Origin: Sulfurovum sp.
Lineage (GTDB): Bacteria; Campylobacterota; Campylobacteria; Campylobacterales; Sulfurovaceae
Assembly (NCBI GenBank): GCA_027082955.1
Contig: JALWTA010000038.1
Coordinates: 60,338 to 124,337, forward strand
Direction: 5' to 3'
DNA: 64,000 nt
Part shown: piece by piece, positions 1 to 64,000 of the stretch
How positions within the stretch are numbered: the stretch's first letter is position 1
How the letters are laid out: each line of letters begins with the position of its first letter
Notes under the pieces: generated by a model
What the model saw: the letters and a program-made list of their open reading frames with translations, nothing else
What the model was told of the DNA's origin: nothing
Databases searched by the model: none
Position numbers and translations under genes: made by a program

Positions 1-93
1 TATTATATTCCTAAAATTGGGGATGGTGTACTTCGTCGGGAAGTATTCGGGCGGAATTGTATCGAAATGGATATTAAAAATATATTAATTTAA
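1..93 (+). CDS. 3' end of an unidentified CDS (partial)
   Basis: Open frame from base 1 to TAA at 91-93 (YYIPKIGDGVLRREVFGRNCIEMDIKNILI*). Confidence 0.35.
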   Translation, partial: YYIPKIGDGVLRREVFGRNCIEMDIKNILI

Positions 94-117
94 GGAATTT
101 CAAGAAAGAAGAAAGAA

Positions 118-142
118 GGGGTGACCAAAGATCCGGTCACCC
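118..142. terminator. Bidirectional terminator-like hairpin
   Basis: GGGTGACC-N9-GGTCACCC between convergent genes. Confidence 0.5.
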
Positions 143-151
143 AAATGAAGA

Positions 152-427
152 TTAGTCTTCAATGACCGGCTCGCCTTTAGCACCTCTGTTTTCAGAACAA
201 GGCTGTCCCTCAACACAGTCGCTCCACTGAATACATCCTTCTGTAGGACATGCTTCAGCACATGCCGGTACTTCAAAATAATCTACACACTCAACACATT
301 TGTCTGCATATACGTAGTAGATCTCCTCACCAGTTGGGTTATCGTCCTCATCAACGATCGCTTCAACTGGACACTCATCAATACAAGCTGCACAGTTAAT
401 GCAGATATCTGTAATCATTACTGCCAT
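152..427 (-). CDS. 4Fe-4S ferredoxin (YfhL-like)
   Basis: Two Cys clusters, CINCAACIDECP and CVECVDYFEVPACAEACP. Confidence 0.85.
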   Translation of the reverse strand: MAVMITDICINCAACIDECPVEAIVDEDDNPTGEEIYYVYADKCVECVDYFEVPACAEACPTEGCIQWSDCVEGQPCSENRGAKGEPVIED

Positions 428-489
428 TTGTTTTCTCCTTTATGTAAGATGGTCAAACTATAACAAAACTTATTTAAATTATTCTTTAA

Positions 490-1647
490 TTAGATACTTA
501 AATAGTCTCTAATCGCTTTTGTTTTGTCTGTTTTTTCCCATGTAAAATCTTCATCCTCGCGACCAAAATGACCATAAGCTGCTGTCTTTCGGTAAATAGG
601 ACGCAGCAGATTCAGACTCTCCATGATCCCTTTTGGTGTCAGGTCAAACAGCTCCTTGACACATGCCACAATCTTCTCTTCTACCACATGAGCAGTACCG
701 TGTGTATCTACATGAATAGAGACCGGTGCAGCCACACCAATAGCGTAGGCTATTTGGATAGTCGCCTTTTCACAGGCACCTGCAGCGACAAGGTTCTTGG
801 CAACATAGCGTGCCGCATAGGCAGCCGAGCGGTCGACCTTGGTCGGATCTTTGCCAGAGAATGCCCCGCCGCCGTGTGGGCAGGACCCCCCATAGGTATC
901 GACAATGATCTTTCGTCCTGTCAGGCCTGCATCACCCTGTGGACCACCAATCACAAAGCGCCCTGTCGGGTTGATGTGATAGGTGATCTCATCATGCAGC
1001 ATACCGTAAGCTTCCAGTACAGGATTGATCACCTCTTCTCTGACTGCTTTTTGCACCTGTGTCAGAGAAACATTATCATGGTGCTGGGTAGAGACAACTA
1101 CCGTATCGACAGAAACCGGCTTTCCGTCAACATATTTGACCGAAACCTGCACCTTACCATCTGGTCTTAGAAACGGTACCGTACCGTTTTTACGTACCTC
1201 TGCCAGCTTTGAGGTCAGACGGTGTGCCAGTGTAATAGGCAGCGGCATCAGTTCCGGTGTCTCTTTGCACGCATAACCGAACATCAATCCCTGATCTCCC
1301 GCACCGATCTCTCCGCTTGCCTGATCAACCCCCTGATTGATATCGGGTGACTGCTCGCCAATTCCATTGAGTACACCGGCACTGCGGTAATCAAAACCGT
1401 AAGAGGCATCGGTATATCCAATCTCTCTAACCACTTCGCGCGCAATTTCCTGCATCGGTGCATACGCTGTTGTTTTCAATTCTCCTGCAATCACACAAAA
1501 ACCGTTACTCAGCAACGTCTCACATGCCACTCTGGCATTGGGATCTTCCTTGATGATGTAGTCCAGAATCGCATCAGATATCTGGTCTGCCATCTTGTCA
1601 GGATGTCCTTCGGTTACTGATTCACTGGTAAAAATGTATTCGTTCAT
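490..1647 (-). CDS. metK: S-adenosylmethionine synthetase
   Basis: [38 protein letters not shown]; start placed at the internal Met. Confidence 0.97.
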
Positions 1648-1842
1648 CCATACTCCTTCTTCTTGAAGATCGGCAAAGCCAATCTTCAATTCATCTCACT
1701 AAAGCTTCGCCTGCAGCTTAGAACACTTCAATAAGAGATGTTTAATATTCGTCCACTGTCACTGAACTTAAATAAATCACCGACAGGAGATTTATTCAAA
1801 CCCAGTATCGGTGCGTGACTACGCACCCTACTGCTTTCCTTT

Positions 1843-3678
1843 TTAATTTTTAATTTTTAATTTTTCCCTTACACGTTCTGCGAGTTGTTCCGGTAACAGT
1901 CCCATGCTCTCTTCCACCAGCCTGGTATTGCCGTGTGTGATAAATGCATCATCATACTCAAAAGAGGTTAACGATACCGTATGAATACCCGTTTGGGACA
2001 AATACTCAAGTATCGCGGAACCTACCCCGCCTTTTTTGGCAGAATCGGAGAAAACGAACCACTTTGTATATTTTGATGCCAAAGAAGAGAGCATCGCTTC
2101 ATCCAGCGGTTTGACAAAACGCAGATCGAGCACCGCCGCATCTATCCCGGATTCTGAGAGCAAAGATGCTGTCTGAAGTGCTCTGCCTACACCATTCCCG
2201 TACCCGATAAGCAACAGTTCACTGCTGCCCTCTTGGATGAAATGTGCTTTGCCCAATGTATACTCTGGGACATCACAATCTTCTGCCATAAATGCACCGC
2301 GCGGATATCGGAATGCACAGGGACGACCGTAGTCTCTCGCAAATGCCATCACCTTTTTCATACTCGTCTCATTGTAAGGTGCCAGCAGTGTCATATTGGG
2401 AATTGCACGCAGATAAGAGACATCAAACGCTCCCTGATGGGTCTCGCCATCCTCTCCTACAATACCTGCACGGTCAATGGCAAAGGCAACCCCAAGATCC
2501 ATCAGGCAGATATCATGGATCACTTGGTCGTAGCCCCGTTGCAAGAAAGTTGAATAGATGGCACAGAAAGGTTTGAATCCCTCTTTGGCAAGCGGTCCCA
2601 TGGAGGTCACCGCATGCTGCTCGGCAATCGCTACATCCCAGAAGCGTTCAGGATATTTTTCCATCGCCGCATTCAGCCCTGTTCCGCTTGGCATAGCAGC
2701 CGTTACACCAACGATCTTATCATCTTCATCCGCCATTGCGACCAGTGTTTCAGAAAATATCTTCGTTGCTGCTTTGGCACTGCTCTTCTTGTAAGATTCG
2801 CCTGTTTTAGGATCAAATGCACCTACTCCATGCCAATGCTCTTTGGTGCCTTCGGCAATCTCATACCCTTTGCCTTTGGTCGTCTGTGCATGAATGATGA
2901 CCGGTTTGCCAAGCCCTTTGGCTACCTCCATTGTTTCTATCAGCGCGGCAATATCATGCCCGTCTACAGGACCGATATACTCGATACCCATCTCTTCAAA
3001 AAGCACCCCGGGAGTGATCAGCTTAAACGACTCTTCAAACCGTTTTGCCATATAGCTGGTGCCTTCGGGCATCATATCTACAATCTTCTCGACCTTCGTC
3101 TTAAACTTCTGATAAAGCGGGCTTGCCATGGTCTGAGAAAGGAGTTTCGAGATAGCACCTATTGGTTTGGCAATACTCATCTCATTGTCATTGAGGATGA
3201 TCACGACCGGATATTTACGGTCACCCAGTTCATTGAGTGCTTCATAAACCATCCCTGCACTCATACTCCCATCACCGATAAAGGCAACCGGAATACGCTT
3301 TTCCCCCTTGAGTGCAATCGCTTTGGCAGCCCCTACAGCCAGTGAAATGGAGGTAGAGCTATGTCCCGCTACATAATAGTCGTAGGGTGACTCTTTTGGT
3401 TTGGTATAGCCGCAAATACCGCCAAACTGACGCAATGAGTCAAAACGATCCCAACGGTCTGTCAACAGCTTATGGGCATATGCCTGATGTGACACATCGA
3501 AGATAAACGGATCTTTGGTCACATCAAAGACTTTGTGCATAGCTACAATCAGATCGGTTGCGCCCAGTGTCGAACTCAAATGTCCGCCATTCTTGCTCAC
3601 TGTTGCAAGAATACGATCCCGTATCTGCTGTGCAAGTGTTTCCAGTGTTTCAACCGATGCATCACGAATATCCATCAT
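1843..3678 (-). CDS. dxs: 1-deoxy-D-xylulose-5-phosphate synthase
   Basis: GDGSMSAGMVYEALN, DRAGIVGEDGETHQGAFD. Confidence 0.96.
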   Translation of the reverse strand: MMDIRDASVETLETLAQQIRDRILATVSKNGGHLSSTLGATDLIVAMHKVFDVTKDPFIFDVSHQAYAHKLLTDRWDRFDSLRQFGGICGYTKPKESPYDYYVAGHSSTSISLAVGAAKAIALKGEKRIPVAFIGDGSMSAGMVYEALNELGDRKYPVVIILNDNEMSIAKPIGAISKLLSQTMASPLYQKFKTKVEKIVDMMPEGTSYMAKRFEESFKLITPGVLFEEMGIEYIGPVDGHDIAALIETMEVAKGLGKPVIIHAQTTKGKGYEIAEGTKEHWHGVGAFDPKTGESYKKSSAKAATKIFSETLVAMADEDDKIVGVTAAMPSGTGLNAAMEKYPERFWDVAIAEQHAVTSMGPLAKEGFKPFCAIYSTFLQRGYDQVIHDICLMDLGVAFAIDRAGIVGEDGETHQGAFDVSYLRAIPNMTLLAPYNETSMKKVMAFARDYGRPCAFRYPRGAFMAEDCDVPEYTLGKAHFIQEGSSELLLIGYGNGVGRALQTASLLSESGIDAAVLDLRFVKPLDEAMLSSLASKYTKWFVFSDSAKKGGVGSAILEYLSQTGIHTVSLTSFEYDDAFITHGNTRLVEESMGLLPEQLAERVREKLKIKN

Positions 3679-3685
3679 TGCCTCT

Positions 3686-3895
3686 CTACCGTGTAATATA
3701 CGCATTCACTATACGCTTGGCAAAAGCGAGCTTTTCATCATCAACAGAAAGCCCCATCTCTTTTGCCATATGTTTGATCTCTTTTTTGGTAATCTTCTCT
3801 ATCGTAACAGATTTGGCTTCATCCTTCATGAAATCCTCTATGCGAAAAGAGACTATCTCTATCTCGGAGCCCTCTGCTACAACTGCCTCTTTCAT
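3686..3895 (-). CDS. Small conserved-looking hypothetical protein
   Basis: 69-aa ORF packed between dxs and hisC, overlapping the hisC end. Confidence 0.55.
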
Positions 3896-4998
3896 CCAAT
3901 CACCTCTGAGAAGTGCTTAAAGAAGATATCGTTTTGCCGTGCCGTTCCTACTGTGATTCGTACAGCATTCATGCCATAAGATGCCAAATTTCGGATAATG
4001 ACACCGCGTTTTAGCAGTGCATCAGAAATAGCAGTCGAATCCATATCTTCAGGGAAGAGGTAGGTAATAAAGTTGGTATAGCTGTCAATATAGTCAAACC
4101 CGTTCTCTTTAGCAAAAGCTTCATAACGCTTAATCTGCTGCTGATGCAGTGCTACGGAATCACGTACAAAAGTTTCATCTTTTGCCGCTGTGATCGCAGC
4201 AGCAAGCGAGAGTGTCGTAATGTTAAACGGCGGTCGCATCTTGTAAAGCTGACTGATGATCTGCGGCTGGGCTATCCCGTACCCCACACGCATACCGCCA
4301 AGTCCGTACGCCTTGGAGAAGGTACCAAGATAGATCACATGCTCATACCCGATCAAATCTGCTGGGGTAATTGCCATCGCAGCATCTTTAGCAGCGGCAT
4401 ACTCCATATAGGCACCATCCACTACCACCAGCGTATCCCGATCAACCGCTTCAATGATACGCAGCACCTCCTCTTTGGGCGTAGCATCTCCGGTAGGGTT
4501 GTTTGGTGTGCAGATATAGACGATCTTTGGATGGTACATTTTGTACGCCTCCATAAACTCGTCGTATTTGTGTGCGTAGCTTGCCGTACGGTAGATCTTC
4601 GCTCCCATCTGCTTGGCGTAGATCTCATACATCGCAAAGGTAACAGCGCTCATCAAGACCGATTCGGTCTCATTGAGCAGTGCTCTGGAGATAAACTCCA
4701 GCACCTGATCACTCCCCGCACCGATAATGATGTTTCCCTCATCCACATCAAACTTCTGTGCAAGTGCCTCTTTGAGTTCAAACATGCTGTCATCAGGGTA
4801 AAGATGTGCTTTTTCGGCATGGTTGCGGATTGTCTCTGCTACTGCAGGAGAAGTACCGATGGGGTTTTCGTTAGAAGCGAGTTTGACCACATCTTCAGGC
4901 TTCACTCCAAACTCCCGTACTACCAATTCAATGGGCTTACCCGCTTCATAGGTTTTAATACCATCTAATACTTTGTTAAATCTCATCCAAATCCCCAA
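3892..4998 (-). CDS. hisC: Histidinol-phosphate aminotransferase
   Basis: [33 protein letters not shown]. Confidence 0.95.
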
Positions 4999-5028
4999 TT
5001 TTAACTTTTAATTTCTAATTTTTAATTC

Positions 5029-6087
5029 TTAAATGTCGTCCGTCTCTTTCACATACGAACCAAGCACTTTGATCGACTCTTTGTGTTTGTCAATGATCAC
5101 ACTGATCTTCGGATCATCCTTGTGTCCGTTAAATTCAATGAAGAAGATAGAGACCCCTTCTACAATGTGTGATTTGATCTTTGTCAGGTTGATGTTAGCC
5201 GCTTCAAAATCGTTCAAAAACTCTACCAGAGATCCCGGTTTGTTCGGCAGTCTGACAAGCAGAGAAGTTTTATCGTTGCCGCTTGGTGCATTCTCGAAAT
5301 CACTGATAACAAAGAACCGGGTTCTGTTGTTTTGGTTATCTTCTATATTTTCAAAGAGCACCGGAAGATTGTAGATTTTCGCGGCAACCGCCGAACAGAT
5401 AGCTGCGCTCTCCGGGTCTTCTGCCGCCATCTTGGCTGCCTTTGCCGTAGACTCGACCGGAATCTGCTCCACCTCATCAAACCCAAAATCATTCAAAAAG
5501 TTCTGACACTGTCCAAAAGCGATATCTTTGGAGTAGATACGCTTGATATCCCCTATCTTATCGGCACGTGTCGCCAGTACATGGTGTATCTCCACCACCA
5601 CTTCGGCAATGATCTTCAGATCATAGTCGTTCAGACAGCTGATCGTATCGCTGACAATTCCGTTGGAACTGTTTTCAATGGGAACAACACCAAACTTCGC
5701 TTTTTTGCTGCTTACTTCCCTAAAAACACCCTTGATCGTTGCCACAGGATAGTAGGTGCTCATCGCACCGAACTTGCTCTCTGCCGCCTGATGGGTAAAG
5801 CTCGCTTCAGGTCCAAGGTAGGCAACTGCTTCAGGACGCTCAAGATTTCGCGCAACGGCAAAGAGTTCCAAAAAGAGCGCATCAATCGCCTCATCGGTCA
5901 ACTTGCCATCATTTTGTGCTTTGAGGCGCTGCAAGATCGCCTGTTCGCGTTCCGGGCGGTAAATGGGGGCACCCGTGGTATTTTTCAGCTCTCCTACCTG
6001 ATGCACAAGCTCCATACGCTCATTATAGAGCTTGAGCAGGGTATCATCGATATGATCGATCTTCTCTCTGAGGGCATCCAGTGTCAT
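5029..6087 (-). CDS. pheA: Chorismate mutase / prephenate dehydratase
   Basis: N-terminal CM domain, YLGPEASFTHQAA, NNRTRFFVI, ACT domain. Confidence 0.95.
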   Translation of the reverse strand: MTLDALREKIDHIDDTLLKLYNERMELVHQVGELKNTTGAPIYRPEREQAILQRLKAQNDGKLTDEAIDALFLELFAVARNLERPEAVAYLGPEASFTHQAAESKFGAMSTYYPVATIKGVFREVSSKKAKFGVVPIENSSNGIVSDTISCLNDYDLKIIAEVVVEIHHVLATRADKIGDIKRIYSKDIAFGQCQNFLNDFGFDEVEQIPVESTAKAAKMAAEDPESAAICSAVAAKIYNLPVLFENIEDNQNNRTRFFVISDFENAPSGNDKTSLLVRLPNKPGSLVEFLNDFEAANINLTKIKSHIVEGVSIFFIEFNGHKDDPKISVIIDKHKESIKVLGSYVKETDDI

Positions 6088-6105
6088 TACCGCCTCCTTT
6101 CTTTT

Positions 6106-7314
6106 TTATTGCAGGAACTCTTTTTCAAGACGTACCTGGTCTTCATAGGTCTCACGCCGTCTTATCAGTCTGTCTGTACCGCCTTGAAGTGCGACTTCAG
6201 CCGGTTTTGGACGGGTGTTGTAGTTGCTTGCCATGGTAAAACCGTAAGCTCCGGCAGAGTGCACCACAACAATGTCACCGTGTGATAGCGGCGGCAGAGC
6301 AACATTCTTCCCAAAGAAGTCACCGCTCTCACATACTGGTCCGACAACATCCGCCTCACTCTTTTCCCCTTCAACACCCGGTGCTTCTATTTTATGGTAA
6401 GCGTTGTAGAGGCTTGGACGGATCAGGTCATTCATTGCCCCGTCCACGATCACAAAACGTTTTCCACTATTGACCTTTTCATAAAGTACTTTCGTAAAAA
6501 ATGCTCCGGCATTGGCAACCATATAACGCCCCGGTTCACACATCAGTGTCACATCAAGCCCTTTGGTCGCCTCGGCAATGGCATCAACATACGCCTGCTC
6601 CGCTATGGGTGTCTCATCATCATAGACCACACCTATCCCGCCGCCGACATCAAAAAATTTGATATCGATCTTGATCGCTTTGAGTGACCGTACCAGATCG
6701 GCAACGATCATGGCTGACTCTCTGATGGGGTCAAGATTGGTCAGCTGAGAACCGATGTGAAAGTGGATGCCTACCGGGTTGAGATACTCCGACTTGTTTG
6801 CATAGATATACATCCGTTTTGCCATATCGAGTTCGACACCAAATTTGTTCTCGTGCAGTCCTGTCGAGATGTACGGATGGGTCTGTGGGTCGATGTTGGG
6901 GTTGACACGAATAGAGATGCGCGCCTCTTTGCCAAGCTTTTTGGCAACCAGTTCGACACGTTTCATCTCCGCTTCGCTCTCAAGGTTAAGCATCAAAATA
7001 TCTCTTTTGAGTGCCTCTTCTATCTCGTCATCGCGTTTCCCGACACCGGAGAAGATGATCTTATACTTGTCCACACCGGCATCGAGCGCACGGTACACCT
7101 CTCCAATGCTCACACAGTCTGCCCCCGCACCCAGCTTTGCAAGGTGCTGAATGACCGAAAGGTTTGAGTTTGCTTTAACCGCATAGTTGATGAGTGATTT
7201 TTTACCGGCAAACGCCTCTTTGAGTGTCATATAGCGATTTTCTATATAGTCAAAATCATACATATACAGCGGTGAGCCGTATTTTTCCACCAGTGCTTTA
7301 TAATCTATTGACAT
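6106..7314 (-). CDS. lysA: Diaminopimelate decarboxylase
   Basis: PLYMYDFDYIENRY, YAVKANSN, GAYGFTMASNYNTRPKPAEV. Confidence 0.96.
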   Translation of the reverse strand: MSIDYKALVEKYGSPLYMYDFDYIENRYMTLKEAFAGKKSLINYAVKANSNLSVIQHLAKLGAGADCVSIGEVYRALDAGVDKYKIIFSGVGKRDDEIEEALKRDILMLNLESEAEMKRVELVAKKLGKEARISIRVNPNIDPQTHPYISTGLHENKFGVELDMAKRMYIYANKSEYLNPVGIHFHIGSQLTNLDPIRESAMIVADLVRSLKAIKIDIKFFDVGGGIGVVYDDETPIAEQAYVDAIAEATKGLDVTLMCEPGRYMVANAGAFFTKVLYEKVNSGKRFVIVDGAMNDLIRPSLYNAYHKIEAPGVEGEKSEADVVGPVCESGDFFGKNVALPPLSHGDIVVVHSAGAYGFTMASNYNTRPKPAEVALQGGTDRLIRRRETYEDQVRLEKEFLQ

Positions 7315-7391
7315 CCTGTATCCTAAGCTAATTTGGGGTGATTTTATCTAAAAGTTAATTAAGGGCACCTCTAAAGCATCTTTCTGTGTTT

Positions 7392-8477
7392 TCAGGCAAT
7401 ACTACGTTCATCCGTAAAAAAGAGATACACTGCATAAATCCACAATAGCACTACCGGCAGTAGTGCTGTAAGCTCGGGGATAACCACACCGTTAGAACCT
7501 ACCTGATCCAAACCAAAAAGGATCCCCCATATTACAAAAGTAATTCCCAAGGAAAATGCTATCACAAGCCCCATATTCATCATACGTGCATGAAATGGGA
7601 GTTTAAAGAACAAAATGAGTAACATTGCCAGAGAGAAAAGCGGCACTACACTCTTTTCATACAGTGCTGAGCGTATCTTGTCGGAATTGAGATGCTGTTT
7701 GTGCAGTAGTTGCCAAGTATGATAGGCATCCATGATATTGAGTGACTTCCCCTCATAGAGAGACTCAATAATTTTCGGCTTATACCCTCTTAGGGTATCG
7801 ATATGCTCTTTTTGTTCACTTTTGTAGCGCACCAGATTCCCATGACTATCATATATATGGGTTTTTAAAAGTGCATTTTGGGCATCCCACTTCTCACCGT
7901 CAAACAAAGCACTAGGGGCATGGATCGTATAGAGTACCTTATGTCCCTTCACTTTGAAGATTGTCACATTCTCGATGCGTTTGTGGACAGGATCGAGCTT
8001 TTGCATATAGACAAAAGTATCATTGTATTTAAAAAAAATATCATTGACATTATAGGTACCGATCTCATTTTTAAGCAGTGCCTCCCCTTTGTCTCCTGCA
8101 TAGGCAAAAGCGGTTGTGTTCAAACCCAAAAACAGAACATATACTACAAACGCGACCAGAAAAAGTGGAGCAACAAGACGTTTTTTGCTATATCCGAAAG
8201 CATGAAAGCTGCCCATGGTATTCTGTTTTACCAAGGAGAGTTTCGTCATGATCAATGCAAAAATAATAGAGAGCGGGTAGAGCATCTCGAGTGCCTGCTG
8301 CCACATATAAAAGATATAGAGTATCTTGTAGTTCCATGCGACCTGAAGCTCTTGTGCATACTGAAAATAGTTAATGGATGCAAAAGCGAAAGAGAGACCC
8401 ATCAGAATCCATAGCAGATTCTTAAGATAGCGCAGACTCAAATAACGAAAATAGAGGGGTGGTGTAAGCATGTTCAT
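7392..8477 (-). CDS. LptF/LptG (YjgP/YjgQ) family permease
   Basis: Membrane topology and family-like sequence, RYLSLRYLKNLLWI... Confidence 0.75.
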   Translation of the reverse strand: MNMLTPPLYFRYLSLRYLKNLLWILMGLSFAFASINYFQYAQELQVAWNYKILYIFYMWQQALEMLYPLSIIFALIMTKLSLVKQNTMGSFHAFGYSKKRLVAPLFLVAFVVYVLFLGLNTTAFAYAGDKGEALLKNEIGTYNVNDIFFKYNDTFVYMQKLDPVHKRIENVTIFKVKGHKVLYTIHAPSALFDGEKWDAQNALLKTHIYDSHGNLVRYKSEQKEHIDTLRGYKPKIIESLYEGKSLNIMDAYHTWQLLHKQHLNSDKIRSALYEKSVVPLFSLAMLLILFFKLPFHARMMNMGLVIAFSLGITFVIWGILFGLDQVGSNGVVIPELTALLPVVLLWIYAVYLFFTDERSIA

Positions 8478-9046
8478 TGCACCAGTCCCCCAATTGATTT
8501 CAGACTGTAACGGGATTTCACTTCATTGAGATCCCAGTGCAACAGTGCATCTGCCGCTTCTGCCACATGGGAAACAAGTGCGTCAATCTGTTGCATTTCT
8601 TCAGGAACAAAAGCCTGTAAAACATAGTCTGCTACCTGTGATTTATGCTCTGGTTTACCAACACCTATACGAATACGAAGGTACTCTTTCCCAATCATAC
8701 TGTCTATAGACTTCAGTCCGTTATGACCCCCATGACCTCCCCCTCTTTTAAAACGTACTGCCCCGAACGGAAGGTCTATATCATCATGTATGACGATAAT
8801 GTTCTCCATTTCTACCTTAAAAAACTGTTTGACAGGCAATACACTTTTCCCAGATAGATTCATATAGGTAGTAGGCTTTAAAAAAAGAGTGGAAACGGTA
8901 CGGTACAGTTCACCGTGAAATGCAGATTTTGAGATATCTCTGGCTTCATGTTTCTCGATAAGTGCGTCGATAACTTTGAAGCCAATATTATGCCGTGTCT
9001 CTTCGTATTGTGATCCCGGATTTCCCAGACCTACGAAGAGTGTCAC
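8474..9046 (-). CDS. pth: Peptidyl-tRNA hydrolase
   Basis: LFVGLGNPGSQYEETRHNIGF, GGHGGHNGLKSI. Confidence 0.97.
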   Translation of the reverse strand: MTLFVGLGNPGSQYEETRHNIGFKVIDALIEKHEARDISKSAFHGELYRTVSTLFLKPTTYMNLSGKSVLPVKQFFKVEMENIIVIHDDIDLPFGAVRFKRGGGHGGHNGLKSIDSMIGKEYLRIRIGVGKPEHKSQVADYVLQAFVPEEMQQIDALVSHVAEAADALLHWDLNEVKSRYSLKSIGGLVQ

Positions 9047-9059
9047 AACGGTACTTTCA

Positions 9060-9596
9060 TTATTTGGACTTGATTACACCGCAGATTGCAACATCAGGTC
9101 TGTCCATCAGGCGACAACCTTCCGGTACCTCAACATCTCTGACAAGAATAGAGTCATCTCTGTTGAGCGGTTCAACATCCAGATCAAATTTTGCAGGCAT
9201 ATTTTCGATCGCCCCTCTTACTTTGATTCTTCTTTTTGACATAACGAGTACACCTTTGTTTTTCAGACCAACCGGAGTACCGTGAGTCACAACAGGGACA
9301 AGATAGTCAGTTACCTGACCGGGAACAGCGATTCTAAGATCAACATGTACTACCTCACCATGTACAGGGTGCAGTTGATACTCTTGAATGACAACATTCA
9401 GTTCTTTGTCACCGACTTTCACAGGGAATGCAAGGTTCTCTTTGGCTCTTACTGCTCTTACAAACTCACCGCGTTTGAACGCCGCTTGAATGTTCTCTAC
9501 GCCTTTGGCATAAAGGTTTGCAGTTAGATAACCATCTCTTCTAAGCTTCTTTGCAGTCGTCTTTCCGATACTCTCTCTAACGATACCTTCTAACAT
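9060..9596 (-). CDS. rplY: 50S ribosomal protein L25/Ctc
   Basis: MLEGIVRESIGKTTAKKLRRDGYL...; next to pth as usual. Confidence 0.92.
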   Translation of the reverse strand: MLEGIVRESIGKTTAKKLRRDGYLTANLYAKGVENIQAAFKRGEFVRAVRAKENLAFPVKVGDKELNVVIQEYQLHPVHGEVVHVDLRIAVPGQVTDYLVPVVTHGTPVGLKNKGVLVMSKRRIKVRGAIENMPAKFDLDVEPLNRDDSILVRDVEVPEGCRLMDRPDVAICGVIKSK

Positions 9597-9669
9597 TGTT
9601 TATCCTTGAATTGAAAATAGGAACGGATTATATCGAAACAATTTTAAGAAAAGTTGAAGTATAACATTT

Positions 9670-10800
9670 CTACTCTTCTTTGAATTCAAATACATCCATC
9701 TCTTTGTTCATATCGTCGGTGACGATGGCACCTTTACCGACACCTTGCATTTTCAATTTCATATCTGCCGGGTTGGTAGCATATTCAAGTGCGGTCTTTT
9801 CATCAATATCTCCGCGTTTGAAAATATCGAGAAGTGCCTGATCAAAAGTCTGTGTACCGTAGATCTCTTTCCCGTCAAAGAGTGCATCGGGGATCTCAGT
9901 ATCTCTATTTTCTGCTATCAACTGTTCAATACGTGCTGTTTTCTTTAAAATTTCTATCGCTGCAACCCTGCCTCCACGTACTTTAGGAATAAGCCTTTGG
10001 GAAAGAACCCCTTCAAGTACCGAAGCGAGCGACATACGTATACGGTTTTGTTCATCATTTGGGAACATCCCCACAATACGGTCTATGGTCTCTTTGGCAT
10101 CAAGGGTGTGCAGTGTCGAGAATACAAGGTGCCCTGTATTGGCAGCATGCATTGCTATATCAATGGTCTCAAGGTCACGCATTTCACCGACCAGAATGAT
10201 GTCCGGATCTTCCCTCAGTGCCGCACGCAGCGCATCCGAGAAGGAGTGGGTATCCTGACCGATACTTCGCTGATTGATCAAACACCCGCGGTCTTTATGG
10301 ACAAATTCGATCGGATCTTCAACGGTAATAATATGTTTTTTCTGTTCTCTGTTGATCTTGTCCAAGATCGCTGCCAATGTGGTAGATTTACCAGAACCTG
10401 TGACTCCCGTTACCAGCACCAATCCGCGTTGGATATTGGCAAATTCGTTCACCACTTCTGGCAATCCAAGCTCTTCAATACTTAGTATCTCTACAGGAAT
10501 GATACGGAATACTGCACTCAAACCATCCATTTGATAGAAAAAATTGACCCTGAAACGATGTTCTTTCCCAAGTGCATAAGAGAAGTCGAGGTTACGGTCT
10601 GTTTTGAGCTTATCGAACTGATCTTCTGTCGTAATCTCTTTGGCAAGCTGTTCCATCTGCTGGGCAGAAAGTTCCTCTTTCCCAAGCAGTTTCAATACAC
10701 CGTGTACACGTACACGTACCTGTGAACCAGACTTCAAATGCAGGTCACTCCCCTGGTTGCTGATCATGGTACGCAGATACAGTTTCAGTTTTTCTTCCAT
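9670..10800 (-). CDS. pilT: PilT-type twitching ATPase
   Basis: GSDLHLKSG, VTGVTGSGKSTTLA, Walker B and AIEIL motifs. Confidence 0.88.
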   Translation of the reverse strand: MEEKLKLYLRTMISNQGSDLHLKSGSQVRVRVHGVLKLLGKEELSAQQMEQLAKEITTEDQFDKLKTDRNLDFSYALGKEHRFRVNFFYQMDGLSAVFRIIPVEILSIEELGLPEVVNEFANIQRGLVLVTGVTGSGKSTTLAAILDKINREQKKHIITVEDPIEFVHKDRGCLINQRSIGQDTHSFSDALRAALREDPDIILVGEMRDLETIDIAMHAANTGHLVFSTLHTLDAKETIDRIVGMFPNDEQNRIRMSLASVLEGVLSQRLIPKVRGGRVAAIEILKKTARIEQLIAENRDTEIPDALFDGKEIYGTQTFDQALLDIFKRGDIDEKTALEYATNPADMKLKMQGVGKGAIVTDDMNKEMDVFEFKEE

Positions 10801-10812
10801 ATACTTCCCTTT

Positions 10813-11805
10813 CTAAGCCAGTGATTCAAGCATTCCTTCAAACGCTTTTTCAAATGCCTCCAAACCCTCTTTTAGAAGTGTAGCATAAACTTCATCCATA
10901 TCAAAACCGCTGTCTTTAAGCCGTGTAAAGTAACCATTGATCACCGCATCATCCATTGGCAGTTTCGGTGGCGTCGGTTTGACTGCACGCCACGCCTCAA
11001 TGGTTGCCAAAGGTGCCGTATTGACCGAATGGGGTGCAAGCAGTTGTCGCATGTAGTAGTATGGCGGCAGATCATCACCCTTGACTCCTGTACTTGCAAA
11101 AAGCGTACGGATATGCGCATTGTCATACTTTTCGATCATAGTGTAGATTTTCGCTGCATTGTAGATACCGGTAAGTCCTGTATCTATCCCCTCCTGCGCA
11201 AGCTCACCGTCAAGCATACGGTCAAACCGGCTGACAAAAACAGAGATCACACCGTCAACCTTTGCTTCGGTCTGCTCCATCCCTTTCTCCATCGCTTTGA
11301 CACAGCGCTGTGCCTGCGTCGGAGAGAATATCAGTGTCGCATTGACAGAGATGCCCTCAGCAAGCAGTGCTGTCATCGCATCATACCCGGCATTGGTCGC
11401 AGGTACCTTGATCATGACATTGGGCTCACCAATCGCCGCAAAAAGGCGTTTGCCTTCTTCTATCGTACCCTGTGTATCGTTAGAGAGAAAAGGATCAACT
11501 TCAATAGAGATATAACCGTCATTGTCCGTATCATAAAGCGGTCTGAGTGCCTGTGCAGCGGTTTTGATATCTTCGATCGCAAGTGCTTCATATTTCTCTT
11601 TTGGCGTTTTCCCTGCCAATGCTTCAAGCTGTGCTTTGTACGCCGGAGAACTTGTAATCGCCGAAGCGAAGATCGCAGGATTGCTTGTTGCCCCGTTAAT
11701 GATCCCTTGTTCTATGAGGTTTCCAAATTCGTTTTTAAGGTAGTCACGCTCCACAAAATCGAGCCACAGTGAAAAACCTATCTCTCTATCTACCATCTGT
11801 TTCAT
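10813..11805 (-). CDS. tal: Transaldolase
   Basis: IIEQGIINGATSNPAIF, VMIKVPATNAG, NATLIFSPTQA; start placed internally. Confidence 0.93.
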   Translation of the reverse strand: MKQMVDREIGFSLWLDFVERDYLKNEFGNLIEQGIINGATSNPAIFASAITSSPAYKAQLEALAGKTPKEKYEALAIEDIKTAAQALRPLYDTDNDGYISIEVDPFLSNDTQGTIEEGKRLFAAIGEPNVMIKVPATNAGYDAMTALLAEGISVNATLIFSPTQAQRCVKAMEKGMEQTEAKVDGVISVFVSRFDRMLDGELAQEGIDTGLTGIYNAAKIYTMIEKYDNAHIRTLFASTGVKGDDLPPYYYMRQLLAPHSVNTAPLATIEAWRAVKPTPPKLPMDDAVINGYFTRLKDSGFDMDEVYATLLKEGLEAFEKAFEGMLESLA

Positions 11806-12532
11806 CCTTGTATTGCCATTGAAATTGCTGCCAGCTTCCCAGATCGCTCGGTTTTTGCAAAGCGGTATGCAATTCATCAAGAAAACGCTCCCGCGGTACG
11901 GTCTGTGCCCCAAGGGCGACCATGTGATCCGTACGCATCTGACAGTCGATAAAATCATAGCCTCTCTGCGCTAAAACATCACTGAGTGCCTTGAACGCAA
12001 CTTTTGAAGCGTTGGATACCAATGAGAACATAGACTCACCAAAAAAGGCTTTGCCCATCGCCAAACCATAAAGCCCGCCAACCAGTTCATCGTCCTTATA
12101 GACCTCTACACTATGGGCAAATCCCTCTTCATGCAGCCGTATATACGCCTCCCGTACTTCGGGCAATATCCATGATCCCTCCTGCCCCTCTCTGGGAACC
12201 GTAGCACAATAGTGGATCACATCGGCAAAACGTTCATCGAACCGGACACTGAATCCTGCATTACGCAGTACCCTGCGAAACGACTTTCGTACAATGAAGT
12301 CTCCCGGATAGAGCAAAAGCCGCGGATCGGGAGACCACCACAAAATAGGATCTCCCTCGGCATACCACGGGAAGATACCGTTTCTATATGCGGTCAAAAG
12401 CCGATTGGTAGAAAGATCCCCGCCATAGGCAAGCAATCCTTCATCAGATGCAAAACGGGGATTTGGAAAGGTATAGGAGTAGTCACTCAGAGGCGCAATA
12501 AGATAGTGCTCTTCGTCGAACATGGAGCCCAT
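11786..12532 (-). CDS. aat: Leucyl/phenylalanyl-tRNA-protein transferase
   Basis: NGIFPWYAEGDPILWWSPDPR, FIDCQMRTDHMVALGA. Confidence 0.95.
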   Translation of the reverse strand: MGSMFDEEHYLIAPLSDYSYTFPNPRFASDEGLLAYGGDLSTNRLLTAYRNGIFPWYAEGDPILWWSPDPRLLLYPGDFIVRKSFRRVLRNAGFSVRFDERFADVIHYCATVPREGQEGSWILPEVREAYIRLHEEGFAHSVEVYKDDELVGGLYGLAMGKAFFGESMFSLVSNASKVAFKALSDVLAQRGYDFIDCQMRTDHMVALGAQTVPRERFLDELHTALQKPSDLGSWQQFQWQYKDETDGR

Positions 12533-12555
12533 TACAAACTCCTTTGGCGTTTGTA

Positions 12556-12587
12556 AGTGAAGAGTGAAGAGTGAAGAGTGAAGAGTT
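12556..12587. repeat. Period-7 tandem array (GAAGAGT)n upstream of aat
   Basis: Direct reading of sequence. Confidence 0.95.
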
Positions 12588-12619
12588 TTGGTATGCATTG
12601 CTTAGCAATGCTTTTATTG

Positions 12620-12815
12620 TAGGGTGTTGTCCCCCCACAACACCGTAATACAAATAATATCTTCCAGGAAATGATATACATCGTGTTGGTCAGGTAGCGA
12701 CAAAGGAGCACCCAACCCCTGAAAGGGGCGCTTGCGTTTGCGACTGCCAGAGCTGCCTGACCAACACGAAAATGTTTTATAGATACACATGGTGTTGTGG
12801 GGACACAACACCCTA
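12620..12815. mobile_element. 196-bp foldback (MITE-like) element
   Basis: Near-perfect outer TIRs (TAGGGTGTTGT..CCCCACAACACC) and an inner IR CGTGTTGGTCAGG[T/C]AGC at 12682/12768. Confidence 0.6.
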
Positions 12816-12829
12816 TGGGGTAAACCATG

Positions 12830-15022
12830 TTATGCTCCAAAGTCGAAAGTCAGTTTTTCATTTTTGAAGCCCACTTTGACCTTGCCGCCTTTTTTGAGCT
12901 TTCCAAAGAGGATCTCATCTGTCAATGCCTCTTTGATCTTCTCATCAATCACACGGGCAATATGACGGGCACCGTAACGCTCGTCATACCCCTCCTGTGC
13001 AAGATAGGCTTTGGCTTTTTTGCTTACTTTGACCCGTATCTCTTTTGCCGCAAGCAGTGTGTTGAGCTTTTCAAGTTCACGATCGACGATCTTGATCAGA
13101 GCATCGGTATCAAGTGGGTTGAAGTTTACAATGGCATTGAGACGGTTTCTGAACTCCGGAGCAAAAAAGGCGTTAATCGCTTTGTCCGTTTTGACAGACG
13201 TGTCTTTGTTGAATCCCATCACATTGGGCTCTTTGGTACCGAGGTTGGAGGTCATGATGAGCACAACATTCTTAAAGTCTGTCACCACACCATTGTTGTC
13301 AGTCAGCTTTGCACCATCCATGATCTGCAGCAGTATGTTCATAATATCCGGATGCGCCTTTTCAATCTCATCAAGCAGCAATACCGTGTGAGGGTGTTTT
13401 TTGATCATCTCGGTAAGCAGACCGCCCTGTTCATACCCGACATACCCCGGAGGTGCACCGACAAGGCGGCTGACGGTGTGCGGTTCCATATATTCACTCA
13501 TGTCCAACCGTTCAAAATGCACATGCAATGTCTGCGCAAGCTGTGTTGCCAGTGCCGTCTTTCCGACCCCTGTCGGTCCAACAAAAAGGAATGAACCAAT
13601 AGGTCGGTTCTCTCCGTTAAGCCCGGCATAGGAGCGTTTGATCGCCGTTGCCAACACCCCGATCGCTTCATCTTGCCCGATAATATGTGCTTTGAGATCT
13701 TTTTCAAGGGTTTTAAGCTTTTTGGTATCGTCCGTACCGATCACTGTGGAAGGAAGTTTCATCATTTTGGCGACACTCTCTTCAATGTCGGCAGGCACAA
13801 CAGTAATACCCTCTTTGCCGCGCAACATAAAGTGTGCTCCCACCTCATCGATGATATCCATCGCTTTGTCCGGTAAAAACCGATCATGAAGATACTTGAC
13901 ACTCAGATCGATCGCACTCTGCAATGCTTCGTCAGTAAAGTCAATCTTATGAAACTGCTCATATTTATGCTGCACCCCTTTGAGGATGGTAAAGGTATCT
14001 TCAATGCTTGGCTCCTCTACATCGATCTTGGCAAACCGGCGGCTGAGTGCTTTGTCTTTGTCAAAGAAGTTTCTAAACTCCTGATAGGTCGTCGCACCGA
14101 TACACTTGATCTCCCCGCGGGCAAGGGCAGGTTTGAGAAGGTTGCTTGCATCCATGCTGCCCCCGCTGGTCGCACCTGCACCTACCATGGTATGGATCTC
14201 GTCAATGAAGAGAATCGCATCTTTCTCTTTTTTAAGCTCTTTCAAGATCCCTTTGAGACGCTTTTCAAAATCTCCACGGTATTTGGTACCGGCGATCAAT
14301 GCTCCCATATCAAGTGCATAAACTTTTGCACTTTTGAGAATGTCAGGCACTTCGCCCTCACTGATCTTCAGTGCCAGCCCTTCAGCAATCGCAGTCTTCC
14401 CGACACCTGGTTCACCTACCAGCAGCGGGTTGTTCTTCTTCCGGCGGCAGAGTGTCTGCATCACACGGTCAATCTCATCGACACGTCCAATCACCGGATC
14501 TATCTTGCCCTTTTTGGCAAGGGAAACAAGCTCCATGGTAAACTGTTCCAGCAGCGTCTCTTCAGCCTCTTTTTGTTTCTGGTCTGTGGCATTCCCCGCT
14601 TCATCATGTGCATGGGAGATCACTTCAAGCACATCGACTCTGGCAATTCCCTCTTTTTTCATCAGATAGACAGCATAAGAGTGCTCCTGCATGAAGATCG
14701 CCGCAAGCATATCCCCAACCTTTGCCTCACTTCGCCCGGCAGAGTGGATATGTGTCATCATATCATTGATAGCACGGGAGAGTGCCACTGTCTCAAACGG
14801 CTCTACTGCCTCTTTGAGCGTGGGAATGGTTTTATGAATATGGGCTTCTATGCCCTCTTCAAGCCGCTTGATATCTGCACCGAGCAGATCAAATATCTCC
14901 TGCCCTTTCTCCGAACGTACAATCGCCAAAAAGACATGTTCTACGGTCAGGTACTCATGCCGGTTCTCTTTGGCATACGTTACCGCCTCTTTAAATACAT
15001 CGTTCAATGCTACACTGATCAT
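12830..15022 (-). CDS. clpA: ATP-dependent Clp protease ATP-binding subunit ClpA
   Basis: [30 protein letters not shown], Clp N-domain; followed by clpS. Confidence 0.96.
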
Positions 15023-15322
15023 CTATGCATCCTCTTCCATCGTTGCAAGCAGAGGGAACTCGTTGCGCTTGGCAAGCTGTCTTACCTGCTCCACTTTCAT
15101 CTGGGCAATCTCATAGGTGTATACACCGCAGATCGCCTTGCCTTTTTCGTGAATCTGCAGCATAATCTGCTCAGCTTGGCTGTGGCTTTTGTGGAAAATA
15201 TCCATCAACACCTCCACAACAAAATCCATACTGGTATAATCATCATTATGCAGCAGCACTTTGAACATCTGCGGTTCCTGCAGGTCAAATGCTACGTCGA
15301 GTTCTTCTTCATACTTTGGCAT
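15023..15322 (-). CDS. clpS: ClpS adaptor
   Basis: FKVLLHNDDYTSMDFVVEVL. Confidence 0.95.
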   Translation of the reverse strand: MPKYEEELDVAFDLQEPQMFKVLLHNDDYTSMDFVVEVLMDIFHKSHSQAEQIMLQIHEKGKAICGVYTYEIAQMKVEQVRQLAKRNEFPLLATMEEDA

Positions 15323-15343
15323 TTATGCTAAAATTCCTTACTT

Positions 15344-15611
15344 AGGGCACCTCTAATAACCCCAGACGCTCATAATGGGTTTTGCAGATGTGAGGTTTTG
15401 CAAGAAGCTTTCAAGTCCTAGCCAAAGCTAAGACGATGGAAGCATCTTGTGAAAGATCGCGTCTGCAAAGCCCACCCTTCGGGCAATACCAGCTTTGCCC
15501 TATGCGGCGTTACACTTTTTCGACTTAGCTACGGCTAGGACTTCAAAAGTGTGTCTTGCCTAGAACAAAGCTGGCAATGTTATGAGCATCTGGGGTTATT
15601 AGAGGTGCCCT
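15344..15611. mobile_element. 268-bp foldback MITE-like element
   Basis: Terminal IR AGGGCACCTCTAATAACCCCAGA[C/T]GCTCATAA (1 mismatch in 32) and an internal IR at 15413/15543. Confidence 0.75.
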
Positions 15612-15660
15612 TTAAATTCTATAATCGTCTATATTATACAAAAAATCGGGAGAAAAACAA

Positions 15661-16317
15661 GTGAAGAGCCTTTTTATTACTGCCACAGGGACAAATGTAG
15701 GAAAGACGCACACTACCCTCAAACTCATTGAAGCACTCGCAGCACAGGGCATACGCCCGGGAGTCTACAAACCTATCGAAACCGGTGTAACCGACACGCC
15801 GCACGATGCTACTGCCCTGCTTAATGCATGTCAACATGTCAACCCAAATTTTCAGTCATTGACAACCTATGACATCACCGCTTACACCTTCGAACTGCCT
15901 GCTGCACCGTTTTGTGCCGATACAGACGGTGTGATCGATCTTCAATACATTGTTGACAAACATGACATGCTGTTGAAAAAGTGTGACATACTGCTTGTCG
16001 AAGGAGCCGGAGGGCTGATGGTTCCCTTGACAGAAACCTACCTGACGGTACACCTCATCAAAGAGCTTGGTGCCAGAGCACTTCTGGTAACACCCAGCCG
16101 TCTTGGCTGCATCAACGACACCCTTCTCTCCATGATGGCACTGCGCAGTTTTGACATCCCATTTGAGTGGTGTGTCAACCTTTACGAAGACAGAGAAGAT
16201 TTTGCAAAGGTTACACAGCCCTATTATGATGCTGTATTTCCGGAATGGTGGAGCGTGCAAAATGGCATTGATGATTTTAGCAGAAGATTTGCATCAACAT
16301 CCCTTTTTACGTCATAA
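15661..16317 (+). CDS. bioD: Dethiobiotin synthetase
   Basis: FITATGTNVGKTHTTLKLIEAL, VEGAGGLMVPL. Confidence 0.93.
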   Translation: MKSLFITATGTNVGKTHTTLKLIEALAAQGIRPGVYKPIETGVTDTPHDATALLNACQHVNPNFQSLTTYDITAYTFELPAAPFCADTDGVIDLQYIVDKHDMLLKKCDILLVEGAGGLMVPLTETYLTVHLIKELGARALLVTPSRLGCINDTLLSMMALRSFDIPFEWCVNLYEDREDFAKVTQPYYDAVFPEWWSVQNGIDDFSRRFASTSLFTS

Positions 16318-16380
16318 AGCATACACACTTTTACCACTCCTTTGTTATAATCGCATATCTTATACTTAGGAGTCACACTC

Positions 16381-17262
16381 ATGCAGCATCTTGTCGATAC
16401 GACCGATCTCTCACAGGCACAGATCTTACAAATTTTAGAAGATGCAAAACGTTTTAAAGTACAACGTCCGCCTCAGTTGCTGAATGACAAACTCTTCATC
16501 ACCCTCTTTTTCGAACCCTCTACCCGTACACGAAGCTCTTTTGAGGTGGCAGCCAAACGGCTCGGAGCATCTGTGGTACACCTAGATCCAAGCCGCTCTT
16601 CTACCAAAAAGGGAGAAAGTCTTGAAGACACCTTTGCCAATCTCTGTGCCATGGGACCAGATGGGGTGATCATCAGACATGAGAGCAATGACGCCCCCGG
16701 TCAGCTTGCGCAGATGCAGATGACCTCCGTCATCAATGCAGGAGCAGGCAACTACGCACATCCGACACAGGCACTGCTCGATCTCTTTACGATCATGGAG
16801 TATTTTGACGGGAACATCGCCGGAAAAACCATCGCCATTGTCGGAGACATTGCCAACTCACGCGTAGCAAGTTCCGGCATACGGCTCTTGACACGCATGG
16901 GAATGAAAGTATTACTGATTGCACCCGAACCTTTCATGCCCAAAGAGACAGACCTGCCATGCTATGAATATCTTGAAGAGGTCATTGACAAGGTTGATGT
17001 GATTATGAGCCTGCGTGCACAGCTTGAACGCCATGCCAAACCTATCTTTGACGACTACGACACCTATGCAACGCACTACTGCATTACCAAAGAGCGCCTC
17101 AAAGACAGAAACATCCTTCTGCTGCATCCGGGACCTGTCATGCGCAACATCGATATCAGTGACGAAATGCTCGACGACCCCCGTTGCAAAGTACTCGAAC
17201 AGGTCAAAAACGGCGTATTTGTCCGCATGGCAGTCCTCAAACTGCTGCTGCTCGACAGCTAA
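16381..17262 (+). CDS. pyrB: Aspartate carbamoyltransferase catalytic subunit
   Basis: FFEPSTRTRSSFEVAAKRLGA, HPGPVMRNIDI. Confidence 0.97.
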   Translation: MQHLVDTTDLSQAQILQILEDAKRFKVQRPPQLLNDKLFITLFFEPSTRTRSSFEVAAKRLGASVVHLDPSRSSTKKGESLEDTFANLCAMGPDGVIIRHESNDAPGQLAQMQMTSVINAGAGNYAHPTQALLDLFTIMEYFDGNIAGKTIAIVGDIANSRVASSGIRLLTRMGMKVLLIAPEPFMPKETDLPCYEYLEEVIDKVDVIMSLRAQLERHAKPIFDDYDTYATHYCITKERLKDRNILLLHPGPVMRNIDISDEMLDDPRCKVLEQVKNGVFVRMAVLKLLLLDS

Positions 17263-17274
17263 AAGAGAGCAAAA

Positions 17275-18300
17275 TTGGATACCCCATCCTCTGCTCTACC
17301 TGCTACCCGCTACCCACTACCCACTGAAAGCCTCTGGCTTTCCCAACAACAGGGGTTTGAAACCATCAACCGGTTAGGAGACTCCCGCACTCCGTTTCTC
17401 TTCGTTGTCTCCTACGACAAACAAAAGATCTTTGCACAACCGCTTGACGCACTTGACAATGACATCTGCTACAAACTTGAGGATTGGCGCAACTACCCGG
17501 TACAAAAACGTACCAAACCCTACACCCTTGCCAAATTTCCGGTAGATTTCGCACACTACCGCCGTGCTATCGAAACAGTGCAGGAGGAGATACGTTCAGG
17601 CAACACCTACCTGCTCAACCTCACGTTTGAGACGCCTGTAGAGACCAACCTCACCCTTAAAGAGATTTTCACATGGGCACAGGCAAAATTTAAACTCTAT
17701 TTCAAAGGCAAGTTCATCTGTTTCTCCCCCGAACGCTTTGTAGAGATAAAAAATGACACCATCGCCACCTACCCGATGAAAGGGACGATAGACGCTACCC
17801 TTCCCAATGCCAAAGAGACAATTTTGGCTAATGAAAAAGAGATGGCAGAGCATGTCATGATCGTCGATTTGATGCGAAACGATCTTGGTATGGTCGGTAC
17901 CGATGTCAAGGTTGAAACATTCCGTTATACAGATACCATCCGTGCAGGAAACAAACCCCTGCTGCAGGTCAGTTCCAAAATCACCGCATCTCTTCCCAAA
18001 GACTGGCACACACAGCTTGGCACCATCTTAGAGAGACTCACACCGGCAGGCTCCATCACCGGTACCCCCAAAAAACGCACCGTAGAGATCATCGATGCGA
18101 TAGAAACCTATGAGAGAGGATTTTACACCGGCATCTTTGGTATCTACGACGGCACCGACCTGCGTTCAGCCGTGATGATACGCTTCATGGAAGAGAGAGA
18201 CGGAAAGCTCTACTACAAAAGCGGCGGCGGCATTACTATCGATTCAGATGCACGCAGTGAGTATGGGGAGCTGGTGGATAAGATCTATCTGCCATTGTGA
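17275..18300 (+). CDS. pabB: Aminodeoxychorismate synthase component I
   Basis: GNTYLLNLTFETP, FSPERFVEI, TPAGSITGTPKKRTVEII, FYTGIFGIYDG. Confidence 0.9.
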   Translation: MDTPSSALPATRYPLPTESLWLSQQQGFETINRLGDSRTPFLFVVSYDKQKIFAQPLDALDNDICYKLEDWRNYPVQKRTKPYTLAKFPVDFAHYRRAIETVQEEIRSGNTYLLNLTFETPVETNLTLKEIFTWAQAKFKLYFKGKFICFSPERFVEIKNDTIATYPMKGTIDATLPNAKETILANEKEMAEHVMIVDLMRNDLGMVGTDVKVETFRYTDTIRAGNKPLLQVSSKITASLPKDWHTQLGTILERLTPAGSITGTPKKRTVEIIDAIETYERGFYTGIFGIYDGTDLRSAVMIRFMEERDGKLYYKSGGGITIDSDARSEYGELVDKIYLPL

Positions 18301-18358
18301 TACATAAACAGAAAAGGTATTATGTTATAATAGTCTCAAAGTTCAAAAGGTTTTTTGT

Positions 18359-18694
18359 GTGATTGAAAGTGAAACGTTTACAAAAGTAAAGAGCCTTATT
18401 GAAAAGTCTGATGTACTCATTTCCAGTCATGGATATGATGAATTGGCAGAAGATGGTATCTTGGTGAAAGATATTCTCACAAGCGTAAAGAGTGCAATTG
18501 TTTTGGAAGATTACCCACAGTTCGGGAAAGGTCCATGTTGCCTGCTTTTACAACGGGATGCCCGCAATGCACCTATACATACTGTATGGGGTATCTCTGC
18601 AGGAACTCAGAGACCTGCTGTACTCATTACGGCATACAGACTGAGTCCAGATAGATGGTCAGAAGATTTTACAAGGAGAAAAAATGCCAAATAG
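18359..18694 (+). CDS. DUF4258-like protein, putative toxin
   Basis: ISSHGYDELAEDGI...VWGISAGTQRPAVLITAYRLSPDRW; overlaps the next small ORF. Confidence 0.6.
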   Translation: MIESETFTKVKSLIEKSDVLISSHGYDELAEDGILVKDILTSVKSAIVLEDYPQFGKGPCCLLLQRDARNAPIHTVWGISAGTQRPAVLITAYRLSPDRWSEDFTRRKNAK

Positions 18695-18899
18695 AACACA
18701 TACAAAACTGCTACATGAAGGGAAGTATGTTGCAGAGGTGGAGATTGAAATTATTGACAATGAAAATGCATGGTCACCTTATATTAGTCTCGATGATACA
18801 CTAAAACTTGATACTGTACGTGAACTTTTACGTGAAGGGAATATTGCAGAAGCGAAAAAGTATGGAAAGGTCTATATACTCAAACCTGTTGCGGCATAG
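18684..18899 (+). CDS. Small partner of the DUF4258-like protein, putative antitoxin
   Basis: 71-aa ORF overlapping the preceding CDS. Confidence 0.55.
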   Translation: MPNRTHTKLLHEGKYVAEVEIEIIDNENAWSPYISLDDTLKLDTVRELLREGNIAEAKKYGKVYILKPVAA

Positions 18900-18966
18900 G
18901 ATTTTTATCTCTTTAAAGTACAATAAACATACGGCTATATCATTAACTTTTGATTTAAATACCTAT

Positions 18967-19494
18967 CTACAGACACTCTCTGCTTGGACGATGTACCCAC
19001 TTATACTTTTTATCTTCACGGATCGGTGCGGCGTATACCGTACCGGTCTGCCGCCATGCATCTACCACAACACCATCATGCACCCTGCCCCCTTTACGCG
19101 TCACTGCCAAGGCATTGTGTTCCATCCAGTATGACCCGATGTGCGCTCCGATCAGGTGAAAACCAAAATGTGGGTAGTACGTTTCTCTACGTTTTAAATA
19201 AGTGTAGAGTCCGTCACTGTAGTGGTAGCAAAGTCCTTTTTTCTTAAGCCCGATATTGACCAGAAAATTGTGAAACTTCGGCGGGGTCGTACGCCCAAAC
19301 TCCCGGTTCAACGCTGCCGCACGCTGCACAATATCGTGGGCGAGCAGTCTGGTCTCCTGTAGCGTAGCATTACTCTCAAGCCCATTCAATACATGTACGA
19401 GTTTTGCCTCTACTGCTTTGGGAGCCTTCATAGGTACCTGTGTGCAGCCGGAAAAGCACCACAGGAACAGACTAAAGTACAAGATGCGCATAAT
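18967..19494 (-). CDS. Putative lipoprotein with transglutaminase-like C/H/D spacing
   Basis: Lipobox LWCFSGC; KGLCYHYSD, MEHNALAV, VVVDAWR. Confidence 0.6.
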   Translation of the reverse strand: MMRILYFSLFLWCFSGCTQVPMKAPKAVEAKLVHVLNGLESNATLQETRLLAHDIVQRAAALNREFGRTTPPKFHNFLVNIGLKKKGLCYHYSDGLYTYLKRRETYYPHFGFHLIGAHIGSYWMEHNALAVTRKGGRVHDGVVVDAWRQTGTVYAAPIREDKKYKWVHRPSRECL

Positions 19495-20155
19495 GCTCCA
19501 CAAGCACATTCTCAAGCATATACCAGACAAACAGAGCCATTACCATACCAAACGGAACAAGCGCTTTTGGGGAACGGGCAACCAAAAATCCGCCGACAAA
19601 CCCGGTCAGCAACCCTCCGACATGTGCACTCATATCAATGGAGGCAACAGAGAGCCCGAGAAAGAGGTTTAGCCCGATAATAACAGCAAAGTCTTTCAGT
19701 ATCTCTCTGCCCCTTTCAGTGGCAATACGATCCCTGTGGGCAAGAAAAAAGCCGCCCAGCGCACCAAACACACCGAAGATGGCACCGGAAGCACCGATAC
19801 CCACACTTTCAGGGTGTATATAGAGTGAGGCTACCCCGCCTGCAAGTCCGGAAAAGAGATAAATGGTAATATAAGCAGTTCTGGAGAAATAGAGCTCCAT
19901 CCCTCGGCCAATGAGATAAAGCGAGAACATATTCATAAGGATGTGTGTCATGCCCCCATGCAGAAACATGGCACTCAAAAGCCGCCACCACTCACCTTTG
20001 AGCACTACAAGCGGTCCATACAGTGCACCCATATCAACCAGCGTGTTTAGATTGATATCGGCAATATCACCACTCAGAAATATGCTCAACACATATACCA
20101 ATGCATTGAGCGCTATAATCCCATACGTCAGAGGATAACGGCTCATCTGACTCAA
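19472..20155 (-). CDS. Rhomboid-family intramembrane serine protease
   Basis: GASGAIFGVFGA and multiple TM segments. Confidence 0.88.
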   Translation of the reverse strand: MSQMSRYPLTYGIIALNALVYVLSIFLSGDIADINLNTLVDMGALYGPLVVLKGEWWRLLSAMFLHGGMTHILMNMFSLYLIGRGMELYFSRTAYITIYLFSGLAGGVASLYIHPESVGIGASGAIFGVFGALGGFFLAHRDRIATERGREILKDFAVIIGLNLFLGLSVASIDMSAHVGGLLTGFVGGFLVARSPKALVPFGMVMALFVWYMLENVLVEHYAHLVL

Positions 20156-20157
20156 GA

Positions 20158-20553
20158 TCAGCAGATCGCCCCTGCAAATATCACACCGTCAATACCGCCT
20201 CTGGCTATTTTACTGATCTCTTTTTCACTGTGTATCAACACCAATACACGTGTATCGAACAGATACTCCTGTGCTACAGGCTGTACCATCAATGCCGTAT
20301 CTTCATCACAAATCATGTAGGAGGCACCAAGTGCATTGGCATAGATAGCATCATCAAGCGTATTCACAACAACAGCATAATCAATCCCGTTTTCATGGCA
20401 ATACTCTGCCAGTGCATGTGAATCGACAAGCGGTTCAAGGAGTACAATATCATTGCTGTTGCTTGCTTTTATATCATCTAAAGAAAATACACGGCAAAAA
20501 CGTCGGCTTTTAATCCATGGATGTCCAATCAATATCATCTGCTGCTCCTTCAT
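20158..20553 (-). CDS. Conserved hypothetical protein
   Basis: Intact ORF in operon-like spacing. Confidence 0.6.
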   Translation of the reverse strand: MKEQQMILIGHPWIKSRRFCRVFSLDDIKASNSNDIVLLEPLVDSHALAEYCHENGIDYAVVVNTLDDAIYANALGASYMICDEDTALMVQPVAQEYLFDTRVLVLIHSEKEISKIARGGIDGVIFAGAIC

Positions 20554-20559
20554 ATTTTT

Positions 20560-20775
20560 TTATGCACACTCATCACAGTAATACTTTCCATTGACCATAA
20601 TACTCTCATCTACCGTCACGTAGGTACCGCACTTGCAACACTCTACCATTGTGTCACCAGTTGGTTTTTTCTCTTTTTGCGGTTTGCTTTTTTTACCGAT
20701 ACGGGGCAATTCTCCCCCCATCAGTTTATAAATAAATATACCTATCGCGGCAAAGATAATAAGTTTGAAGATCAT
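20560..20775 (-). CDS. PP0621-like small membrane protein with zinc ribbon
   Basis: TM segment then CCKCG...YYCDEC. Confidence 0.65.
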
Positions 20776-21362
20776 ACGCGGCCTTTGATGTAAAGATAGT
20801 TTCTGTGCGCTTTTTGTACTATATCATAATCTAACTGATGTTGCACAGCATCGATCTCATCAAACACCCTGCTGCCCTTGTAGAAAAGGTAGCGGGTATT
20901 TAGATCACTGAGTGTTCGGGTCAAATTAAGCAACAATGCTGTATTGGTTACTGCACGGCTGCTAATAAGGTCGAAAGGGGCATGTTCTATCTTCTCAACC
21001 CTTTTTGCCTCTACCCTCACATTGGAAATGCCAATGTCAATACAGGCATACTTCAAAAACGATACCCGCTTTTTTAACGGTTCTGCAAGCACGACTTCCG
21101 TATCGGGCATGGCAATTGCCAGTACCAGTCCGGGAAATCCTGCACCTGTTCCAACATCAAGCAGCGTTTTGGGTGTCGTTATAAATGTAAGCGGGTAGAG
21201 TGAATCAATAATATTGTCATAAATTGCATCAATCGTTTTTGCTCCGGTGAGATTATGCACTCCATTCCATTCATGCAGCAGTGAGGCAAAGTGTTCCAAT
21301 TTCTCCATAAGATCTTGGGAGACTAAAATGTTTTCTTGATCCAAATATCTTTTTAATATCAT
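20772..21362 (-). CDS. rsmG: 16S rRNA (guanine527-N7)-methyltransferase
   Basis: [26 protein letters not shown]. Confidence 0.95.
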
Positions 21363-21366
21363 CTAT

Positions 21367-21654
21367 TTACTGTTTACCATTCACTATTTGCACCAATCCA
21401 CTCTCTGCTAGCCTATCAACAAAAAGCAGTAAATCCTGTTTCAAAAGTGCTTCATCGACATCATATTCTTCAAGCAATACATTAAACACGCTCTCTAATT
21501 TTCCATCTTCTGCTTCAATAGCTTTCCAAATGGATGTACCCACTTCATCAAGTCCAAAGTAATTTTCCGAATTCATATCGAGTAGTACCATTTCACCGTC
21601 TATCTCCTGTGTGAAGACACTCTCTGAGCACACAACCCTATCTTTCACATCCAT
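21367..21654 (-). CDS. PqqD-family peptide chaperone (RRE/B1-like)
   Basis: EIDGEMVLLDMNSENYFGLDEVGTSIWKAIE. Confidence 0.88.
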   Translation of the reverse strand: MDVKDRVVCSESVFTQEIDGEMVLLDMNSENYFGLDEVGTSIWKAIEAEDGKLESVFNVLLEEYDVDEALLKQDLLLFVDRLAESGLVQIVNGKQ

Positions 21655-21724
21655 AAAAAACCTCTTTTTCTTTTATTATAACATGCTTCATATTGCAACT
21701 TCCACAACATATGAATACCCCTAC

Positions 21725-22801
21725 TCAATACAGTTGTTTGGCATACGTCTGATAAAACAGATCCGGTTGATGATGAAATGCGAGAGAGACAAAAGAAAGT
21801 CGGCGTTTTAACACCATGCCTATCTCTGATTCAATACGTTCCTGATACGACTGTGCGATACTGTTTGGGCTACAATCACCTTCAAGTACAGCCGAAATGC
21901 TTTCAGCAGCAATCTTGCCACTATGCAACGCATAACGTATTCCTTCACCGCTTATAGGGTCGACCAAAGCAGCAGCATCACCTGTTAAAAGCACTCTTTT
22001 CGTTGCTATTGGTCTCCTCCCTCGATACACAGGAATAGGGTGCCCTTTAACCGATATTGCTTCAATTGCTTCTTTGGGTAATGAACGTAATAAAAAATCA
22101 TCTAAGTAATGCCTAATATTGATTGGGGACCCCCATGTACCTATTCCGCAACTTAATATGGCATTATCTTTAGGGAATATCCATCCATAACCCTTTGGAA
22201 TACAAAAGTAGTTCATCACCATTGTATTGTGAAACTGCCTGTATGCATCTGCTTTCATAATTACTTCAGCTTCCAATGATTGTGCAAATCGTCTATCACC
22301 CATTAGTCCAACTGATTCGGCAGTCCTTCCTAAAGCACCGTCTGCACCAATTACATAGCGGCTTTGAATCCTGCTTCCGTCTTTCAATACAACATTAATG
22401 CCGTTGTTTTCCTCTTCAATAATACGTACCTCTGCCCCAGTTTTCAGCATTAAACCATCAAAACGATTTTGAGCCTGACGGAGCAAAAATGCATCAAATA
22501 AACGACGATGTACCAGCAAAGGTGCCTGATTGCCTTCTGTGTGATACATGATGCTTTGTTTATAATTGTGATACAGTTGCAAACGTGTGGTACGATTAGC
22601 CACTATCTCTGACAAATCAAGGGAAAGCAAAGATTCAACAGCTCCAGGCATAGCTCCACCACATGGTTTGTCTCTGGGAATAGCAGTTTTATCAATCACC
22701 AACACCGAATACCTACCTTGTCGTGCAAACGTCAATGCTGCACTAGCACCCGCAGGTCCTGCACCAATAATAACAATATCAACACACATAAGGTTGCTCA
22801 T
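21725..22801 (-). CDS. FAD-dependent geranylgeranyl-reductase-type oxidoreductase
   Basis: VIIGAGPAGASAALTFA, DKPCGGAMPG, LLTGDAAALVDPISGEGI. Confidence 0.87.
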   Translation of the reverse strand: MSNLMCVDIVIIGAGPAGASAALTFARQGRYSVLVIDKTAIPRDKPCGGAMPGAVESLLSLDLSEIVANRTTRLQLYHNYKQSIMYHTEGNQAPLLVHRRLFDAFLLRQAQNRFDGLMLKTGAEVRIIEEENNGINVVLKDGSRIQSRYVIGADGALGRTAESVGLMGDRRFAQSLEAEVIMKADAYRQFHNTMVMNYFCIPKGYGWIFPKDNAILSCGIGTWGSPINIRHYLDDFLLRSLPKEAIEAISVKGHPIPVYRGRRPIATKRVLLTGDAAALVDPISGEGIRYALHSGKIAAESISAVLEGDCSPNSIAQSYQERIESEIGMVLKRRLSFVSLAFHHQPDLFYQTYAKQLY

Positions 22802-24065
22802 TCCCAAGGTAATGTCTATGATAGATGTTGATCTTATCGATTTGCTCCTCTTTAATTTCTATGGCAACATCATAATATGCTTGTTTTTGCATCTTTTTAC
22901 AAACATCGTCATAATAAGGAATTATCTTTTTAAAATACTCTAGTTCATCCGCAGCCACCATAAGTTCTATTTTATAAGAGACGAACTGTTCTTCTCTATC
23001 CAACCTCAAAACCAAGTAATGTATATTTAGATCTATCTCTTCAATTGAAATATATGGTTTCAAGTATCGCGACAAAAAGTGCTTCGTCGTCTGAAAATAG
23101 AGTTTATATCCCCCCAAACCATCATCGAACACATCAATACCAATACCTATAAACTGGAGATCTTTTACATGTGGATACCTATAGTTTATTTGAAAATCCA
23201 TCAGCAGTTTGTCACCATATGTCTTTGGAGTAAACATATAAAAAGACTCTCTATAACGGGATCCTTTTTGTGCAAGGCTGTATGCTACTTGTGAGGTCTT
23301 TTCAATATCTGCTATACCTTCAAGCATATCTACATACGATCGTGCAATTGTATGTTCCCGCATAAATGAAAACTCGGTCGCATAGTCTTTAGGATTCAAA
23401 GCATTACAACCATAGATAAACCGGTTTTCAAAGGAGTGTTCTGAATCAAAATCTATATTGGTAACATAATATACCGTCCTGTAGCTTGTCGTTCTATCCT
23501 GACTTTGACAATAGTGTACATATACCGCATGCATCTGATTTAAATAATTCCACTGTGTCTGAAACGGATACAATTCATTTTGTGTAAGCTTTGTTCTCTC
23601 TTCTTCTTTTTCTATGACAGGCTTTATTGCACCTATTGAAATAAGCTCAGGAGCATGACAGATTTGCTTATCTATACACTTCCTGCACTCAGAATTTGTT
23701 TTCTCTTTTGTAGACCGAAACGGCAAGGTACCCTGCTGATATCGGAAGCGCATATACCAGTAGCTACCCAATAGTGCCCGTATAATGCATGGGGGAGTAT
23801 CATGAAAAAGAACATTTTTTTGTGCAGATAGGAGCATTTTAATGTTTTTGTCAAAAAAAATAAGCTTGCCGTAAGACTCTATATCATGTTTCACGCCTAT
23901 GCATAATCCTTTAAAAAATGGCGTACCAAGACATATCTTTACAATCTGTTTTATGGCATATTCATCTCCAGCACCGATCAAAATATCAAGCATGAACTGC
24001 TCTTTTTGACACAATCTCTTTTTAAGGCTTTCAATGCCCTCAAAACGATAACAAGGTTCAGTCAT
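22779..24065 (-). CDS. Unknown RiPP-cluster protein with CX2CX5C motif
   Basis: 428-aa ORF overlapping both neighbours; ECRKCIDKQICHAPE. Confidence 0.75.
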   Translation of the reverse strand: MTEPCYRFEGIESLKKRLCQKEQFMLDILIGAGDEYAIKQIVKICLGTPFFKGLCIGVKHDIESYGKLIFFDKNIKMLLSAQKNVLFHDTPPCIIRALLGSYWYMRFRYQQGTLPFRSTKEKTNSECRKCIDKQICHAPELISIGAIKPVIEKEEERTKLTQNELYPFQTQWNYLNQMHAVYVHYCQSQDRTTSYRTVYYVTNIDFDSEHSFENRFIYGCNALNPKDYATEFSFMREHTIARSYVDMLEGIADIEKTSQVAYSLAQKGSRYRESFYMFTPKTYGDKLLMDFQINYRYPHVKDLQFIGIGIDVFDDGLGGYKLYFQTTKHFLSRYLKPYISIEEIDLNIHYLVLRLDREEQFVSYKIELMVAADELEYFKKIIPYYDDVCKKMQKQAYYDVAIEIKEEQIDKINIYHRHYLGNEQPYVC

Positions 24066-24966
24066 TTGTATGCCCTGATGTAATCTGATCTACCACTGCA
24101 TAATAAACCTCGTTAAGACGTTCGATCTCTTTTGGTACATTTATCTGATATAATTGTACACTTCCGCTAAACTTCAGTAGATACTGCATTTCGGTCGTTG
24201 ATATTGAGATCGGCTCATATAGATATGCCTGCTGCAAAACTTCAAATTTGTGCAGCCCTCCAATTAACTGAATAGAACATTTTTCATCTGACTCAACAAA
24301 CGATAACAAAAAAACACCTCCTACTGGAAGAGGTGATGAGCAGTATCTTTCTGTTAATGTTCCAAGTGTTTCAAAATCACGGGTCGTTCTGCGATAAGGA
24401 TAGGATGGGTAAGCAAAGTAACCATCTGGGGTCAATACTATTCTGATTTTATCATCAGATAACAGTCTGTGTCCCTGCTGTACAAAAAAATCTGCCAGTG
24501 TTGATTTCCCGCCATAGGATGGGGCAATGAATAAAATGGCTTTTCCACCTACCTCCACGGCTGAGGCATGCAGTAGTATATCGCCTTGCGCAAGCATCAT
24601 ATAAACTGGCATGACCGTATGTGAAAGCCAAAAAAGAAGCTTCGTGCTATTTCCTTCTCCACCGAGTGTTTCAACACACATTTCTCTCTGATGATTTGAC
24701 CAAGTAAACACAAACCTCTTTTCGATAACAAGCTGCCATACTCTCGATGGAGATGAACGAGGGTCAGAAAAAGGAAGATTGCTGCGAAGCTGTGTCGATT
24801 GTCCATGGAGATTCACAGAAGGTATTGCGTATGGCATCGCTTGAACTAATGTACACTCTTTATCAAGATGCAGCAAAAGCTTTTGGTCCGATATGCTCTC
24901 CGGTGTACGCTCTAAAGGCAATGTGGTGGAGGTTTTAACTTCGATGCCGTAAATAACAAATTTCAT
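24058..24966 (-). CDS. HPr kinase-like P-loop protein, putative RiPP kinase
   Basis: AILFIAPSYGGKSTLADFFVQQGHRLLSDDKI. Confidence 0.8.
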   Translation of the reverse strand: MKFVIYGIEVKTSTTLPLERTPESISDQKLLLHLDKECTLVQAMPYAIPSVNLHGQSTQLRSNLPFSDPRSSPSRVWQLVIEKRFVFTWSNHQREMCVETLGGEGNSTKLLFWLSHTVMPVYMMLAQGDILLHASAVEVGGKAILFIAPSYGGKSTLADFFVQQGHRLLSDDKIRIVLTPDGYFAYPSYPYRRTTRDFETLGTLTERYCSSPLPVGGVFLLSFVESDEKCSIQLIGGLHKFEVLQQAYLYEPISISTTEMQYLLKFSGSVQLYQINVPKEIERLNEVYYAVVDQITSGHTND

Positions 24967-26597
24967 CTCTTTTCATCTCTCCTTCCATTGGCATTGACAA
25001 AATTATACCGATACCAGTACTCTAGATTGATCAACTGCCAAAAATAGACAACAGAACGCATTTCCCCGCTTTTGTATCTCTGCACATATTGGTCAAGACT
25101 TTTTTGTTCCATTATGCCAAGCTTTGCCAAATATGCATTCTCAAATAACGCTCGAATATCCAACGCATCAATCTGCTGTTTCAATACATCTGTGAACTGT
25201 GCTTTATCATCACGTTGTCTGATCTCTTCCGGCAATATTCCCTTCATAGCAACACGCAAAAGACGTTTACTAAATCCTGCTGAATACTTCATATGCATTG
25301 GAAGCGACAATGCAAATTCTATAAGCTGTCTATCAAAAAACGGATGTCTGAAACGAATACCGTAGTACTTCTCTGCAACCGTATAGTAACTGCTTTCCAG
25401 CAATACAGATAGACTCGAATGCAACACACCTGCAAGTTCCGCTTTAAACGCATACGATTTCCCATCGTAACATTCATAAAGCTCTTCTACCTTTGGTACT
25501 TGACAAGAATCGGTCTTTTTGGTAAAACTTCCTCTCCGTATGGTTCTGACAGCATTGCGCAATCTATTGAGGTTCTTCTCTCCTATCATTGGATACAATA
25601 CATAATGTATCAATTTTTTATGCGGCTGAGGCACATATCTTAACTCTTGATATAGTCGTTTAAACTGCCTCGTCACAAAAAGATCATACAAAATAAAAGG
25701 ATTACCTGCAAGAATATTGTCTCCCCCTTGCCCAGTAAGTACAGTGTTTAGACCATTGCGACACACCTGTTCCACTATAGAAAAACCCATCGTGTAGGTG
25801 ATGAAAATCGGCCAATACGGGTGCATATCATAATTCTTTTTAAGACTGTACTCTGTTTTATAATCCATCTTGTCTGTCTGTGCACAATAAAGATCAATGT
25901 CATATTTATTCTTCACTGCTTGAGCATACTGTATCTCATCACACTCTTTCAAGCTTTGGAAAGACATGGAAAATGCTTTAATGCGCTTCTTTGGATAACG
26001 TTGCTTGACCCAGGATACAACAGAGGAGGAGTCCAACCCTCCACTTAATTCAAATCCGGTTCTATCTATATTATCTATACGGCTGAAGATTGCATCATCA
26101 AACAGTTTTTGAAACGTCTCTACAGCCTCCTCTTCATCCAAAGCTTCATTTTGCTCTATCTCTTCTGGCTTCCAGTAACGCTCTATTTTATAGGTTCCAT
26201 TTGCCAAAATTTTCATGTAGTGTCCAGGAGGCACTCGAAAAACCCCGCGGTACATTGTCCTTTCATATGCAATAGCCTGATAGTGAACAATCTGATGCAT
26301 CGTTTGCATATCAGGTTCGGGAGCAAGAGCACTTTTTGTAAACAACCTGCCCATATCCGTTTCTAAATATACTTTCCCTTCTGCTATTGTATAATAGAGT
26401 GGTGTGATACCGATGATATCTCGTGCTGCAAAAACATACTTCTTCTCATGATCAATAATAACAAAAGACTCTTCACAGGGAAGATGGTCAAGACACGATT
26501 TTCCAAATTGTCTATATGCCTCACTGATACGAGTGGTGTCATGACAGAATAACACCTCAAACTGTCGATACTCTTTTTCTTGAGGCATACAGGTCAA
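24963..26597 (-). CDS. Asparagine synthetase-like lasso cyclase (C protein)
   Basis: FELSGGLDSSSVVSWV, TGQGGDNILAGNP; no N-terminal Cys nucleophile segment; TTG (26597) or ATG (26588) start. Confidence 0.85.
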   Translation of the reverse strand: MTCMPQEKEYRQFEVLFCHDTTRISEAYRQFGKSCLDHLPCEESFVIIDHEKKYVFAARDIIGITPLYYTIAEGKVYLETDMGRLFTKSALAPEPDMQTMHQIVHYQAIAYERTMYRGVFRVPPGHYMKILANGTYKIERYWKPEEIEQNEALDEEEAVETFQKLFDDAIFSRIDNIDRTGFELSGGLDSSSVVSWVKQRYPKKRIKAFSMSFQSLKECDEIQYAQAVKNKYDIDLYCAQTDKMDYKTEYSLKKNYDMHPYWPIFITYTMGFSIVEQVCRNGLNTVLTGQGGDNILAGNPFILYDLFVTRQFKRLYQELRYVPQPHKKLIHYVLYPMIGEKNLNRLRNAVRTIRRGSFTKKTDSCQVPKVEELYECYDGKSYAFKAELAGVLHSSLSVLLESSYYTVAEKYYGIRFRHPFFDRQLIEFALSLPMHMKYSAGFSKRLLRVAMKGILPEEIRQRDDKAQFTDVLKQQIDALDIRALFENAYLAKLGIMEQKSLDQYVQRYKSGEMRSVVYFWQLINLEYWYRYNFVNANGRRDEKR

Positions 26598-26755
26598 GAC
26601 CGTGTCGGTGCTCCGTAATATTGCCCGCCGTCAGGTTGTCCTGTTCCGTTGATATTGCCTTTTGTGTACTCAGCGAATGTACCATACTTTTGCAGTACCG
26701 GTTTATGATACACTTTCTTTTTAGCTATGAACTCTTTCTGTTTCTCTTTCGACAT
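26594..26755 (-). CDS. Lasso-type RiPP precursor (53 aa, not in ORF track)
   Basis: MSKEKQKEFIAKKKVYHKPVLQKYGTFAEYTKGNINGTGQPDGGQYYGAPTRS; exact YxxPxLxxxGxxxxxT; its stop overlaps the cyclase start. Confidence 0.85.
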   Translation of the reverse strand: MSKEKQKEFIAKKKVYHKPVLQKYGTFAEYTKGNINGTGQPDGGQYYGAPTRS

Positions 26756-26970
26756 ACCAGTATTTCTCCCTTACTTCACTCTAAAAACGAGGCAAGCTCA
26801 TTTCACTTATTTACGTAAACTGTATTATTGTACCATAAAATCTATACCGTCTTTTCCACAAATCTCGAACATTCCCTGTCAAAAGATCTTTTCCTTAGCG
26901 ATCTTCCCAGACTGGATACTATGCACGTACCTTTAAAGTAAAAACACTTAAAATCTTTACTATATCCATC

Positions 26971-27546
26971 TTAAAGCAAATGCCCCATCTGCTCTTTTTT
27001 AGTCTTCAGGTATGCTTCATTATGGGGGTTGGGGGCAATGCGGATCGGCAGACGTTCTACGATCTCAATATCTGAGAGACTCTCTATCTTTGCCGGGTTG
27101 TTGGTCAGCAGCTTAAGACGTTCAACGCCCATGTGATGCAAGATGAACTCCACGATCTCATAGGTACGCTCATCGGCACGGAAACCGAGCTGATGATTTG
27201 CTGCCACAGTATCGAGTCCTTGATCCTGCAAGGCATAGGCATTTACTTTGTTGAGCAATCCAATATTACGCCCCTCTTGACGGTGGTAAATCACCATGCC
27301 GCCCTCTTTGGCGATGAGATCGAGTGCGAAATCGAGCTGCTCACCGCAATCGCACTTGACCGAGCCGATAGCATCGCCGGTCAGACACTCCGAGTGTACC
27401 CGGACGATAGGGGTATCAAGTGTATGGAGATTGTCTGTAAAGATAGCAAGATGCTCTTTACCCTGATCATCCTTGAATGCCTGTATCTGAAATGTACCGT
27501 GTTTTGTCGGCAGAGTTGCGATTTGTGAGATCTCTATGTTTTTCAT
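26971..27546 (-). CDS. ribA: GTP cyclohydrolase II
   Basis: VRVHSECLTGDAIGSVKCDCGEQLDFAL, YHRQEGRNIGLLNK. Confidence 0.95.
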   Translation of the reverse strand: MKNIEISQIATLPTKHGTFQIQAFKDDQGKEHLAIFTDNLHTLDTPIVRVHSECLTGDAIGSVKCDCGEQLDFALDLIAKEGGMVIYHRQEGRNIGLLNKVNAYALQDQGLDTVAANHQLGFRADERTYEIVEFILHHMGVERLKLLTNNPAKIESLSDIEIVERLPIRIAPNPHNEAYLKTKKEQMGHLL

Positions 27547-27564
27547 GGTAGGATTATACTTTAA

Positions 27565-27598
27565 AAATTAGAAATTAGAAATTAGAAATTAGAAATTT
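27565..27598. repeat. Period-7 array (AATTAGA)n
   Basis: Direct reading. Confidence 0.95.
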
Positions 27599-27637
27599 TA
27601 GTGTAGAATGCTAAAAACTATTTATTGAAGGCTATCT

Positions 27638-28627
27638 ATGTTTACAAGATTTAGACGTAAAAGAATCCATCCGGTACTCCGAGACCTGCTGCAGGAGACC
27701 ACATTGAGTGTCAATGACTTCATCTATCCGCTCTTTGTCAAGAGCGGTGAAGGGGTCAAAGAGGAGGTTGCTTCCATGCCCGGAGTATACCAGATGAGTA
27801 TTGACGAGATTGTCAAGGAGTGTGACAACCTCAAAGCACTGGGTATCAAGTCGATCATCCTCTTTGGTATCCCTGATGTCAAAGACTCTGTCGGAAGCGA
27901 TGCAATGTGCGAGCACGGTATCATCGCACAAACTGTTAGAGCGGTCAAAGCAGCCCACCCGGATATGTTTGTGGTAACGGATCTGTGTTTCTGTGAATAC
28001 ACCGACCATGGGCACTGTGGTGTACTCGATCCGGTACTCGAGACAGTTGACAATGACATCACCCTTGACAACCTAGCCAAACAAGCGGTTGTCCATGCCA
28101 AAGCGGGAGTCGATATGATCGCGCCAAGCGGCATGATGGATGGAATGATCACCGCGATCAGAGAGGGGCTTGATGGTGCCGGATTTGTCAACCTCCCTGT
28201 CATGAGCTACTCAACCAAGTTTGCCTCCGCCTACTACGGTCCTTTCCGTGATGTGGCAGAGAGTGCTCCTAGCTTTGGAGACAGACGCAGCTACCAGATG
28301 AACCCCGCCAACCGCCGCGAAGCGATCGCCGAATCGGTCGCCGACGAGATGGAAGGCGCAGACATCCTCATGGTCAAACCCGCCCTTGCCTACATGGATG
28401 TCATCCGTGATGTACGGGAAAACACCACCCTCCCGCTTGCCGTCTACAACGTCAGCGGCGAATACTCCATGCTCAAGATGGCTGCCAAAGCAGGGGTCAT
28501 CGACTATGAGCGTGTCATGATGGAGACCCTGCTTGGCTTCAAACGTGCAGGGGCAGATATCATCATCACCTACCATGCGAAGGAAGCGGCGGAGATTTTG
28601 GCTAAGCAGGTAGCAGGTAGCAGGTAG
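27638..28627 (+). CDS. hemB: Delta-aminolevulinic acid dehydratase
   Basis: FIYPLFVKSG, GVDMIAPSGMMDG, MVKPALAYMDVI. Confidence 0.96.
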   Translation: MFTRFRRKRIHPVLRDLLQETTLSVNDFIYPLFVKSGEGVKEEVASMPGVYQMSIDEIVKECDNLKALGIKSIILFGIPDVKDSVGSDAMCEHGIIAQTVRAVKAAHPDMFVVTDLCFCEYTDHGHCGVLDPVLETVDNDITLDNLAKQAVVHAKAGVDMIAPSGMMDGMITAIREGLDGAGFVNLPVMSYSTKFASAYYGPFRDVAESAPSFGDRRSYQMNPANRREAIAESVADEMEGADILMVKPALAYMDVIRDVRENTTLPLAVYNVSGEYSMLKMAAKAGVIDYERVMMETLLGFKRAGADIIITYHAKEAAEILAKQVAGSR

Positions 28628-28642
28628 CAGGTAGCAGGTAGC
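28605..28642. repeat. Period-7 array (GTAGCAG)n overlapping the hemB 3' end
   Basis: Direct reading. Confidence 0.95.
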
Positions 28643-28710
28643 GAACTTTTCATGTGCCTACTTATTCCAACCTTAACTGCTCCCTTCTCCCTATCACCTA
28701 TCTTCCTCCT

Positions 28711-28941
28711 TTGGAACCGAAAGCTTTAGCTTCGGCAACACGCTCTACAGGTCTGAAGCCTACATTTGTTAGGAACCGACTGCTTTAGCGTCGGCAATAC
28801 GTTGCATTGATAACATAACGTCTAACGGGGCTAAAGCCTCCGACACCAAAAAGATAGGAACCGAAAGCTTTAGCTTCGAATATAGATTGAGTGATGCAAT
28901 AACTGTTGGCGGGACTAAAGTCCCCGACGCCAACAAAAACA
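28711..28941. repeat. Three tandem/partial copies of ~87-bp REP-like element
   Basis: GGAACCGAAAGCTTTAGCTTCGG ... GGGGCTAAAGCCTCCGACACCAA; further copies at 30339 and 34532. Confidence 0.7.
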
Positions 28942-28955
28942 GAAACCAATAGAAT

Positions 28956-29252
28956 TTACAACCGTTCGGAAGCTTTGGCATACACCGCCATATCTTCCCG
29001 TTTGCCCACAACAATTACCTCAACAATAATTTGTGACTCAATGATCCGATAAACAATGCGAATTTTTTTCTTATCAACATATAATTTACGAAGACCGCTT
29101 AAATTGTATCCGGATTTATTACCAAGAAAGTCTCCAAGTTCAGGAGACTCTTGAAGCTTTTTGAATTGCTTGTACACAAGCATTCTTTGTGATTTTGAGA
29201 GTTTTGAAAGATCTTTCTCTACCTCTTTTTTTACTTTAAGCTTATAACTCAT
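28956..29252 (-). CDS. RelE/ParE-type toxin
   Basis: VEKDLSKLSKSQR...LRKLYVDKKKIRIVYRII; overlaps antitoxin. Confidence 0.82.
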   Translation of the reverse strand: MSYKLKVKKEVEKDLSKLSKSQRMLVYKQFKKLQESPELGDFLGNKSGYNLSGLRKLYVDKKKIRIVYRIIESQIIVEVIVVGKREDMAVYAKASERL

Positions 29253-29532
29253 CGTAGGAGATACCTTCTTTTTCCAACAATGTTTCAAAATCGATCGTTT
29301 CAGAATCTTTTCTCTCCTCTACGATTTTTGCAATCTCTGCATGCTCCATAAGTTCATACGCTTCTTTCAGACGCTCATACTCTTCGATATCGATTATGAC
29401 TGCTTCAAGCCTGTTGTTTTTGGATATGGCTATTTTCTCTTTTGTCTTTTTTATAATGCTATTCAATGTACCCGAAACATTACGTGCCAAATCTGTTGCG
29501 GAAATAATTTCATCTCTTGTATAGGCTACCAT
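29242..29532 (-). CDS. Phd/YefM-type antitoxin
   Basis: ISATDLARNVSGTLNSI...AVIIDIEEYERLKEA. Confidence 0.8.
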   Translation of the reverse strand: MVAYTRDEIISATDLARNVSGTLNSIIKKTKEKIAISKNNRLEAVIIDIEEYERLKEAYELMEHAEIAKIVEERKDSETIDFETLLEKEGISYDEL

Positions 29533-29642
29533 GACTATATCCTTACTATTTTATGTCTAATTATATGTATAATACTATGTTTATTTTATTTTGTCAATTT
29601 TTTATCAGTTTGACAAATACGCTTTTTGCTATAATCCACATC

Positions 29643-30263
29643 ATGAACCTCAAAAACAAAACCGCCGCTTTTTTTGCCATACTTATCTTGCTGCTCATTG
29701 GCTTTATCCTCTACCAGAGTCTGAAAGCACCTGTCTCTGTAGTGATACAGGCAGGACATGAGGGGCGTACCTGTGGCAATACCGGTGCAGTCTGCAAAAA
29801 CTACAAAGAGGTGGTGTGGAATATCAAAGTTGCAGATATGGCAGCTGCACAGCTCAAAAAATGGGGGATCGATGTAAAGCGTGTGCCTGCCGATACCCTG
29901 CCTGTACGTGCAAAGATCGCTGTGGCCATTCACTTTGACTCTGCAAAACACCGTTGTCATTCAGGAGCCTCAGTCGGCTACCCTGACAACAATGCCTCAC
30001 GTACTTTTGCACAACACTGGAAAGCGATCTACAAACCTTACTTTCCTTTTGTTTGGCATGCAGACAACTTTACCGATAACTTAAAAGAATATTATGCTTA
30101 TCATACTATCTTTGCACCAAAATTTCTGGTACTGGAACTGGGGGAGATTACATGCCCCAAACAGACCCACTGGCTGGAGCCAAGACTCAAAACAATAGCC
30201 CGTCTCATCGCCTATACGATCGCTACAGAACTTGGTATGAAAGTAAAAAGGGTTAAGGGTTAA
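29643..30263 (+). CDS. N-acetylmuramoyl-L-alanine amidase-like secreted protein
   Basis: VVIQAGHEGRTCGNTG, VAIHFDSAKH, VLELGEIT. Confidence 0.6.
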   Translation: MNLKNKTAAFFAILILLLIGFILYQSLKAPVSVVIQAGHEGRTCGNTGAVCKNYKEVVWNIKVADMAAAQLKKWGIDVKRVPADTLPVRAKIAVAIHFDSAKHRCHSGASVGYPDNNASRTFAQHWKAIYKPYFPFVWHADNFTDNLKEYYAYHTIFAPKFLVLELGEITCPKQTHWLEPRLKTIARLIAYTIATELGMKVKRVKG

Positions 30264-30301
30264 GGGTTAAGGGTTAAGGGTTAAGGGTTAAGGGTTAAGG
30301 G
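30249..30301. repeat. Period-7 array (GGTTAAG)n
   Basis: Direct reading. Confidence 0.97.
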
Positions 30302-30338
30302 ATTATTCATACTTTTGCTGATGTGAACCTTAGCTCTC

Positions 30339-30426
30339 CTTGGAGCCGATTGCTTTTGCTTCGGCAAAACATTGTATTAAAAACATAACGTTTAACGGGG
30401 CTAAAGCCTCCGACACCAAAAGAGAC
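30339..30426. repeat. ~87-bp REP-like element copy
   Basis: Shares CATAACGT[C/T]TAACGGGGCTAAAGCCTCCGACACCAAAA with 28771-28856. Confidence 0.7.
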
Positions 30427-30547
30427 AGGAACCGAAAGCCATAGCAAATATCCAATAAAAACGGCTTCAAATCGAAGCAAGCACAACTATGGTAAAATAA
30501 TCTCTTCAAAATTTTACATTGCCTATGTAATGTATAAGGACAGTCCG

Positions 30548-31468
30548 ATGAGACACTTTTTAACGCTGGCAGATTTTTCTAAAGAGGAACTGCTGGAGAT
30601 GATTGACCTTGCAGTCAAGATCAAGGCACAGACCAAACGCAAAGAGTTTGTTCCCTATATGGAGCGCCAGACACTGGGAATGATCTTTGAAAAAAGCTCA
30701 ACGCGTACCCGTGTGAGTTTTGAGACAGGGATCTATCAGCTTGGCGGTGTAGGGCTCTTCCTCTCTGCCAATGACATCCAGCTTGGACGCGGTGAACCCA
30801 TGAAGGATACCGCACGTGTCATTAGCCGTATGGTCGATATGGTGATGATCCGTACCTTTGAGCAGAGTAAGCTTGAAGAGTTTGCCACCTACTCCAAAGT
30901 ACCTGTCATCAACGGTTTGACAGACAGTTATCACCCTGTACAGCTGATGACAGACTATCTGACCATGATGGAGTTTGGTAAAGCAGACAACCCTGTCTGT
31001 GCCTATGTGGGTGATGGCAACAACATGGCACACTCATGGCTGATGCTCGCAAGCAAACTCGGGTTTGAACTGCGTATCGCTACCCCCAAAGGGTATGAGT
31101 GTGACCCGGAGGTTGTCTCTCAAGCCCAAGCCTTTGCCAAAGAGAGCGGTGCCACACTCATCTTTGGCAACGACCCTGTTAAAGCGGTCAAAGGGTGCGA
31201 TGTGGTCACCACAGACACATGGGTCAGCATGGGACAGGAGGATGAAAAAGCAATCCGCCTCAAAGCCTTTGAAGGCTATATGGTCGATGAAACACTGATG
31301 GCACACGCCAAACCCGATGCCATCTTCCTGCACTGCCTGCCCGCCTACCGAGGCTATGAGGTAAGCGAAGAAACCTTTGAAAAACATGCCGATGTCATTT
31401 TCACAGAAGCGGAAAACCGCTTGCATGCGCAAAAAGGCATTATGGTGTGGCTGGATCAGCACCGCTAA
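30548..31468 (+). CDS. argF: Ornithine carbamoyltransferase
   Basis: [28 protein letters not shown]. Confidence 0.95.
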
Positions 31469-31660
31469 TCCAGCCAAGCGTTCAGCGTTCAGTGCTAAGC
31501 GTTAAGAATTTATTGTATGCATTGCGTCGCAATGCTTTTATCTTTAATCTGGGATGATAGAAGAGTTTATGGGTTATTGAAAGATAGCTTTACGGCAGTA
31601 AAGCATACCTTCATTCCTCATTCCTCATTCCTCATTCCTCATTTTTTCCGAAGGAAAACC

Positions 31661-33028
31661 ATGAGCACCATCGATTTAGAAAAATTCAGCAAATACTCCA
31701 AACCGGGACCGCGATACACCTCCTACCCTACCGCACTGGAGTTCAGTGAGGATTTCAAATATGATGAGTATATCCGCTTTCTCGAATCGGGCGAAGAGAA
31801 ACTCTCGCTCTATGTACACCTGCCCTTTTGCCGGAGTGCCTGTTACTTCTGCGGGTGTAATGTCGTCTTTACCTCCAAAGAGGAGAAGCTAAGCCGGTAT
31901 GTAGAGTATCTTAAAAAAGAGATCGATATCTTGGCAAGTCACCTCGATACTACCCGTGAAGTAATACAGTTCCACTTTGGGGGCGGAACGCCTACTTTCT
32001 ACAAAGCTTTTGAACTTGACGAGATCATAAGCTACATCAAGTCAAAGTTCCCCAACTGGAGCAGTGATGCAGAGATCAGTTGTGAAATCGATCCGCGCTT
32101 TTTCAATGAGGAGCAGATGAAAGTTTTCGCCAAGCACGGCTTTAATCGTATCAGTTTCGGGGTGCAGGATTTTGATCCGAAAGTACAGCAGGAGATTCAC
32201 CGTATCCAGCCCTATGAGCTGACCAAAGCCGCAGTCAATCTCGCACGCCGGTACGGCATTGGGTCGATCAATATCGATCTTATCTACGGACTACCCTACC
32301 AGACTTTTGAGAGCTTCAAAGCAACCCTTGAAAAAGCCTTTTCGCTTGCTCCGGACAGGCTGGCGGTATTTAACTATGCCCATGTGCCTTGGCTTAAAAA
32401 AACCATGCGAAAATTTGACGAAACTACGCTGCCAAGCCCCGATGTAAAGTTGCAGATTTTTCAATATACCATTGACTTTTTTGAAAACAATGGCTATAAG
32501 ATGGTAGGTATGGATCATTTTGCCAAACCCGAAGATGAGCTCTTTGGCGCTATCGAAAAGGGAGAGCTGCACAGAAACTTTCAGGGCTACACTACCAAAG
32601 GCGGCGCCAACCTCATCGGTATCGGACTGACAAGTATCGGTGAAGGCAGCCGCTACTATGCCCAAAATACCAAAGATATGAAAGCCTATGAAGCAGCGAT
32701 CGATGCAGACAAACTCCCTTTTGAGCGCGGTGTCTCTCTCAGTGACGATGACTACCTGCGCAAAGCGGTCATTATGGAGCTGATGGCGAACTTCGCTATT
32801 GATATTGCACGGGTTGAAAAGGAGCATGGTATTGACTTCAAAGCCTACTTTGCCAATGCTCTAGAAGAGCTGCAAGAATTTGTCGATGCCGATTTGGTAA
32901 CCATAAGTGATGAAAAGATCACCGTAAGCCCCACCGGTACCCTGCTGATCAGAAACATCGCCATGCCGTTTGATGCTTATATGCATCAATATGCAGGGAA
33001 TAAAAAGAGTTTTTCGAAAACAGTATAA
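31661..33028 (+). CDS. hemN: Oxygen-independent coproporphyrinogen III oxidase
   Basis: YVHLPFCRSACYFCGCN, GGGTPTF, NIDLIYGLPYQT. Confidence 0.95.
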   Translation: MSTIDLEKFSKYSKPGPRYTSYPTALEFSEDFKYDEYIRFLESGEEKLSLYVHLPFCRSACYFCGCNVVFTSKEEKLSRYVEYLKKEIDILASHLDTTREVIQFHFGGGTPTFYKAFELDEIISYIKSKFPNWSSDAEISCEIDPRFFNEEQMKVFAKHGFNRISFGVQDFDPKVQQEIHRIQPYELTKAAVNLARRYGIGSINIDLIYGLPYQTFESFKATLEKAFSLAPDRLAVFNYAHVPWLKKTMRKFDETTLPSPDVKLQIFQYTIDFFENNGYKMVGMDHFAKPEDELFGAIEKGELHRNFQGYTTKGGANLIGIGLTSIGEGSRYYAQNTKDMKAYEAAIDADKLPFERGVSLSDDDYLRKAVIMELMANFAIDIARVEKEHGIDFKAYFANALEELQEFVDADLVTISDEKITVSPTGTLLIRNIAMPFDAYMHQYAGNKKSFSKTV

Positions 33029-33189
33029 TTAAGGAATACAATGAGGAATGAGGAATTAGGAATTAGGAATTGTGGTAAGCTTTTTTACAAAAAGCTTTTA
33101 TTAGATAAAAGCATTGCAAAGCAATGCAAACCGACACTCTTCACTCTTCACTCTTCACTCTTCACTAAAAAACTCCAAAGGAGTTTTTA

Positions 33190-34482
33190 ATGGAGATCTT
33201 CAATTTTTCCGAAACCAGCGACGCCTGTATCAAATGCGGGAAGTGTATCCCTGTATGTACCATACATCAAGTCAACCCTGATGAAACTACCTCTCCGCGT
33301 GGATTTATCGACCTGCTGGGTGCCTACCAAAGAGGGCATCTGCCGCTGGATAAAAATGCCAAAGATATCTTCGAGAGCTGTTTTTTGTGTACCAACTGTG
33401 TCGATGTCTGCCCCAACTCACTGGCAACCGACATGGTCATCGAAGAGGTACGTGCCGATCTTGCCGATAAGTATGGCATTGCATGGTTCAAGCGGGGCTT
33501 CTTCTTCCTGCTTCGCCACCGAAAGATCATGGATTTGGTGATGAAGTTCGGCTTTATGTTCAAGACCTGTGCACTTGCCGAAGATGAAAAAGGGCGTGGA
33601 CTGCGTGCACGCTTCTCACTGCCGATGATGAAAAAAGGCAGACTCATCCCCTCGATGATGAAGACCAGCTTCCTCAACAAATATCCAGAGCACCTTCCTG
33701 CCCCCAAACCGGAGGAGAAGAAACAGAGAGTTGCCATCTTCATCGGATGCCTTGCCAACTACAACTACGGCGGCATCGGTGACAGCCTTGTTGAGATCCT
33801 CGAGAAGCTCAATATTGAAGTCTTTATCCCCAAAAAGCAGCTCTGCTGCGGGGCACCTGCCTACTTCACCGGCGATGTGGGTTCGGTCGAGTATATGACC
33901 AAAAAGAACATTGAATACTTTGAGAGCTTTATGGATGAGTACGATGCGATGCTCATCCCCGAAGCGACCTGCTCAGCGATGGTCAAACATGACTGGCAAG
34001 TCTTTTTTGCCAACCATGATATGCCCGAGTGGGAGGCACGCGCCCGCAAGGTTGGAGAAAAAATTCACATGGCAACCGCCTGGCTGCATGACAACACCAA
34101 CCTCAAAACACTTCTCGAGCAGAAAGGCAAAAAGTTCAATGAGATCGTCACCTATCACGATCCCTGCCATGCAAGAAAGGTACAGGGCATCTGGCAGGAA
34201 CCGCGAAACCTGCTCAGCCCCAACTATCCTATGGTAGAGATGAGCGACCCCAATCGCTGCTGCGGTTTTGGCGGTGTGACGATGCAGACAGAGAAGTTCC
34301 ACTTTGCCGAAGCAGCAGGCAAACCCAAAGCAGCAATGATCAAAGAGACCAAAGCACACTATGTGAGTGCTGAGTGTTCTGCGTGTCGTGTTCAGTTGAG
34401 TGAAGCAATGAACAACGCCAAGGTTGAGACGATCTTCAAAAATCCGCTGGAGCTGATCGCGGAAGCGTTGAGGGAGGATTGA
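33190..34482 (+). CDS. Fe-S oxidoreductase (GlcF/HdrD-like, CCG domains)
   Basis: CIKCGKCIPVC, CFLCTNCVDVCP, CCGAP and CCGFGG. Confidence 0.88.
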   Translation: MEIFNFSETSDACIKCGKCIPVCTIHQVNPDETTSPRGFIDLLGAYQRGHLPLDKNAKDIFESCFLCTNCVDVCPNSLATDMVIEEVRADLADKYGIAWFKRGFFFLLRHRKIMDLVMKFGFMFKTCALAEDEKGRGLRARFSLPMMKKGRLIPSMMKTSFLNKYPEHLPAPKPEEKKQRVAIFIGCLANYNYGGIGDSLVEILEKLNIEVFIPKKQLCCGAPAYFTGDVGSVEYMTKKNIEYFESFMDEYDAMLIPEATCSAMVKHDWQVFFANHDMPEWEARARKVGEKIHMATAWLHDNTNLKTLLEQKGKKFNEIVTYHDPCHARKVQGIWQEPRNLLSPNYPMVEMSDPNRCCGFGGVTMQTEKFHFAEAAGKPKAAMIKETKAHYVSAECSACRVQLSEAMNNAKVETIFKNPLELIAEALRED

Positions 34483-34531
34483 GGGCTGAGCATTTTTCAT
34501 ATTTTGTTGAATGAAAGCTTAAAATCCTATC

Positions 34532-34619
34532 TGGAACCGAAAGCTTCAGCTTCGCTCTAACATTGATTACGACTATGACATCTTGCGGGGCTAAAGCCTC
34601 CGACTCCAAAAAGATTTGG
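34532..34619. repeat. ~87-bp REP-like element copy
   Basis: GGAACCGAAAGCTTCAGCTTCG ... GGGGCTAAAGCCTCCGACTCCAAAAAGAT. Confidence 0.7.
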
Positions 34620-34677
34620 AAATATAAACGCTACAAATCAACTTCTTATCTGAACGCTCAACGCTCAGCGCTCAATA

Positions 34678-35910
34678 CTACTTCTCCGGCACCAACATAA
34701 AAATATTTACCCCTTCCTCATGCCGATATCCCAGCCGGTATCCGATCTTTTGCAATATACTATCAACAATATAAAGTCCCAGCCCAAAACCGGAGCTTCG
34801 TTTTTCAGCCTGTGAAAACGGTTCTATGTAGTATGACAAAGGGTGTTCAAGCGCTTTACCTTTGGAAAGTACCTCTATCATTCCATGATGTGTACGAAGT
34901 TTCACACACTTGTCTTTACCGTATTTCATCCCATTATCCATCAAGTTCTTCAAAACAAGTACCATCAGTTTTTTATCGGTAGTAAGTGCCTGTTCTTCTA
35001 CCTCTGTATCGATACAGTTCCCTTCTGACAGAAGCAGTTCCTTGCTTTCATTGACAATATCAGAAAGCATTACATATTCAAAATTCGGTTCAAAACTCTG
35101 GGTAGTGACACGCTCTATTTCTGCCAGTTCTGAGATCAATTCGTTCATACGTTCAAAAGCCCGTACCAATACTTGTTTCGTATGTTCATCATCAAGCATT
35201 TCTACAATGATACGCCCCTTTGTAATTGGTGTTTTAAGCTCATGCATAAGGTTGCGCATAAAAAGGTTTTTGGAGGTACTTAACTGGTTGATGTGTCTGA
35301 TTGCATCATCAAAACTCTTGGCAATCTTACCTATTTCATCATCGTGTTCATAGGTAATTTTGACATTCATATCTCCTTGAGCAAAACGCTGTATTTGCCG
35401 GTGAAGTTTTTTAAGCGGATAGAGTTTTTTCAATACAGCAAAATAAATCAGTAGCAGCAGTAATATCAGAACAACTCCCAGAGTCACTGCAATTTCAAAA
35501 AAGAAATTTTTAGGTACGTCATCTTTAAGCAACAGATTATAGGACATACGTTGCACATAAATATAGTTTTGTCCGTCTACACGGAACACCCTTACCCTTC
35601 CAAGCTGTCTGGAACCACCGCTGAAAATTGTGTCACCTTTTTCAGTGATCTTCTGCTTCAATGTCTTGATCTTGTAAGGGGGGATTGGTTTTAGGTGTAG
35701 TTCTTTATAAAGCTTCTTAAGCTCATCTTGACTTGGATAGAGCTTCAAATTAGAAAGAAACGTAATAGATATGAGTTGATAACGCTTGAACTCATCGATC
35801 TTCCGTCTGTCTTCATTCCAGTAATGAAACAGCGTGAATGTCACCACCAAAATAATGATAGCCACAGAAAACAGAATATGGATAAATGTTGTAACGGAAA
35901 GATTTCTCAT
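34678..35910 (-). CDS. Two-component sensor histidine kinase (ArsS-like)
   Basis: HAMP, FMRNLMHELKTPITKGR, GFGLGLYIVDSI. Confidence 0.88.
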   Translation of the reverse strand: MRNLSVTTFIHILFSVAIIILVVTFTLFHYWNEDRRKIDEFKRYQLISITFLSNLKLYPSQDELKKLYKELHLKPIPPYKIKTLKQKITEKGDTIFSGGSRQLGRVRVFRVDGQNYIYVQRMSYNLLLKDDVPKNFFFEIAVTLGVVLILLLLLIYFAVLKKLYPLKKLHRQIQRFAQGDMNVKITYEHDDEIGKIAKSFDDAIRHINQLSTSKNLFMRNLMHELKTPITKGRIIVEMLDDEHTKQVLVRAFERMNELISELAEIERVTTQSFEPNFEYVMLSDIVNESKELLLSEGNCIDTEVEEQALTTDKKLMVLVLKNLMDNGMKYGKDKCVKLRTHHGMIEVLSKGKALEHPLSYYIEPFSQAEKRSSGFGLGLYIVDSILQKIGYRLGYRHEEGVNIFMLVPEK

Positions 35911-36575
35911 ACGCGGTCAGTCAACAAATATCCAACACCTCGAATCGGTTTAATATAAACATGATCCGGGTCAATTTTAGCAATTTTGGCACGAATACGA
36001 GAGATGATTACATCAATATTTTTAATGGAACTGTCATCATCGATGTGTTCACTCTCATACAGTAACTGTTCGCGAGAAACCGATCCATTCTTGTGCTGAA
36101 GCAACATAGAAAGGATATCATACTCTGCCGCTGTCAATTCCAGAAAATGCCCTTTAAAAAGAATGGTTCTTGCTGACGGATCAGCAACAAAAATCTCCTC
36201 TTTTTTCTCTTTTTTGCTCTCACTGCCATGGGTACGACGCAAAATAGTTTTGATACGTGTTACAAGTTCCCGTGGATCGTACGGTTTTGGCATATAATCA
36301 TCTGCTCCGCGTTCAAGCCCTATCACCTTGTCGGTAATGTCATCGCGTGCCGAGGAGATGATAATTGGGATATCTGTAACCTCACGTATCTTGGGGATCA
36401 CTTCCAACCCATCCATCCCCGGCAATGTTAGATCGAGGATGATCAAATCAAAATCATGCTGTGTCAAAAGTGACAACCCCACATACGGATCTTCCGCCCC
36501 AATCACTTCCATATCATACTTGGTCAAATAATTGGTTAGGATGAGTGCCAGTTCCGGGTCATCTTCGATGATCAA
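35907..36575 (-). CDS. OmpR-family response regulator
   Basis: MIIEDDPELALILTNYL, LDLTLPGMDG, C-terminal winged helix. Confidence 0.92.
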   Translation of the reverse strand: MIIEDDPELALILTNYLTKYDMEVIGAEDPYVGLSLLTQHDFDLIILDLTLPGMDGLEVIPKIREVTDIPIIISSARDDITDKVIGLERGADDYMPKPYDPRELVTRIKTILRRTHGSESKKEKKEEIFVADPSARTILFKGHFLELTAAEYDILSMLLQHKNGSVSREQLLYESEHIDDDSSIKNIDVIISRIRAKIAKIDPDHVYIKPIRGVGYLLTDRV

Positions 36576-36647
36576 TATCTTGATAATGACAGATCCTTTT
36601 TTCTAAAGTCATAAGTCAATTGTAAACCATAAAACTTAACAGCAGGA

Positions 36648-37670
36648 TTAACCTGCATCAGAATAATCCAGATAGACCTTTGTAATGGCAATCAGGAACG
36701 ATGTAATAGCCGGTCCGAGGATCATGCCCCAGAAACCGTAGGTACTCATTCCTGCGAGAATAGAGAAAAAGATCAGAATCGAGTTGATCTGCAGTGTACT
36801 TTTCAAAAAATCCCGTTTTATAATCTCAATGATCATTGGCTTCACAAAGGTGTCAGCAATGATAGAGATTACGATCACAGAGTAAGATGCGATCAAAAGT
36901 GCTGTTTGTGAATCAACTTTAGTCCAGACATACAGCGATACAGGTGCCCACACAATCACGCCCCCTATGACTGGAATCAGTGAAGCAAAACCGTATATTA
37001 CACCGAAAAAGACACCGTTAAAGCCAAAGAAGCTCATCATGATGCCAAAGAGAAACCCCTCAAAAATAGCTGTAACGATAATGGAATAAAAAACGATCTC
37101 CATGGTAGCTGAGACCTCTTTCATCATTCTCTCCCCTTTTTGCGGAGAGACAGGAAGAAGTTCCAGGATCGTGTCGAAAAATCTGTTACCGTAATAGTTG
37201 ATGAAAAAGTAGAAAAAGACCACAAAGAGCATATTTTTCATAAAACCAAGTCCGGTACTTCCAGCAACCGTAATATAGGTAGTCGATTCTTTGATATATT
37301 CCGCGATACGGGCATCGCTCATATATTGATGCGTTACTTCTTTCAAAAAAGGAATGTCCTCTACCAGTGCACGGAGCGCTGCAAGTGTGTCCTTAACTCC
37401 CTGTTGATCGATTTGGGAGATATAGCCTACCCCAATCGTTGCCAAGTAGATAATCGGTGCGAACAGAAGCAGGCTCATTAAAAGTGTAGAGATGCCTGCC
37501 GATATTTTAGCAGAGCCAGTAAAGTCAACCAGATGTTTGGTCAGGTTGAAAGTTGCCATAGAGAGCAGTATCGCTACGGTCAAAGAGAGCAGAAACGGCT
37601 GATAGACACTGTATGCCCCCATCAATCCCAGTACGAACAGCGCTGTGACCATTAACTGCGTTTTAGTCAT
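36648..37670 (-). CDS. AI-2E family transporter/permease
   Basis: Multi-[21 protein letters not shown]. Confidence 0.85.
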
Positions 37671-38676
37671 CGAACAGCCCCTGTCTCATACCGCCAAGCT
37701 TGAAGTGTTCATAGCTCTTCTGTGTCGCAATGCGTCCGCGTGCCGTACGCTCAATGTAGCCATTGGCAATCAGATACGGTTCAAGTACATCTTCGATAGT
37801 CCCCTCATCCTCACTGAGTGCCGCAGCGATAGTACTTAATCCCATCGGTCTGCTTTTGGCACCAACAAGCAGTTCAAGCAGTTGAATATCCTGTTCATCA
37901 AATCCAAGGGTATTTACTCCCAGCTCATCGAGCGCATACTTTGCCCTCTCAAGCGTGATCTCCGACTCATTGGCAACTTCCGAGAAATCTCGTACACGCC
38001 TAAGCAGACGCAAGGCAATACGCGGTGTACCGCGACTGCGTCTGGCAATCTCAAGTGCCGCGTCTGGCTGTGCCGGCTTATCCAGCTTCAGTGCCGCCTG
38101 CTCAACAATCTTGGCAAGCTCTTCAGGCGTGTAGAACTGCATCCGAAAATGCATCCCGAAACGCTCTCGTAGCGGATTGCTCAGCATCCCCGCCCTTGTC
38201 GTCGCGCCAATGAGCGTAAAGCGCGGCAGATCGATTTTGACCGTCTGTGCCGCAGGCCCGCTGCCGATAATGATATCGAGCCTAAAATCCTCCATGGCAG
38301 GATAAAGTATCTCCTCGATCGCAGGGCTCATTCGGTGGATCTCATCAATAAAGAGAATATCCCCCTCTTCAATGTTAGTCAGCAATGCCGCAAGATCTCC
38401 AGACTTCTCAATCATCGGTGCTGCGGTGGTTTTGATGTTTGCCTGCATCTCAGAAGAGATGATATTCGCCAGTGTTGTCTTCCCCAGCCCGGGAGGACCA
38501 AAGAAGAGAATGTGGTCAAGCGCCTCCTCTCTGCGTCTGCTCGCCTCAATAAATACCCTGAGGTTCTTCTTGATCTTCTCCTGACCGATATACTCATCCC
38601 AGCTGCTCGGGCGCAGGGTCACCTCGTAAGAGGCTTCCCCTTCGAAACGCTCGATCTCGACCATTCTTTCCATCAA
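37663..38676 (-). CDS. ruvB: Holliday junction helicase RuvB
   Basis: [40 protein letters not shown]. Confidence 0.97.
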
Positions 38677-38889
38677 AAGTTCCTTTTGATAGGAGTGAAG
38701 AGTGAAGAGTGAAGAGTGAAGAGTTTCGGTTTGCATTGCTCTGCAATGCCTCTACTCTGTAAAAGCTTTTTAGAAAAAAGCTTACCACAATTCCTCATTC
38801 CTAATTCCTCATTCCTCATTCTCACTCCTTTTAAAACAAAAGCTTTTCAACAGAAAAGCATACCGCATCTCTTCACTCTTCTCTCATCA

Positions 38890-39702
38890 CTAATACGAGT
38901 GTTCATCATCTGGAAACTCCCGCGCTTTCACATCATTTCGGTACGCCTCTATGCCTTCCCGTATGGCTTTGGCACCATCAAGGTACTGTTTGACAAACTT
39001 GGGCTTAAAAGCTTCAAAAAAGCCGAACATATCGCTCCATACCAGTACCTGCCCGTCTGTGACATTGCCTGCACCAATGCCTATGGTAGGTACCTTGACT
39101 GCATCAGTAACCGCTTTTGCCGCTTCAGCTTTAACCCCTTCAACCAGTATGATCGCTGCGCCTGCTGCTTCAAGCACGAGTGCATCTTCCACCAATCTCT
39201 GAATATCTTCAGCATCTTTCCCGCGTACTTTGTAGCCACCCTCGCTTCTGACATGCTGCGGCATCAGCCCGATGTGCGCTACTACGGCAATGCCATTCTC
39301 ACAGAGTGCCTTGACAATCTCCGCTTTCTCTTTGCCTCCCTCTATCTTGACCGCTTCGGCACAGGTTTCACGGTAGACACGGGAAGCATTCTCAAGTGCG
39401 ATTTCCGGTGTCAGGTATGAGCCAAAAGGCATATCAAAGACAATACAGGGCAGCTTCGCACCGTTGCAGACCGCCTGTGTATGGTAGATCATCTGATCCA
39501 TCGTTGCCGAAAGGGTATCGGGCTTGCCGTAAAAGCTCATGTTGAGACTGTCACCGACAAGGATCATCTCTACCTCTTTGTCAAACAGCTTGGCAAAGAG
39601 CGCATCATATGCCGTTACCATTGTGATCGGCTCAACACCTTTCATACCTGCGATCGTACTTAGTGTCACTTTTTTCTCTATCTTCGGTGTATGAATACTC
39701 AT
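38890..39702 (-). CDS. panB: 3-methyl-2-oxobutanoate hydroxymethyltransferase
   Basis: MVTAYDALFAKLFD, GDSLNMSFYG, IGIGAG. Confidence 0.95.
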   Translation of the reverse strand: MSIHTPKIEKKVTLSTIAGMKGVEPITMVTAYDALFAKLFDKEVEMILVGDSLNMSFYGKPDTLSATMDQMIYHTQAVCNGAKLPCIVFDMPFGSYLTPEIALENASRVYRETCAEAVKIEGGKEKAEIVKALCENGIAVVAHIGLMPQHVRSEGGYKVRGKDAEDIQRLVEDALVLEAAGAAIILVEGVKAEAAKAVTDAVKVPTIGIGAGNVTDGQVLVWSDMFGFFEAFKPKFVKQYLDGAKAIREGIEAYRNDVKAREFPDDEHSY

Positions 39703-39842
39703 GAAAAACTCCCTTGGAGTTTAGTAAATAGATATTGCATCTTTGGGTTTCTGCCTTGTTTTGTATTTTATAGTTGTGAAATGAGATAATTTTACTCATT
39801 TTATCATATAATGTTAAAAATTTATGTCATAAAGAAGCGATA

Positions 39843-40583
39843 TTGAAAAAATTAGTTGCCTATATTACAACCGGATTTCCTTCACTTGATTTTACTGTAG
39901 ATGCTGCACTTGCGCTTGCGGATGCAGGTGTCGATACGTTAGAGCTTGGTATGCCTTTTTCAGATCCTGTTGCCGACGGTCCTGTCATCGAGGCTGCCAA
40001 CCTTCAAGCCCTTCAAAACGGATTTAGGCTTACACACCTTTTTGAAGCCTCAGCCAAGATTGCCCCACACATCGATACACTTTGGATGGGCTACTTTAAC
40101 CCCTTTTACCACAAAGGGATCGACCATTTCATCTCACAGGCAAAAACGGCAGGAGTAAACGGATTTATCATCCCCGATCTTCCTTTTGAAGAGGCACAGC
40201 CCTACAAGCCTGTTATTGAAAATGCAGGTTTGCATCTGATTGACTTCATCGCCCCAACAGACCCCAAAGCGCGCATTGAAACCATTGCACCGGGAGCGAA
40301 GAAGTTCATCTATCTTGTCGCCTATGCGGGCATAACGGGTGCAGGCAAAAGCGAAGACCTTCAGGAGGTCGTCTCCCAAATCAAAGCATGCAGCGACACA
40401 CCTGTCTATGTCGGATTCGGTGTCGATCAAAACACTGCTCGAGAAAAAGCCAAAGGGGTTGACGGTGTCATTGTCGGGTCAGCCTTTGTCAAAGTACTGC
40501 TTGACGAACACCTCTCCAACAGCCAAAAGATTGAGAAGATTGTGGCGATCGCCAAAGAGATCAAAGAGAAGATCAACGCTTGA
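39843..40583 (+). CDS. trpA: Tryptophan synthase alpha chain
   Basis: YITTGFPSLD, ELGMPFSDPVADGPVIEAA; TTG start. Confidence 0.95.
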   Translation: MKKLVAYITTGFPSLDFTVDAALALADAGVDTLELGMPFSDPVADGPVIEAANLQALQNGFRLTHLFEASAKIAPHIDTLWMGYFNPFYHKGIDHFISQAKTAGVNGFIIPDLPFEEAQPYKPVIENAGLHLIDFIAPTDPKARIETIAPGAKKFIYLVAYAGITGAGKSEDLQEVVSQIKACSDTPVYVGFGVDQNTAREKAKGVDGVIVGSAFVKVLLDEHLSNSQKIEKIVAIAKEIKEKINA

Positions 40584-41374
40584 GTACTTCACACATCATC
40601 TGGAACATCGATCCGGTACTGTTGCACCTTGGACCGCTGCAGCTACGCTGGTACGGCATCTTTTTTGTAGGTTCCTTCCTCATTGGACTCTATATCATGC
40701 AGCGGATCTACAAACGTGAAAAAAGAGATCCGGCTTTGCTGGATATGCTTCTGATATATCTGCTTGTAGGTACAGTGGTTGGCGCACGCCTCATGCACTG
40801 CCTCGCTTACGAACCCGATTTTTATCTTTCTCATCCAATCGAGATACTGAAAGTTTGGAAAGGCGGGCTGGCAAGCCACGGGGGACTGCTTGGCGTGCTT
40901 GTTGCACTCTATCTTTTCACAAAAAAGTACCACGAATCCTATCTTTGGCTGATGTCGCGCATTGCCATTCCGGGAGCCTTGGTAGCTGCATCGATCCGTA
41001 TAGGCAACTTTTTTAACTCTGAGATCGTCGGCATCCCTTCAGACAAACCATGGGCGATCATCTTTTCCCGTATCGATATGCTACCGCGTCACCCTGTACA
41101 GCTTTATGAGTCATTTTCATACTTTGCGCTCTTTTGCCTTTTGTCCATACTCTATCTGACCATGCAACCCAAACAGGTCACACGACTCTTCCCCGGTCTT
41201 TTTTTTCTGTTTGTCTTTACCTCCCGTTTTTTTCTGGAGTTTGTCAAGACAAAACAGGCAGACTATCAGTGGGACATTCCCCTGAGTACCGGGCAGGTGT
41301 TGAGTATTCCGTTTATCCTGGTTGGGATCATATGGATCATATGGGCACTGAAAGATACAAAAACAGCTTCATAG
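40580..41374 (+). CDS. lgt: Prolipoprotein diacylglyceryl transferase
   Basis: LRWYGIFFVGSF, GGLASHGGLLG, GNFFNSEIVG. Confidence 0.95.
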   Translation: MSTSHIIWNIDPVLLHLGPLQLRWYGIFFVGSFLIGLYIMQRIYKREKRDPALLDMLLIYLLVGTVVGARLMHCLAYEPDFYLSHPIEILKVWKGGLASHGGLLGVLVALYLFTKKYHESYLWLMSRIAIPGALVAASIRIGNFFNSEIVGIPSDKPWAIIFSRIDMLPRHPVQLYESFSYFALFCLLSILYLTMQPKQVTRLFPGLFFLFVFTSRFFLEFVKTKQADYQWDIPLSTGQVLSIPFILVGIIWIIWALKDTKTAS

Positions 41375-41393
41375 AAGTCAGTTAGACTGTTTA

Positions 41394-42167
41394 CTACTGC
41401 CTCTTTGCCAAAATATGGATGTATCTTCCCATATTGCGGTAGGTCGGCTTACGGCAATAACGGTACTCCAATGCCATCAGCTCTTCCATATCGGTCTCTT
41501 CGAGTGCCGATTTACTCATATAGTCATGAAAGACACGAATGCCTGTCTGCACTTCTACTTCAAAACTGTGTGAAGCAAGCCATGCATGGATGGTTTCGGG
41601 TGACTGAGGATGGGGAGGAGTAAGCCGTTTGCCTCTGCCGTACCAGCGGTTTTCCAGTATGGTACCAAGCCGCCAGCTTCCCTGCATCACATTGCGATAG
41701 ACCAGTGCGTGTTCATTGAAAAAGAGCAATGAGAGATACCCTCCGGGCTTGACTCTGCCTGCAACAATTTCCAACGTCTCCAGCGGTTTTGCCGTCCATT
41801 CAATAACGGCATGGTAGAGTACCAGATCCTGAAGCGGTAGTGATGCAGCAACCTCCTGTGCAGGGGCTTTGTGTGTCGTTACCTCTACGCCTGCATCTTC
41901 AAAAGCCTCCTTAGCTCGCTCCAGCATCTTGAAAGAGATGTCATTGGCACTCACTCTGTGTCCGGCTTTGGCAAACCAGAGTGACATCTGCCCCAGACCG
42001 CACCCGGCATCCCACACATCAAGCGTAGTGGCATCATGCAACTGCTGCAGATCTTCTTTCAGCAGTTTCAAGCGCCACTCGCCCTTGAAAGAGCCATAAA
42101 TTGAGCGTTCAAACTTCTCAACGAAGCCGTCAAAATTGTAGTCGTATTTTCCGCGTTCTTTTGCCAT
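41394..42167 (-). CDS. SAM-dependent methyltransferase (CmoM-like)
   Basis: VWDAGCGLGQMSLWFA. Confidence 0.8.
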   Translation of the reverse strand: MAKERGKYDYNFDGFVEKFERSIYGSFKGEWRLKLLKEDLQQLHDATTLDVWDAGCGLGQMSLWFAKAGHRVSANDISFKMLERAKEAFEDAGVEVTTHKAPAQEVAASLPLQDLVLYHAVIEWTAKPLETLEIVAGRVKPGGYLSLLFFNEHALVYRNVMQGSWRLGTILENRWYGRGKRLTPPHPQSPETIHAWLASHSFEVEVQTGIRVFHDYMSKSALEETDMEELMALEYRYCRKPTYRNMGRYIHILAKRQ

Positions 42168-42832
42168 TATTCTTCTTTGTAAAGAGTATCCAGTACAGAC
42201 AGCGGATACTCCGCTACCTGTCCGTTTTCGACAAACCAGAGCCGTGTTGCCATCTCTTTGGCTTCATTGACATCATGGCTGACCATCAGGGTTGTCATCT
42301 CAAAACGCTCATGCAGCATCTTGATCTGCCCTGTCAACTTACGCCGCATCCTCGGATCGAGCGCTGAGAGCGGTTCGTCCATCAGCAGCAGTTTCGGGCG
42401 GCGCATCAGTGCCCGTGCCAGTGCCACACGCTGTTTTTGTCCGCCGCTTAGCTGCCGGACATTACGGTGCGAAATCTGCGCGATCTCCATCATCTCCAGC
42501 AGTGTTTGGGCAAACTCGTTGTCAGGATTGACAAAGAGCAGATTCTCCTTAACACTCATATTGTCAAAAAGAGCATAGTCCTGAAAAACAAAGCCTACAT
42601 TACGCTGCTGTACCGCCAGTTTCTTTGTACCCTCAAGCCACGCCGTATCTTCAAAAATAATGCTTCCATAAGCATCTTCAAGTCCGGCAAGCGTACGCAG
42701 CAGGGTACTCTTGCCTGCACCGCTTTCACCCATAATAACGACAAAATCACCCTTGTTGACATCTATGTTGACATGTAGCGTCATTTTTCCGCTGCTGCCA
42801 CACAATTGCCGTTCAAACGCCATCTTCAGCAT
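42167..42832 (-). CDS. modC: Molybdate ABC transporter ATP-binding protein
   Basis: GESGAGKSTLLRTLAG, LSGGQKQRVALARAL; in mod operon. Confidence 0.88.
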   Translation of the reverse strand: MLKMAFERQLCGSSGKMTLHVNIDVNKGDFVVIMGESGAGKSTLLRTLAGLEDAYGSIIFEDTAWLEGTKKLAVQQRNVGFVFQDYALFDNMSVKENLLFVNPDNEFAQTLLEMMEIAQISHRNVRQLSGGQKQRVALARALMRRPKLLLMDEPLSALDPRMRRKLTGQIKMLHERFEMTTLMVSHDVNEAKEMATRLWFVENGQVAEYPLSVLDTLYKEE

Positions 42833-42833
42833 A

Positions 42834-43526
42834 CTACACCATCCCTACACGCATCTTCTGCCGATGGTTAAACCAGTAGACCATCAACAGTACACTGAAA
42901 CTAAATGCCAGCAAGAGCCCTGCATAGATATTGGCCTTCTCATAGTCCATCACCTCAACCAGATCATAGATCGCCACCGACGCCACACGTGTCTCATGGG
43001 GAATGTTTCCTCCCACCATCAACACTACACCAAATTCTCCGACTGTATGGGCGAATGTAACGATCAGTGCTGTCAGCAAAGAGGGTTTGATATTTGGCAG
43101 GGCAACACTCCAAAGGGTTCTTGCACTGCTTTTGCCTGCAAGGTAGCTCGCCTCGATCATATGCGGATTGAGTGATTCAAAGCCGCTTTGCAGCGGCTGT
43201 ACCATAAACGGAAAAGAGTAAAAACAGCTGGCGATCACCAATCCTGTAAAACTGAATGCCAGTTTGATATTGAATGTCTCTTCAAGAAAGTGCCCTATCG
43301 GTGAGTTATGTGAAAGCAGCAATAGCATGTAAAACCCCAGTACCGAAGGAGGCAGTACAATAGGCAGCGCCGTAAAGGCTTCAAGAAACGGTTTGCTGCG
43401 TGAACGTGTCTGAGAGAGGAACCATGCAAACGGAAGCGCTACAAAAAAGAGAATGGCAGCGGTCAGCCCCGCAAGCTTGAAGGAGAGCACAAACGGTGCC
43501 CACTCTATTGCATGAAACCACTCCAT
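42834..43526 (-). CDS. modB: Molybdate ABC transporter permease
   Basis: [38 protein letters not shown]. Confidence 0.92.
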
Positions 43527-43531
43527 AACAG

Positions 43532-44296
43532 CTACCTTTCCTGCTTTGGTACGCTAAATCCGTACTGTTTCATAACCTGTTGTGCTTCATCGGTTTGAAA
43601 AAAGTCATAAAAGGCACGCGCAAGCGGATTGGAGGCACCATATTTGGTAATACCGTAGCCCTGTCTAAGCGGCTGGTGCAGTTTGTCGTCTATGAGATAA
43701 TAGGCTGCATGTTCACTCTTGGCTACTGTAGGCGCAAGCACCAGTGAAAGCGCAATGATCCCGACATCCGCCGCTTTGACCTTGATAAAGTTCGCCGTTT
43801 GGGAGATGTTCTCCCCCAATACAATCTTGGATTTCAGCTTTTGGTAAAGGTGTCTGCTTTCCAAAGCTTGTTTTGCCTTTTCTCCATAAGGTGCATGTGA
43901 AGGGTTGGCAATAGCGACCTTCTCTACCCACGGTGCAAGAAGGTTGTCAAACCCTTTCTCGGCATCAAATGCATCGTTCATACTCCAGATCACCAACCTT
44001 CCTATGGCATAGAGTTTAGGCTTGGTGACAATATTGCCATTACGATAGAGCTGCTCAACATAATCCATATTGGCAGAGAAATAGAGGTCATACGGTGCAC
44101 CGTTGGCCACTTGCACCCTTCCCTTGCCAGAGGAGCCGTAGATCATCCGTATGGTATCGTTTGGGTGTGTTTTGAGAAAAGATGCCTTGATCGTATCGAG
44201 TGCGAACTTCAGGTCGCTTGCTGCAAAGATAGTCATCTCCCCTGCCTGAAGCATACTCCATACCAATGTCACCATGATAGCTGTTTTTTTTAACAT
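43532..44296 (-). CDS. modA: Molybdate-binding periplasmic protein
   Basis: [38 protein letters not shown]. Confidence 0.92.
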
Positions 44297-44305
44297 CTTC
44301 GCTCC

Positions 44306-45784
44306 TTAAAAAAGATAATCCATTTCTGCACGCAGTTCATCATAGGAGGGATCCAGTTTGTACGCTCCCGGTTTACCGGGAAACGGCGTATGGGTATCAC
44401 CCCACACATGAGCATAACGCACCTTCCAGTAGAACTGCTGTTTTGCACCAAACCCCTGCATCACTTCCAGTGTCGCCACATTGTTGTCTGCTGGCACGGC
44501 GGCTTTTGCATCATCAAAATCCTGATAACCGTAGCTTCCTACAATTTTCATATCGTATTGCTTCCAGTCATACCCCACCTTTCCAACATAGGTTTTTGTA
44601 TTGGCATCCCAGTTGTACTGCCCCATGAGCCGGGTAAATCCACCGGTTGGAAAACCTCGCCACGGTGCGATAATATCTGCCTTGTCCGCTACACGCGTGT
44701 AGCCAAGGTGCACTCTCCACACATCATATTTTGCATCAAGCCGCACACCAAGCAGCCAGCTGTCCAGACTTTTGGGGTCTTTGTATCCTGTCACAAGCAG
44801 TTTTTGGCTTGCACCACCAATCTCGCCTGCACCGTTGTCAAACTGCTGCATATAACGGATACCCGGCCGCCATGTCCAGCCGTCACTTTTGAAAGTATAG
44901 TCAGCCTGCAGCATTGCCGAAGAGAGCAGATCGGGCACACCGGTATAGTTGGCTGTCAGGGTAAGGTTGTCAATACTGTGGTTTTCAACCTCTGCAATCC
45001 ATAGTCTGTCATCAATACCTCTCTCTTGCAATTTTTTCAGTGTCAATCCGCGATGCATACCTGCATCATCATTTTCTCTATAGTATGAGTAAGACACCCC
45101 TTTCTCATAACCGCTTGCAAGCAGATGGTGAAAGTGGCTGTGATCACGCAGCTTCTGCCGTGTCATATAGGCTGCCTTGAAAGTCGTACCGGGTAGATCA
45201 TGCGTAGTTACCGTCACCCCCTCAAACGTATTGGGGATCATCTTTCCGTCGTTACTTTTGGTAAGAAAACTCTCAAATATCTGCCTTCCTGCTTTAAAGT
45301 CGGTATGGCTGTAACGATACTCAAGATACGCTTCGGCAAATGTTGCAACGTATGTTTTCCCATCTTTCAATCGGTCATATCGGTAAAAAGCATCTTTCCC
45401 TGCTTTATAGAGATACGCCTGATCTCTCCCAAGACTGCCTATACCGTCTGTGAAATAAAACCCTGCCGTTGCGCCAAAGCCACTGTAGTAGGCTGTTTTA
45501 TAGGTCAGACTTCCGCCCAGACCCACGATCGTACTGTCTTTACGAACATCTTTCCCTTTGATCTGCAGCTCATGCCCCCATTTGTCCACAAAAAGATGTG
45601 TACGCAGCCTGCCGTACCACATCCCTTTGGTGAATATCTCTTTCACATTCGAAGCATCTCCGGGCTGCTTGTTGTAGACGTGAATCATATTGGGTTTGAG
45701 TGAATGCTTGAAAGGCGCTGTTGTCTGTGCCTGTACAAAAAGTGAAACTGCAGCCATTCCAAGCCATCCGTATTTTATTTTCAT
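44306..45784 (-). CDS. Outer-membrane porin in mod operon
   Basis: Signal peptide, beta-rich repeats, C-terminal aromatic YLF. Confidence 0.8.
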   Translation of the reverse strand: MKIKYGWLGMAAVSLFVQAQTTAPFKHSLKPNMIHVYNKQPGDASNVKEIFTKGMWYGRLRTHLFVDKWGHELQIKGKDVRKDSTIVGLGGSLTYKTAYYSGFGATAGFYFTDGIGSLGRDQAYLYKAGKDAFYRYDRLKDGKTYVATFAEAYLEYRYSHTDFKAGRQIFESFLTKSNDGKMIPNTFEGVTVTTHDLPGTTFKAAYMTRQKLRDHSHFHHLLASGYEKGVSYSYYRENDDAGMHRGLTLKKLQERGIDDRLWIAEVENHSIDNLTLTANYTGVPDLLSSAMLQADYTFKSDGWTWRPGIRYMQQFDNGAGEIGGASQKLLVTGYKDPKSLDSWLLGVRLDAKYDVWRVHLGYTRVADKADIIAPWRGFPTGGFTRLMGQYNWDANTKTYVGKVGYDWKQYDMKIVGSYGYQDFDDAKAAVPADNNVATLEVMQGFGAKQQFYWKVRYAHVWGDTHTPFPGKPGAYKLDPSYDELRAEMDYLF

Positions 45785-45786
45785 CC

Positions 45787-46569
45787 TTACCTTCCTATCA
45801 TAATATCTCTGGGTTTGATGCCAAGACGCACCTTCTCCCCGGTTTTTAGTGTAGCGATATATGGTGAGAGTGGTGAAACAGAGACAACCGTATCATACCC
45901 GCCAATATCTACAGCCAGCTTGATGTGCTTTGCATCTTTCTCAAGCAGTGTGATTGTCCCTTCAAGCAGATTGATCGGCTGGGTTTCACCCGGATTCACT
46001 ACAAATACATTGGACGATTTATATACTGCCACCACACTGTTGCCTACCTCTATCTGCAGATCTTCAACCGCTTCAGCAGTAATGTGCGAGACCATCTTCT
46101 GGGCACCTTTCAACTGCAAAGCAACAGTAGCATTGACACCATCTTGCTGCACCTGCGTCACCACTGCCTGTATCTGATTACGTGCAGAGAGTTGAAGCCC
46201 GAGTCTTCCAATGGTTCCAAATGTACCCTCTTCCCCATCCACCAAAGATGCCAACCGTGCGATAAAACGGCTATGCTCCTCTTCCAAAAGAGCATAGTGT
46301 TGCAAGAGCCGCTTTCCGTATGCAGTCAAAACGGTACCGCCTCCCTCTTTGCCACCGGTCTCTCGGTTTACAATGGGTTCCGGAGAGAGTGCATTCATCG
46401 CATCAACCGCTTCCCATGCACTCTTGTAACTCATCGGCACTGCCTTTGCCGCTTTGGAGATGGAGCCATGCTCTTCTATGGCATGCAGCAGCCGTATCCG
46501 CTTCTCAAGCAAAAACGGTTTCCCAAACATTTCCAACGAGAGTGTCGATGCAAGCTCCATAGATTTCCT
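45787..46569 (-). CDS. modE: ModE-type molybdate regulator with TOBE domains
   Basis: LLHAIEEHGSISKAAKAVPMSYKSAWEAVDAMN; TOBE-like repeats. Confidence 0.9.
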   Translation of the reverse strand, partial: RKSMELASTLSLEMFGKPFLLEKRIRLLHAIEEHGSISKAAKAVPMSYKSAWEAVDAMNALSPEPIVNRETGGKEGGGTVLTAYGKRLLQHYALLEEEHSRFIARLASLVDGEEGTFGTIGRLGLQLSARNQIQAVVTQVQQDGVNATVALQLKGAQKMVSHITAEAVEDLQIEVGNSVVAVYKSSNVFVVNPGETQPINLLEGTITLLEKDAKHIKLAVDIGGYDTVVSVSPLSPYIATLKTGEKVRLGIKPRDIMIGR

Positions 46570-46629
46570 TATATACCATACTACATAACGGTAGAATCGT
46601 ACCATTATATAGCTTAATATACAACGCCC

Positions 46630-46658
46630 TTGACAAAGTCATCCAAAAGTGTTATTAT
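46630..46658 (+). promoter_or_regulatory. Sigma70-like promoter upstream of ssrA
   Basis: TTGACA-17 nt-TATTAT. Confidence 0.7.
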
Positions 46659-46698
46659 CGCACCACTTTAGTCAAGCGTGTTGAATGCAAGGGAGAAG

Positions 46699-46732
46699 TT
46701 CACTCTTCACTCTTCACTCTTCACTCTTCACT
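46699..46732. repeat. Period-7 array (TTCACTC)n in the ssrA leader
   Basis: Direct reading. Confidence 0.95.
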
Positions 46733-46754
46733 AAAAAATGCTTTGCATTTTTTA

Positions 46755-47119
46755 GGGGGTGACTTGGTTTCGACTGGAGCAGTCGGGGCTATGTGCATGT
46801 CGGACTGGGCAATTCCGTTACGCGGCCCAACGCGAATAAACGCAAACAATACAGATTATCGTCCAGCTTACGCTGTAGCGTAAGTTTAACCAACTTTGGA
46901 CTGCCCTGCCGGTGAGTGTCATCTTAGCCGGATCTTTGGGTATCATATCTGATGACTATATCTTGCAGAAGCCATGCTGCAAGACGAACCTTCTGGCTGG
47001 CTTGGTGTAGTTTTGGGTGTGGTACGAAACCAAGCGAGATATAACAACACCGACTAAGCATGTAGAGTCATAGTTCTAGCTGTTTCAGGACACGGGTTCA
47101 ATTCCCGTCACCTCCACCA
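46755..47119 (+). ncRNA. ssrA: tmRNA; tag ANNTDYRPAYAVA (46842-46883)
   Basis: GGGGGTGACTTGGTTTCGACTGG 5' end, tag ORF, GGTTCAATTCCCGTCACCTCCACCA 3' end. Confidence 0.97.
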
Positions 47120-47319
47120 TTGGCTACCAAAAGTAACACTTCATAAAAAATCATTAAAAATCACTATCCTTTGCAAATATCGGTAATACCGTGCTTTCAA
47201 GCATATCACAACATATCATTACTCATCACTGAAAATCGTAGCACCTCACATCAAGTGGTACACAGAGTGGTACACACTTGCTATACTTTCCATATAACAA
47301 AAAAGAGGTGTGTACCACT

Positions 47320-48576
47320 ATGAATTTATCAGATAGTAAAATCAAAAACACAAAACCGGGCAAAAAGATCATTCATCTAAATGACGGTGACGGACTATGG
47401 ATGGAGGTAAGACCGGTAGGCTCAAAGCTTTGGCGGTACCGTTTTACATTCGAGGGCAAACGCACCCGCCTAAGCCTCGGCGAATACCCCGCCGTAAGCC
47501 TTAAATCGGCAAGAGAAAAAAGGGATGCTTTAAAATCCCTCATCGCCCAGGGCATCGATCCACGCACAGTAAAAGAGGTACCAAAGGAAGAGAAGCAAAA
47601 CTTTGTCAGCTTTGGCGATATGGTCGAAAAATACTTGGAGCATTATAGGGCTGAACGCAATGAAAAGTATTGGCAAGGGGTAGAGAGTCTTTTTAGGCGT
47701 GATGTGCTGCCGGTCATCGGCAAGCTGCCTATTGAAGAGATCAACTCCAAACAGATCGTTACCATCGTGCAAGCCGTCCAGGGGCGTGGTGCTGTAGAGT
47801 CTGCAAAACGGCTGTTTACCCAAATAAGCAAGGTATTCAAGTTTGCCATTGCCCACGGAGAATGCACCCGTAATCCTTGTGGCGACATAGAGCGGTCAAT
47901 GGTACTGCAAAAACCCACCGGCAGAAACTACCCTACCATTACAGATCCCAAAGAAATCGGTAAGCTGATGTATGACATCGATCATTATACCGGATGGTAT
48001 ATGGTACGCTTCGGGCTTCTCTTTTTGGCGTACAGTGCGATCCGTCCTGGAAATGTACGGTTAGCGGAATGGAGTGAGATAGACTGGGATAAGAAGCAAT
48101 GGATCATACCGGCAGAAAAAATGAAAACCGGCAAAGAGCATATTGTACCGCTCTCACGCCAAATGCTTGAGATCTTGAAGTTTGCCAAACATTACGCCAC
48201 CGGTGGAAAGTATATCTTTTTCTCCAACCGGCATAAAAACTCCCCGATGAGTGATGTCACCTTTTCCAAAGCTTTATGGCGGATGGGTTATGGTAACGAT
48301 ACCATCGTACCGCACGGCTTTAGGGCGATGTTTAGCACCATTGCCAATGAACACAGCGAATATGGCTTTGAAGTGATCGAAACCCAACTTGCCCACAGGA
48401 TAGGCTCCAAAGTCGCTCAGGCATACAACCGGGCACAATATCTACCGCAGCGTAAAAAGATGATGCAATGGTGGGCGGATTGGCTGGATGAGCAGAAATC
48501 ACATAGAGAAATAGAGCTCAACAACCTTGACAAGGTTATCAAATATGATAATCTATCCTATGAATTGGACGATTGA
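47320..48576 (+). CDS. Tyrosine recombinase / integrase (P4-like, DUF4102)
   Basis: GDGLWMEVRPVGSKLWRYRFTFEGKRTRLSLGEYP; C-terminal HGFRAMFST...AHRIGSKVAQAYNRAQY. Confidence 0.95.
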   Translation: MNLSDSKIKNTKPGKKIIHLNDGDGLWMEVRPVGSKLWRYRFTFEGKRTRLSLGEYPAVSLKSAREKRDALKSLIAQGIDPRTVKEVPKEEKQNFVSFGDMVEKYLEHYRAERNEKYWQGVESLFRRDVLPVIGKLPIEEINSKQIVTIVQAVQGRGAVESAKRLFTQISKVFKFAIAHGECTRNPCGDIERSMVLQKPTGRNYPTITDPKEIGKLMYDIDHYTGWYMVRFGLLFLAYSAIRPGNVRLAEWSEIDWDKKQWIIPAEKMKTGKEHIVPLSRQMLEILKFAKHYATGGKYIFFSNRHKNSPMSDVTFSKALWRMGYGNDTIVPHGFRAMFSTIANEHSEYGFEVIETQLAHRIGSKVAQAYNRAQYLPQRKKMMQWWADWLDEQKSHREIELNNLDKVIKYDNLSYELDD

Positions 48577-48617
48577 GTTTTTTGAAATCGCTCTAAAGCG
48601 AAAAAAGGAAATAGACC

Positions 48618-48908
48618 ATGAAAACAAATAGACCAACATTTAAAAGCTTTAGAGATAAGGCACTGAAAAATGCAGATGTTAAAGCAGAGTATGACGCATT
48701 GGCACCGCTTTTTAACATCAAAAAGCAGCTTGTAGCAGCAAGGCTTGCCAAAGGAGTTACTCAGGAGTAAATTGTCCTTAAAATCGGTACATCAAAGTCT
48801 AATATCTCCAGACTGGAGAGTCTAAACAATACCTATATGCCAAATCTTGGTATGCTGATGAAGTATGCAGAGGCTTTAGGGCTTAGATTGGATATTGGGT
48901 TGAGATAA
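48618..48908 (+). pseudogene. HigA/XRE-type antitoxin with in-frame TAA
   Basis: ...LVAARLAKGVTQE*IVLKIGTSKSNISRLESLNNTYMPNLGMLMKYAEALGLRLDIGLR*. Confidence 0.8.
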
Positions 48909-49026
48909 TCATTATGGATACCTCCATAACAAAAGACTCTCAGGCGAATAGGCTAACTATTCCCGCATGCCTAAAAGTCTGAAACAGAATATAAATGTGT
49001 CCATGGAAATTATCATCTCTAAATAA

Positions 49027-49260
49027 TTAACCTTGATACCGATGTCTACCATACTGAATAAAACTTTTACAGAATCTTTCCCAATCATACAGATAAACAT
49101 AGGTTTCACCATCTATAAAAGCCATAGTTGAACCTACATGAGAGTCTTTAAAGAATTTGGCAAAAGGTAGCTTTTCGATATCGCTAAGCTTTACACCTTG
49201 TGTATAGACATTAAGTCCGAAAAATGTTTTGTTTTCTTTAAATTTAAATATATGATTCAT
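49027..49260 (-). CDS. Small hypothetical protein
   Basis: 77-aa ORF with composition consistent with coding. Confidence 0.5.
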   Translation of the reverse strand: MNHIFKFKENKTFFGLNVYTQGVKLSDIEKLPFAKFFKDSHVGSTMAFIDGETYVYLYDWERFCKSFIQYGRHRYQG

Positions 49261-49274
49261 TGAAGCCTCTTAAG

Positions 49275-50210
49275 CTATATCATTTCGATAGTATCCAAAT
49301 AACATTTCGCAACCTCAATATTTACCGGCTTCTGTTTAACCGCTTGTATCAGTTTTGGGTTTAGGTTTTTAGCAGAGAGTTCATCGCGTATTTCCCTGTC
49401 ACTCCTCCCCTCAAAGGCTACATCTGTTTTCGCACATGAATCCGCCAGGAAGAGTACCCCTACCTCTATTTTATACGCTTCGAAAGAGGGTAATGCACTA
49501 TAGACCGCCTCTTTGAAAGCATCGGAATTGGCAAATGCTACACTGTACCCGTGCTTTGATTTTTTACCGATCTCCCGTATAAACCCAAGTTCAAAATGGT
49601 ATCTGGCACACATAGCGACATACTCTATCTGCCTGTCAGTCAATCCATAGCGGTCATGCAACAGCACATAGAGATCGTTTTGTATGATCTGCTGCGAATA
49701 GATTTCATGCCGGTTAAAAGTATAGACAACCCGCATATTCAAAACTTTGCTGTAGTTCTTGCAAAATTTGCCGATATCATGGAGCAGTATCCCCAGATAG
49801 ATCAGTTTGCCTTTGGGGATGCCGTCGATCGTGTCTGAAAAGTGTGCCTCTATCTCTGCCAGCTTGCCCCATGCCTGAAGATAGGCTTTGACCTCATTGT
49901 CATACATGCGCATAAAGTTTTTGGTATGAGTGACGATACCCCACTGATGCCAGTTTGGCTGATGCTGCTGCGGTGAATCGAGGGCTTCGAGAAACTTCTC
50001 TTTGTGCTGACGGATGAGTGTGTCTTTTTCATTTTTTATCTCATGCAATACTACGGAATGGGCGATATTCTCCAAGTTTCTATCGATCTCTGCAATAATC
50101 ATATCAATATCTACCGCTGTGTTATAGAAGGTTGGTAATGGCATCTTTTTTTTATGCCACTCCTCATCACTCATAAAGGTTTTGCTTTTGAGTGTTTTAT
50201 TCTCTTCCAT
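49275..50210 (-). CDS. HD-domain protein
   Basis: LGILLHDIGKFCKNYS and downstream H residues. Confidence 0.7.
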   Translation of the reverse strand: MEENKTLKSKTFMSDEEWHKKKMPLPTFYNTAVDIDMIIAEIDRNLENIAHSVVLHEIKNEKDTLIRQHKEKFLEALDSPQQHQPNWHQWGIVTHTKNFMRMYDNEVKAYLQAWGKLAEIEAHFSDTIDGIPKGKLIYLGILLHDIGKFCKNYSKVLNMRVVYTFNRHEIYSQQIIQNDLYVLLHDRYGLTDRQIEYVAMCARYHFELGFIREIGKKSKHGYSVAFANSDAFKEAVYSALPSFEAYKIEVGVLFLADSCAKTDVAFEGRSDREIRDELSAKNLNPKLIQAVKQKPVNIEVAKCYLDTIEMI

Positions 50211-50475
50211 TTTTGAGCACTTCTAAAACAATAATCTCTTCTGTTTCTAAATCAATCGTTACAGACTCCAATCTTCCATTTGGAAATTCGCGGAGTAGTT
50301 TCCCAGGGTATTCATCACTTCTATATGATGCCCATTGTCCTGCTGCCAATTTCTCTTCAACGATATTTGGCATACCTTCCTCTTCCCATTTTATTAAGTT
50401 TTCTTCTGTCATAGTGTTTCCTTCAAGGTTAATGATATCATCGATCCTAAATTCCTGTTGATTATGTGTAGTCAT
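50197..50475 (-). CDS. Small hypothetical protein
   Basis: Overlaps the HD gene; PNGRLESVTIDLETEE resembles the 61249-61467 product. Confidence 0.55.
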   Translation of the reverse strand: MTTHNQQEFRIDDIINLEGNTMTEENLIKWEEEGMPNIVEEKLAAGQWASYRSDEYPGKLLREFPNGRLESVTIDLETEEIIVLEVLKNGRE

Positions 50476-50588
50476 TTTAATCTCTTTCAATCTTCATATT
50501 CTTTTACAATACTATGGAGTATGCCTACCTCCGCACGTGCGGCAAGGTTGAGGGATTGGGATAACCCAATCTAAAGGGTAGGTAGGCA

Positions 50589-50648
50589 ATGAAGTGGATA
50601 GTCCTGATTTTCCTACTACTCATCATACTAACCGTAAGGTTGTATTAG
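50589..50648 (+). CDS. Putative Ibs-like hydrophobic peptide (19 aa)
   Basis: MKWIVLIFLLLIILTVRLY* behind a structured leader whose RBS is inside an inverted repeat. Confidence 0.45.
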   Translation: MKWIVLIFLLLIILTVRLY

Positions 50649-50712
50649 ATGAGTGCGGCGAAGAGAGTAGCGGCTCTCTTTATCGCCTTGCCGTATTATA
50701 ACATTTTTGCTT

Positions 50713-51978
50713 TTAACGCCCTCGATCCCTCTCCCTCTCCAGCTGCCGCCGCTTAAAGAACTCTTTAGCAGTCTCTTTGGAGTGCTGCTTCGCCGGCTGC
50801 TGCGGAGAGGATCTCTGTGCGCTCTTAGCGTCTACCATTTCAACCTCTTCCTTGGTATTAATTGTATATTTAGTATTGCGCCCCGCACTCCCCTCAACCT
50901 GCTTTAACAGTCCATACTCCACGAGCTTGGAGATATCTCTCTTTGCCGTAGGAATGGAGGTTTTGGCAATGGCAGCATACTTTTTGGTATTCAACCCTCC
51001 GTCAAATTCCGCTGCACCTACATCAAGTACTTTATTAAGTACTTTAATTTGCCTTTCATTGAGTACATATGCCCTTGCCCGATCCCAAAATTTCGCTTTT
51101 TGTACTACCTTTTCGATCTCACCCATCGCATACTCAATCGATCGGTTCACCGTAGCAGTATGCCAACCTATCCACTCGGAAAAATCAAAGTTTCTATTGT
51201 GTATGAGGTTGTTTGACCGCTCCAAGATATCATAATAGGCTCTTTTATGTTCCGCTATCGTCTTTGATATAGAGAAGTATTGATGTGTCAACCCCAACTC
51301 TTTGGAGAGCACATAGTTTGTGATCGCTCTTGCCATTCTGCCGTTACCGTCATCATAGGGGTGAATGGCAACAAACCATAAGTGTGCAATCGCGCTTTTG
51401 ATATAAGGGTCTTCCTGAGAATGGTTGATATAGGCAAGCAGTTCATCCATCTGCTTTTCAATCTTTTGAGGCGGTGGAGCTTCATAATGTACTGTTTCCC
51501 GATATCCCCTATTGGAAACCACCTGCATCTCATCACTGCGATAGGTTGCCACATCTATCTTGTATCCTCCGCTGTAACCGGTAGGAAAGAGTGCATTATG
51601 CCATCCGTGTAGTCGTTCTTTGGATAAAGGGGCATGATTAAAACTGCTGTCGATCAGAATATCCGCCAAACCGTCCGTGTGTCGTGTGGAACGATCCTCT
51701 TCATATGCAAACGCATCATCAAGCTTTTTTCTTATGGAAGATCTTACGCTGTCACGATTGAGGATCTCTCCTTCTATCTTGGAGGATTGCATGATCTCAT
51801 CCGTAGAAGCATCGATGATCACATCACGGATATTTTTTTGATCAAGAATGTGGATCGCATACTCCAGTTTCCCGGTGTTGCGTGATACCGTAGATAACTT
51901 GGGTGCTATCGCTTCATAATGGTAGTCAAATGAGGGATATGCTTCATGTTGCCATACCCATTTTTTATGCTTTTTCAT
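50713..51978 (-). CDS. Fic-family protein (DUF4172 + Fic) with relaxase-identical C-terminal tail
   Basis: HPYDDGNGRMARAITN; inhibitory motif SSKIEGE; last 44 aa identical to the relaxase. Confidence 0.93.
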   Translation of the reverse strand: MKKHKKWVWQHEAYPSFDYHYEAIAPKLSTVSRNTGKLEYAIHILDQKNIRDVIIDASTDEIMQSSKIEGEILNRDSVRSSIRKKLDDAFAYEEDRSTRHTDGLADILIDSSFNHAPLSKERLHGWHNALFPTGYSGGYKIDVATYRSDEMQVVSNRGYRETVHYEAPPPQKIEKQMDELLAYINHSQEDPYIKSAIAHLWFVAIHPYDDGNGRMARAITNYVLSKELGLTHQYFSISKTIAEHKRAYYDILERSNNLIHNRNFDFSEWIGWHTATVNRSIEYAMGEIEKVVQKAKFWDRARAYVLNERQIKVLNKVLDVGAAEFDGGLNTKKYAAIAKTSIPTAKRDISKLVEYGLLKQVEGSAGRNTKYTINTKEEVEMVDAKSAQRSSPQQPAKQHSKETAKEFFKRRQLERERDRGR

Positions 51979-52039
51979 ATAGTTTGGCTCCCAATGATCC
52001 GATTAAAGTAGTTAATCCTATCATAATATGAGCCGATTG

Positions 52040-55000
52040 TCAACGCCCTCGATCCCTCTCCCTCTCCAGCTGCCGCCGCTTAAAGAACTCTTTAGCAGTC
52101 TCTTTGGAGTGCTGCTTCGCCGGCTGCTGCGGAGAGGATCTCTGTGCGCTCTTAGCGTCTACCATCTCAACCTCTTTGCCTTTATGCTGCTTCATAAACT
52201 GCTTAAAGCTCTCCTTGATCCCTACTCTTCTTCCATCATCATGACGATTGCTATCTCTCTCCCGTCGCACGCTTTGATCGGATCGTCTCCCTCTTGCCAT
52301 ACGATCAGATACATCTGTTTGCAGTAGCATTTTAGGGTGGAATTGGTCGCGTGCCATATCGACGCGGGACAATCCATGCACGCGGTTTTGACCTTTTCTA
52401 AGTGATCGTCCTTGAGTACGCGTAATGTCGGACTGAAGTGCTCCGACTCTTGCAAGCCGTCTTGCATCTTCTCTTCGTCTAGTATCATGTGCTTTACTTT
52501 GGGTTTGCCGTATAGTGGATGTTCTTCCATGTGTGTGTCTCCTTTGCTCTTTAAGTTTGGCTACCGCTTTTTCGTAGTAGCTGTTTCGGCGTATCGCCTG
52601 CACGGTACGCTCTCTTAGCACTCTAGCTAATTGTTGCCCTCTGCCTTTAATTCTTCGTCCAGTTCGTGTAAGAACTGTTCGAGTAGCCCGTAGAATCCGA
52701 GAGTCGTTTTGTTGATCTCTAACATCTCTGTTTTCTGCTGCACCTGCTCTCTTTGTATCTCTGCCAAGAGATTTTTGATCTCCTGTAGCTCTTTGAGTAT
52801 CTGATCGTTCATGTGTTTTTTCTCCTTTTTCTTTGATTCGGATCGTGTAATCCAAGGTACTTTTATCCTCGATCTCTTTACCGATGTTGGCTTTGAGCTG
52901 CTCCAGGTTGTCGGTATAGAGTGTGATATCCTGCTTAGCCCTGGTGATCTGTGTATAGAATGAATTGAAGTTCGCCATATCGGACTTAGCCAGGATCATC
53001 ACGCTCTTAGTTGTGACACCCTGCGCCTTTACATCGGTAATAGCGTAGCCGTGATCGATATAGTTCATCTTGTGGATATTGAAACGCTTGCCCGTATCCG
53101 TTACAATATCACCCTTTTTATTGATAGACTTGATCACGGCACGCTCTCCGTTGCGGACTCTTACATTTGTTTTTTTCGAGATCTTTCTATTCTTGTTGAA
53201 TACGATCACATCGCCTTTCTCAAAGCTCTTTTGCGTCCGCCGGTAGACCTGGAGAGAGCTGCCGTGATCGTACACATTTAAAATCTTCTCTTTAGATCTT
53301 CGATCTTTCCCTGACACTAAGATCCGCTTATCATCGAGGATCTCTTTGATCTCCAGCTGCTCACCTTTTTTGAAGCCCTTGATCTTGCCGTCTATGACGA
53401 CATGATAACCCTGTTTATACTCCTGCGTATAGTGTGCAGATATCCCCTGCAAACTGACATTCTCATAGACTTCATAGCTGCGCCCGCCCTTGCCCAGCTT
53501 CTCCCTGATCCGGTCATTGATCGCGCGTCTGTCCTTATTGGTCGATGAGATGATCAGTGTCTCTTTTTGCCGTTTTTTGGAGAGATTGGCAAAGGTACCG
53601 GAGATCTTCTCCCGCAGATCATCCGTGCTATTCTCGATGATCTTATCCCTGCTTTGCAGCACATTGATAGACTTTTCTACCTCCCTGCTCTTTAGCAAAG
53701 AGACACTCTCTTTGGTGTAGTCGCTCTCCTGTCGTAAGACCTCGTTCATGTGTACCGTTTTAATACCGTACTTCTGCATATCGGCAAAGGCTCTGCCCGC
53801 AGCGATAGATTTAAACTGCTTCGTATCCCCGATAAAGACCACTTTATCGCCTTTGGCTTTGGCATTTTCAATGATCTCGTTCATCTGAAATGAGCCGATC
53901 ATCCCCGCCTCATCCACGATCAAAACTCTGTTTCTCTCATCCCTGCCGGCATCTTTCAAAAGAAAAGAGTGGACGGTTTCACTCTTGATGCCCGACTCTT
54001 TTTCCAGTCCGTCCGAAGCCTTGCCGGTATAGGAAATTCCTCTGATTTTCTGATCCGGGAAGTGCTGCTCCAGGAACTCTTTAACTGCTTTGGCAGCATA
54101 AGTTTTACCGGTACCTGCATCACCCTGAATAGCTATAAACTGATCCTCATTGCCCAGGATAAACCGCACCATTTTATCCTGACCGGCTGTCATATTGGAG
54201 TAGTTTTTCTCCAAAAATTCATTGATTCTTTCACCCTCATACGGCTCAAAAACCATCCCTTTTCCTCTGTTTTCATGGATAGAAAAGATGATATTTTTCT
54301 CCGCTTTTATCATTTTTTCGGTAGAAAAAACATTCTTATCCAGCTGAAAAAGATCGGCTCTTTTGGCTACAAAAGGCTGATAAATCTCCTCTGAATATCC
54401 ATACTCCAGACCATATTTGAGCAGCTCTTTATAGAGATCCTCACGGGTAAAAACGGATTGTTTTTCGGTCAAATTCTCTAAGGATCTATCGATATGATCC
54501 TGTATCAAAGGCTCTAAAATAACTACCTTTTTCTCATGATCATCAAGCTTTTCTATCATCGATTTATCAATATTTACAGACTCCATACGCTGTAAATTTT
54601 GCTTTCTGACCGCCTCACGATCTATCTCTTTTTTGGCTTTTTTTGTGTCTTTTACAATGACTTGAAGCAGCTCATTTTCATCCATATTCGGATATTTTTC
54701 ACGGTATTTTGGCAACACTTCCCGGATCAATTTCGAGCGATTTGAGAACTCTTCGAGCTGATTTTTCTCAAATCCGGCGATCTCAAAAAAGCCGTTTTTT
54801 CGATCCGAAACCTCGATTTCATAGCCCAAATTCTTTAGATTTTTTGCCAATTCTGAGCGGTAAACCTGCCCCAAATACATCTTATTTTGGTAGATTTCCT
54901 CATTGGAAAGTGCCAGATTTCTAACGATATTTTTCTCTTTGTCATGGTAAAAAACAGTAGAAAAAATGAAGTTATGAGAGTGCAGCTGCGGATCAATCTG

Positions 55001-55480
55001 ACCCATTACCTCCCTTGAAATATCATGCTGAAAAGTACCGTAAACGATCTCTGCATTGACTCGATATTGATCTCCGTTAATGTTGTAAATTCTCGTTTTC
55101 GCATACTCGTTTTCAAGCTTTTTCATAGCAGTTTTGACTGCCAAATCATGTGCATTTCTGATCTCAAATGCCTTAGAATTTTCCTGATTTCCCTCATGAA
55201 ATTCCATCAAAACTGAGACACTTTTTGGGGCTGAAAATGTCACATCCATACCCGCTCTTCTCTCTGCATTTCCAGCATTGATTACCAATGCTTCACCCGT
55301 AATCGGGTGATAGCCATTGAGTAATTTTTCGTACATTTCAGGGGTGATCTCCAGCCCCTCTTGGAGTCCTAAAACTTCAAGACCCTTGCCGTAAAAATAT
55401 CCTTTCTCGGAATTTTTCTGATAGTAATTTTCTTTGGTAAGGTACCCTTGAGCCTGGGCAACGGATTGAGGTTTACTCAT
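52040..55480 (-). CDS. MobF-type relaxase/helicase (TrwC/TraI-like)
   Basis: GMDVTFSAPKSVSVL, HSHNFIF, GDAGTGKTYAAKAVKEF. Confidence 0.95.
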   Translation of the reverse strand: MSKPQSVAQAQGYLTKENYYQKNSEKGYFYGKGLEVLGLQEGLEITPEMYEKLLNGYHPITGEALVINAGNAERRAGMDVTFSAPKSVSVLMEFHEGNQENSKAFEIRNAHDLAVKTAMKKLENEYAKTRIYNINGDQYRVNAEIVYGTFQHDISREVMGQIDPQLHSHNFIFSTVFYHDKEKNIVRNLALSNEEIYQNKMYLGQVYRSELAKNLKNLGYEIEVSDRKNGFFEIAGFEKNQLEEFSNRSKLIREVLPKYREKYPNMDENELLQVIVKDTKKAKKEIDREAVRKQNLQRMESVNIDKSMIEKLDDHEKKVVILEPLIQDHIDRSLENLTEKQSVFTREDLYKELLKYGLEYGYSEEIYQPFVAKRADLFQLDKNVFSTEKMIKAEKNIIFSIHENRGKGMVFEPYEGERINEFLEKNYSNMTAGQDKMVRFILGNEDQFIAIQGDAGTGKTYAAKAVKEFLEQHFPDQKIRGISYTGKASDGLEKESGIKSETVHSFLLKDAGRDERNRVLIVDEAGMIGSFQMNEIIENAKAKGDKVVFIGDTKQFKSIAAGRAFADMQKYGIKTVHMNEVLRQESDYTKESVSLLKSREVEKSINVLQSRDKIIENSTDDLREKISGTFANLSKKRQKETLIISSTNKDRRAINDRIREKLGKGGRSYEVYENVSLQGISAHYTQEYKQGYHVVIDGKIKGFKKGEQLEIKEILDDKRILVSGKDRRSKEKILNVYDHGSSLQVYRRTQKSFEKGDVIVFNKNRKISKKTNVRVRNGERAVIKSINKKGDIVTDTGKRFNIHKMNYIDHGYAITDVKAQGVTTKSVMILAKSDMANFNSFYTQITRAKQDITLYTDNLEQLKANIGKEIEDKSTLDYTIRIKEKGEKTHERSDTQRATGDQKSLGRDTKRAGAAENRDVRDQQNDSRILRATRTVLTRTGRRIKGRGQQLARVLRERTVQAIRRNSYYEKAVAKLKEQRRHTHGRTSTIRQTQSKAHDTRRREDARRLARVGALQSDITRTQGRSLRKGQNRVHGLSRVDMARDQFHPKMLLQTDVSDRMARGRRSDQSVRRERDSNRHDDGRRVGIKESFKQFMKQHKGKEVEMVDAKSAQRSSPQQPAKQHSKETAKEFFKRRQLERERDRGR
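52222..52530 (-). CDS. Alternate-frame nested ORF with Cys-rich domain
   Basis: 102 aa, CMDCPASIWHATNSTLKCYCKQM; SD AAAGGAGA 8-9 nt upstream of ATG. Confidence 0.6.
   Translation of the reverse strand: MEEHPLYGKPKVKHMILDEEKMQDGLQESEHFSPTLRVLKDDHLEKVKTACMDCPASIWHATNSTLKCYCKQMYLIVWQEGDDPIKACDGREIAIVMMMEEE
52627..52812 (-). CDS. Alternate-frame nested ORF, coiled-coil
   Basis: MNDQILKELQEIKNLLAEIQREQVQQKTEML...; SD AAAGGAG upstream. Confidence 0.6.
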   Translation of the reverse strand: MNDQILKELQEIKNLLAEIQREQVQQKTEMLEINKTTLGFYGLLEQFLHELDEELKAEGNN

Positions 55481-55499
55481 ACTGACCATGACCGGTAAA

Positions 55500-56025
55500 C
55501 CTCCTTTTTTAACACCTTACAGGCTTGCGACATTGTGTCGTGAGCGTTAGGTGTGAATGCTATACTAAATGTTTCGGATAGATGCGAAGCATCAAGGAGA
55601 AACCCTGCCCATCTCTGCCGGCACCACTGCTGCCGGCAGAGATACAAACCTTTCCAAACCACATCTCTTTTCATAATCGTTTCTCTCCCGTAAAATCACT
55701 GGAGGAATGCCGGGCATTCCTCCAGAAAAAAGCCAATTTAAAAATTGGCAACACAGAGCATCCCGTAGGGTATTGCTCCTAACAAACTTTAAACGGATTG
55801 GAAGCTCGCCAGGTAGCGTAAGCGGCTCTAGCCAACTCTTGTGAATTACCTGCATTTCATCGCCGTGTGTTTTGCGTTGTGATTAACCGGCACGGTTAAT
55901 CATCGTTAGCAAATAAATCACGGTGTGAAATAGTGAGTAAGCGAACGGCAAGTTATTCATCTGATTGGCGTAACCCCCGAACTGAGACAAAGAGCGTTCC
56001 CCGGTAGGGGAACTGCCGGCATGAA
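55500..56025. other. Hairpin-rich noncoding region, candidate oriT
   Basis: Perfect inverted repeats at 55611-55643 (13+7+13), 55699-55725 (13+1+13), 55881-55901 (9+3+9), 55996-56013 (7+4+7), upstream of the relaxase. Confidence 0.5.
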
Positions 56026-56910
56026 TCAATCCTTGCCTCTGTAAAATCTTCTTTGCTCTCTGCGGTCTTTCCAGTTTCTGTATGCTCTAAAGGGTGCAGA
56101 TGCTTGAGCACCGGCTGAACCCGGAAGATGCTCGATCGATGCACCTGCCAACTGCTGTGCAATTTCTCTAGCCATCAAAACTGCCAAGCCCAAAAAAATT
56201 GTAAGAATTGCTATCTCAACACTTTGTGCAAACATATTTGATGACACCTGAGCCTTTGCCGTATCGATCACCTGCCGATAGCTTCCATCCAAAGCGTTCA
56301 AAAATACACCGACTATTAAAACGGTCAGGGTATTTGCAATGATCAGTTTCATCCAGTTTGAAAAGATCTCTTTGAACCAGCTGTATAAACTGCTGTAGAT
56401 CATAATAGGCGAGATCATGATCAGGACTTTAAGCATGAGTGTTGTGCTTGCCATGATCCATACGGTCAATACAGAGAAGACGACAAACCCAGCCATGAGA
56501 ATAATGGCAGATGTATACCCCTCTATCGGCACCATAGAGCGATCCATGTCTATCATTCTTACCGAAACATCAAAAGTCTTTTTCAGGAGTTCATCCATTC
56601 TTGCAAAAAGTGATGTGCTTCCGCTTGCCCAGGAGTTCATCCCGTCTATTGCATCGGATATCAGTTGAATCCATGCAGGATTAAACACGACTGCCACCAC
56701 AGCCATCTTGAGTGCTGCATCAAAGATGAGACCTTTGAGCGGATCTTCGCTCTTTCCTGCAAGGATCAAATACCCCCGGAACATCACCCAAGCGACGATA
56801 TATGCGTAGATGATATCTTCAAGTGCATTTACCTGTGGCTGCACCGCTGCGGCTGTAAGATGAGAAACAAGTACATTGATTTTTTCCTCGATCAGTTTGA
56901 AAATCATCAT
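56026..56910 (-). CDS. TrbL/VirB6-family inner-membrane T4SS protein
   Basis: Multiple TM; GLIFDAALKMAVVAVVFNP; neighbours TrbJ/VirB5 and EexN-like. Confidence 0.85.
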   Translation of the reverse strand: MMIFKLIEEKINVLVSHLTAAAVQPQVNALEDIIYAYIVAWVMFRGYLILAGKSEDPLKGLIFDAALKMAVVAVVFNPAWIQLISDAIDGMNSWASGSTSLFARMDELLKKTFDVSVRMIDMDRSMVPIEGYTSAIILMAGFVVFSVLTVWIMASTTLMLKVLIMISPIMIYSSLYSWFKEIFSNWMKLIIANTLTVLIVGVFLNALDGSYRQVIDTAKAQVSSNMFAQSVEIAILTIFLGLAVLMAREIAQQLAGASIEHLPGSAGAQASAPFRAYRNWKDRREQRRFYRGKD

Positions 56911-57176
56911 TTGCTCCAGTCGGTATACTTGTAGCGTTTGGATTGAAGATCCGCTTTACCAGCATTGTTGCAGTCGGTCATTATCGGATATGTCATACTT
57001 GTCATGTATCGGCACTCTTTCAATCGTGCCTCTCTAAGATCCTTGTGATCAAGATAGTATTGAACCGTTTTGAAAGAGGCAGCCTCTTTGACTGTCTCTT
57101 TGATCTCTTGCTTTGTATCATTACCGCAGCCGGTGAGTGCCAGTAACAGAGTGACGGCGAGTAGTGTCATGTGTCT
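56907..57176 (-). CDS. EexN-like entry-exclusion lipoprotein
   Basis: Lipobox LLALTGC; VQYYLDHKDLREARLKEC. Confidence 0.8.
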   Translation of the reverse strand, partial: RHMTLLAVTLLLALTGCGNDTKQEIKETVKEAASFKTVQYYLDHKDLREARLKECRYMTSMTYPIMTDCNNAGKADLQSKRYKYTDWSK

Positions 57177-57178
57177 CA

Positions 57179-57892
57179 TCAGTTCCCCCAATTTGTGTAT
57201 TTATGGCGATTGGATCTCATGATCTGCTCGCTTTGTCTACGATCAACCCGCGCTTTGGATCTGTTCTGTGCTTCCATCATTTCAACCTGGGTCTTGATGA
57301 TCTCCAGCTGTGCCAGCTGCATCTGAATAGCGTTGGCAACATCGGCGGACTGTTTGATATCTTCACTGTGCGCTCTTTTGTCGGAGAGCTGCTGCAAATT
57401 CTGCATGATCCGCTTGAGCTTCTGTGTTGTGTGTTGGTAGGTGGCGATCTCCTGCACATTCCGTACCATTTCACTTTTGCAGATCCTCTTTTGATCGTCG
57501 TTCATGTAGTCGTAGTTACAATCATCAAAAAGATTGTATTGATCAAACAGCTGCTTTGCATAAGCACCGATCTGAGACCTGGGATGATCTACAATGTCGT
57601 TGGTAAGATCCATGAAGTCCAGGGAGTAGTTATCCATAAACTCCATGAGCTGCTGCATCTCCTGTTGGAATGAGATAATATCTCTGATCCCTGTTTTTGC
57701 AAGCAGTTCATCACGGTAGTTTTGGATTGTGTGTCTCCAGCGTTCCGCCTGCTTCGCGTACTCCGCTACCGCTTTGGCTGTCTGTGTCGGATCAAAGACG
57801 ATATCGCCTGCTCCAAATATTGCAAAGGATGAAGTAGTCATTACAGATACCGCAGCGATTGAGATTCCGATTTTTTTGAGTGTGTGTGTCAT
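57179..57892 (-). CDS. VirB5/TrbJ-like T4SS protein
   Basis: Signal peptide; FGAGDIVFDPTQTAKAVAEYAKQAERW. Confidence 0.85.
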   Translation of the reverse strand: MTHTLKKIGISIAAVSVMTTSSFAIFGAGDIVFDPTQTAKAVAEYAKQAERWRHTIQNYRDELLAKTGIRDIISFQQEMQQLMEFMDNYSLDFMDLTNDIVDHPRSQIGAYAKQLFDQYNLFDDCNYDYMNDDQKRICKSEMVRNVQEIATYQHTTQKLKRIMQNLQQLSDKRAHSEDIKQSADVANAIQMQLAQLEIIKTQVEMMEAQNRSKARVDRRQSEQIMRSNRHKYTNWGN

Positions 57893-58179
57893 GTGTTATC
57901 CTTTGTGTATATGTTGATGATTCTTTCTGCTTCATTTACCAAACGCTCTTGATTAGCCATAAGATCCTCAATAACATTTTCAAGTACTCTGATTTCGTTT
58001 GTTGTTTTGGTACCTCCTTCTAGTTGTTTTAAACGATTTAAGAGCTTTTTAGGCAAATGGCTATCCTCACCTATGCCTAGAAGCTCTATGAGCTTATTTT
58101 CGCTAATTCTGAGCCAATACGCAGCAGCTATCGTATTGCCGCCGCACTGCTCTTGGACAAACCGCTCTATACTTTGCAT
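57889..58179 (-). CDS. Hypothetical protein, possible HTH
   Basis: SD AAAGGAG before MQSIERF; overlaps the virB5-like start. Confidence 0.55.
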   Translation of the reverse strand: MQSIERFVQEQCGGNTIAAAYWLRISENKLIELLGIGEDSHLPKKLLNRLKQLEGGTKTTNEIRVLENVIEDLMANQERLVNEAERIINIYTKDNT

Positions 58180-58180
58180 T

Positions 58181-58336
58181 CTATTTCTCCTTTTGTTTGT
58201 ATTCATACTGGGCATATATGATCATTCCTGCCCCAATCAGGGTGATCAAAGGCTCTACCGATTCAAATCCCACAATGCTCTCTGCAATCAGCCATGCACC
58301 GATAAAAGCCTGTATATAAGACTCAAAATGTTTCAT
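58181..58336 (-). CDS. Small membrane protein (51 aa, not in ORF track)
   Basis: MKHFESYIQAFIGAWLIAESIVGFESVEPLITLIGAGMIIYAQYEYKQKEK; tight spacing with neighbours. Confidence 0.55.
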   Translation of the reverse strand: MKHFESYIQAFIGAWLIAESIVGFESVEPLITLIGAGMIIYAQYEYKQKEK

Positions 58337-58653
58337 TTTGGCTGGTTCCGTTTGTGAAAGTCATCAAAAAACTCTTCCTCATTGTCATAGTCCCTGATAC
58401 TTTTTTGGCGGATCTTGACATCTTGCAGTATCTCGATACAAAGTTGATGCTTTGCCGCAAATGCTTCAAGCCGATCACGAAATGTTTTCGTCACAAACCT
58501 GTCAGCCAAACACAGATGCCAGCAGCTCAAACTATGATCGAAGATCCAACACCCTTTAAACGCTTTGTTTTGTGGCTTTAGTTTTTTAATCTCTTCTTTG
58601 ATCCAGTAGGTTTCAGGCTGTTTGCAGCCAAGGTATATGTTGTGCATGATCAC
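58333..58653 (-). CDS. Hypothetical protein
   Basis: 106-aa ORF in operon-like array. Confidence 0.5.
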   Translation of the reverse strand: MIMHNIYLGCKQPETYWIKEEIKKLKPQNKAFKGCWIFDHSLSCWHLCLADRFVTKTFRDRLEAFAAKHQLCIEILQDVKIRQKSIRDYDNEEEFFDDFHKRNQPK

Positions 58654-58656
58654 CTC

Positions 58657-59493
58657 CTATGCAGACTTTTGCTTTTGATGAATCCACAGATAAAGATCCT
58701 TTTTGGCATAGCCGTAGTCATCCGTACCGTCATCGAAAAAGAGATGCAGGTGGCTGCCGACATCTACCACACGGTTGATTTGCTTATTTCCCAGTGAATA
58801 CCCGACTAACTGCGTATAGTCAAACTCCTCTATCTTCTTTTTCGCCTCTTCCTTTTCTTTTTGATCGAGATATTCGGATCTCCAGGTTAAAAAAGCAGAT
58901 TGGGCATCACTGTTACCTGCACGGATTCTCTTACGCATACTTGCTTTGTATGCCGGTGGATTTTTTGCGGATGAGGAGTAATCATCAAGCCATTTTGAAA
59001 AAAGCGGATCGTTTTCTATCTCTGTCTCTGTGTCTATCTCTAACTCTATCTCTTTCTCTGTGTCTGTCTCTATAGGACTTTTTTTGGACAATTTTGGACA
59101 ATGTCCAATTTCACTGTTTTGTTTACTTTTTTCTCTTTGTTCTCTTTTAATTTGTGCCCATTTGGTTTCGCTTCCTATCATATTTTGAGTTTCCACCATA
59201 AACAAAGTGCCATCATCCCATTTCTCCATCAGACCTAAACTGAGAAATAAATCCACACCTACTTTAACCGTGTCAATATTTGTTCCTGTTATACTTGCAA
59301 GCATTTTAGGAGAGTAAGGAATAGTGTCTCGAAAGTAAAGCTTTCCTTCCGTTTTTACGCTCTTTAACAAAAGCTTTAAATAAAAGTTTATATAGTCAGC
59401 TCCATTATCCATATCTTCTATAATCTTAATTTCATCACGATCATAAAAATCATCTTTTAATTTCAGCCAATAATACCGTTTCTCTTTTGCCAT
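58657..59493 (-). CDS. Phage replisome organizer-like replication protein
   Basis: KEKRYYWLKLKDDFYDRDEIKIIEDMDNGADYINFYLKLLL. Confidence 0.8.
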   Translation of the reverse strand: MAKEKRYYWLKLKDDFYDRDEIKIIEDMDNGADYINFYLKLLLKSVKTEGKLYFRDTIPYSPKMLASITGTNIDTVKVGVDLFLSLGLMEKWDDGTLFMVETQNMIGSETKWAQIKREQREKSKQNSEIGHCPKLSKKSPIETDTEKEIELEIDTETEIENDPLFSKWLDDYSSSAKNPPAYKASMRKRIRAGNSDAQSAFLTWRSEYLDQKEKEEAKKKIEEFDYTQLVGYSLGNKQINRVVDVGSHLHLFFDDGTDDYGYAKKDLYLWIHQKQKSA

Positions 59494-59503
59494 GCCAAAC
59501 CCC

Positions 59504-59722
59504 TTAGTTTTCATCTGCGAGGACACGGGCAAGATCCGGCACCGGGAAAAGTACTCGTCTCCGTTCCTTTTTTGCTACCTTTGCAAGATCGCAGCCTCTT
59601 TTTAATTGCCGATCCAAAGTTGGGATAGATAACCCCAGCAATGTGCAAACCTCTTTTTTACCGACATAGAGCCTTCCGGGGTACATCTCCATGATCATCT
59701 CTTTTGCTTCTTGATATGTCAC
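59504..59722 (-). CDS. AlpA/MerR-like HTH protein
   Basis: YVGKKEVCTLLGLSIPTLDRQLKRG. Confidence 0.7.
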   Translation of the reverse strand: MTYQEAKEMIMEMYPGRLYVGKKEVCTLLGLSIPTLDRQLKRGCDLAKVAKKERRRVLFPVPDLARVLADEN

Positions 59723-59797
59723 AATATATCCTTTCTATATTGAAATTATATTTCTAATTGTAATAATATTTTATTTAGACATCACTTAGGTGTCTGA

Positions 59798-59846
59798 TAT
59801 ATTATTTCAAATAAAGCTATCTTTCTATACAATCTGAAATAATATA
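59798..59846. promoter_or_regulatory. Divergent operator candidate
   Basis: Perfect 12-bp IR TATATTATTTCA / TGAAATAATATA between divergent genes. Confidence 0.5.
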
Positions 59847-59859
59847 CCAAGGAAGCCAC

Positions 59860-60384
59860 ATGTCTTTACAAGGAAAACATTTAGCAAAATTTTTAGGATT
59901 TACTATCCAAGGTGCTAACAAATGGAAGAGAGAGAAAGCAGAAAGACCCATTATTTTGTTCCTCGAAAAATACTTCACAGATAAAGATCTGGAAGAATTC
60001 CTGACGACCGGCAAGGTAAGCCGTCTGGAGAGCCAAAAGATCGATGATGATTTCAAAAATCTAATCCTCGATGATCATATGCTGCACAATGTCAAATTTA
60101 AGCTGATGACCCTATCTGGCGGCACATTCAAAATGTTGGAAATTTTGCAAGATGCATTAAAAGACATTGACCCTAATGACGATGAGTTTACGCTGGAGAA
60201 CGCCAAACAACGCCTGATAGACCGGATTTATGCTGTAGAGAAAAACAGCATGTTTAAAACAAAAGCCAAAAAAGAGGGTGTTGCCAAATGGATAAAGGAT
60301 TATTTATCCAAAGCTGAAGTCTATGCTATGGTAAAATATCCACAAACAATCATTAAATTAACTTCACACAAGGAAAAAGAATGA
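59860..60384 (+). CDS. Putative DNA-binding regulator
   Basis: N-terminal HTH-like LAKFLGFTIQGANKWKREKAERP. Confidence 0.6.
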   Translation: MSLQGKHLAKFLGFTIQGANKWKREKAERPIILFLEKYFTDKDLEEFLTTGKVSRLESQKIDDDFKNLILDDHMLHNVKFKLMTLSGGTFKMLEILQDALKDIDPNDDEFTLENAKQRLIDRIYAVEKNSMFKTKAKKEGVAKWIKDYLSKAEVYAMVKYPQTIIKLTSHKEKE

Positions 60385-61196
60385 AAATCAAAACAATCCT
60401 AACTGCTGCTGCACTCACCATCATCTCTGCCAATGCCGGCTTTTTCGATCATGACAAAGCATATTATGACAAACACCCCGAAGAGGCTCAATCCAAATTC
60501 AAACTATGCGAAAAGGGTATAGTCACCGCACTAAAAAGCGGGGATATGGCTTTGGCAGAGAAATACGACAAAGATCCCGAATGTAAAGCCGCACGGATCT
60601 CCTACAAAGAACACCGCTCCAAGATCCGTAAAGCCAAGTATGAAGCGGAACGTAAAAAAAGAGAAGAAGAAAGAGCCAAAAAACAGGCTGCATTTGATCA
60701 GGTACACAAAGAATATCTTACCAAACTTCAGCCTCTAAAGTATGATGCTTTCATGGCTGCCAGAAAGGAAGCTTGCGGCGATAGACTGATGTTCTTTAGT
60801 GATGATCTATCCGTCCAAGCTGCCAAATGCAAAGCCTGGAATGAACTCAAAAAAGAGAAAGAGAATGCTGCCATTGATGATATTATCAAACAGCATCCAG
60901 GAGATCAACTGATTGCCTACGAAAAAAAGAGCTGCACAAACTATTCAAATCCAAACTGCCGCATTGCCCAAATCGCATTAGACAAAGCTGTCAACGAGCA
61001 AAAACAAAGATACCTTTCTGATATTGCTTCACTCAAAAAGGATTTCAACGAGTGTCAAAAAAAGTTTGCGCCGCTTTACCTTCACAATAAATTCAATGAA
61101 GCAGCCAAAATCGAAAACACATTCAAGTGTAAAACTGCCAAAGAAGCAGCCATGCAAAAGTTTCATACATTCTCTTTGCTGCATCCGATCAAGTAG
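60381..61196 (+). CDS. Secreted Cys-containing repeat protein, EexN-like N-terminus
   Basis: Signal peptide ending SANA; AYYDKHPEEAQSKFKLCEKG. Confidence 0.55.
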   Translation: MKIKTILTAAALTIISANAGFFDHDKAYYDKHPEEAQSKFKLCEKGIVTALKSGDMALAEKYDKDPECKAARISYKEHRSKIRKAKYEAERKKREEERAKKQAAFDQVHKEYLTKLQPLKYDAFMAARKEACGDRLMFFSDDLSVQAAKCKAWNELKKEKENAAIDDIIKQHPGDQLIAYEKKSCTNYSNPNCRIAQIALDKAVNEQKQRYLSDIASLKKDFNECQKKFAPLYLHNKFNEAAKIENTFKCKTAKEAAMQKFHTFSLLHPIK

Positions 61197-61248
61197 TTTT
61201 CTATTTATGATATAATGATACATTCTAAAACACACAAAAGAGGATACT

Positions 61249-61467
61249 ATGGTTCAAAAGATGGAGCTTGATATCGAAACTATTTTTGAAGAGCTGCACA
61301 CTATTGAAATGGATGACAATACCAAAGAACTATTGCAAAATGGTGTGCCTGCCTATATCAAAGAGCCGGGGATGGCAAACGGTTTTATGATCAAACTCTA
61401 TCCCAACGGAACCAAAGAGACAGTACATATAGACGCATCTTTTAACGAAACGGTTGTAAACCTCTAA
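61249..61467 (+). CDS. Small putative antitoxin upstream of zeta-like ATPase
   Basis: 72-aa ORF separated from the next CDS by 3 bp. Confidence 0.6.
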   Translation: MVQKMELDIETIFEELHTIEMDDNTKELLQNGVPAYIKEPGMANGFMIKLYPNGTKETVHIDASFNETVVNL

Positions 61468-61470
61468 GCT

Positions 61471-62100
61471 ATGGCACAAAAACTTTTCATCCTTGCCGGT
61501 CCAAACGGATCGGGCAAATCTACTCTCTACAGAAAACTCATAGGAAAATACAAAGCTCTCAAAAAACTCCCCTTTGTAAATCCTGACGATATCGCCAAAG
61601 AGATCTTCGGAGATTTTTTACCCGACGGCTCCAAAGAGAGCAATCAAAAGATGCTACATGCAGGGAAAGAAGCGATAAAAAGGCGCAAACAGTTTTTAGA
61701 AGACGGCATAAGCTTTGGTGTGGAAACCACTTTTTCCGGCAATAGCGAAAAACAGCTCATAAATGATGCCATTGCAAAAGGCTATGATCTTTACATTGTC
61801 TATGTTGCGCTTAGCGATCCTTTGCTCAATGTGCAAAGAGTGCGTGCGAGAGTGCAAAACAAAGGTCACTTCGTTGATCCTGCTATTATTGTAAGACGCT
61901 ATCACAAAAGTATTCAGCAAATTGCCGAAGTTGCAGCACAAACAAAAGCTCTCTATCTGTTTGACAATTCACAAACACACTATAAGCGTATTGCATCACT
62001 TCGAAGATCCGGCGCAAGAGGAGAGCAAAATATCATACTCAACACTCCCTTACCTGAATGGTCAAAAGAGATTATTTCCAACATCATTCAATCCCACTAA
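61471..62100 (+). CDS. Zeta-toxin-like P-loop protein
   Basis: LAGPNGSGKSTLYRKLI, FGVETTFSGNSEKQLINDA. Confidence 0.85.
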   Translation: MAQKLFILAGPNGSGKSTLYRKLIGKYKALKKLPFVNPDDIAKEIFGDFLPDGSKESNQKMLHAGKEAIKRRKQFLEDGISFGVETTFSGNSEKQLINDAIAKGYDLYIVYVALSDPLLNVQRVRARVQNKGHFVDPAIIVRRYHKSIQQIAEVAAQTKALYLFDNSQTHYKRIASLRRSGARGEQNIILNTPLPEWSKEIISNIIQSH

Positions 62101-62409
62101 TGGGAATTGAACCCGGTTCCCAAATCCATGTGGTACACGAATCGGTACACGCTAAGAGGCTAATAACCACAAAGCACGCTATATCGATATAGTTCGGTAG
62201 CCGTCACCTCCACCAATACCTCATCTAAACAAATCCACACAAACCCATAAAAAGCCCTAAAATACGAGCTTTAAGGCACATTTCTAATACATACTGATAT
62301 AATCGGATATACACAAATCTACATTTTTTAGGGGCTACATTGGGGGCTTTTGCAAAAATAAGCCCCCAACCCTCTTTTGGAAAGCCCCTAAAATTTTAAA
62401 GGGTATTGC

Positions 62410-63645
62410 ATGGCACGGAGAACAGCACCTTTAACCGCCACAGAGATCAAGGCGGCAAAGCCCAAAGAGAGAGCCTACAAGCTTTTTGACGGCGGCGGGC
62501 TTTATCTGCTGGTAGCCAAAAGCGGCGGTAAGCTTTGGTACCTAAAATACCGCTTCAACGGCAAAGAGAAAAAAATCGCTTTGGGGGCTTACCCGACAGT
62601 ATCGCTTAGTGACGCACGGAAAAAGCGGGAAGAGTTTAAAAAGATGATCGCCGAGGGGATAGACCCCTCCGAAGAGAGGAAAGCCCAAAAAGAGCAGATC
62701 AAGATAGAAGAGGTCAAGAAAACCAATACCTTTTACACCATAAGCCAAAAGTGGCTTGAGAGCTACAAAGACCAGGTATCAGAGAATTATCATACCCGAC
62801 TGGGCAGAGCCTTGAAAAACTATATTTACCCCACTATCAAAGAGAAGCCTATCGATGAGGTGACCCGGCTGGAGATCATAGCCATACTGGAAGAGCTTAA
62901 AGCAAAAGGGCTACATGAGACCGCACGGCGTACCGTTACGCTGCTAAACAAAGTCTTTAAGTATGCGGTAACCCACGAATACACCCCGCATAACATCATA
63001 GCCGACATTGAGACCAAAGAGATCATAGGCAAAAAGGTAAAACGCCACTACCCTACCCTTACCAAGCCCAAAGAGATCAAGGGGCTGTTACTTGCCATAG
63101 ATGACTATACCGGCGACTACTTCACCAAGATGGCGTTAAAGATGCTGCCCTATGTGTTTGTCCGTAGCTACAACATCCGGCACATGGAATGGGAAGAGAT
63201 AGACTTCAAAGCCAAAGAGTGGCAGATCCCCGCTGCAAAGATGAAAACCAAAGAGCCGTTTACCCTCCCGTTACCTCATCAGGTCATTACACTGCTAAAA
63301 GAGGTCAGAGAGAACAGCCTAAGCACTAAATATGTGTTTCCCAGCTTCAGAAGCGATGGCAAACCGTTAAGCGATAACACCCTCATATCTGCCCTGCGAC
63401 GGATGGGCTATACAAAAGAGGACTTTGTGCCGCACAGCTTTAGAGCGATGTTCAGCACCATAGCCCACGAATACGCCAACCGCAAAGACGGACACGACAA
63501 ATCCGAAAAGGTCATAGAGGCGTGTTTGGCACACAAAGAGCGCAACAAGATCAAGGAAGCCTACAACCGGGCAGAATACAAAGAGCCGATGCGGGAGCTT
63601 GTGCAGTGGTATGCGGATTGGCTGGATGGGGTGAAGAATGGATAA
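62410..63645 (+). CDS. Second P4-like integrase (DUF4102)
   Basis: LTATEIKAAKPKERAYKLFDGGGLYLLVAKSGGKLWYLKYRF; HSFRAMFST. Confidence 0.95.
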   Translation: MARRTAPLTATEIKAAKPKERAYKLFDGGGLYLLVAKSGGKLWYLKYRFNGKEKKIALGAYPTVSLSDARKKREEFKKMIAEGIDPSEERKAQKEQIKIEEVKKTNTFYTISQKWLESYKDQVSENYHTRLGRALKNYIYPTIKEKPIDEVTRLEIIAILEELKAKGLHETARRTVTLLNKVFKYAVTHEYTPHNIIADIETKEIIGKKVKRHYPTLTKPKEIKGLLLAIDDYTGDYFTKMALKMLPYVFVRSYNIRHMEWEEIDFKAKEWQIPAAKMKTKEPFTLPLPHQVITLLKEVRENSLSTKYVFPSFRSDGKPLSDNTLISALRRMGYTKEDFVPHSFRAMFSTIAHEYANRKDGHDKSEKVIEACLAHKERNKIKEAYNRAEYKEPMRELVQWYADWLDGVKNG

Positions 63646-63913
63646 TGATGCTTTGCCAAAATGGGTGACAAATGGAAAAAAATTATCTCACTGGAAATTA
63701 GTACAACAGCTTAAACTTTTTTACTTTAGACAAAGCGTCAAAAAAGGGAAATACATTTATAGACAAAAGATAGAAGAGTATAAAAAAGATATGGTATCAA
63801 TCTACAAAGAAATACTAACTAAGCAATTATCTAATACCCAAATGGATTATCTTGCATCACTCGAAAATCCTAAAAAAACGCCCATTCAAATTATAAGTGC
63901 AATTCACCTCTAA
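63638..63913 (+). CDS. Hypothetical protein
   Basis: Overlaps the integrase end; 91 aa. Confidence 0.5.
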   Translation: MDNDALPKWVTNGKKLSHWKLVQQLKLFYFRQSVKKGKYIYRQKIEEYKKDMVSIYKEILTKQLSNTQMDYLASLENPKKTPIQIISAIHL

Positions 63914-63914
63914 A

Positions 63915-64000
63915 TTAAGCAGCTACTTCTTTAGCGAATTCTTCGAAAAACACCTCATAAGGTGTCCTGAATCCAAGTACTTTTCGTGGTCTGTGATTTA
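63915..64000 (-). CDS. IS30-family transposase C-terminus (partial)
   Basis: Minus-strand reading ...NHRPRKVLGFRTPYEVFFEEFAKEVAA*. Confidence 0.8.
   Translation of the reverse strand, partial: NHRPRKVLGFRTPYEVFFEEFAKEVAA

Follow-up and report, generated by a model that had tools for sequence, protein, structure and literature searches.

A six-gene lasso-type RiPP locus lies on the minus strand at positions 21367-26755 of the window, by which we mean the whole 64,000-nucleotide stretch of Sulfurovum sp. DNA that was analyzed; the host is a bacterium of the sulfur-oxidizing type. The genes are arranged in the order A (precursor), C (cyclase), K (kinase), X (a 428-residue protein), GGR (geranylgeranyl-reductase-like flavin enzyme) and B1 (PqqD-like protein), and all six frames are open, intact and long, at the coordinates given in the first-pass annotation. 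Consecutive genes overlap by 4 nt (A/C and C/K), 8 nt (K/X) and 29 nt (X/GGR), in keeping with their earlier description as overlapping or abutting, and there are spacers of 70 nt between GGR and B1 and of 4 nt between B1 and rsmG. The proposal of one operon is supported, with the qualification that B1 may be transcribed separately, given its linkage to rsmG. A PqqD gene lies immediately 5' of rsmG in most of the same-genus loci examined, and B1 is therefore probably a resident of the rsmG locus. Within the genus, lasso genes have been gained and lost in the rsmG-ribA interval, which in genome G081 contains stop-ridden fragments resembling K and X. No match was found in plasmid records, and no exporter was identified for the window locus.

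The complete A-C-K-X-GGR-B1 order recurs in L018, a locus in a gammaproteobacterial MAG (Halieaceae) and thus in another phylum, with enzymes 32-45% identical to those of the window; partial versions of the gene order are present at four other Sulfurovaceae loci. This is the outcome of the genome mining for six-gene co-occurrence suggested in the first-pass annotation, and the conservation across two phyla supports its reading of a lasso-type RiPP operon with a new precursor.

Precursor and lasso-type maturation genes

Gene A (26594..26755, minus strand) encodes a 53-residue precursor with a leader of residues 1-32, YHKPVLQKYGTFAEYTK, and a predicted core of residues 33-53, GNINGTGQPDGGQYYGAPTRS. 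The fit of the leader to YxxPxLxxxGxxxxxT had been pointed out previously; A is the sole match among 997 ORFs in the window, with a shuffled expectation of 0.03 per window, and it also passes the NCBIfam model NF033521 (lasso_leader_L3) with 21.9 bits against a cut-off of 19. Homologues are found at L013, L018, L020 and L021 (phmmer 4e-18 for L013 and 8e-7 for L018), and the five precursors share 12 invariant columns including Y16, P19, G25, T31, G33, G37, D42, Y46 and S53. Common to all five are the leader, with the Tyr, Pro and Gly of YxxPxLxxxG and a Thr at -2, followed by Gly1, the Asp predicted to close the ring and, four positions beyond it, a Tyr; none has Trp in the core. The core ends in Ser in the window, L013 and L018, and the longer L020 and L021 precursors end in Arg. 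Nucleotide differences between A and its L013 homologue are concentrated in the third position of codons (18/13/31 by position). Lack of conservation of this frame had been named beforehand as grounds for abandoning the assignment, and by the phmmer matches, the invariant columns and the third-position bias the frame is conserved.

With cleavage after Thr(-2)-Lys(-1), the sole acid of the window core is Asp10, with no Asp or Glu at positions 7, 8 or 9, which are the characterized range and not a strict definition of a lasso peptide; the characterized rings have 7, 8 and 9 residues (PMC13352647). An Asp10 outside this range predicts either a 10-residue ring or a cleavage shifted by one, and because the core acid is at position 10 only, we use the label lasso-type rather than that of a proven lasso peptide. 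It is possible, if less than probable, that the peptide is an unthreaded macrolactam, or that cleavage one residue later (placing Thr at -3) yields a 9-residue ring; the known ring sizes speak for this, as does the recurrence of D10 in L013, L054 and L055, and in L059 beside E9. However, Thr(-2) is a strong leader rule, and under it the L020 and L021 precursors, whose leader is the same, give D8 and a normal 8-residue ring.

The 544-residue product of C (24963..26597, minus strand) is an asparagine-synthetase-like protein (PF00733, 6.7e-41) with an SGGLDSS PP-loop. Its best NCBIfam model is the lasso cyclase lass_lactam_cya, with 221.9 bits versus 200.7 for AsnB, both scores being under cut-off. 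C lacks the catalytic Cys2 because about 100 residues are missing from the start of its glutaminase domain; its orthologues in L013, L018, L020 and L021 are 30-53% identical. K (24058..24966, minus strand) encodes a 302-residue HprK-like kinase (PF07475, 3.4e-5) with a His / GKS / DD motif in the segments LLHAS, GGKST and SDD that is invariant in six relatives. Lasso (paeninodin) kinases have a His-Lys-Asp-Asp motif (PMC9266682), and in the window, L013 and L018 this motif is accompanied by the C-terminal Ser of the core. The PqqD-like leader-binding protein (RRE) looked for at a lasso locus is the 95-residue B1 (21367..21654, minus strand; PF05402, 2.3e-15), with NF033536 (lasso_PqqD_Bac) as its top NCBIfam model at 58.0 bits, below the cut-off of 80.

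Protein X and the geranylgeranyl-reductase-like GGR

X (22779..24065, minus strand), which the first-pass annotation had left unexplained, is composed of an N-terminal Cys domain and a predicted ABBA prenyltransferase domain. Searches of its sequence, by phmmer and by profile, against Pfam, NCBIfam and the PDB yielded no meaningful match, with no prenyltransferase model at E<=10, so X would be at best a new, remote branch, a match to a curated family (Pfam, NCBIfam) not being a strict definition of an ABBA prenyltransferase. In the AlphaFold model, which is of moderate quality (pLDDT 72.5, seven sequences), residues 163-428 (22782..23579, minus strand) form a predicted ten-stranded alpha-beta-beta-alpha barrel by DSSP, Foldseek and VIA. 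Foldseek matches KgpF and LimF at E 3e-5, and ranks 1-29 are all prenyltransferases, followed from rank 30 by a sharp fall to unrelated proteins; VIA returns Z scores of 14.4-16.4 over 228-258 residues (CymD 16.4, PatF 16.2, PagF and DciF about 16). The invariant residues R196, R215, R272, K321, Y323, R354, K411 and Y415 sit on predicted barrel strands and are candidates for the basic/Tyr cage that binds the diphosphate in such enzymes. The model thus points to an ABBA prenyltransferase in the C-terminal domain, a prediction that would provide a reason for the presence of GGR in the operon. The N-terminal domain (residues 1-136; 23658..24065, minus strand) has four Cys that are invariant in the alignment of relatives, within P91-x-C93 and C127-x2-C130-x5-C136, and is a separate ORF in L019 (8016-8489). 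Its AlphaFold model (pLDDT 64) has a best VIA Z of 7.7, mostly to partial TIM barrels and indistinguishable from background; we note as a lead that it may be a degenerate, radical-SAM-like half barrel whose Cys motif resembles those of twitch/SPASM domains.

The 360-residue GGR (21725..22807, minus strand) belongs to the FAD-dependent geranylgeranyl reductase family (TIGR02032, 224.3 bits against a cut-off of 158.8). Prenyl reductases are marked by an active-site Cys, YxWxFP-x7-8-GxG, and GGG or GEG (PMC6309074), and GGR has the Cys of KPCGG, YGWIFP-x8-GIG and GEG. Its nearest PDB matches are 3oz2, a digeranylgeranylglycerophospholipid reductase (1.7e-22), and SaGGR (1.5e-15), and a halogenase or hydroxylase is the less likely assignment given these motifs and structures. 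The genomes G000, G003, G062 and that of L018 each have a single GGR gene, located beside X and nowhere else, and we reject a housekeeping neighbor on these grounds; it was not found in the G037 genome or the incomplete G088 genome. Reduction by GGR would not be obligatory, because L021 carries X without it. The flavin enzyme had been flagged as an unusual partner, and its pairing with X is conserved in two phyla. X and GGR could nonetheless act otherwise within a lasso-type system, X by making a small prenylated compound or GGR as a flavin hydroxylase or desaturase on Tyr: small-molecule enzymes occur among both ABBA barrels and GGR-family flavoproteins, GGR also scores with halogenase and hydroxylase families, and in L022 X occurs by itself, with none of the remaining cluster genes. 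The tight overlap of the two genes, their conserved order with the precursor, and the full set of prenyl-reductase motifs in GGR with prenyl reductases as its best solved relatives make this unlikely.

The B2 leader peptidase

With PF13471 and two B2 queries, no B2 was detected in the genome to which the window belongs, which is 95.6% complete; of the five other genomes with X, four gave a positive result in the identical search. In these relatives B2 adjoins the cluster (L018, 80.8 bits against the NCBIfam lasso B2 cut-off of 33), lies nearby (L020/L011), or is elsewhere in the genome (G037, G003). The lack of B2 reported in the first-pass annotation is borne out in the window, and the search for an unlinked copy was likewise negative, but the reading of the locus as non-canonical on that account is not sustained: relatives with the same module have B2, which makes its absence peculiar to this assembly rather than a trait of the system. 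The first-pass readings of a lasso operon, a new precursor and a GGR partner are all supported. X itself is rejected as a substitute B2, its C-terminal half being a predicted prenyltransferase-like barrel and not a transglutaminase fold, and X-carrying relatives also having B2. A candidate stand-in peptidase, a lipoprotein with Cys, His and Asp at 18967-19530, has no Pfam match. That the locus is a remnant whose genes are open but which has lost B2 and makes nothing mature would accord with the negative search in a 95.6% complete genome and with the turnover at rsmG-ribA, including the G081 fragments, but is quite improbable given six long, intact frames, the third-position bias between A and L013, and about 4% of the genome unseen.

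Proposed pathway and known systems

We think it fairly probable that the operon makes a lasso-type RiPP peptide lipidated with an isoprenoid. In the proposed pathway B1 would bind the 32-residue leader of A, as its family suggests, and K would phosphorylate the core C-terminal Ser21, as the three short cores ending in Ser and the paeninodin-kinase motif of K suggest. A B2 peptidase would cut behind Thr(-2)-Lys(-1) to release the leader, and C would couple the Gly1 amine to Asp10. X, on its modeled fold, may use a diphosphate donor to prenylate a core side chain, most probably Tyr14 or Tyr15, and GGR may either reduce the double bonds of the attached chain or pre-reduce the donor in its distal units. 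The outcome would be a knotted peptide of small size that bears a phosphate and a saturated isoprenoid tail. As for the B2 missing here, its gene could lie in the unassembled ~4%, another peptidase could substitute, or the locus could be no longer productive. A bolder version would make this the first RiPP with a reduced isoprenoid, in the form of a lasso peptide that is phosphorylated, prenylated on Tyr and closed by a 10-residue macrolactam ring; its prenyltransferase would represent a new two-domain family in which the Cys domain could hold a metal or Fe-S cluster. We regard this version as doubtful.

If the proposal is correct, prenyl reduction would be added to RiPP chemistry, and a compact enzyme set would put a saturated isoprenoid tail, as a membrane anchor, on a very stable peptide scaffold. 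The predicted fold of X would reveal a branch of ABBA prenyltransferases unmatched by Pfam or NCBIfam, the 10-residue lasso ring is a testable prediction, and free-living Campylobacterota would be shown to possess a new kind of lasso chemistry, one that has been transferred between phyla.

Among the papers searched, none joins a geranylgeranyl reductase with a lasso peptide, and we found no description of the combination of prenyltransferase and reductase. The prenylated lasso peptide wygwalassin is reportedly modified on Trp. The wygwalassin and collinodin clusters are likewise lasso clusters with a peptide-acting prenyltransferase, but their modification is on Trp, whereas window-type cores are Trp-free, X falls outside the scanned curated families and has an extra Cys domain, and GGR is added. 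Prenylated lasso peptides as such are already known, being cited in PMC13290415 (ref. 24) and PMC13352647 (ref. 349), and the latter describes Trp prenylation. Paeninodin-type clusters (PadeA/K/B1/B2/C) share the HprK-like kinase with His-Lys-Asp-Asp, a core ending in Ser and a separate B1, but are without a prenyltransferase or GGR, and differ from the Sulfurovum genome, in which the B2 search was negative. The cyanobactin and lanthipeptide ABBA prenyltransferases PatF, PagF, LimF, KgpF and MppC resemble X in its predicted barrel, in having RiPP substrates and in including Tyr among their targets; however, X is 10-14% identical to them in structural alignments, has no HMM in common with them, and differs in its N-terminal Cys domain, lasso context and reductase partner. 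SaGGR, TaGGR, ChlP and MenJ are like GGR in the active-site Cys, YxWxFP-x8-GxG and GEG, with GGR above the TIGR02032 cut-off, but these enzymes are known to act on lipids, chlorophyll, quinones or free prenyl diphosphates, whereas GGR sits in a peptide operon. Among prenylated lasso peptides, the prenyltransferase family, the Trp-free cores and the paired reductase appear to be new.

A conserved and rare lasso-type operon

The locus is a real, conserved and rare lasso-type operon. The six leftwards-transcribed genes described in the first-pass annotation are all present, beginning with precursor A (26594-26755, minus strand; leader MSKEKQKEFIAKKKVYHKPVLQKYGTFAEYTK, core GNINGTGQPDGGQYYGAPTRS), and their tight packing is confirmed: the cyclase (C), an HprK-like kinase (K), a 428-aa protein with a predicted ABBA prenyltransferase domain (X) and a geranylgeranyl-reductase-like flavoenzyme (GGR) follow A, each overlapping the gene before it by 4 to 29 nt. 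B1, a PqqD-like leader-binding protein, is encoded after a 70 nt gap and its gene ends 4 nt before rsmG. The leader is the sole match to the lasso pattern among 997 ORFs of the window (0.03 expected after shuffling), and the precursor scores above the threshold of the NCBIfam lasso leader model.

A search for conserved co-occurrence recovered the full A-C-K-X-GGR-B1 set again in L018, a Halieaceae MAG (Gammaproteobacteria; JADGEN010000035.1), with partial sets in four Sulfurovaceae loci. L018 is the most telling, as a divergent B2 gene (encoding a transglutaminase-like leader peptidase) is followed there by all six genes in an order identical to that of the window. In L013, from the window's own genus, A-C-K-X lies at the end of a contig. 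The order in L020/L011 (Sulfurovaceae) is C-GGR-A-X-K, and B2 is located about 1 kb off. L021/L012 (Nitratifractor) lacks GGR and reads C-A-X-K, its B1 and B2 being placed on a separate contig (L027). L019/L010 (Sulfurovum UBA7648) has K-X-GGR and a divergent B1, adjoining a canonical lasso set of precursor (...NKTE/SGISLGDEYLVLSA), C, B1, B2 and ABC genes. Among all 175 genomes of the family examined, four carry X besides the window's own; no further carriers appear among 397 genomes sampled evenly across the phylum, and none in 390 genomes of the order of the Halieaceae match beyond its own genome. A GTDB r220 scan (one genome per species, single peptide pattern) gives a lower bound of at least five loci, and with so few carriers across these searches we conclude that the system is rare. 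The genome of L020 has a second, lone X homologue (L022:1380-2639) on a 6.5-kb contig without cyclase or precursor, adjoining large HGSKDKHGSK-repeat proteins.

Precursor cores, predicted ring closure and leader removal

The precursor frame is conserved, as the first-pass reading required, and Y16, P19, G25, T31 (Thr -2), G33 (core Gly1), G37, D42 and Y46 are invariant in an alignment of five homologous precursors. The three short cores (window, L013 and L018: GNINGTGQPDGGQYYGAPTRS, GSFDGQGQADGQQYYGSDLYS, GTGEGGPDFDAESYYNGQQLS) are 21 residues each and share D10, Y14, Y15 and a C-terminal Ser21; the cores of the two long precursors begin GSSGTGSDAGTYQ and GSSGSGTDGGTYK, with D8 and Y12. All five have a Tyr four residues past the aligned acid and none has a core Trp. 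If the leader ends at the residue following Thr -2, the sole acid of the window core is at position 10; the L018 core has D8 besides D10. Lasso rings characterised so far have 7, 8 or 9 residues (PMC13352647), and the D10 cores would imply either a 10-residue ring made by these cyclases or leader cleavage one residue later.

Other lasso-like precursors were also noted at rsmG-ribA intervals. Among those of the same genus without X, the first suitable acid of L054:13682-13813 and L055:2976-3158 is that at core position 10, and L059:6885-7055 has E9 and D10; L061:2490-2615 has E8. The longer precursors (L020:7710-7925 and L021:7773-7985) share a C-terminal extension past the core, ending RG(T/S)FDxxAFDxSxFDR, that is not in the short ones.

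Ser is the known target of paeninodin-type kinases, and the His, Lys and Asp-Asp positions of these enzymes are present in K (motif from PMC9266682). C has an SGGLDSS PP-loop and scores best against the NCBIfam lasso cyclase model, yet below its cut-off; like its orthologues, it has no glutaminase N-terminus or its Cys. The reported lack of a recognisable B2 extends to the window's genome assembly, in which neither the Pfam model nor two homologous B2 protein queries found one, but it is not a trait of the system, as the same model has one match each in four relatives' genomes (G003, G062, G037 and that of L018). Genome G088 (78% complete) has no B2 either. We read the missing B2 as a gap or lineage loss rather than B2-free chemistry. 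A lipoprotein-like protein at 18967-19530 (minus strand) has spaced Cys, His and Asp residues and appears transglutaminase/NlpC-like by eye; it has no Pfam match.

A predicted prenyltransferase and its paired reductase

X matches no Pfam or NCBIfam family. In an AlphaFold model (seven sequences, pLDDT 72.5) residues 195-417 form ten strands with helices between them in an ABBA pattern. The top 29 Foldseek chains are all prenyltransferases (KgpF, LimF, AmbP1, EpzP, NphB/Orf2, DciF and others; best E 3.3e-5), with a drop to unrelated proteins at E 0.08, and in VIA 228-258 residues align with CymD, PatF, KgpF, PriB, DciF, PagF and LimF at Z of 14.4 to 16.4 and rmsd of 3.5-4.2. The invariant R196, R215, R272, K321, Y323, R354, K411 and Y415 all lie on predicted barrel strands, the placement that a putative diphosphate cage would need. 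PxC and CxxCx5C motifs (C93, C127, C130, C136) are invariant in the N-terminal domain, and a fold search with the domain's own model gave no clear assignment. X is probably a two-domain fusion, because in L019 the N-terminal domain is a separate ORF (8016-8489) from the prenyltransferase (8513-9301, in a different frame) and the L013 ORF stops at the same boundary, just before the contig end; frameshifts in these draft assemblies are a possible explanation of the split.

GGR scores above the TIGR02032 cut-off, and its nearest matches among solved structures are digeranylgeranylglycerophospholipid reductase (3oz2, 1.7e-22) and SaGGR (1.5e-15), with halogenases ranking lower. It has the features listed in a survey of these enzymes (PMC6309074): an active-site Cys (in KPCGG, aligned to KPCG of SaGGR), YGWIFP, then GxG at a spacing of 8 residues, and GEG, the last as in chlorophyll-type reductases. 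Across six genomes tested, G000, G003, G062 and that of L018 have one copy each, always adjoining X; one extra weak partial match in the L018 genome is the exception. This links GGR with the peptide locus, not with lipid metabolism in general, and bears out the unusual partnership pointed out initially.

Genomic setting and proposed pathway

Lasso/PqqD gene sets of the genus have a hot spot in the rsmG-ribA interval (window 21362-26971, and L054-L063), which is empty in some species and has different contents in others. In 8 of 20 rsmG loci examined ribA is within about 350 nt, leaving no space for a cluster. Ten further intervals include nine with a PqqD gene immediately upstream of rsmG, and several of these nine have more lasso genes (K, B2, ABC, C and other precursors); the L060 interval has no lasso gene. 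Since PqqD lies upstream of rsmG in most of these intervals, B1 of the window probably belongs to the site itself, with A-C-K-X-GGR as the part that was acquired. Upstream of B1-rsmG in L063 (1-700; G081:C83) are stop-ridden likenesses to the X N-terminal domain (PSCVMYLILGLYHFSQF) and the K C-terminus (VPWNMARLEEVYEAIYTH); judged by these, the segment is a decayed relative of the module. A recurring cassette at this spot (L054:4577-8671, L056:3088-7068, L057:10033-13909 and L058:1066-4863) encodes a 64-70 aa twin-arginine-like (RRxFLKK) protein, a large protein that looks secreted and in L054 resembles a lectin, another resembling a lipoprotein, and an HprK-like kinase adjoining PqqD; it is possibly a further peptide-maturation system. 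A RelB/RelE-like toxin-antitoxin pair was seen by eye at 28956-29532 (minus strand).

From gene content, conservation, motifs and predicted folds we infer a pathway in which B1 would bind the leader of A, K would phosphorylate Ser21 of the core, B2, from wherever it is encoded, would cut the leader, C would close a Gly1-Asp10 ring, X would prenylate Tyr14 or Tyr15, and GGR would reduce the prenyl chain. Of the four units of free GGPP, GGRs reduce three at most, sparing that nearest the diphosphate (PMC6309074), so the chain could chemically also be reduced before its transfer. Lasso prenylation follows threading in some cases (PMC13352647). Prenylated lasso peptides are already known, and the kind of system is therefore a known one; what appears new here is the prenyltransferase branch, the absence of Trp from cores that conserve a Tyr, the pairing with a prenyl reductase and the core with D10.

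What the first reader, a model, noticed from the sequence alone, without database searches (positions are those of the whole stretch)
50713..52176. Fic protein and MobF relaxase carry an identical 44-aa C-terminal tail: candidate conjugation-delivered Fic effector
Seen: both products end EVEMVDAKSAQRSSPQQPAKQHSKETAKEFFKRRQLERERDRGR. The DNA is identical for 124 bp (50715-50838 = 52042-52165); the first difference beyond it is synonymous (GAA/GAG), and the two genes use different stop codons. The rest of the two proteins is unrelated, and the Fic gene lies 61 bp downstream of the relaxase on the same strand. Known: relaxases are recognised by T4SS coupling proteins through translocation signals, often C-terminal and Arg-rich. 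Bartonella VbhT/Bep proteins pair Fic with a relaxase-derived BID signal. Inference: the tail is a T4SS signal copied onto Fic, a BID-independent parallel in which an AMPylation-type toxin travels with the element. The Fic carries a class II-like inhibitory motif (SSKIEGE), suggesting self-restraint in the donor.
Basis: partly seen in the sequence, partly recalled or inferred. Interest (0 to 1): 0.9.

Follow-up and report, generated by a model that had tools for sequence, protein, structure and literature searches.

The report
Conjugation-tagged Fic enzyme on hitchhiking element
A Fic enzyme gene inside a small mobile DNA element carries a copy of the short C-terminal tail of the element's DNA-transfer protein, and related elements put matching tails on other proteins that accompany the DNA, so the tail is probably an address label that sends the enzyme into the recipient cell during mating.

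Summary
A class II-type Fic protein and the MobF relaxase upstream of it end in the same 44 residues, with 124 bp of identical DNA. (1) Both genes lie on a 15.1-kb element in the tmRNA gene that has a relaxase and VirB5/VirB6-like genes but no detectable coupling protein, so it is probably mobilizable rather than self-transmissible. (2) A sister genome carries the same element without Fic, and its relaxase already has the same tail; about 55 other Campylobacterota homologues of this Fic end without a tail. The tail is the relaxase's and was copied onto Fic. (3) Within-element tail sharing recurs in other Campylobacterota MobF elements, on a Toprim primase, ArdC and proteins of unknown function. 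Terminal-anchored tail scores of 44 or more: 4/413 same-element pairs, 0/14,218 cross-element pairs. (4) 21/25 of these relaxases end in arginine, against 11% of neighbouring ORFs. Best reading: an element-specific C-terminal T4SS address tag, and Fic a tagged cargo, a BID-free parallel of Bartonella VbhT. Translocation and toxicity are untested.

The parts
50713..51978 (-). Fic gene (421 aa): DUF4172 + Fic domain + winged-helix-like C-terminal part + 44-aa tail
   Evidence: Pfam DUF4172 4.6e-22, Fic 3.3e-19; PDB 8cil_A 7.9e-80 over residues 6-374; PADLOC SoFic 1.2e-44
50716..50847 (-). tail codons of Fic (residues 378-421), copy B, followed by TAA
   Evidence: next to the downstream sequence that in L290 follows the relaxase
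52043..52174 (-). tail codons of the relaxase (residues 1106-1149), copy A, followed by TGA
   Evidence: same tail on the Fic-less sister relaxase
52040..55489 (-). MobF/TrwC relaxase-helicase (1149 aa)
   Evidence: Pfam TrwC 3.9e-68, AAA_30 2.6e-45; NCBIfam MobF above cut-off
51979..52039 (-). 61-bp leader between relaxase stop and Fic start; sigma-70-like promoter TTGACA-17-TAGGAT at 52043-52015 begins at the tail/leader junction
   Evidence: consensus match only; number of matches in the region not above shuffled expectation
51769..51786 (-). class II-type inhibitory motif SSKIEG, N-terminal to the Fic core
   Evidence: consensus (S/T)xxxE(G/N) as given in PMC5651007
51328..51363 (-). Fic catalytic motif HPYDDGNGRMAR (F of the canonical HxFx(D/E)GNGRxxR is Y)
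   Evidence: canonical motif from PMC5651007
50715..52041 (-). 1327-bp unit (leader + Fic body + one tail copy) present here and absent from the sister element L290
47105..47119 (+). attL-like 15-bp repeat CCGTCACCTCCACCA at the 3' end of the tmRNA gene (46755-47119)
   Evidence: same pair of repeats in the sister genome
62201..62215 (+). attR-like copy of the same 15 bp; closes a 15.1-kb element
47278..48576 (+). tyrosine integrase of the element
   Evidence: Pfam Phage_integrase 3.3e-19, Arm-DNA-bind_3 3.8e-25
56026..56910 (-). VirB6/TrbL-like gene
   Evidence: Pfam TrbL 7.7e-23
56907..57191 (-). small lipoprotein-like ORF (94 aa), possible VirB7 (inference)
   Evidence: position and signal-like N-terminus MRHMTLLAVTLLLALTGCG
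57179..57892 (-). VirB5-like gene
   Evidence: Pfam T4SS 6e-17, NCBIfam VirB5 1.5e-4
58657..59532 (-). replisome-organiser-like replication gene
   Evidence: Pfam Phage_rep_org_N 2.3e-25

Best explanation
The 44-residue tail is the C-terminal type IV secretion recognition signal of the element's MobF relaxase. A copy was fused in frame to the natural end of a stand-alone, self-inhibited (class II-type) Fic AMP-transferase. The Fic protein is then recognised by the same coupling protein as the relaxase, probably that of a helper conjugative element, and is passed into the recipient with or beside the transferred DNA, where it modifies a recipient target in favour of the element's establishment. 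More generally, Campylobacterota MobF elements use an element-specific, arginine-ended C-terminal tag shared by the relaxase and the proteins that must accompany the DNA. SHOWN: identical tail; tail also on the relaxase of a Fic-less sister element; Fic relatives lack it; recurrent tail sharing; arginine-end bias. INFERRED: that the tag is a T4SS signal, that Fic is translocated, and what it does in the recipient.
For: Identity and register. The sister element L290 (94% DNA) has a relaxase with the same 44 residues and no Fic; its downstream sequence is the one that follows Fic here. Every other Fic row in the Campylobacterota set ends 0-17 residues after the Fic body; only this one has a 44-residue extension, so the fusion keeps the whole Fic, in frame, with essentially only the stop replaced. 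Tail sharing in other MobF elements: relaxase/ArdC in L038; relaxase/primase in L082 (TQSHSISR); relaxase/572-aa protein/Toprim primase in L053; the same set in L054; relaxase/576-aa protein/ArdC/primase in L197; relaxase/156-aa protein next to the coupling-protein gene in L293. Anchored tail score >=44: 4/413 same-element against 0/14,218 cross-element pairs, Fisher 6e-7; the only two such non-relaxase pairs among 2,951 are primase with the 574/576-aa protein. The Toprim primase is fused into the relaxase polypeptide in L038, L051, L052 and L199 and carries a relaxase-like tail when separate in L053, L054, L082 and L197. 21/25 relaxases end in Arg against 32/287 other ORFs, a count that itself includes the putative cargo. 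Tail codons between sister relaxases: 0 nonsynonymous, 2 synonymous changes. Precedent: VbhT carries a relaxase-derived BID signal and is translocated, and most T4SS signals are said to be short positively charged C-termini (PMC5675462).
Against: No transfer data. The tail is 99% identical at DNA level and the fusion is known from one genome only, so selection on the Fic copy cannot be measured. No coupling protein was found in this genome, so the machine that would read the tag is hypothetical. Tails differ between elements in sequence and charge (net +5 here, about 0 in L053/L054), so it is not one conserved signal. This Fic type is also listed as an anti-phage system (SoFic model), which needs no translocation. 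Non-Campylobacterota MobF loci showed no clear excess of tail sharing.
Confidence: 0.66

Rival explanations
1. The tail on Fic is an accident: a recombination event that placed Fic next to the relaxase duplicated 135 bp, and the read-through fusion is neutral; Fic acts in the donor as a defence or toxin gene of the element.
For: Copies differ by one substitution in 124 bp; the fusion is seen in one genome; Fic has its own promoter-like site; PADLOC SoFic match 1.2e-44, and Sofic is reported as an abortive-infection AMPylation protein (PMC12249575); other Fic homologues without tails sit in many contexts.
Against: The fusion is in frame and falls at the natural end of Fic, losing essentially only the stop; the same kind of tail match recurs in other elements with diverged DNA, on proteins of classes known or proposed to be transferred.
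Confidence: 0.2
2. The shared tails are a docking or relaxosome-assembly module (binding to the relaxase complex, oriT or a common partner in the donor), not a secretion signal; Fic is tethered to the relaxosome.
For: Tails are present on several proteins that act on transferred DNA (primase, ArdC), which could meet at the relaxosome.
Against: A tail that binds the relaxase complex would not need to be the same sequence on both partners; like labels on several proteins suit a common third-party receptor such as the coupling protein. Relaxase signals recognised by coupling proteins are the described mode (PMC8406263).
Confidence: 0.1
3. Fic is an addiction or toxin-antitoxin gene captured by the element, stabilising it; the tail affects Fic activity or stability rather than localisation.
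For: Class II-type inhibitory motif; a zeta-toxin gene on the same element suggests stabilisation functions; Fic genes of Campylobacter fetus form toxin-antitoxin networks near T4SS genes (PMC5651007).
Against: Does not explain why the tail is the relaxase's own.
Confidence: 0.04

Closest known systems
VbhT (FicT-BID) of Bartonella plasmid pVbh and its relaxase TraA (PMC5675462)
   Same: A Fic enzyme fused at its C-terminus to a signal virtually identical to that of the element's relaxase, encoded on a mobile element; formed by terminal reassortment.
   Different: Here the signal is a 44-residue tail with no Pfam match and no BID domain; the Fic is DUF4172/class II-type with the inhibitory motif in cis instead of a FicTA pair; the relaxase is MobF/TrwC; the element lacks a detectable coupling protein; transfer is not demonstrated.
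Campylobacter fetus Fic1-Fic4 near T4SS loci, with KEKE C-termini proposed as translocation signals (PMC5651007)
   Same: Campylobacterota Fic proteins near T4SS genes with a C-terminal motif suggested to be a signal.
   Different: In that paper the motif is compared among Fic proteins and the word relaxase does not occur; here the tail is identical to the relaxase's and similar sharing is seen on non-Fic proteins.
Conjugatively transferred primases, ArdC and polyvalent proteins (PMC5512222, PMC7213743)
   Same: Same protein classes (Toprim primase, ArdC-N + metalloprotease) associated with conjugative elements and proposed to enter with the DNA.
   Different: There several activities are joined in one polypeptide; here separate proteins carry the relaxase's tail. 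R388 ArdC is reported as needing expression in the recipient, not in the donor.
SGI1 (IME with traN/traH/traG that replace helper subunits; PMC5389848)
   Same: Non-self-transmissible integrated element with its own mating-pore gene homologues.
   Different: Here VirB5/VirB6-like genes, integration in the tmRNA gene, unknown helper.
SoFic/Sofic anti-phage Fic (PMC12249575; PADLOC SoFic)
   Same: Same broad Fic type by profile match.
   Different: No relaxase tail noted in what was read; defence not tested here.

Membership tests
VbhT-type Fic-BID interbacterial effector | Fic domain with catalytic motif | tested here: met
   Pfam Fic 3.3e-19; HPYDDGNGRMAR, with Y for the canonical F
VbhT-type Fic-BID interbacterial effector | C-terminal BID domain | tested here: not met
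   No BID or other Pfam/NCBIfam domain in the tail
VbhT-type Fic-BID interbacterial effector | C-terminal signal (nearly) identical to that of the element's relaxase | tested here: met
   44/44 residues identical
VbhT-type Fic-BID interbacterial effector | Separate small antitoxin (FicA) with the inhibitory helix | tested here: not met
   Inhibitory motif lies in the Fic protein itself, N-terminal (class II layout)
VbhT-type Fic-BID interbacterial effector | Translocated through a T4SS | not testable with these tools
   Needs a CRAfT-type assay
Class II Fic protein | (S/T)xxxE(G/N) motif N-terminal to the Fic core | tested here: met
   SSKIEG at residues 65-70, Fic core at 117-224
Class II Fic protein | AMPylation held in check by the motif's glutamate | not testable with these tools
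   Biochemistry needed
Integrative and mobilizable element (IME) | Integrase and flanking att repeats | tested here: met
   Integrase 47278-48576, 15-bp repeats at 47105 and 62201, same in the sister genome
Integrative and mobilizable element (IME) | Own relaxase | tested here: met
   MobF
Integrative and mobilizable element (IME) | No complete T4SS / no coupling protein | tested here: inconclusive
   PF10412 rings at 1e-19 or better in the five comparison genomes but only as weak ATPase hits in G000 and G489; VirB4 model TIGR00929 also misses four of five comparison genomes, so VirB4 absence is not shown; assembly is 95.6% complete in 48 contigs
SoFic anti-phage system | Profile match to SoFic | tested here: inconclusive
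   PADLOC SoFic 1.2e-44, but NCBIfam SoFic 61.8 bits against a cut-off of 550, below equivalog
SoFic anti-phage system | Protects against phage | not testable with these tools
   Needs phage challenge of a laboratory strain

The most novel reading that the evidence does not exclude
Campylobacterota MobF elements run an element-specific address-tag system: each element's relaxase has its own short, arginine-ended C-terminal tag, and cargo proteins (primase, ArdC, unknown proteins and now an AMP-transferase) are recruited to conjugative delivery by acquiring a copy of that tag. Here even a mobilizable hitchhiker arms itself with a tagged Fic effector.
Probability: 0.55. Interest if true: 0.85.

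Novelty: new variant of a known kind. Interest (0 to 1): 0.72.

Why it matters
Conjugative T4SS signals are short and, in the words of the VbhT paper, notoriously difficult to predict. If relaxases and their travelling companions share an element-specific C-terminal tag, then comparing the relaxase's last 20-45 residues with those of neighbouring genes gives a simple way to find conjugatively delivered proteins, including toxins, without a known domain such as BID. The Fic case would be a second, independent instance of a relaxase signal being grafted onto an AMP-transferase, caught near its origin because a Fic-less sister element exists.

Tried and rejected
Weak tail hits in G181 and G369: read in an alternative frame of unrelated genes, chance. 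Tail in PLSDB plasmids: none; exact tail DNA in IMG/VR: none; Fic relatives in IMG/VR: none. PLSDB search with the L082 primase: none. Tail sharing in non-Campylobacterota MobF loci: best scores are low-complexity K/E stretches, no clear excess. Dating the duplication: the two copies share two synonymous states that differ from L290, and copy B has one more change; with the low local divergence (7 changed codons in the last 149) and no outgroup this does not decide between gain here and loss in L290 by recombination between the repeats. Codon comparison of other tail pairs: third-position changes predominate in several, but the segments were chosen for protein similarity, so it is only suggestive. 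The [VIMF][TS]xEDLxxA-type motif was defined after seeing the tails. VirB4 absence: the model misses most comparison genomes, so no conclusion. Structure prediction was not run: the tail is expected to be flexible and an allowed alignment of Fic relatives was not available.

Full report
OBSERVATION. The repeat is real: 50715-50849 and 52042-52176, 135 nt, 99% identical. The Fic gene (50713-51978, minus, 421 aa) and the MobF relaxase gene (52040-55489, minus, 1149 aa) end in the same 44 residues, with stops TAA and TGA and a 61-bp gap. Pfam gives DUF4172 + Fic for one and TrwC + AAA_30 for the other. The tail occurs only in these two places in the genome, not in 397 other Campylobacterota genomes sampled (two weak hits are out-of-frame chance), and not in PLSDB.

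THE ELEMENT. The last 15 nt of the tmRNA gene (46755-47119) recur at 62201-62215. Between them lie a tyrosine integrase, an HD-domain gene, a 97-aa ORF, Fic, relaxase, VirB6-like, a small lipoprotein-like ORF, VirB5-like, a replication gene, an HTH_17 gene and a zeta-toxin gene. The sister genome G489 has the same pair of repeats around the same element. No coupling protein is detectable in G000 or G489, while the same model finds one in each of five other genomes that carry comparable elements. The element therefore looks mobilizable, with its own VirB5/VirB6-like genes, which recalls SGI1 and its substitute mating-pore genes (PMC5389848). VirB4 absence cannot be claimed because the model fails in most comparison genomes.

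WHO OWNED THE TAIL. G489 carries the element at 94% DNA identity without Fic. Its 1151-aa relaxase has the same 44 residues, a TAA stop, and then the sequence that in the window follows Fic. In the window a 1327-bp unit (leader, Fic body, one tail copy) is extra. About 55 other Campylobacterota homologues of this Fic end 0-17 residues after the body; only the window's has the extension. The tail therefore belongs to the relaxase and was added to Fic, at Fic's natural end and in frame. Whether Fic was gained here or lost in G489 is not settled. The closest relaxase outside the pair by best segment (L057, 56%) lacks the tail, so relaxase tails themselves turn over.

DOES IT RECUR. Comparing C-termini within MobF loci gives further cases. 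L038 (Campylobacteraceae MAG): relaxase KEFENTLLRDLRAAN... and ArdC REFESTLLKDLRAAN... L082 (Arcobacteraceae MAG): relaxase and primase both end TQSHSISR. L053, L054, L197 (one genus, probably Sulfurimonas): relaxase, a 572-576-aa protein of unknown family and a Toprim primase, plus ArdC in L197, share a [VI][TS]xEDLxxA...R type of tail of varying clarity (weakest on the L054 and L197 relaxases). L293 and L294 (same family as the window): relaxase and the 156/120-aa protein encoded beside it, which in L293 precedes the coupling-protein gene; a weaker match. With a terminal-anchored score of 44 or more there are 4 of 413 relaxase/same-locus pairs (window, L038, L082, L053) and none of 14,218 cross-locus pairs. 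Several of the best cross-locus scores are themselves between relaxases and tailed cargo of other elements, so the control is conservative at lower thresholds. Partner classes were assigned with Pfam.

WHY A TRANSLOCATION SIGNAL. Primase and ArdC are the proteins expected, or in related systems reported, to enter the recipient with the DNA (PMC5512222; PMC5675462). In L038, L051, L052 and L199 the same Toprim primase is fused into the relaxase or relaxase-like ORF; where it is separate it carries a relaxase-like tail in L053, L054, L082 and L197, though L044 and L083 are unclear and L198 has no evident tail. Of 25 Campylobacterota MobF relaxases (near-duplicates removed), 21 end in arginine, against 32 of 287 other ORFs. 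Recognition of relaxase signals by the coupling protein is the described mode (PMC8406263, which also cites the C-terminal positive-charge signal of Agrobacterium substrates). These points are circumstantial; none is a transfer assay.

FIC. The protein is closest among solved structures to 8cil_A, has the catalytic motif HPYDDGNGRMAR and an N-terminal SSKIEG inhibitory motif, the class II layout. A sigma-70-like promoter starts at the junction of relaxase tail and leader (a consensus match, not above chance for the region). PADLOC matches it to SoFic, a Fic reported to act in abortive infection (PMC12249575), so a donor-side defence role is the strongest rival.

COMPARISON. The arrangement is that of VbhT, in which FicT carries a signal virtually identical to that of the TraA relaxase and is translocated (PMC5675462). 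It differs in having no BID domain, in a cis-inhibited Fic, in the MobF relaxase and in the apparent lack of an own coupling protein. The VbhT authors expected more such toxins with short signals; the C. fetus Fic paper proposed KEKE C-termini as signals without a test (PMC5651007). A literature search for shared relaxase/cargo C-termini found nothing, which is weak evidence of novelty because subscription papers are missing.

VERDICT.

Noticed in passing
window 62410-63645: A second tyrosine integrase starts just after the attR-like repeat; a second element may be integrated in tandem at the tmRNA site and runs off the contig end.
   Followed up: partly
window 56026-57892: The element has VirB6- and VirB5-like genes but no detectable coupling protein, in the window genome and in G489: possibly an SGI1-like remodelling of a helper's mating pore.
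   Followed up: partly
L053:6127-7845, L054:6252-7976, L197:10675-12405: A 572-576-aa protein of no known Pfam family, near MobF relaxases in three elements of one genus, carries the shared tail; its N-terminal part is fused to the Toprim primase in L082 (4872-6920).
   Followed up: partly
L038:8591-12745, L051:8653-12609, L052:8887-13401, L199:7582-11352: Relaxase-helicase and Toprim primase fused in one polypeptide.
   Followed up: partly
L045:2777-4405; L072:6339-7370: Other ORFs in MobF loci with arginine-ended tails (QQQQDQDRSR; ETTQQQEISR), possible further cargo.
   Followed up: no
MobF loci: 21 of 25 Campylobacterota MobF relaxases have arginine as the very last residue; 12 of 38 in other phyla.
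   Followed up: yes
window 49275-50210: HD-domain protein with weak similarity to Cas3 HD nucleases, conserved in the sister element.
   Followed up: no
window 61471-62100: Zeta-toxin-like kinase near attR, preceded by a 72-aa ORF (61249-61467) that could be its antitoxin.
   Followed up: no
L290:7198-8820: In the sister element a DUF676 esterase-like gene (540 aa) sits between integrase and HD gene, where the window has no long ORF: another cargo difference.
   Followed up: no
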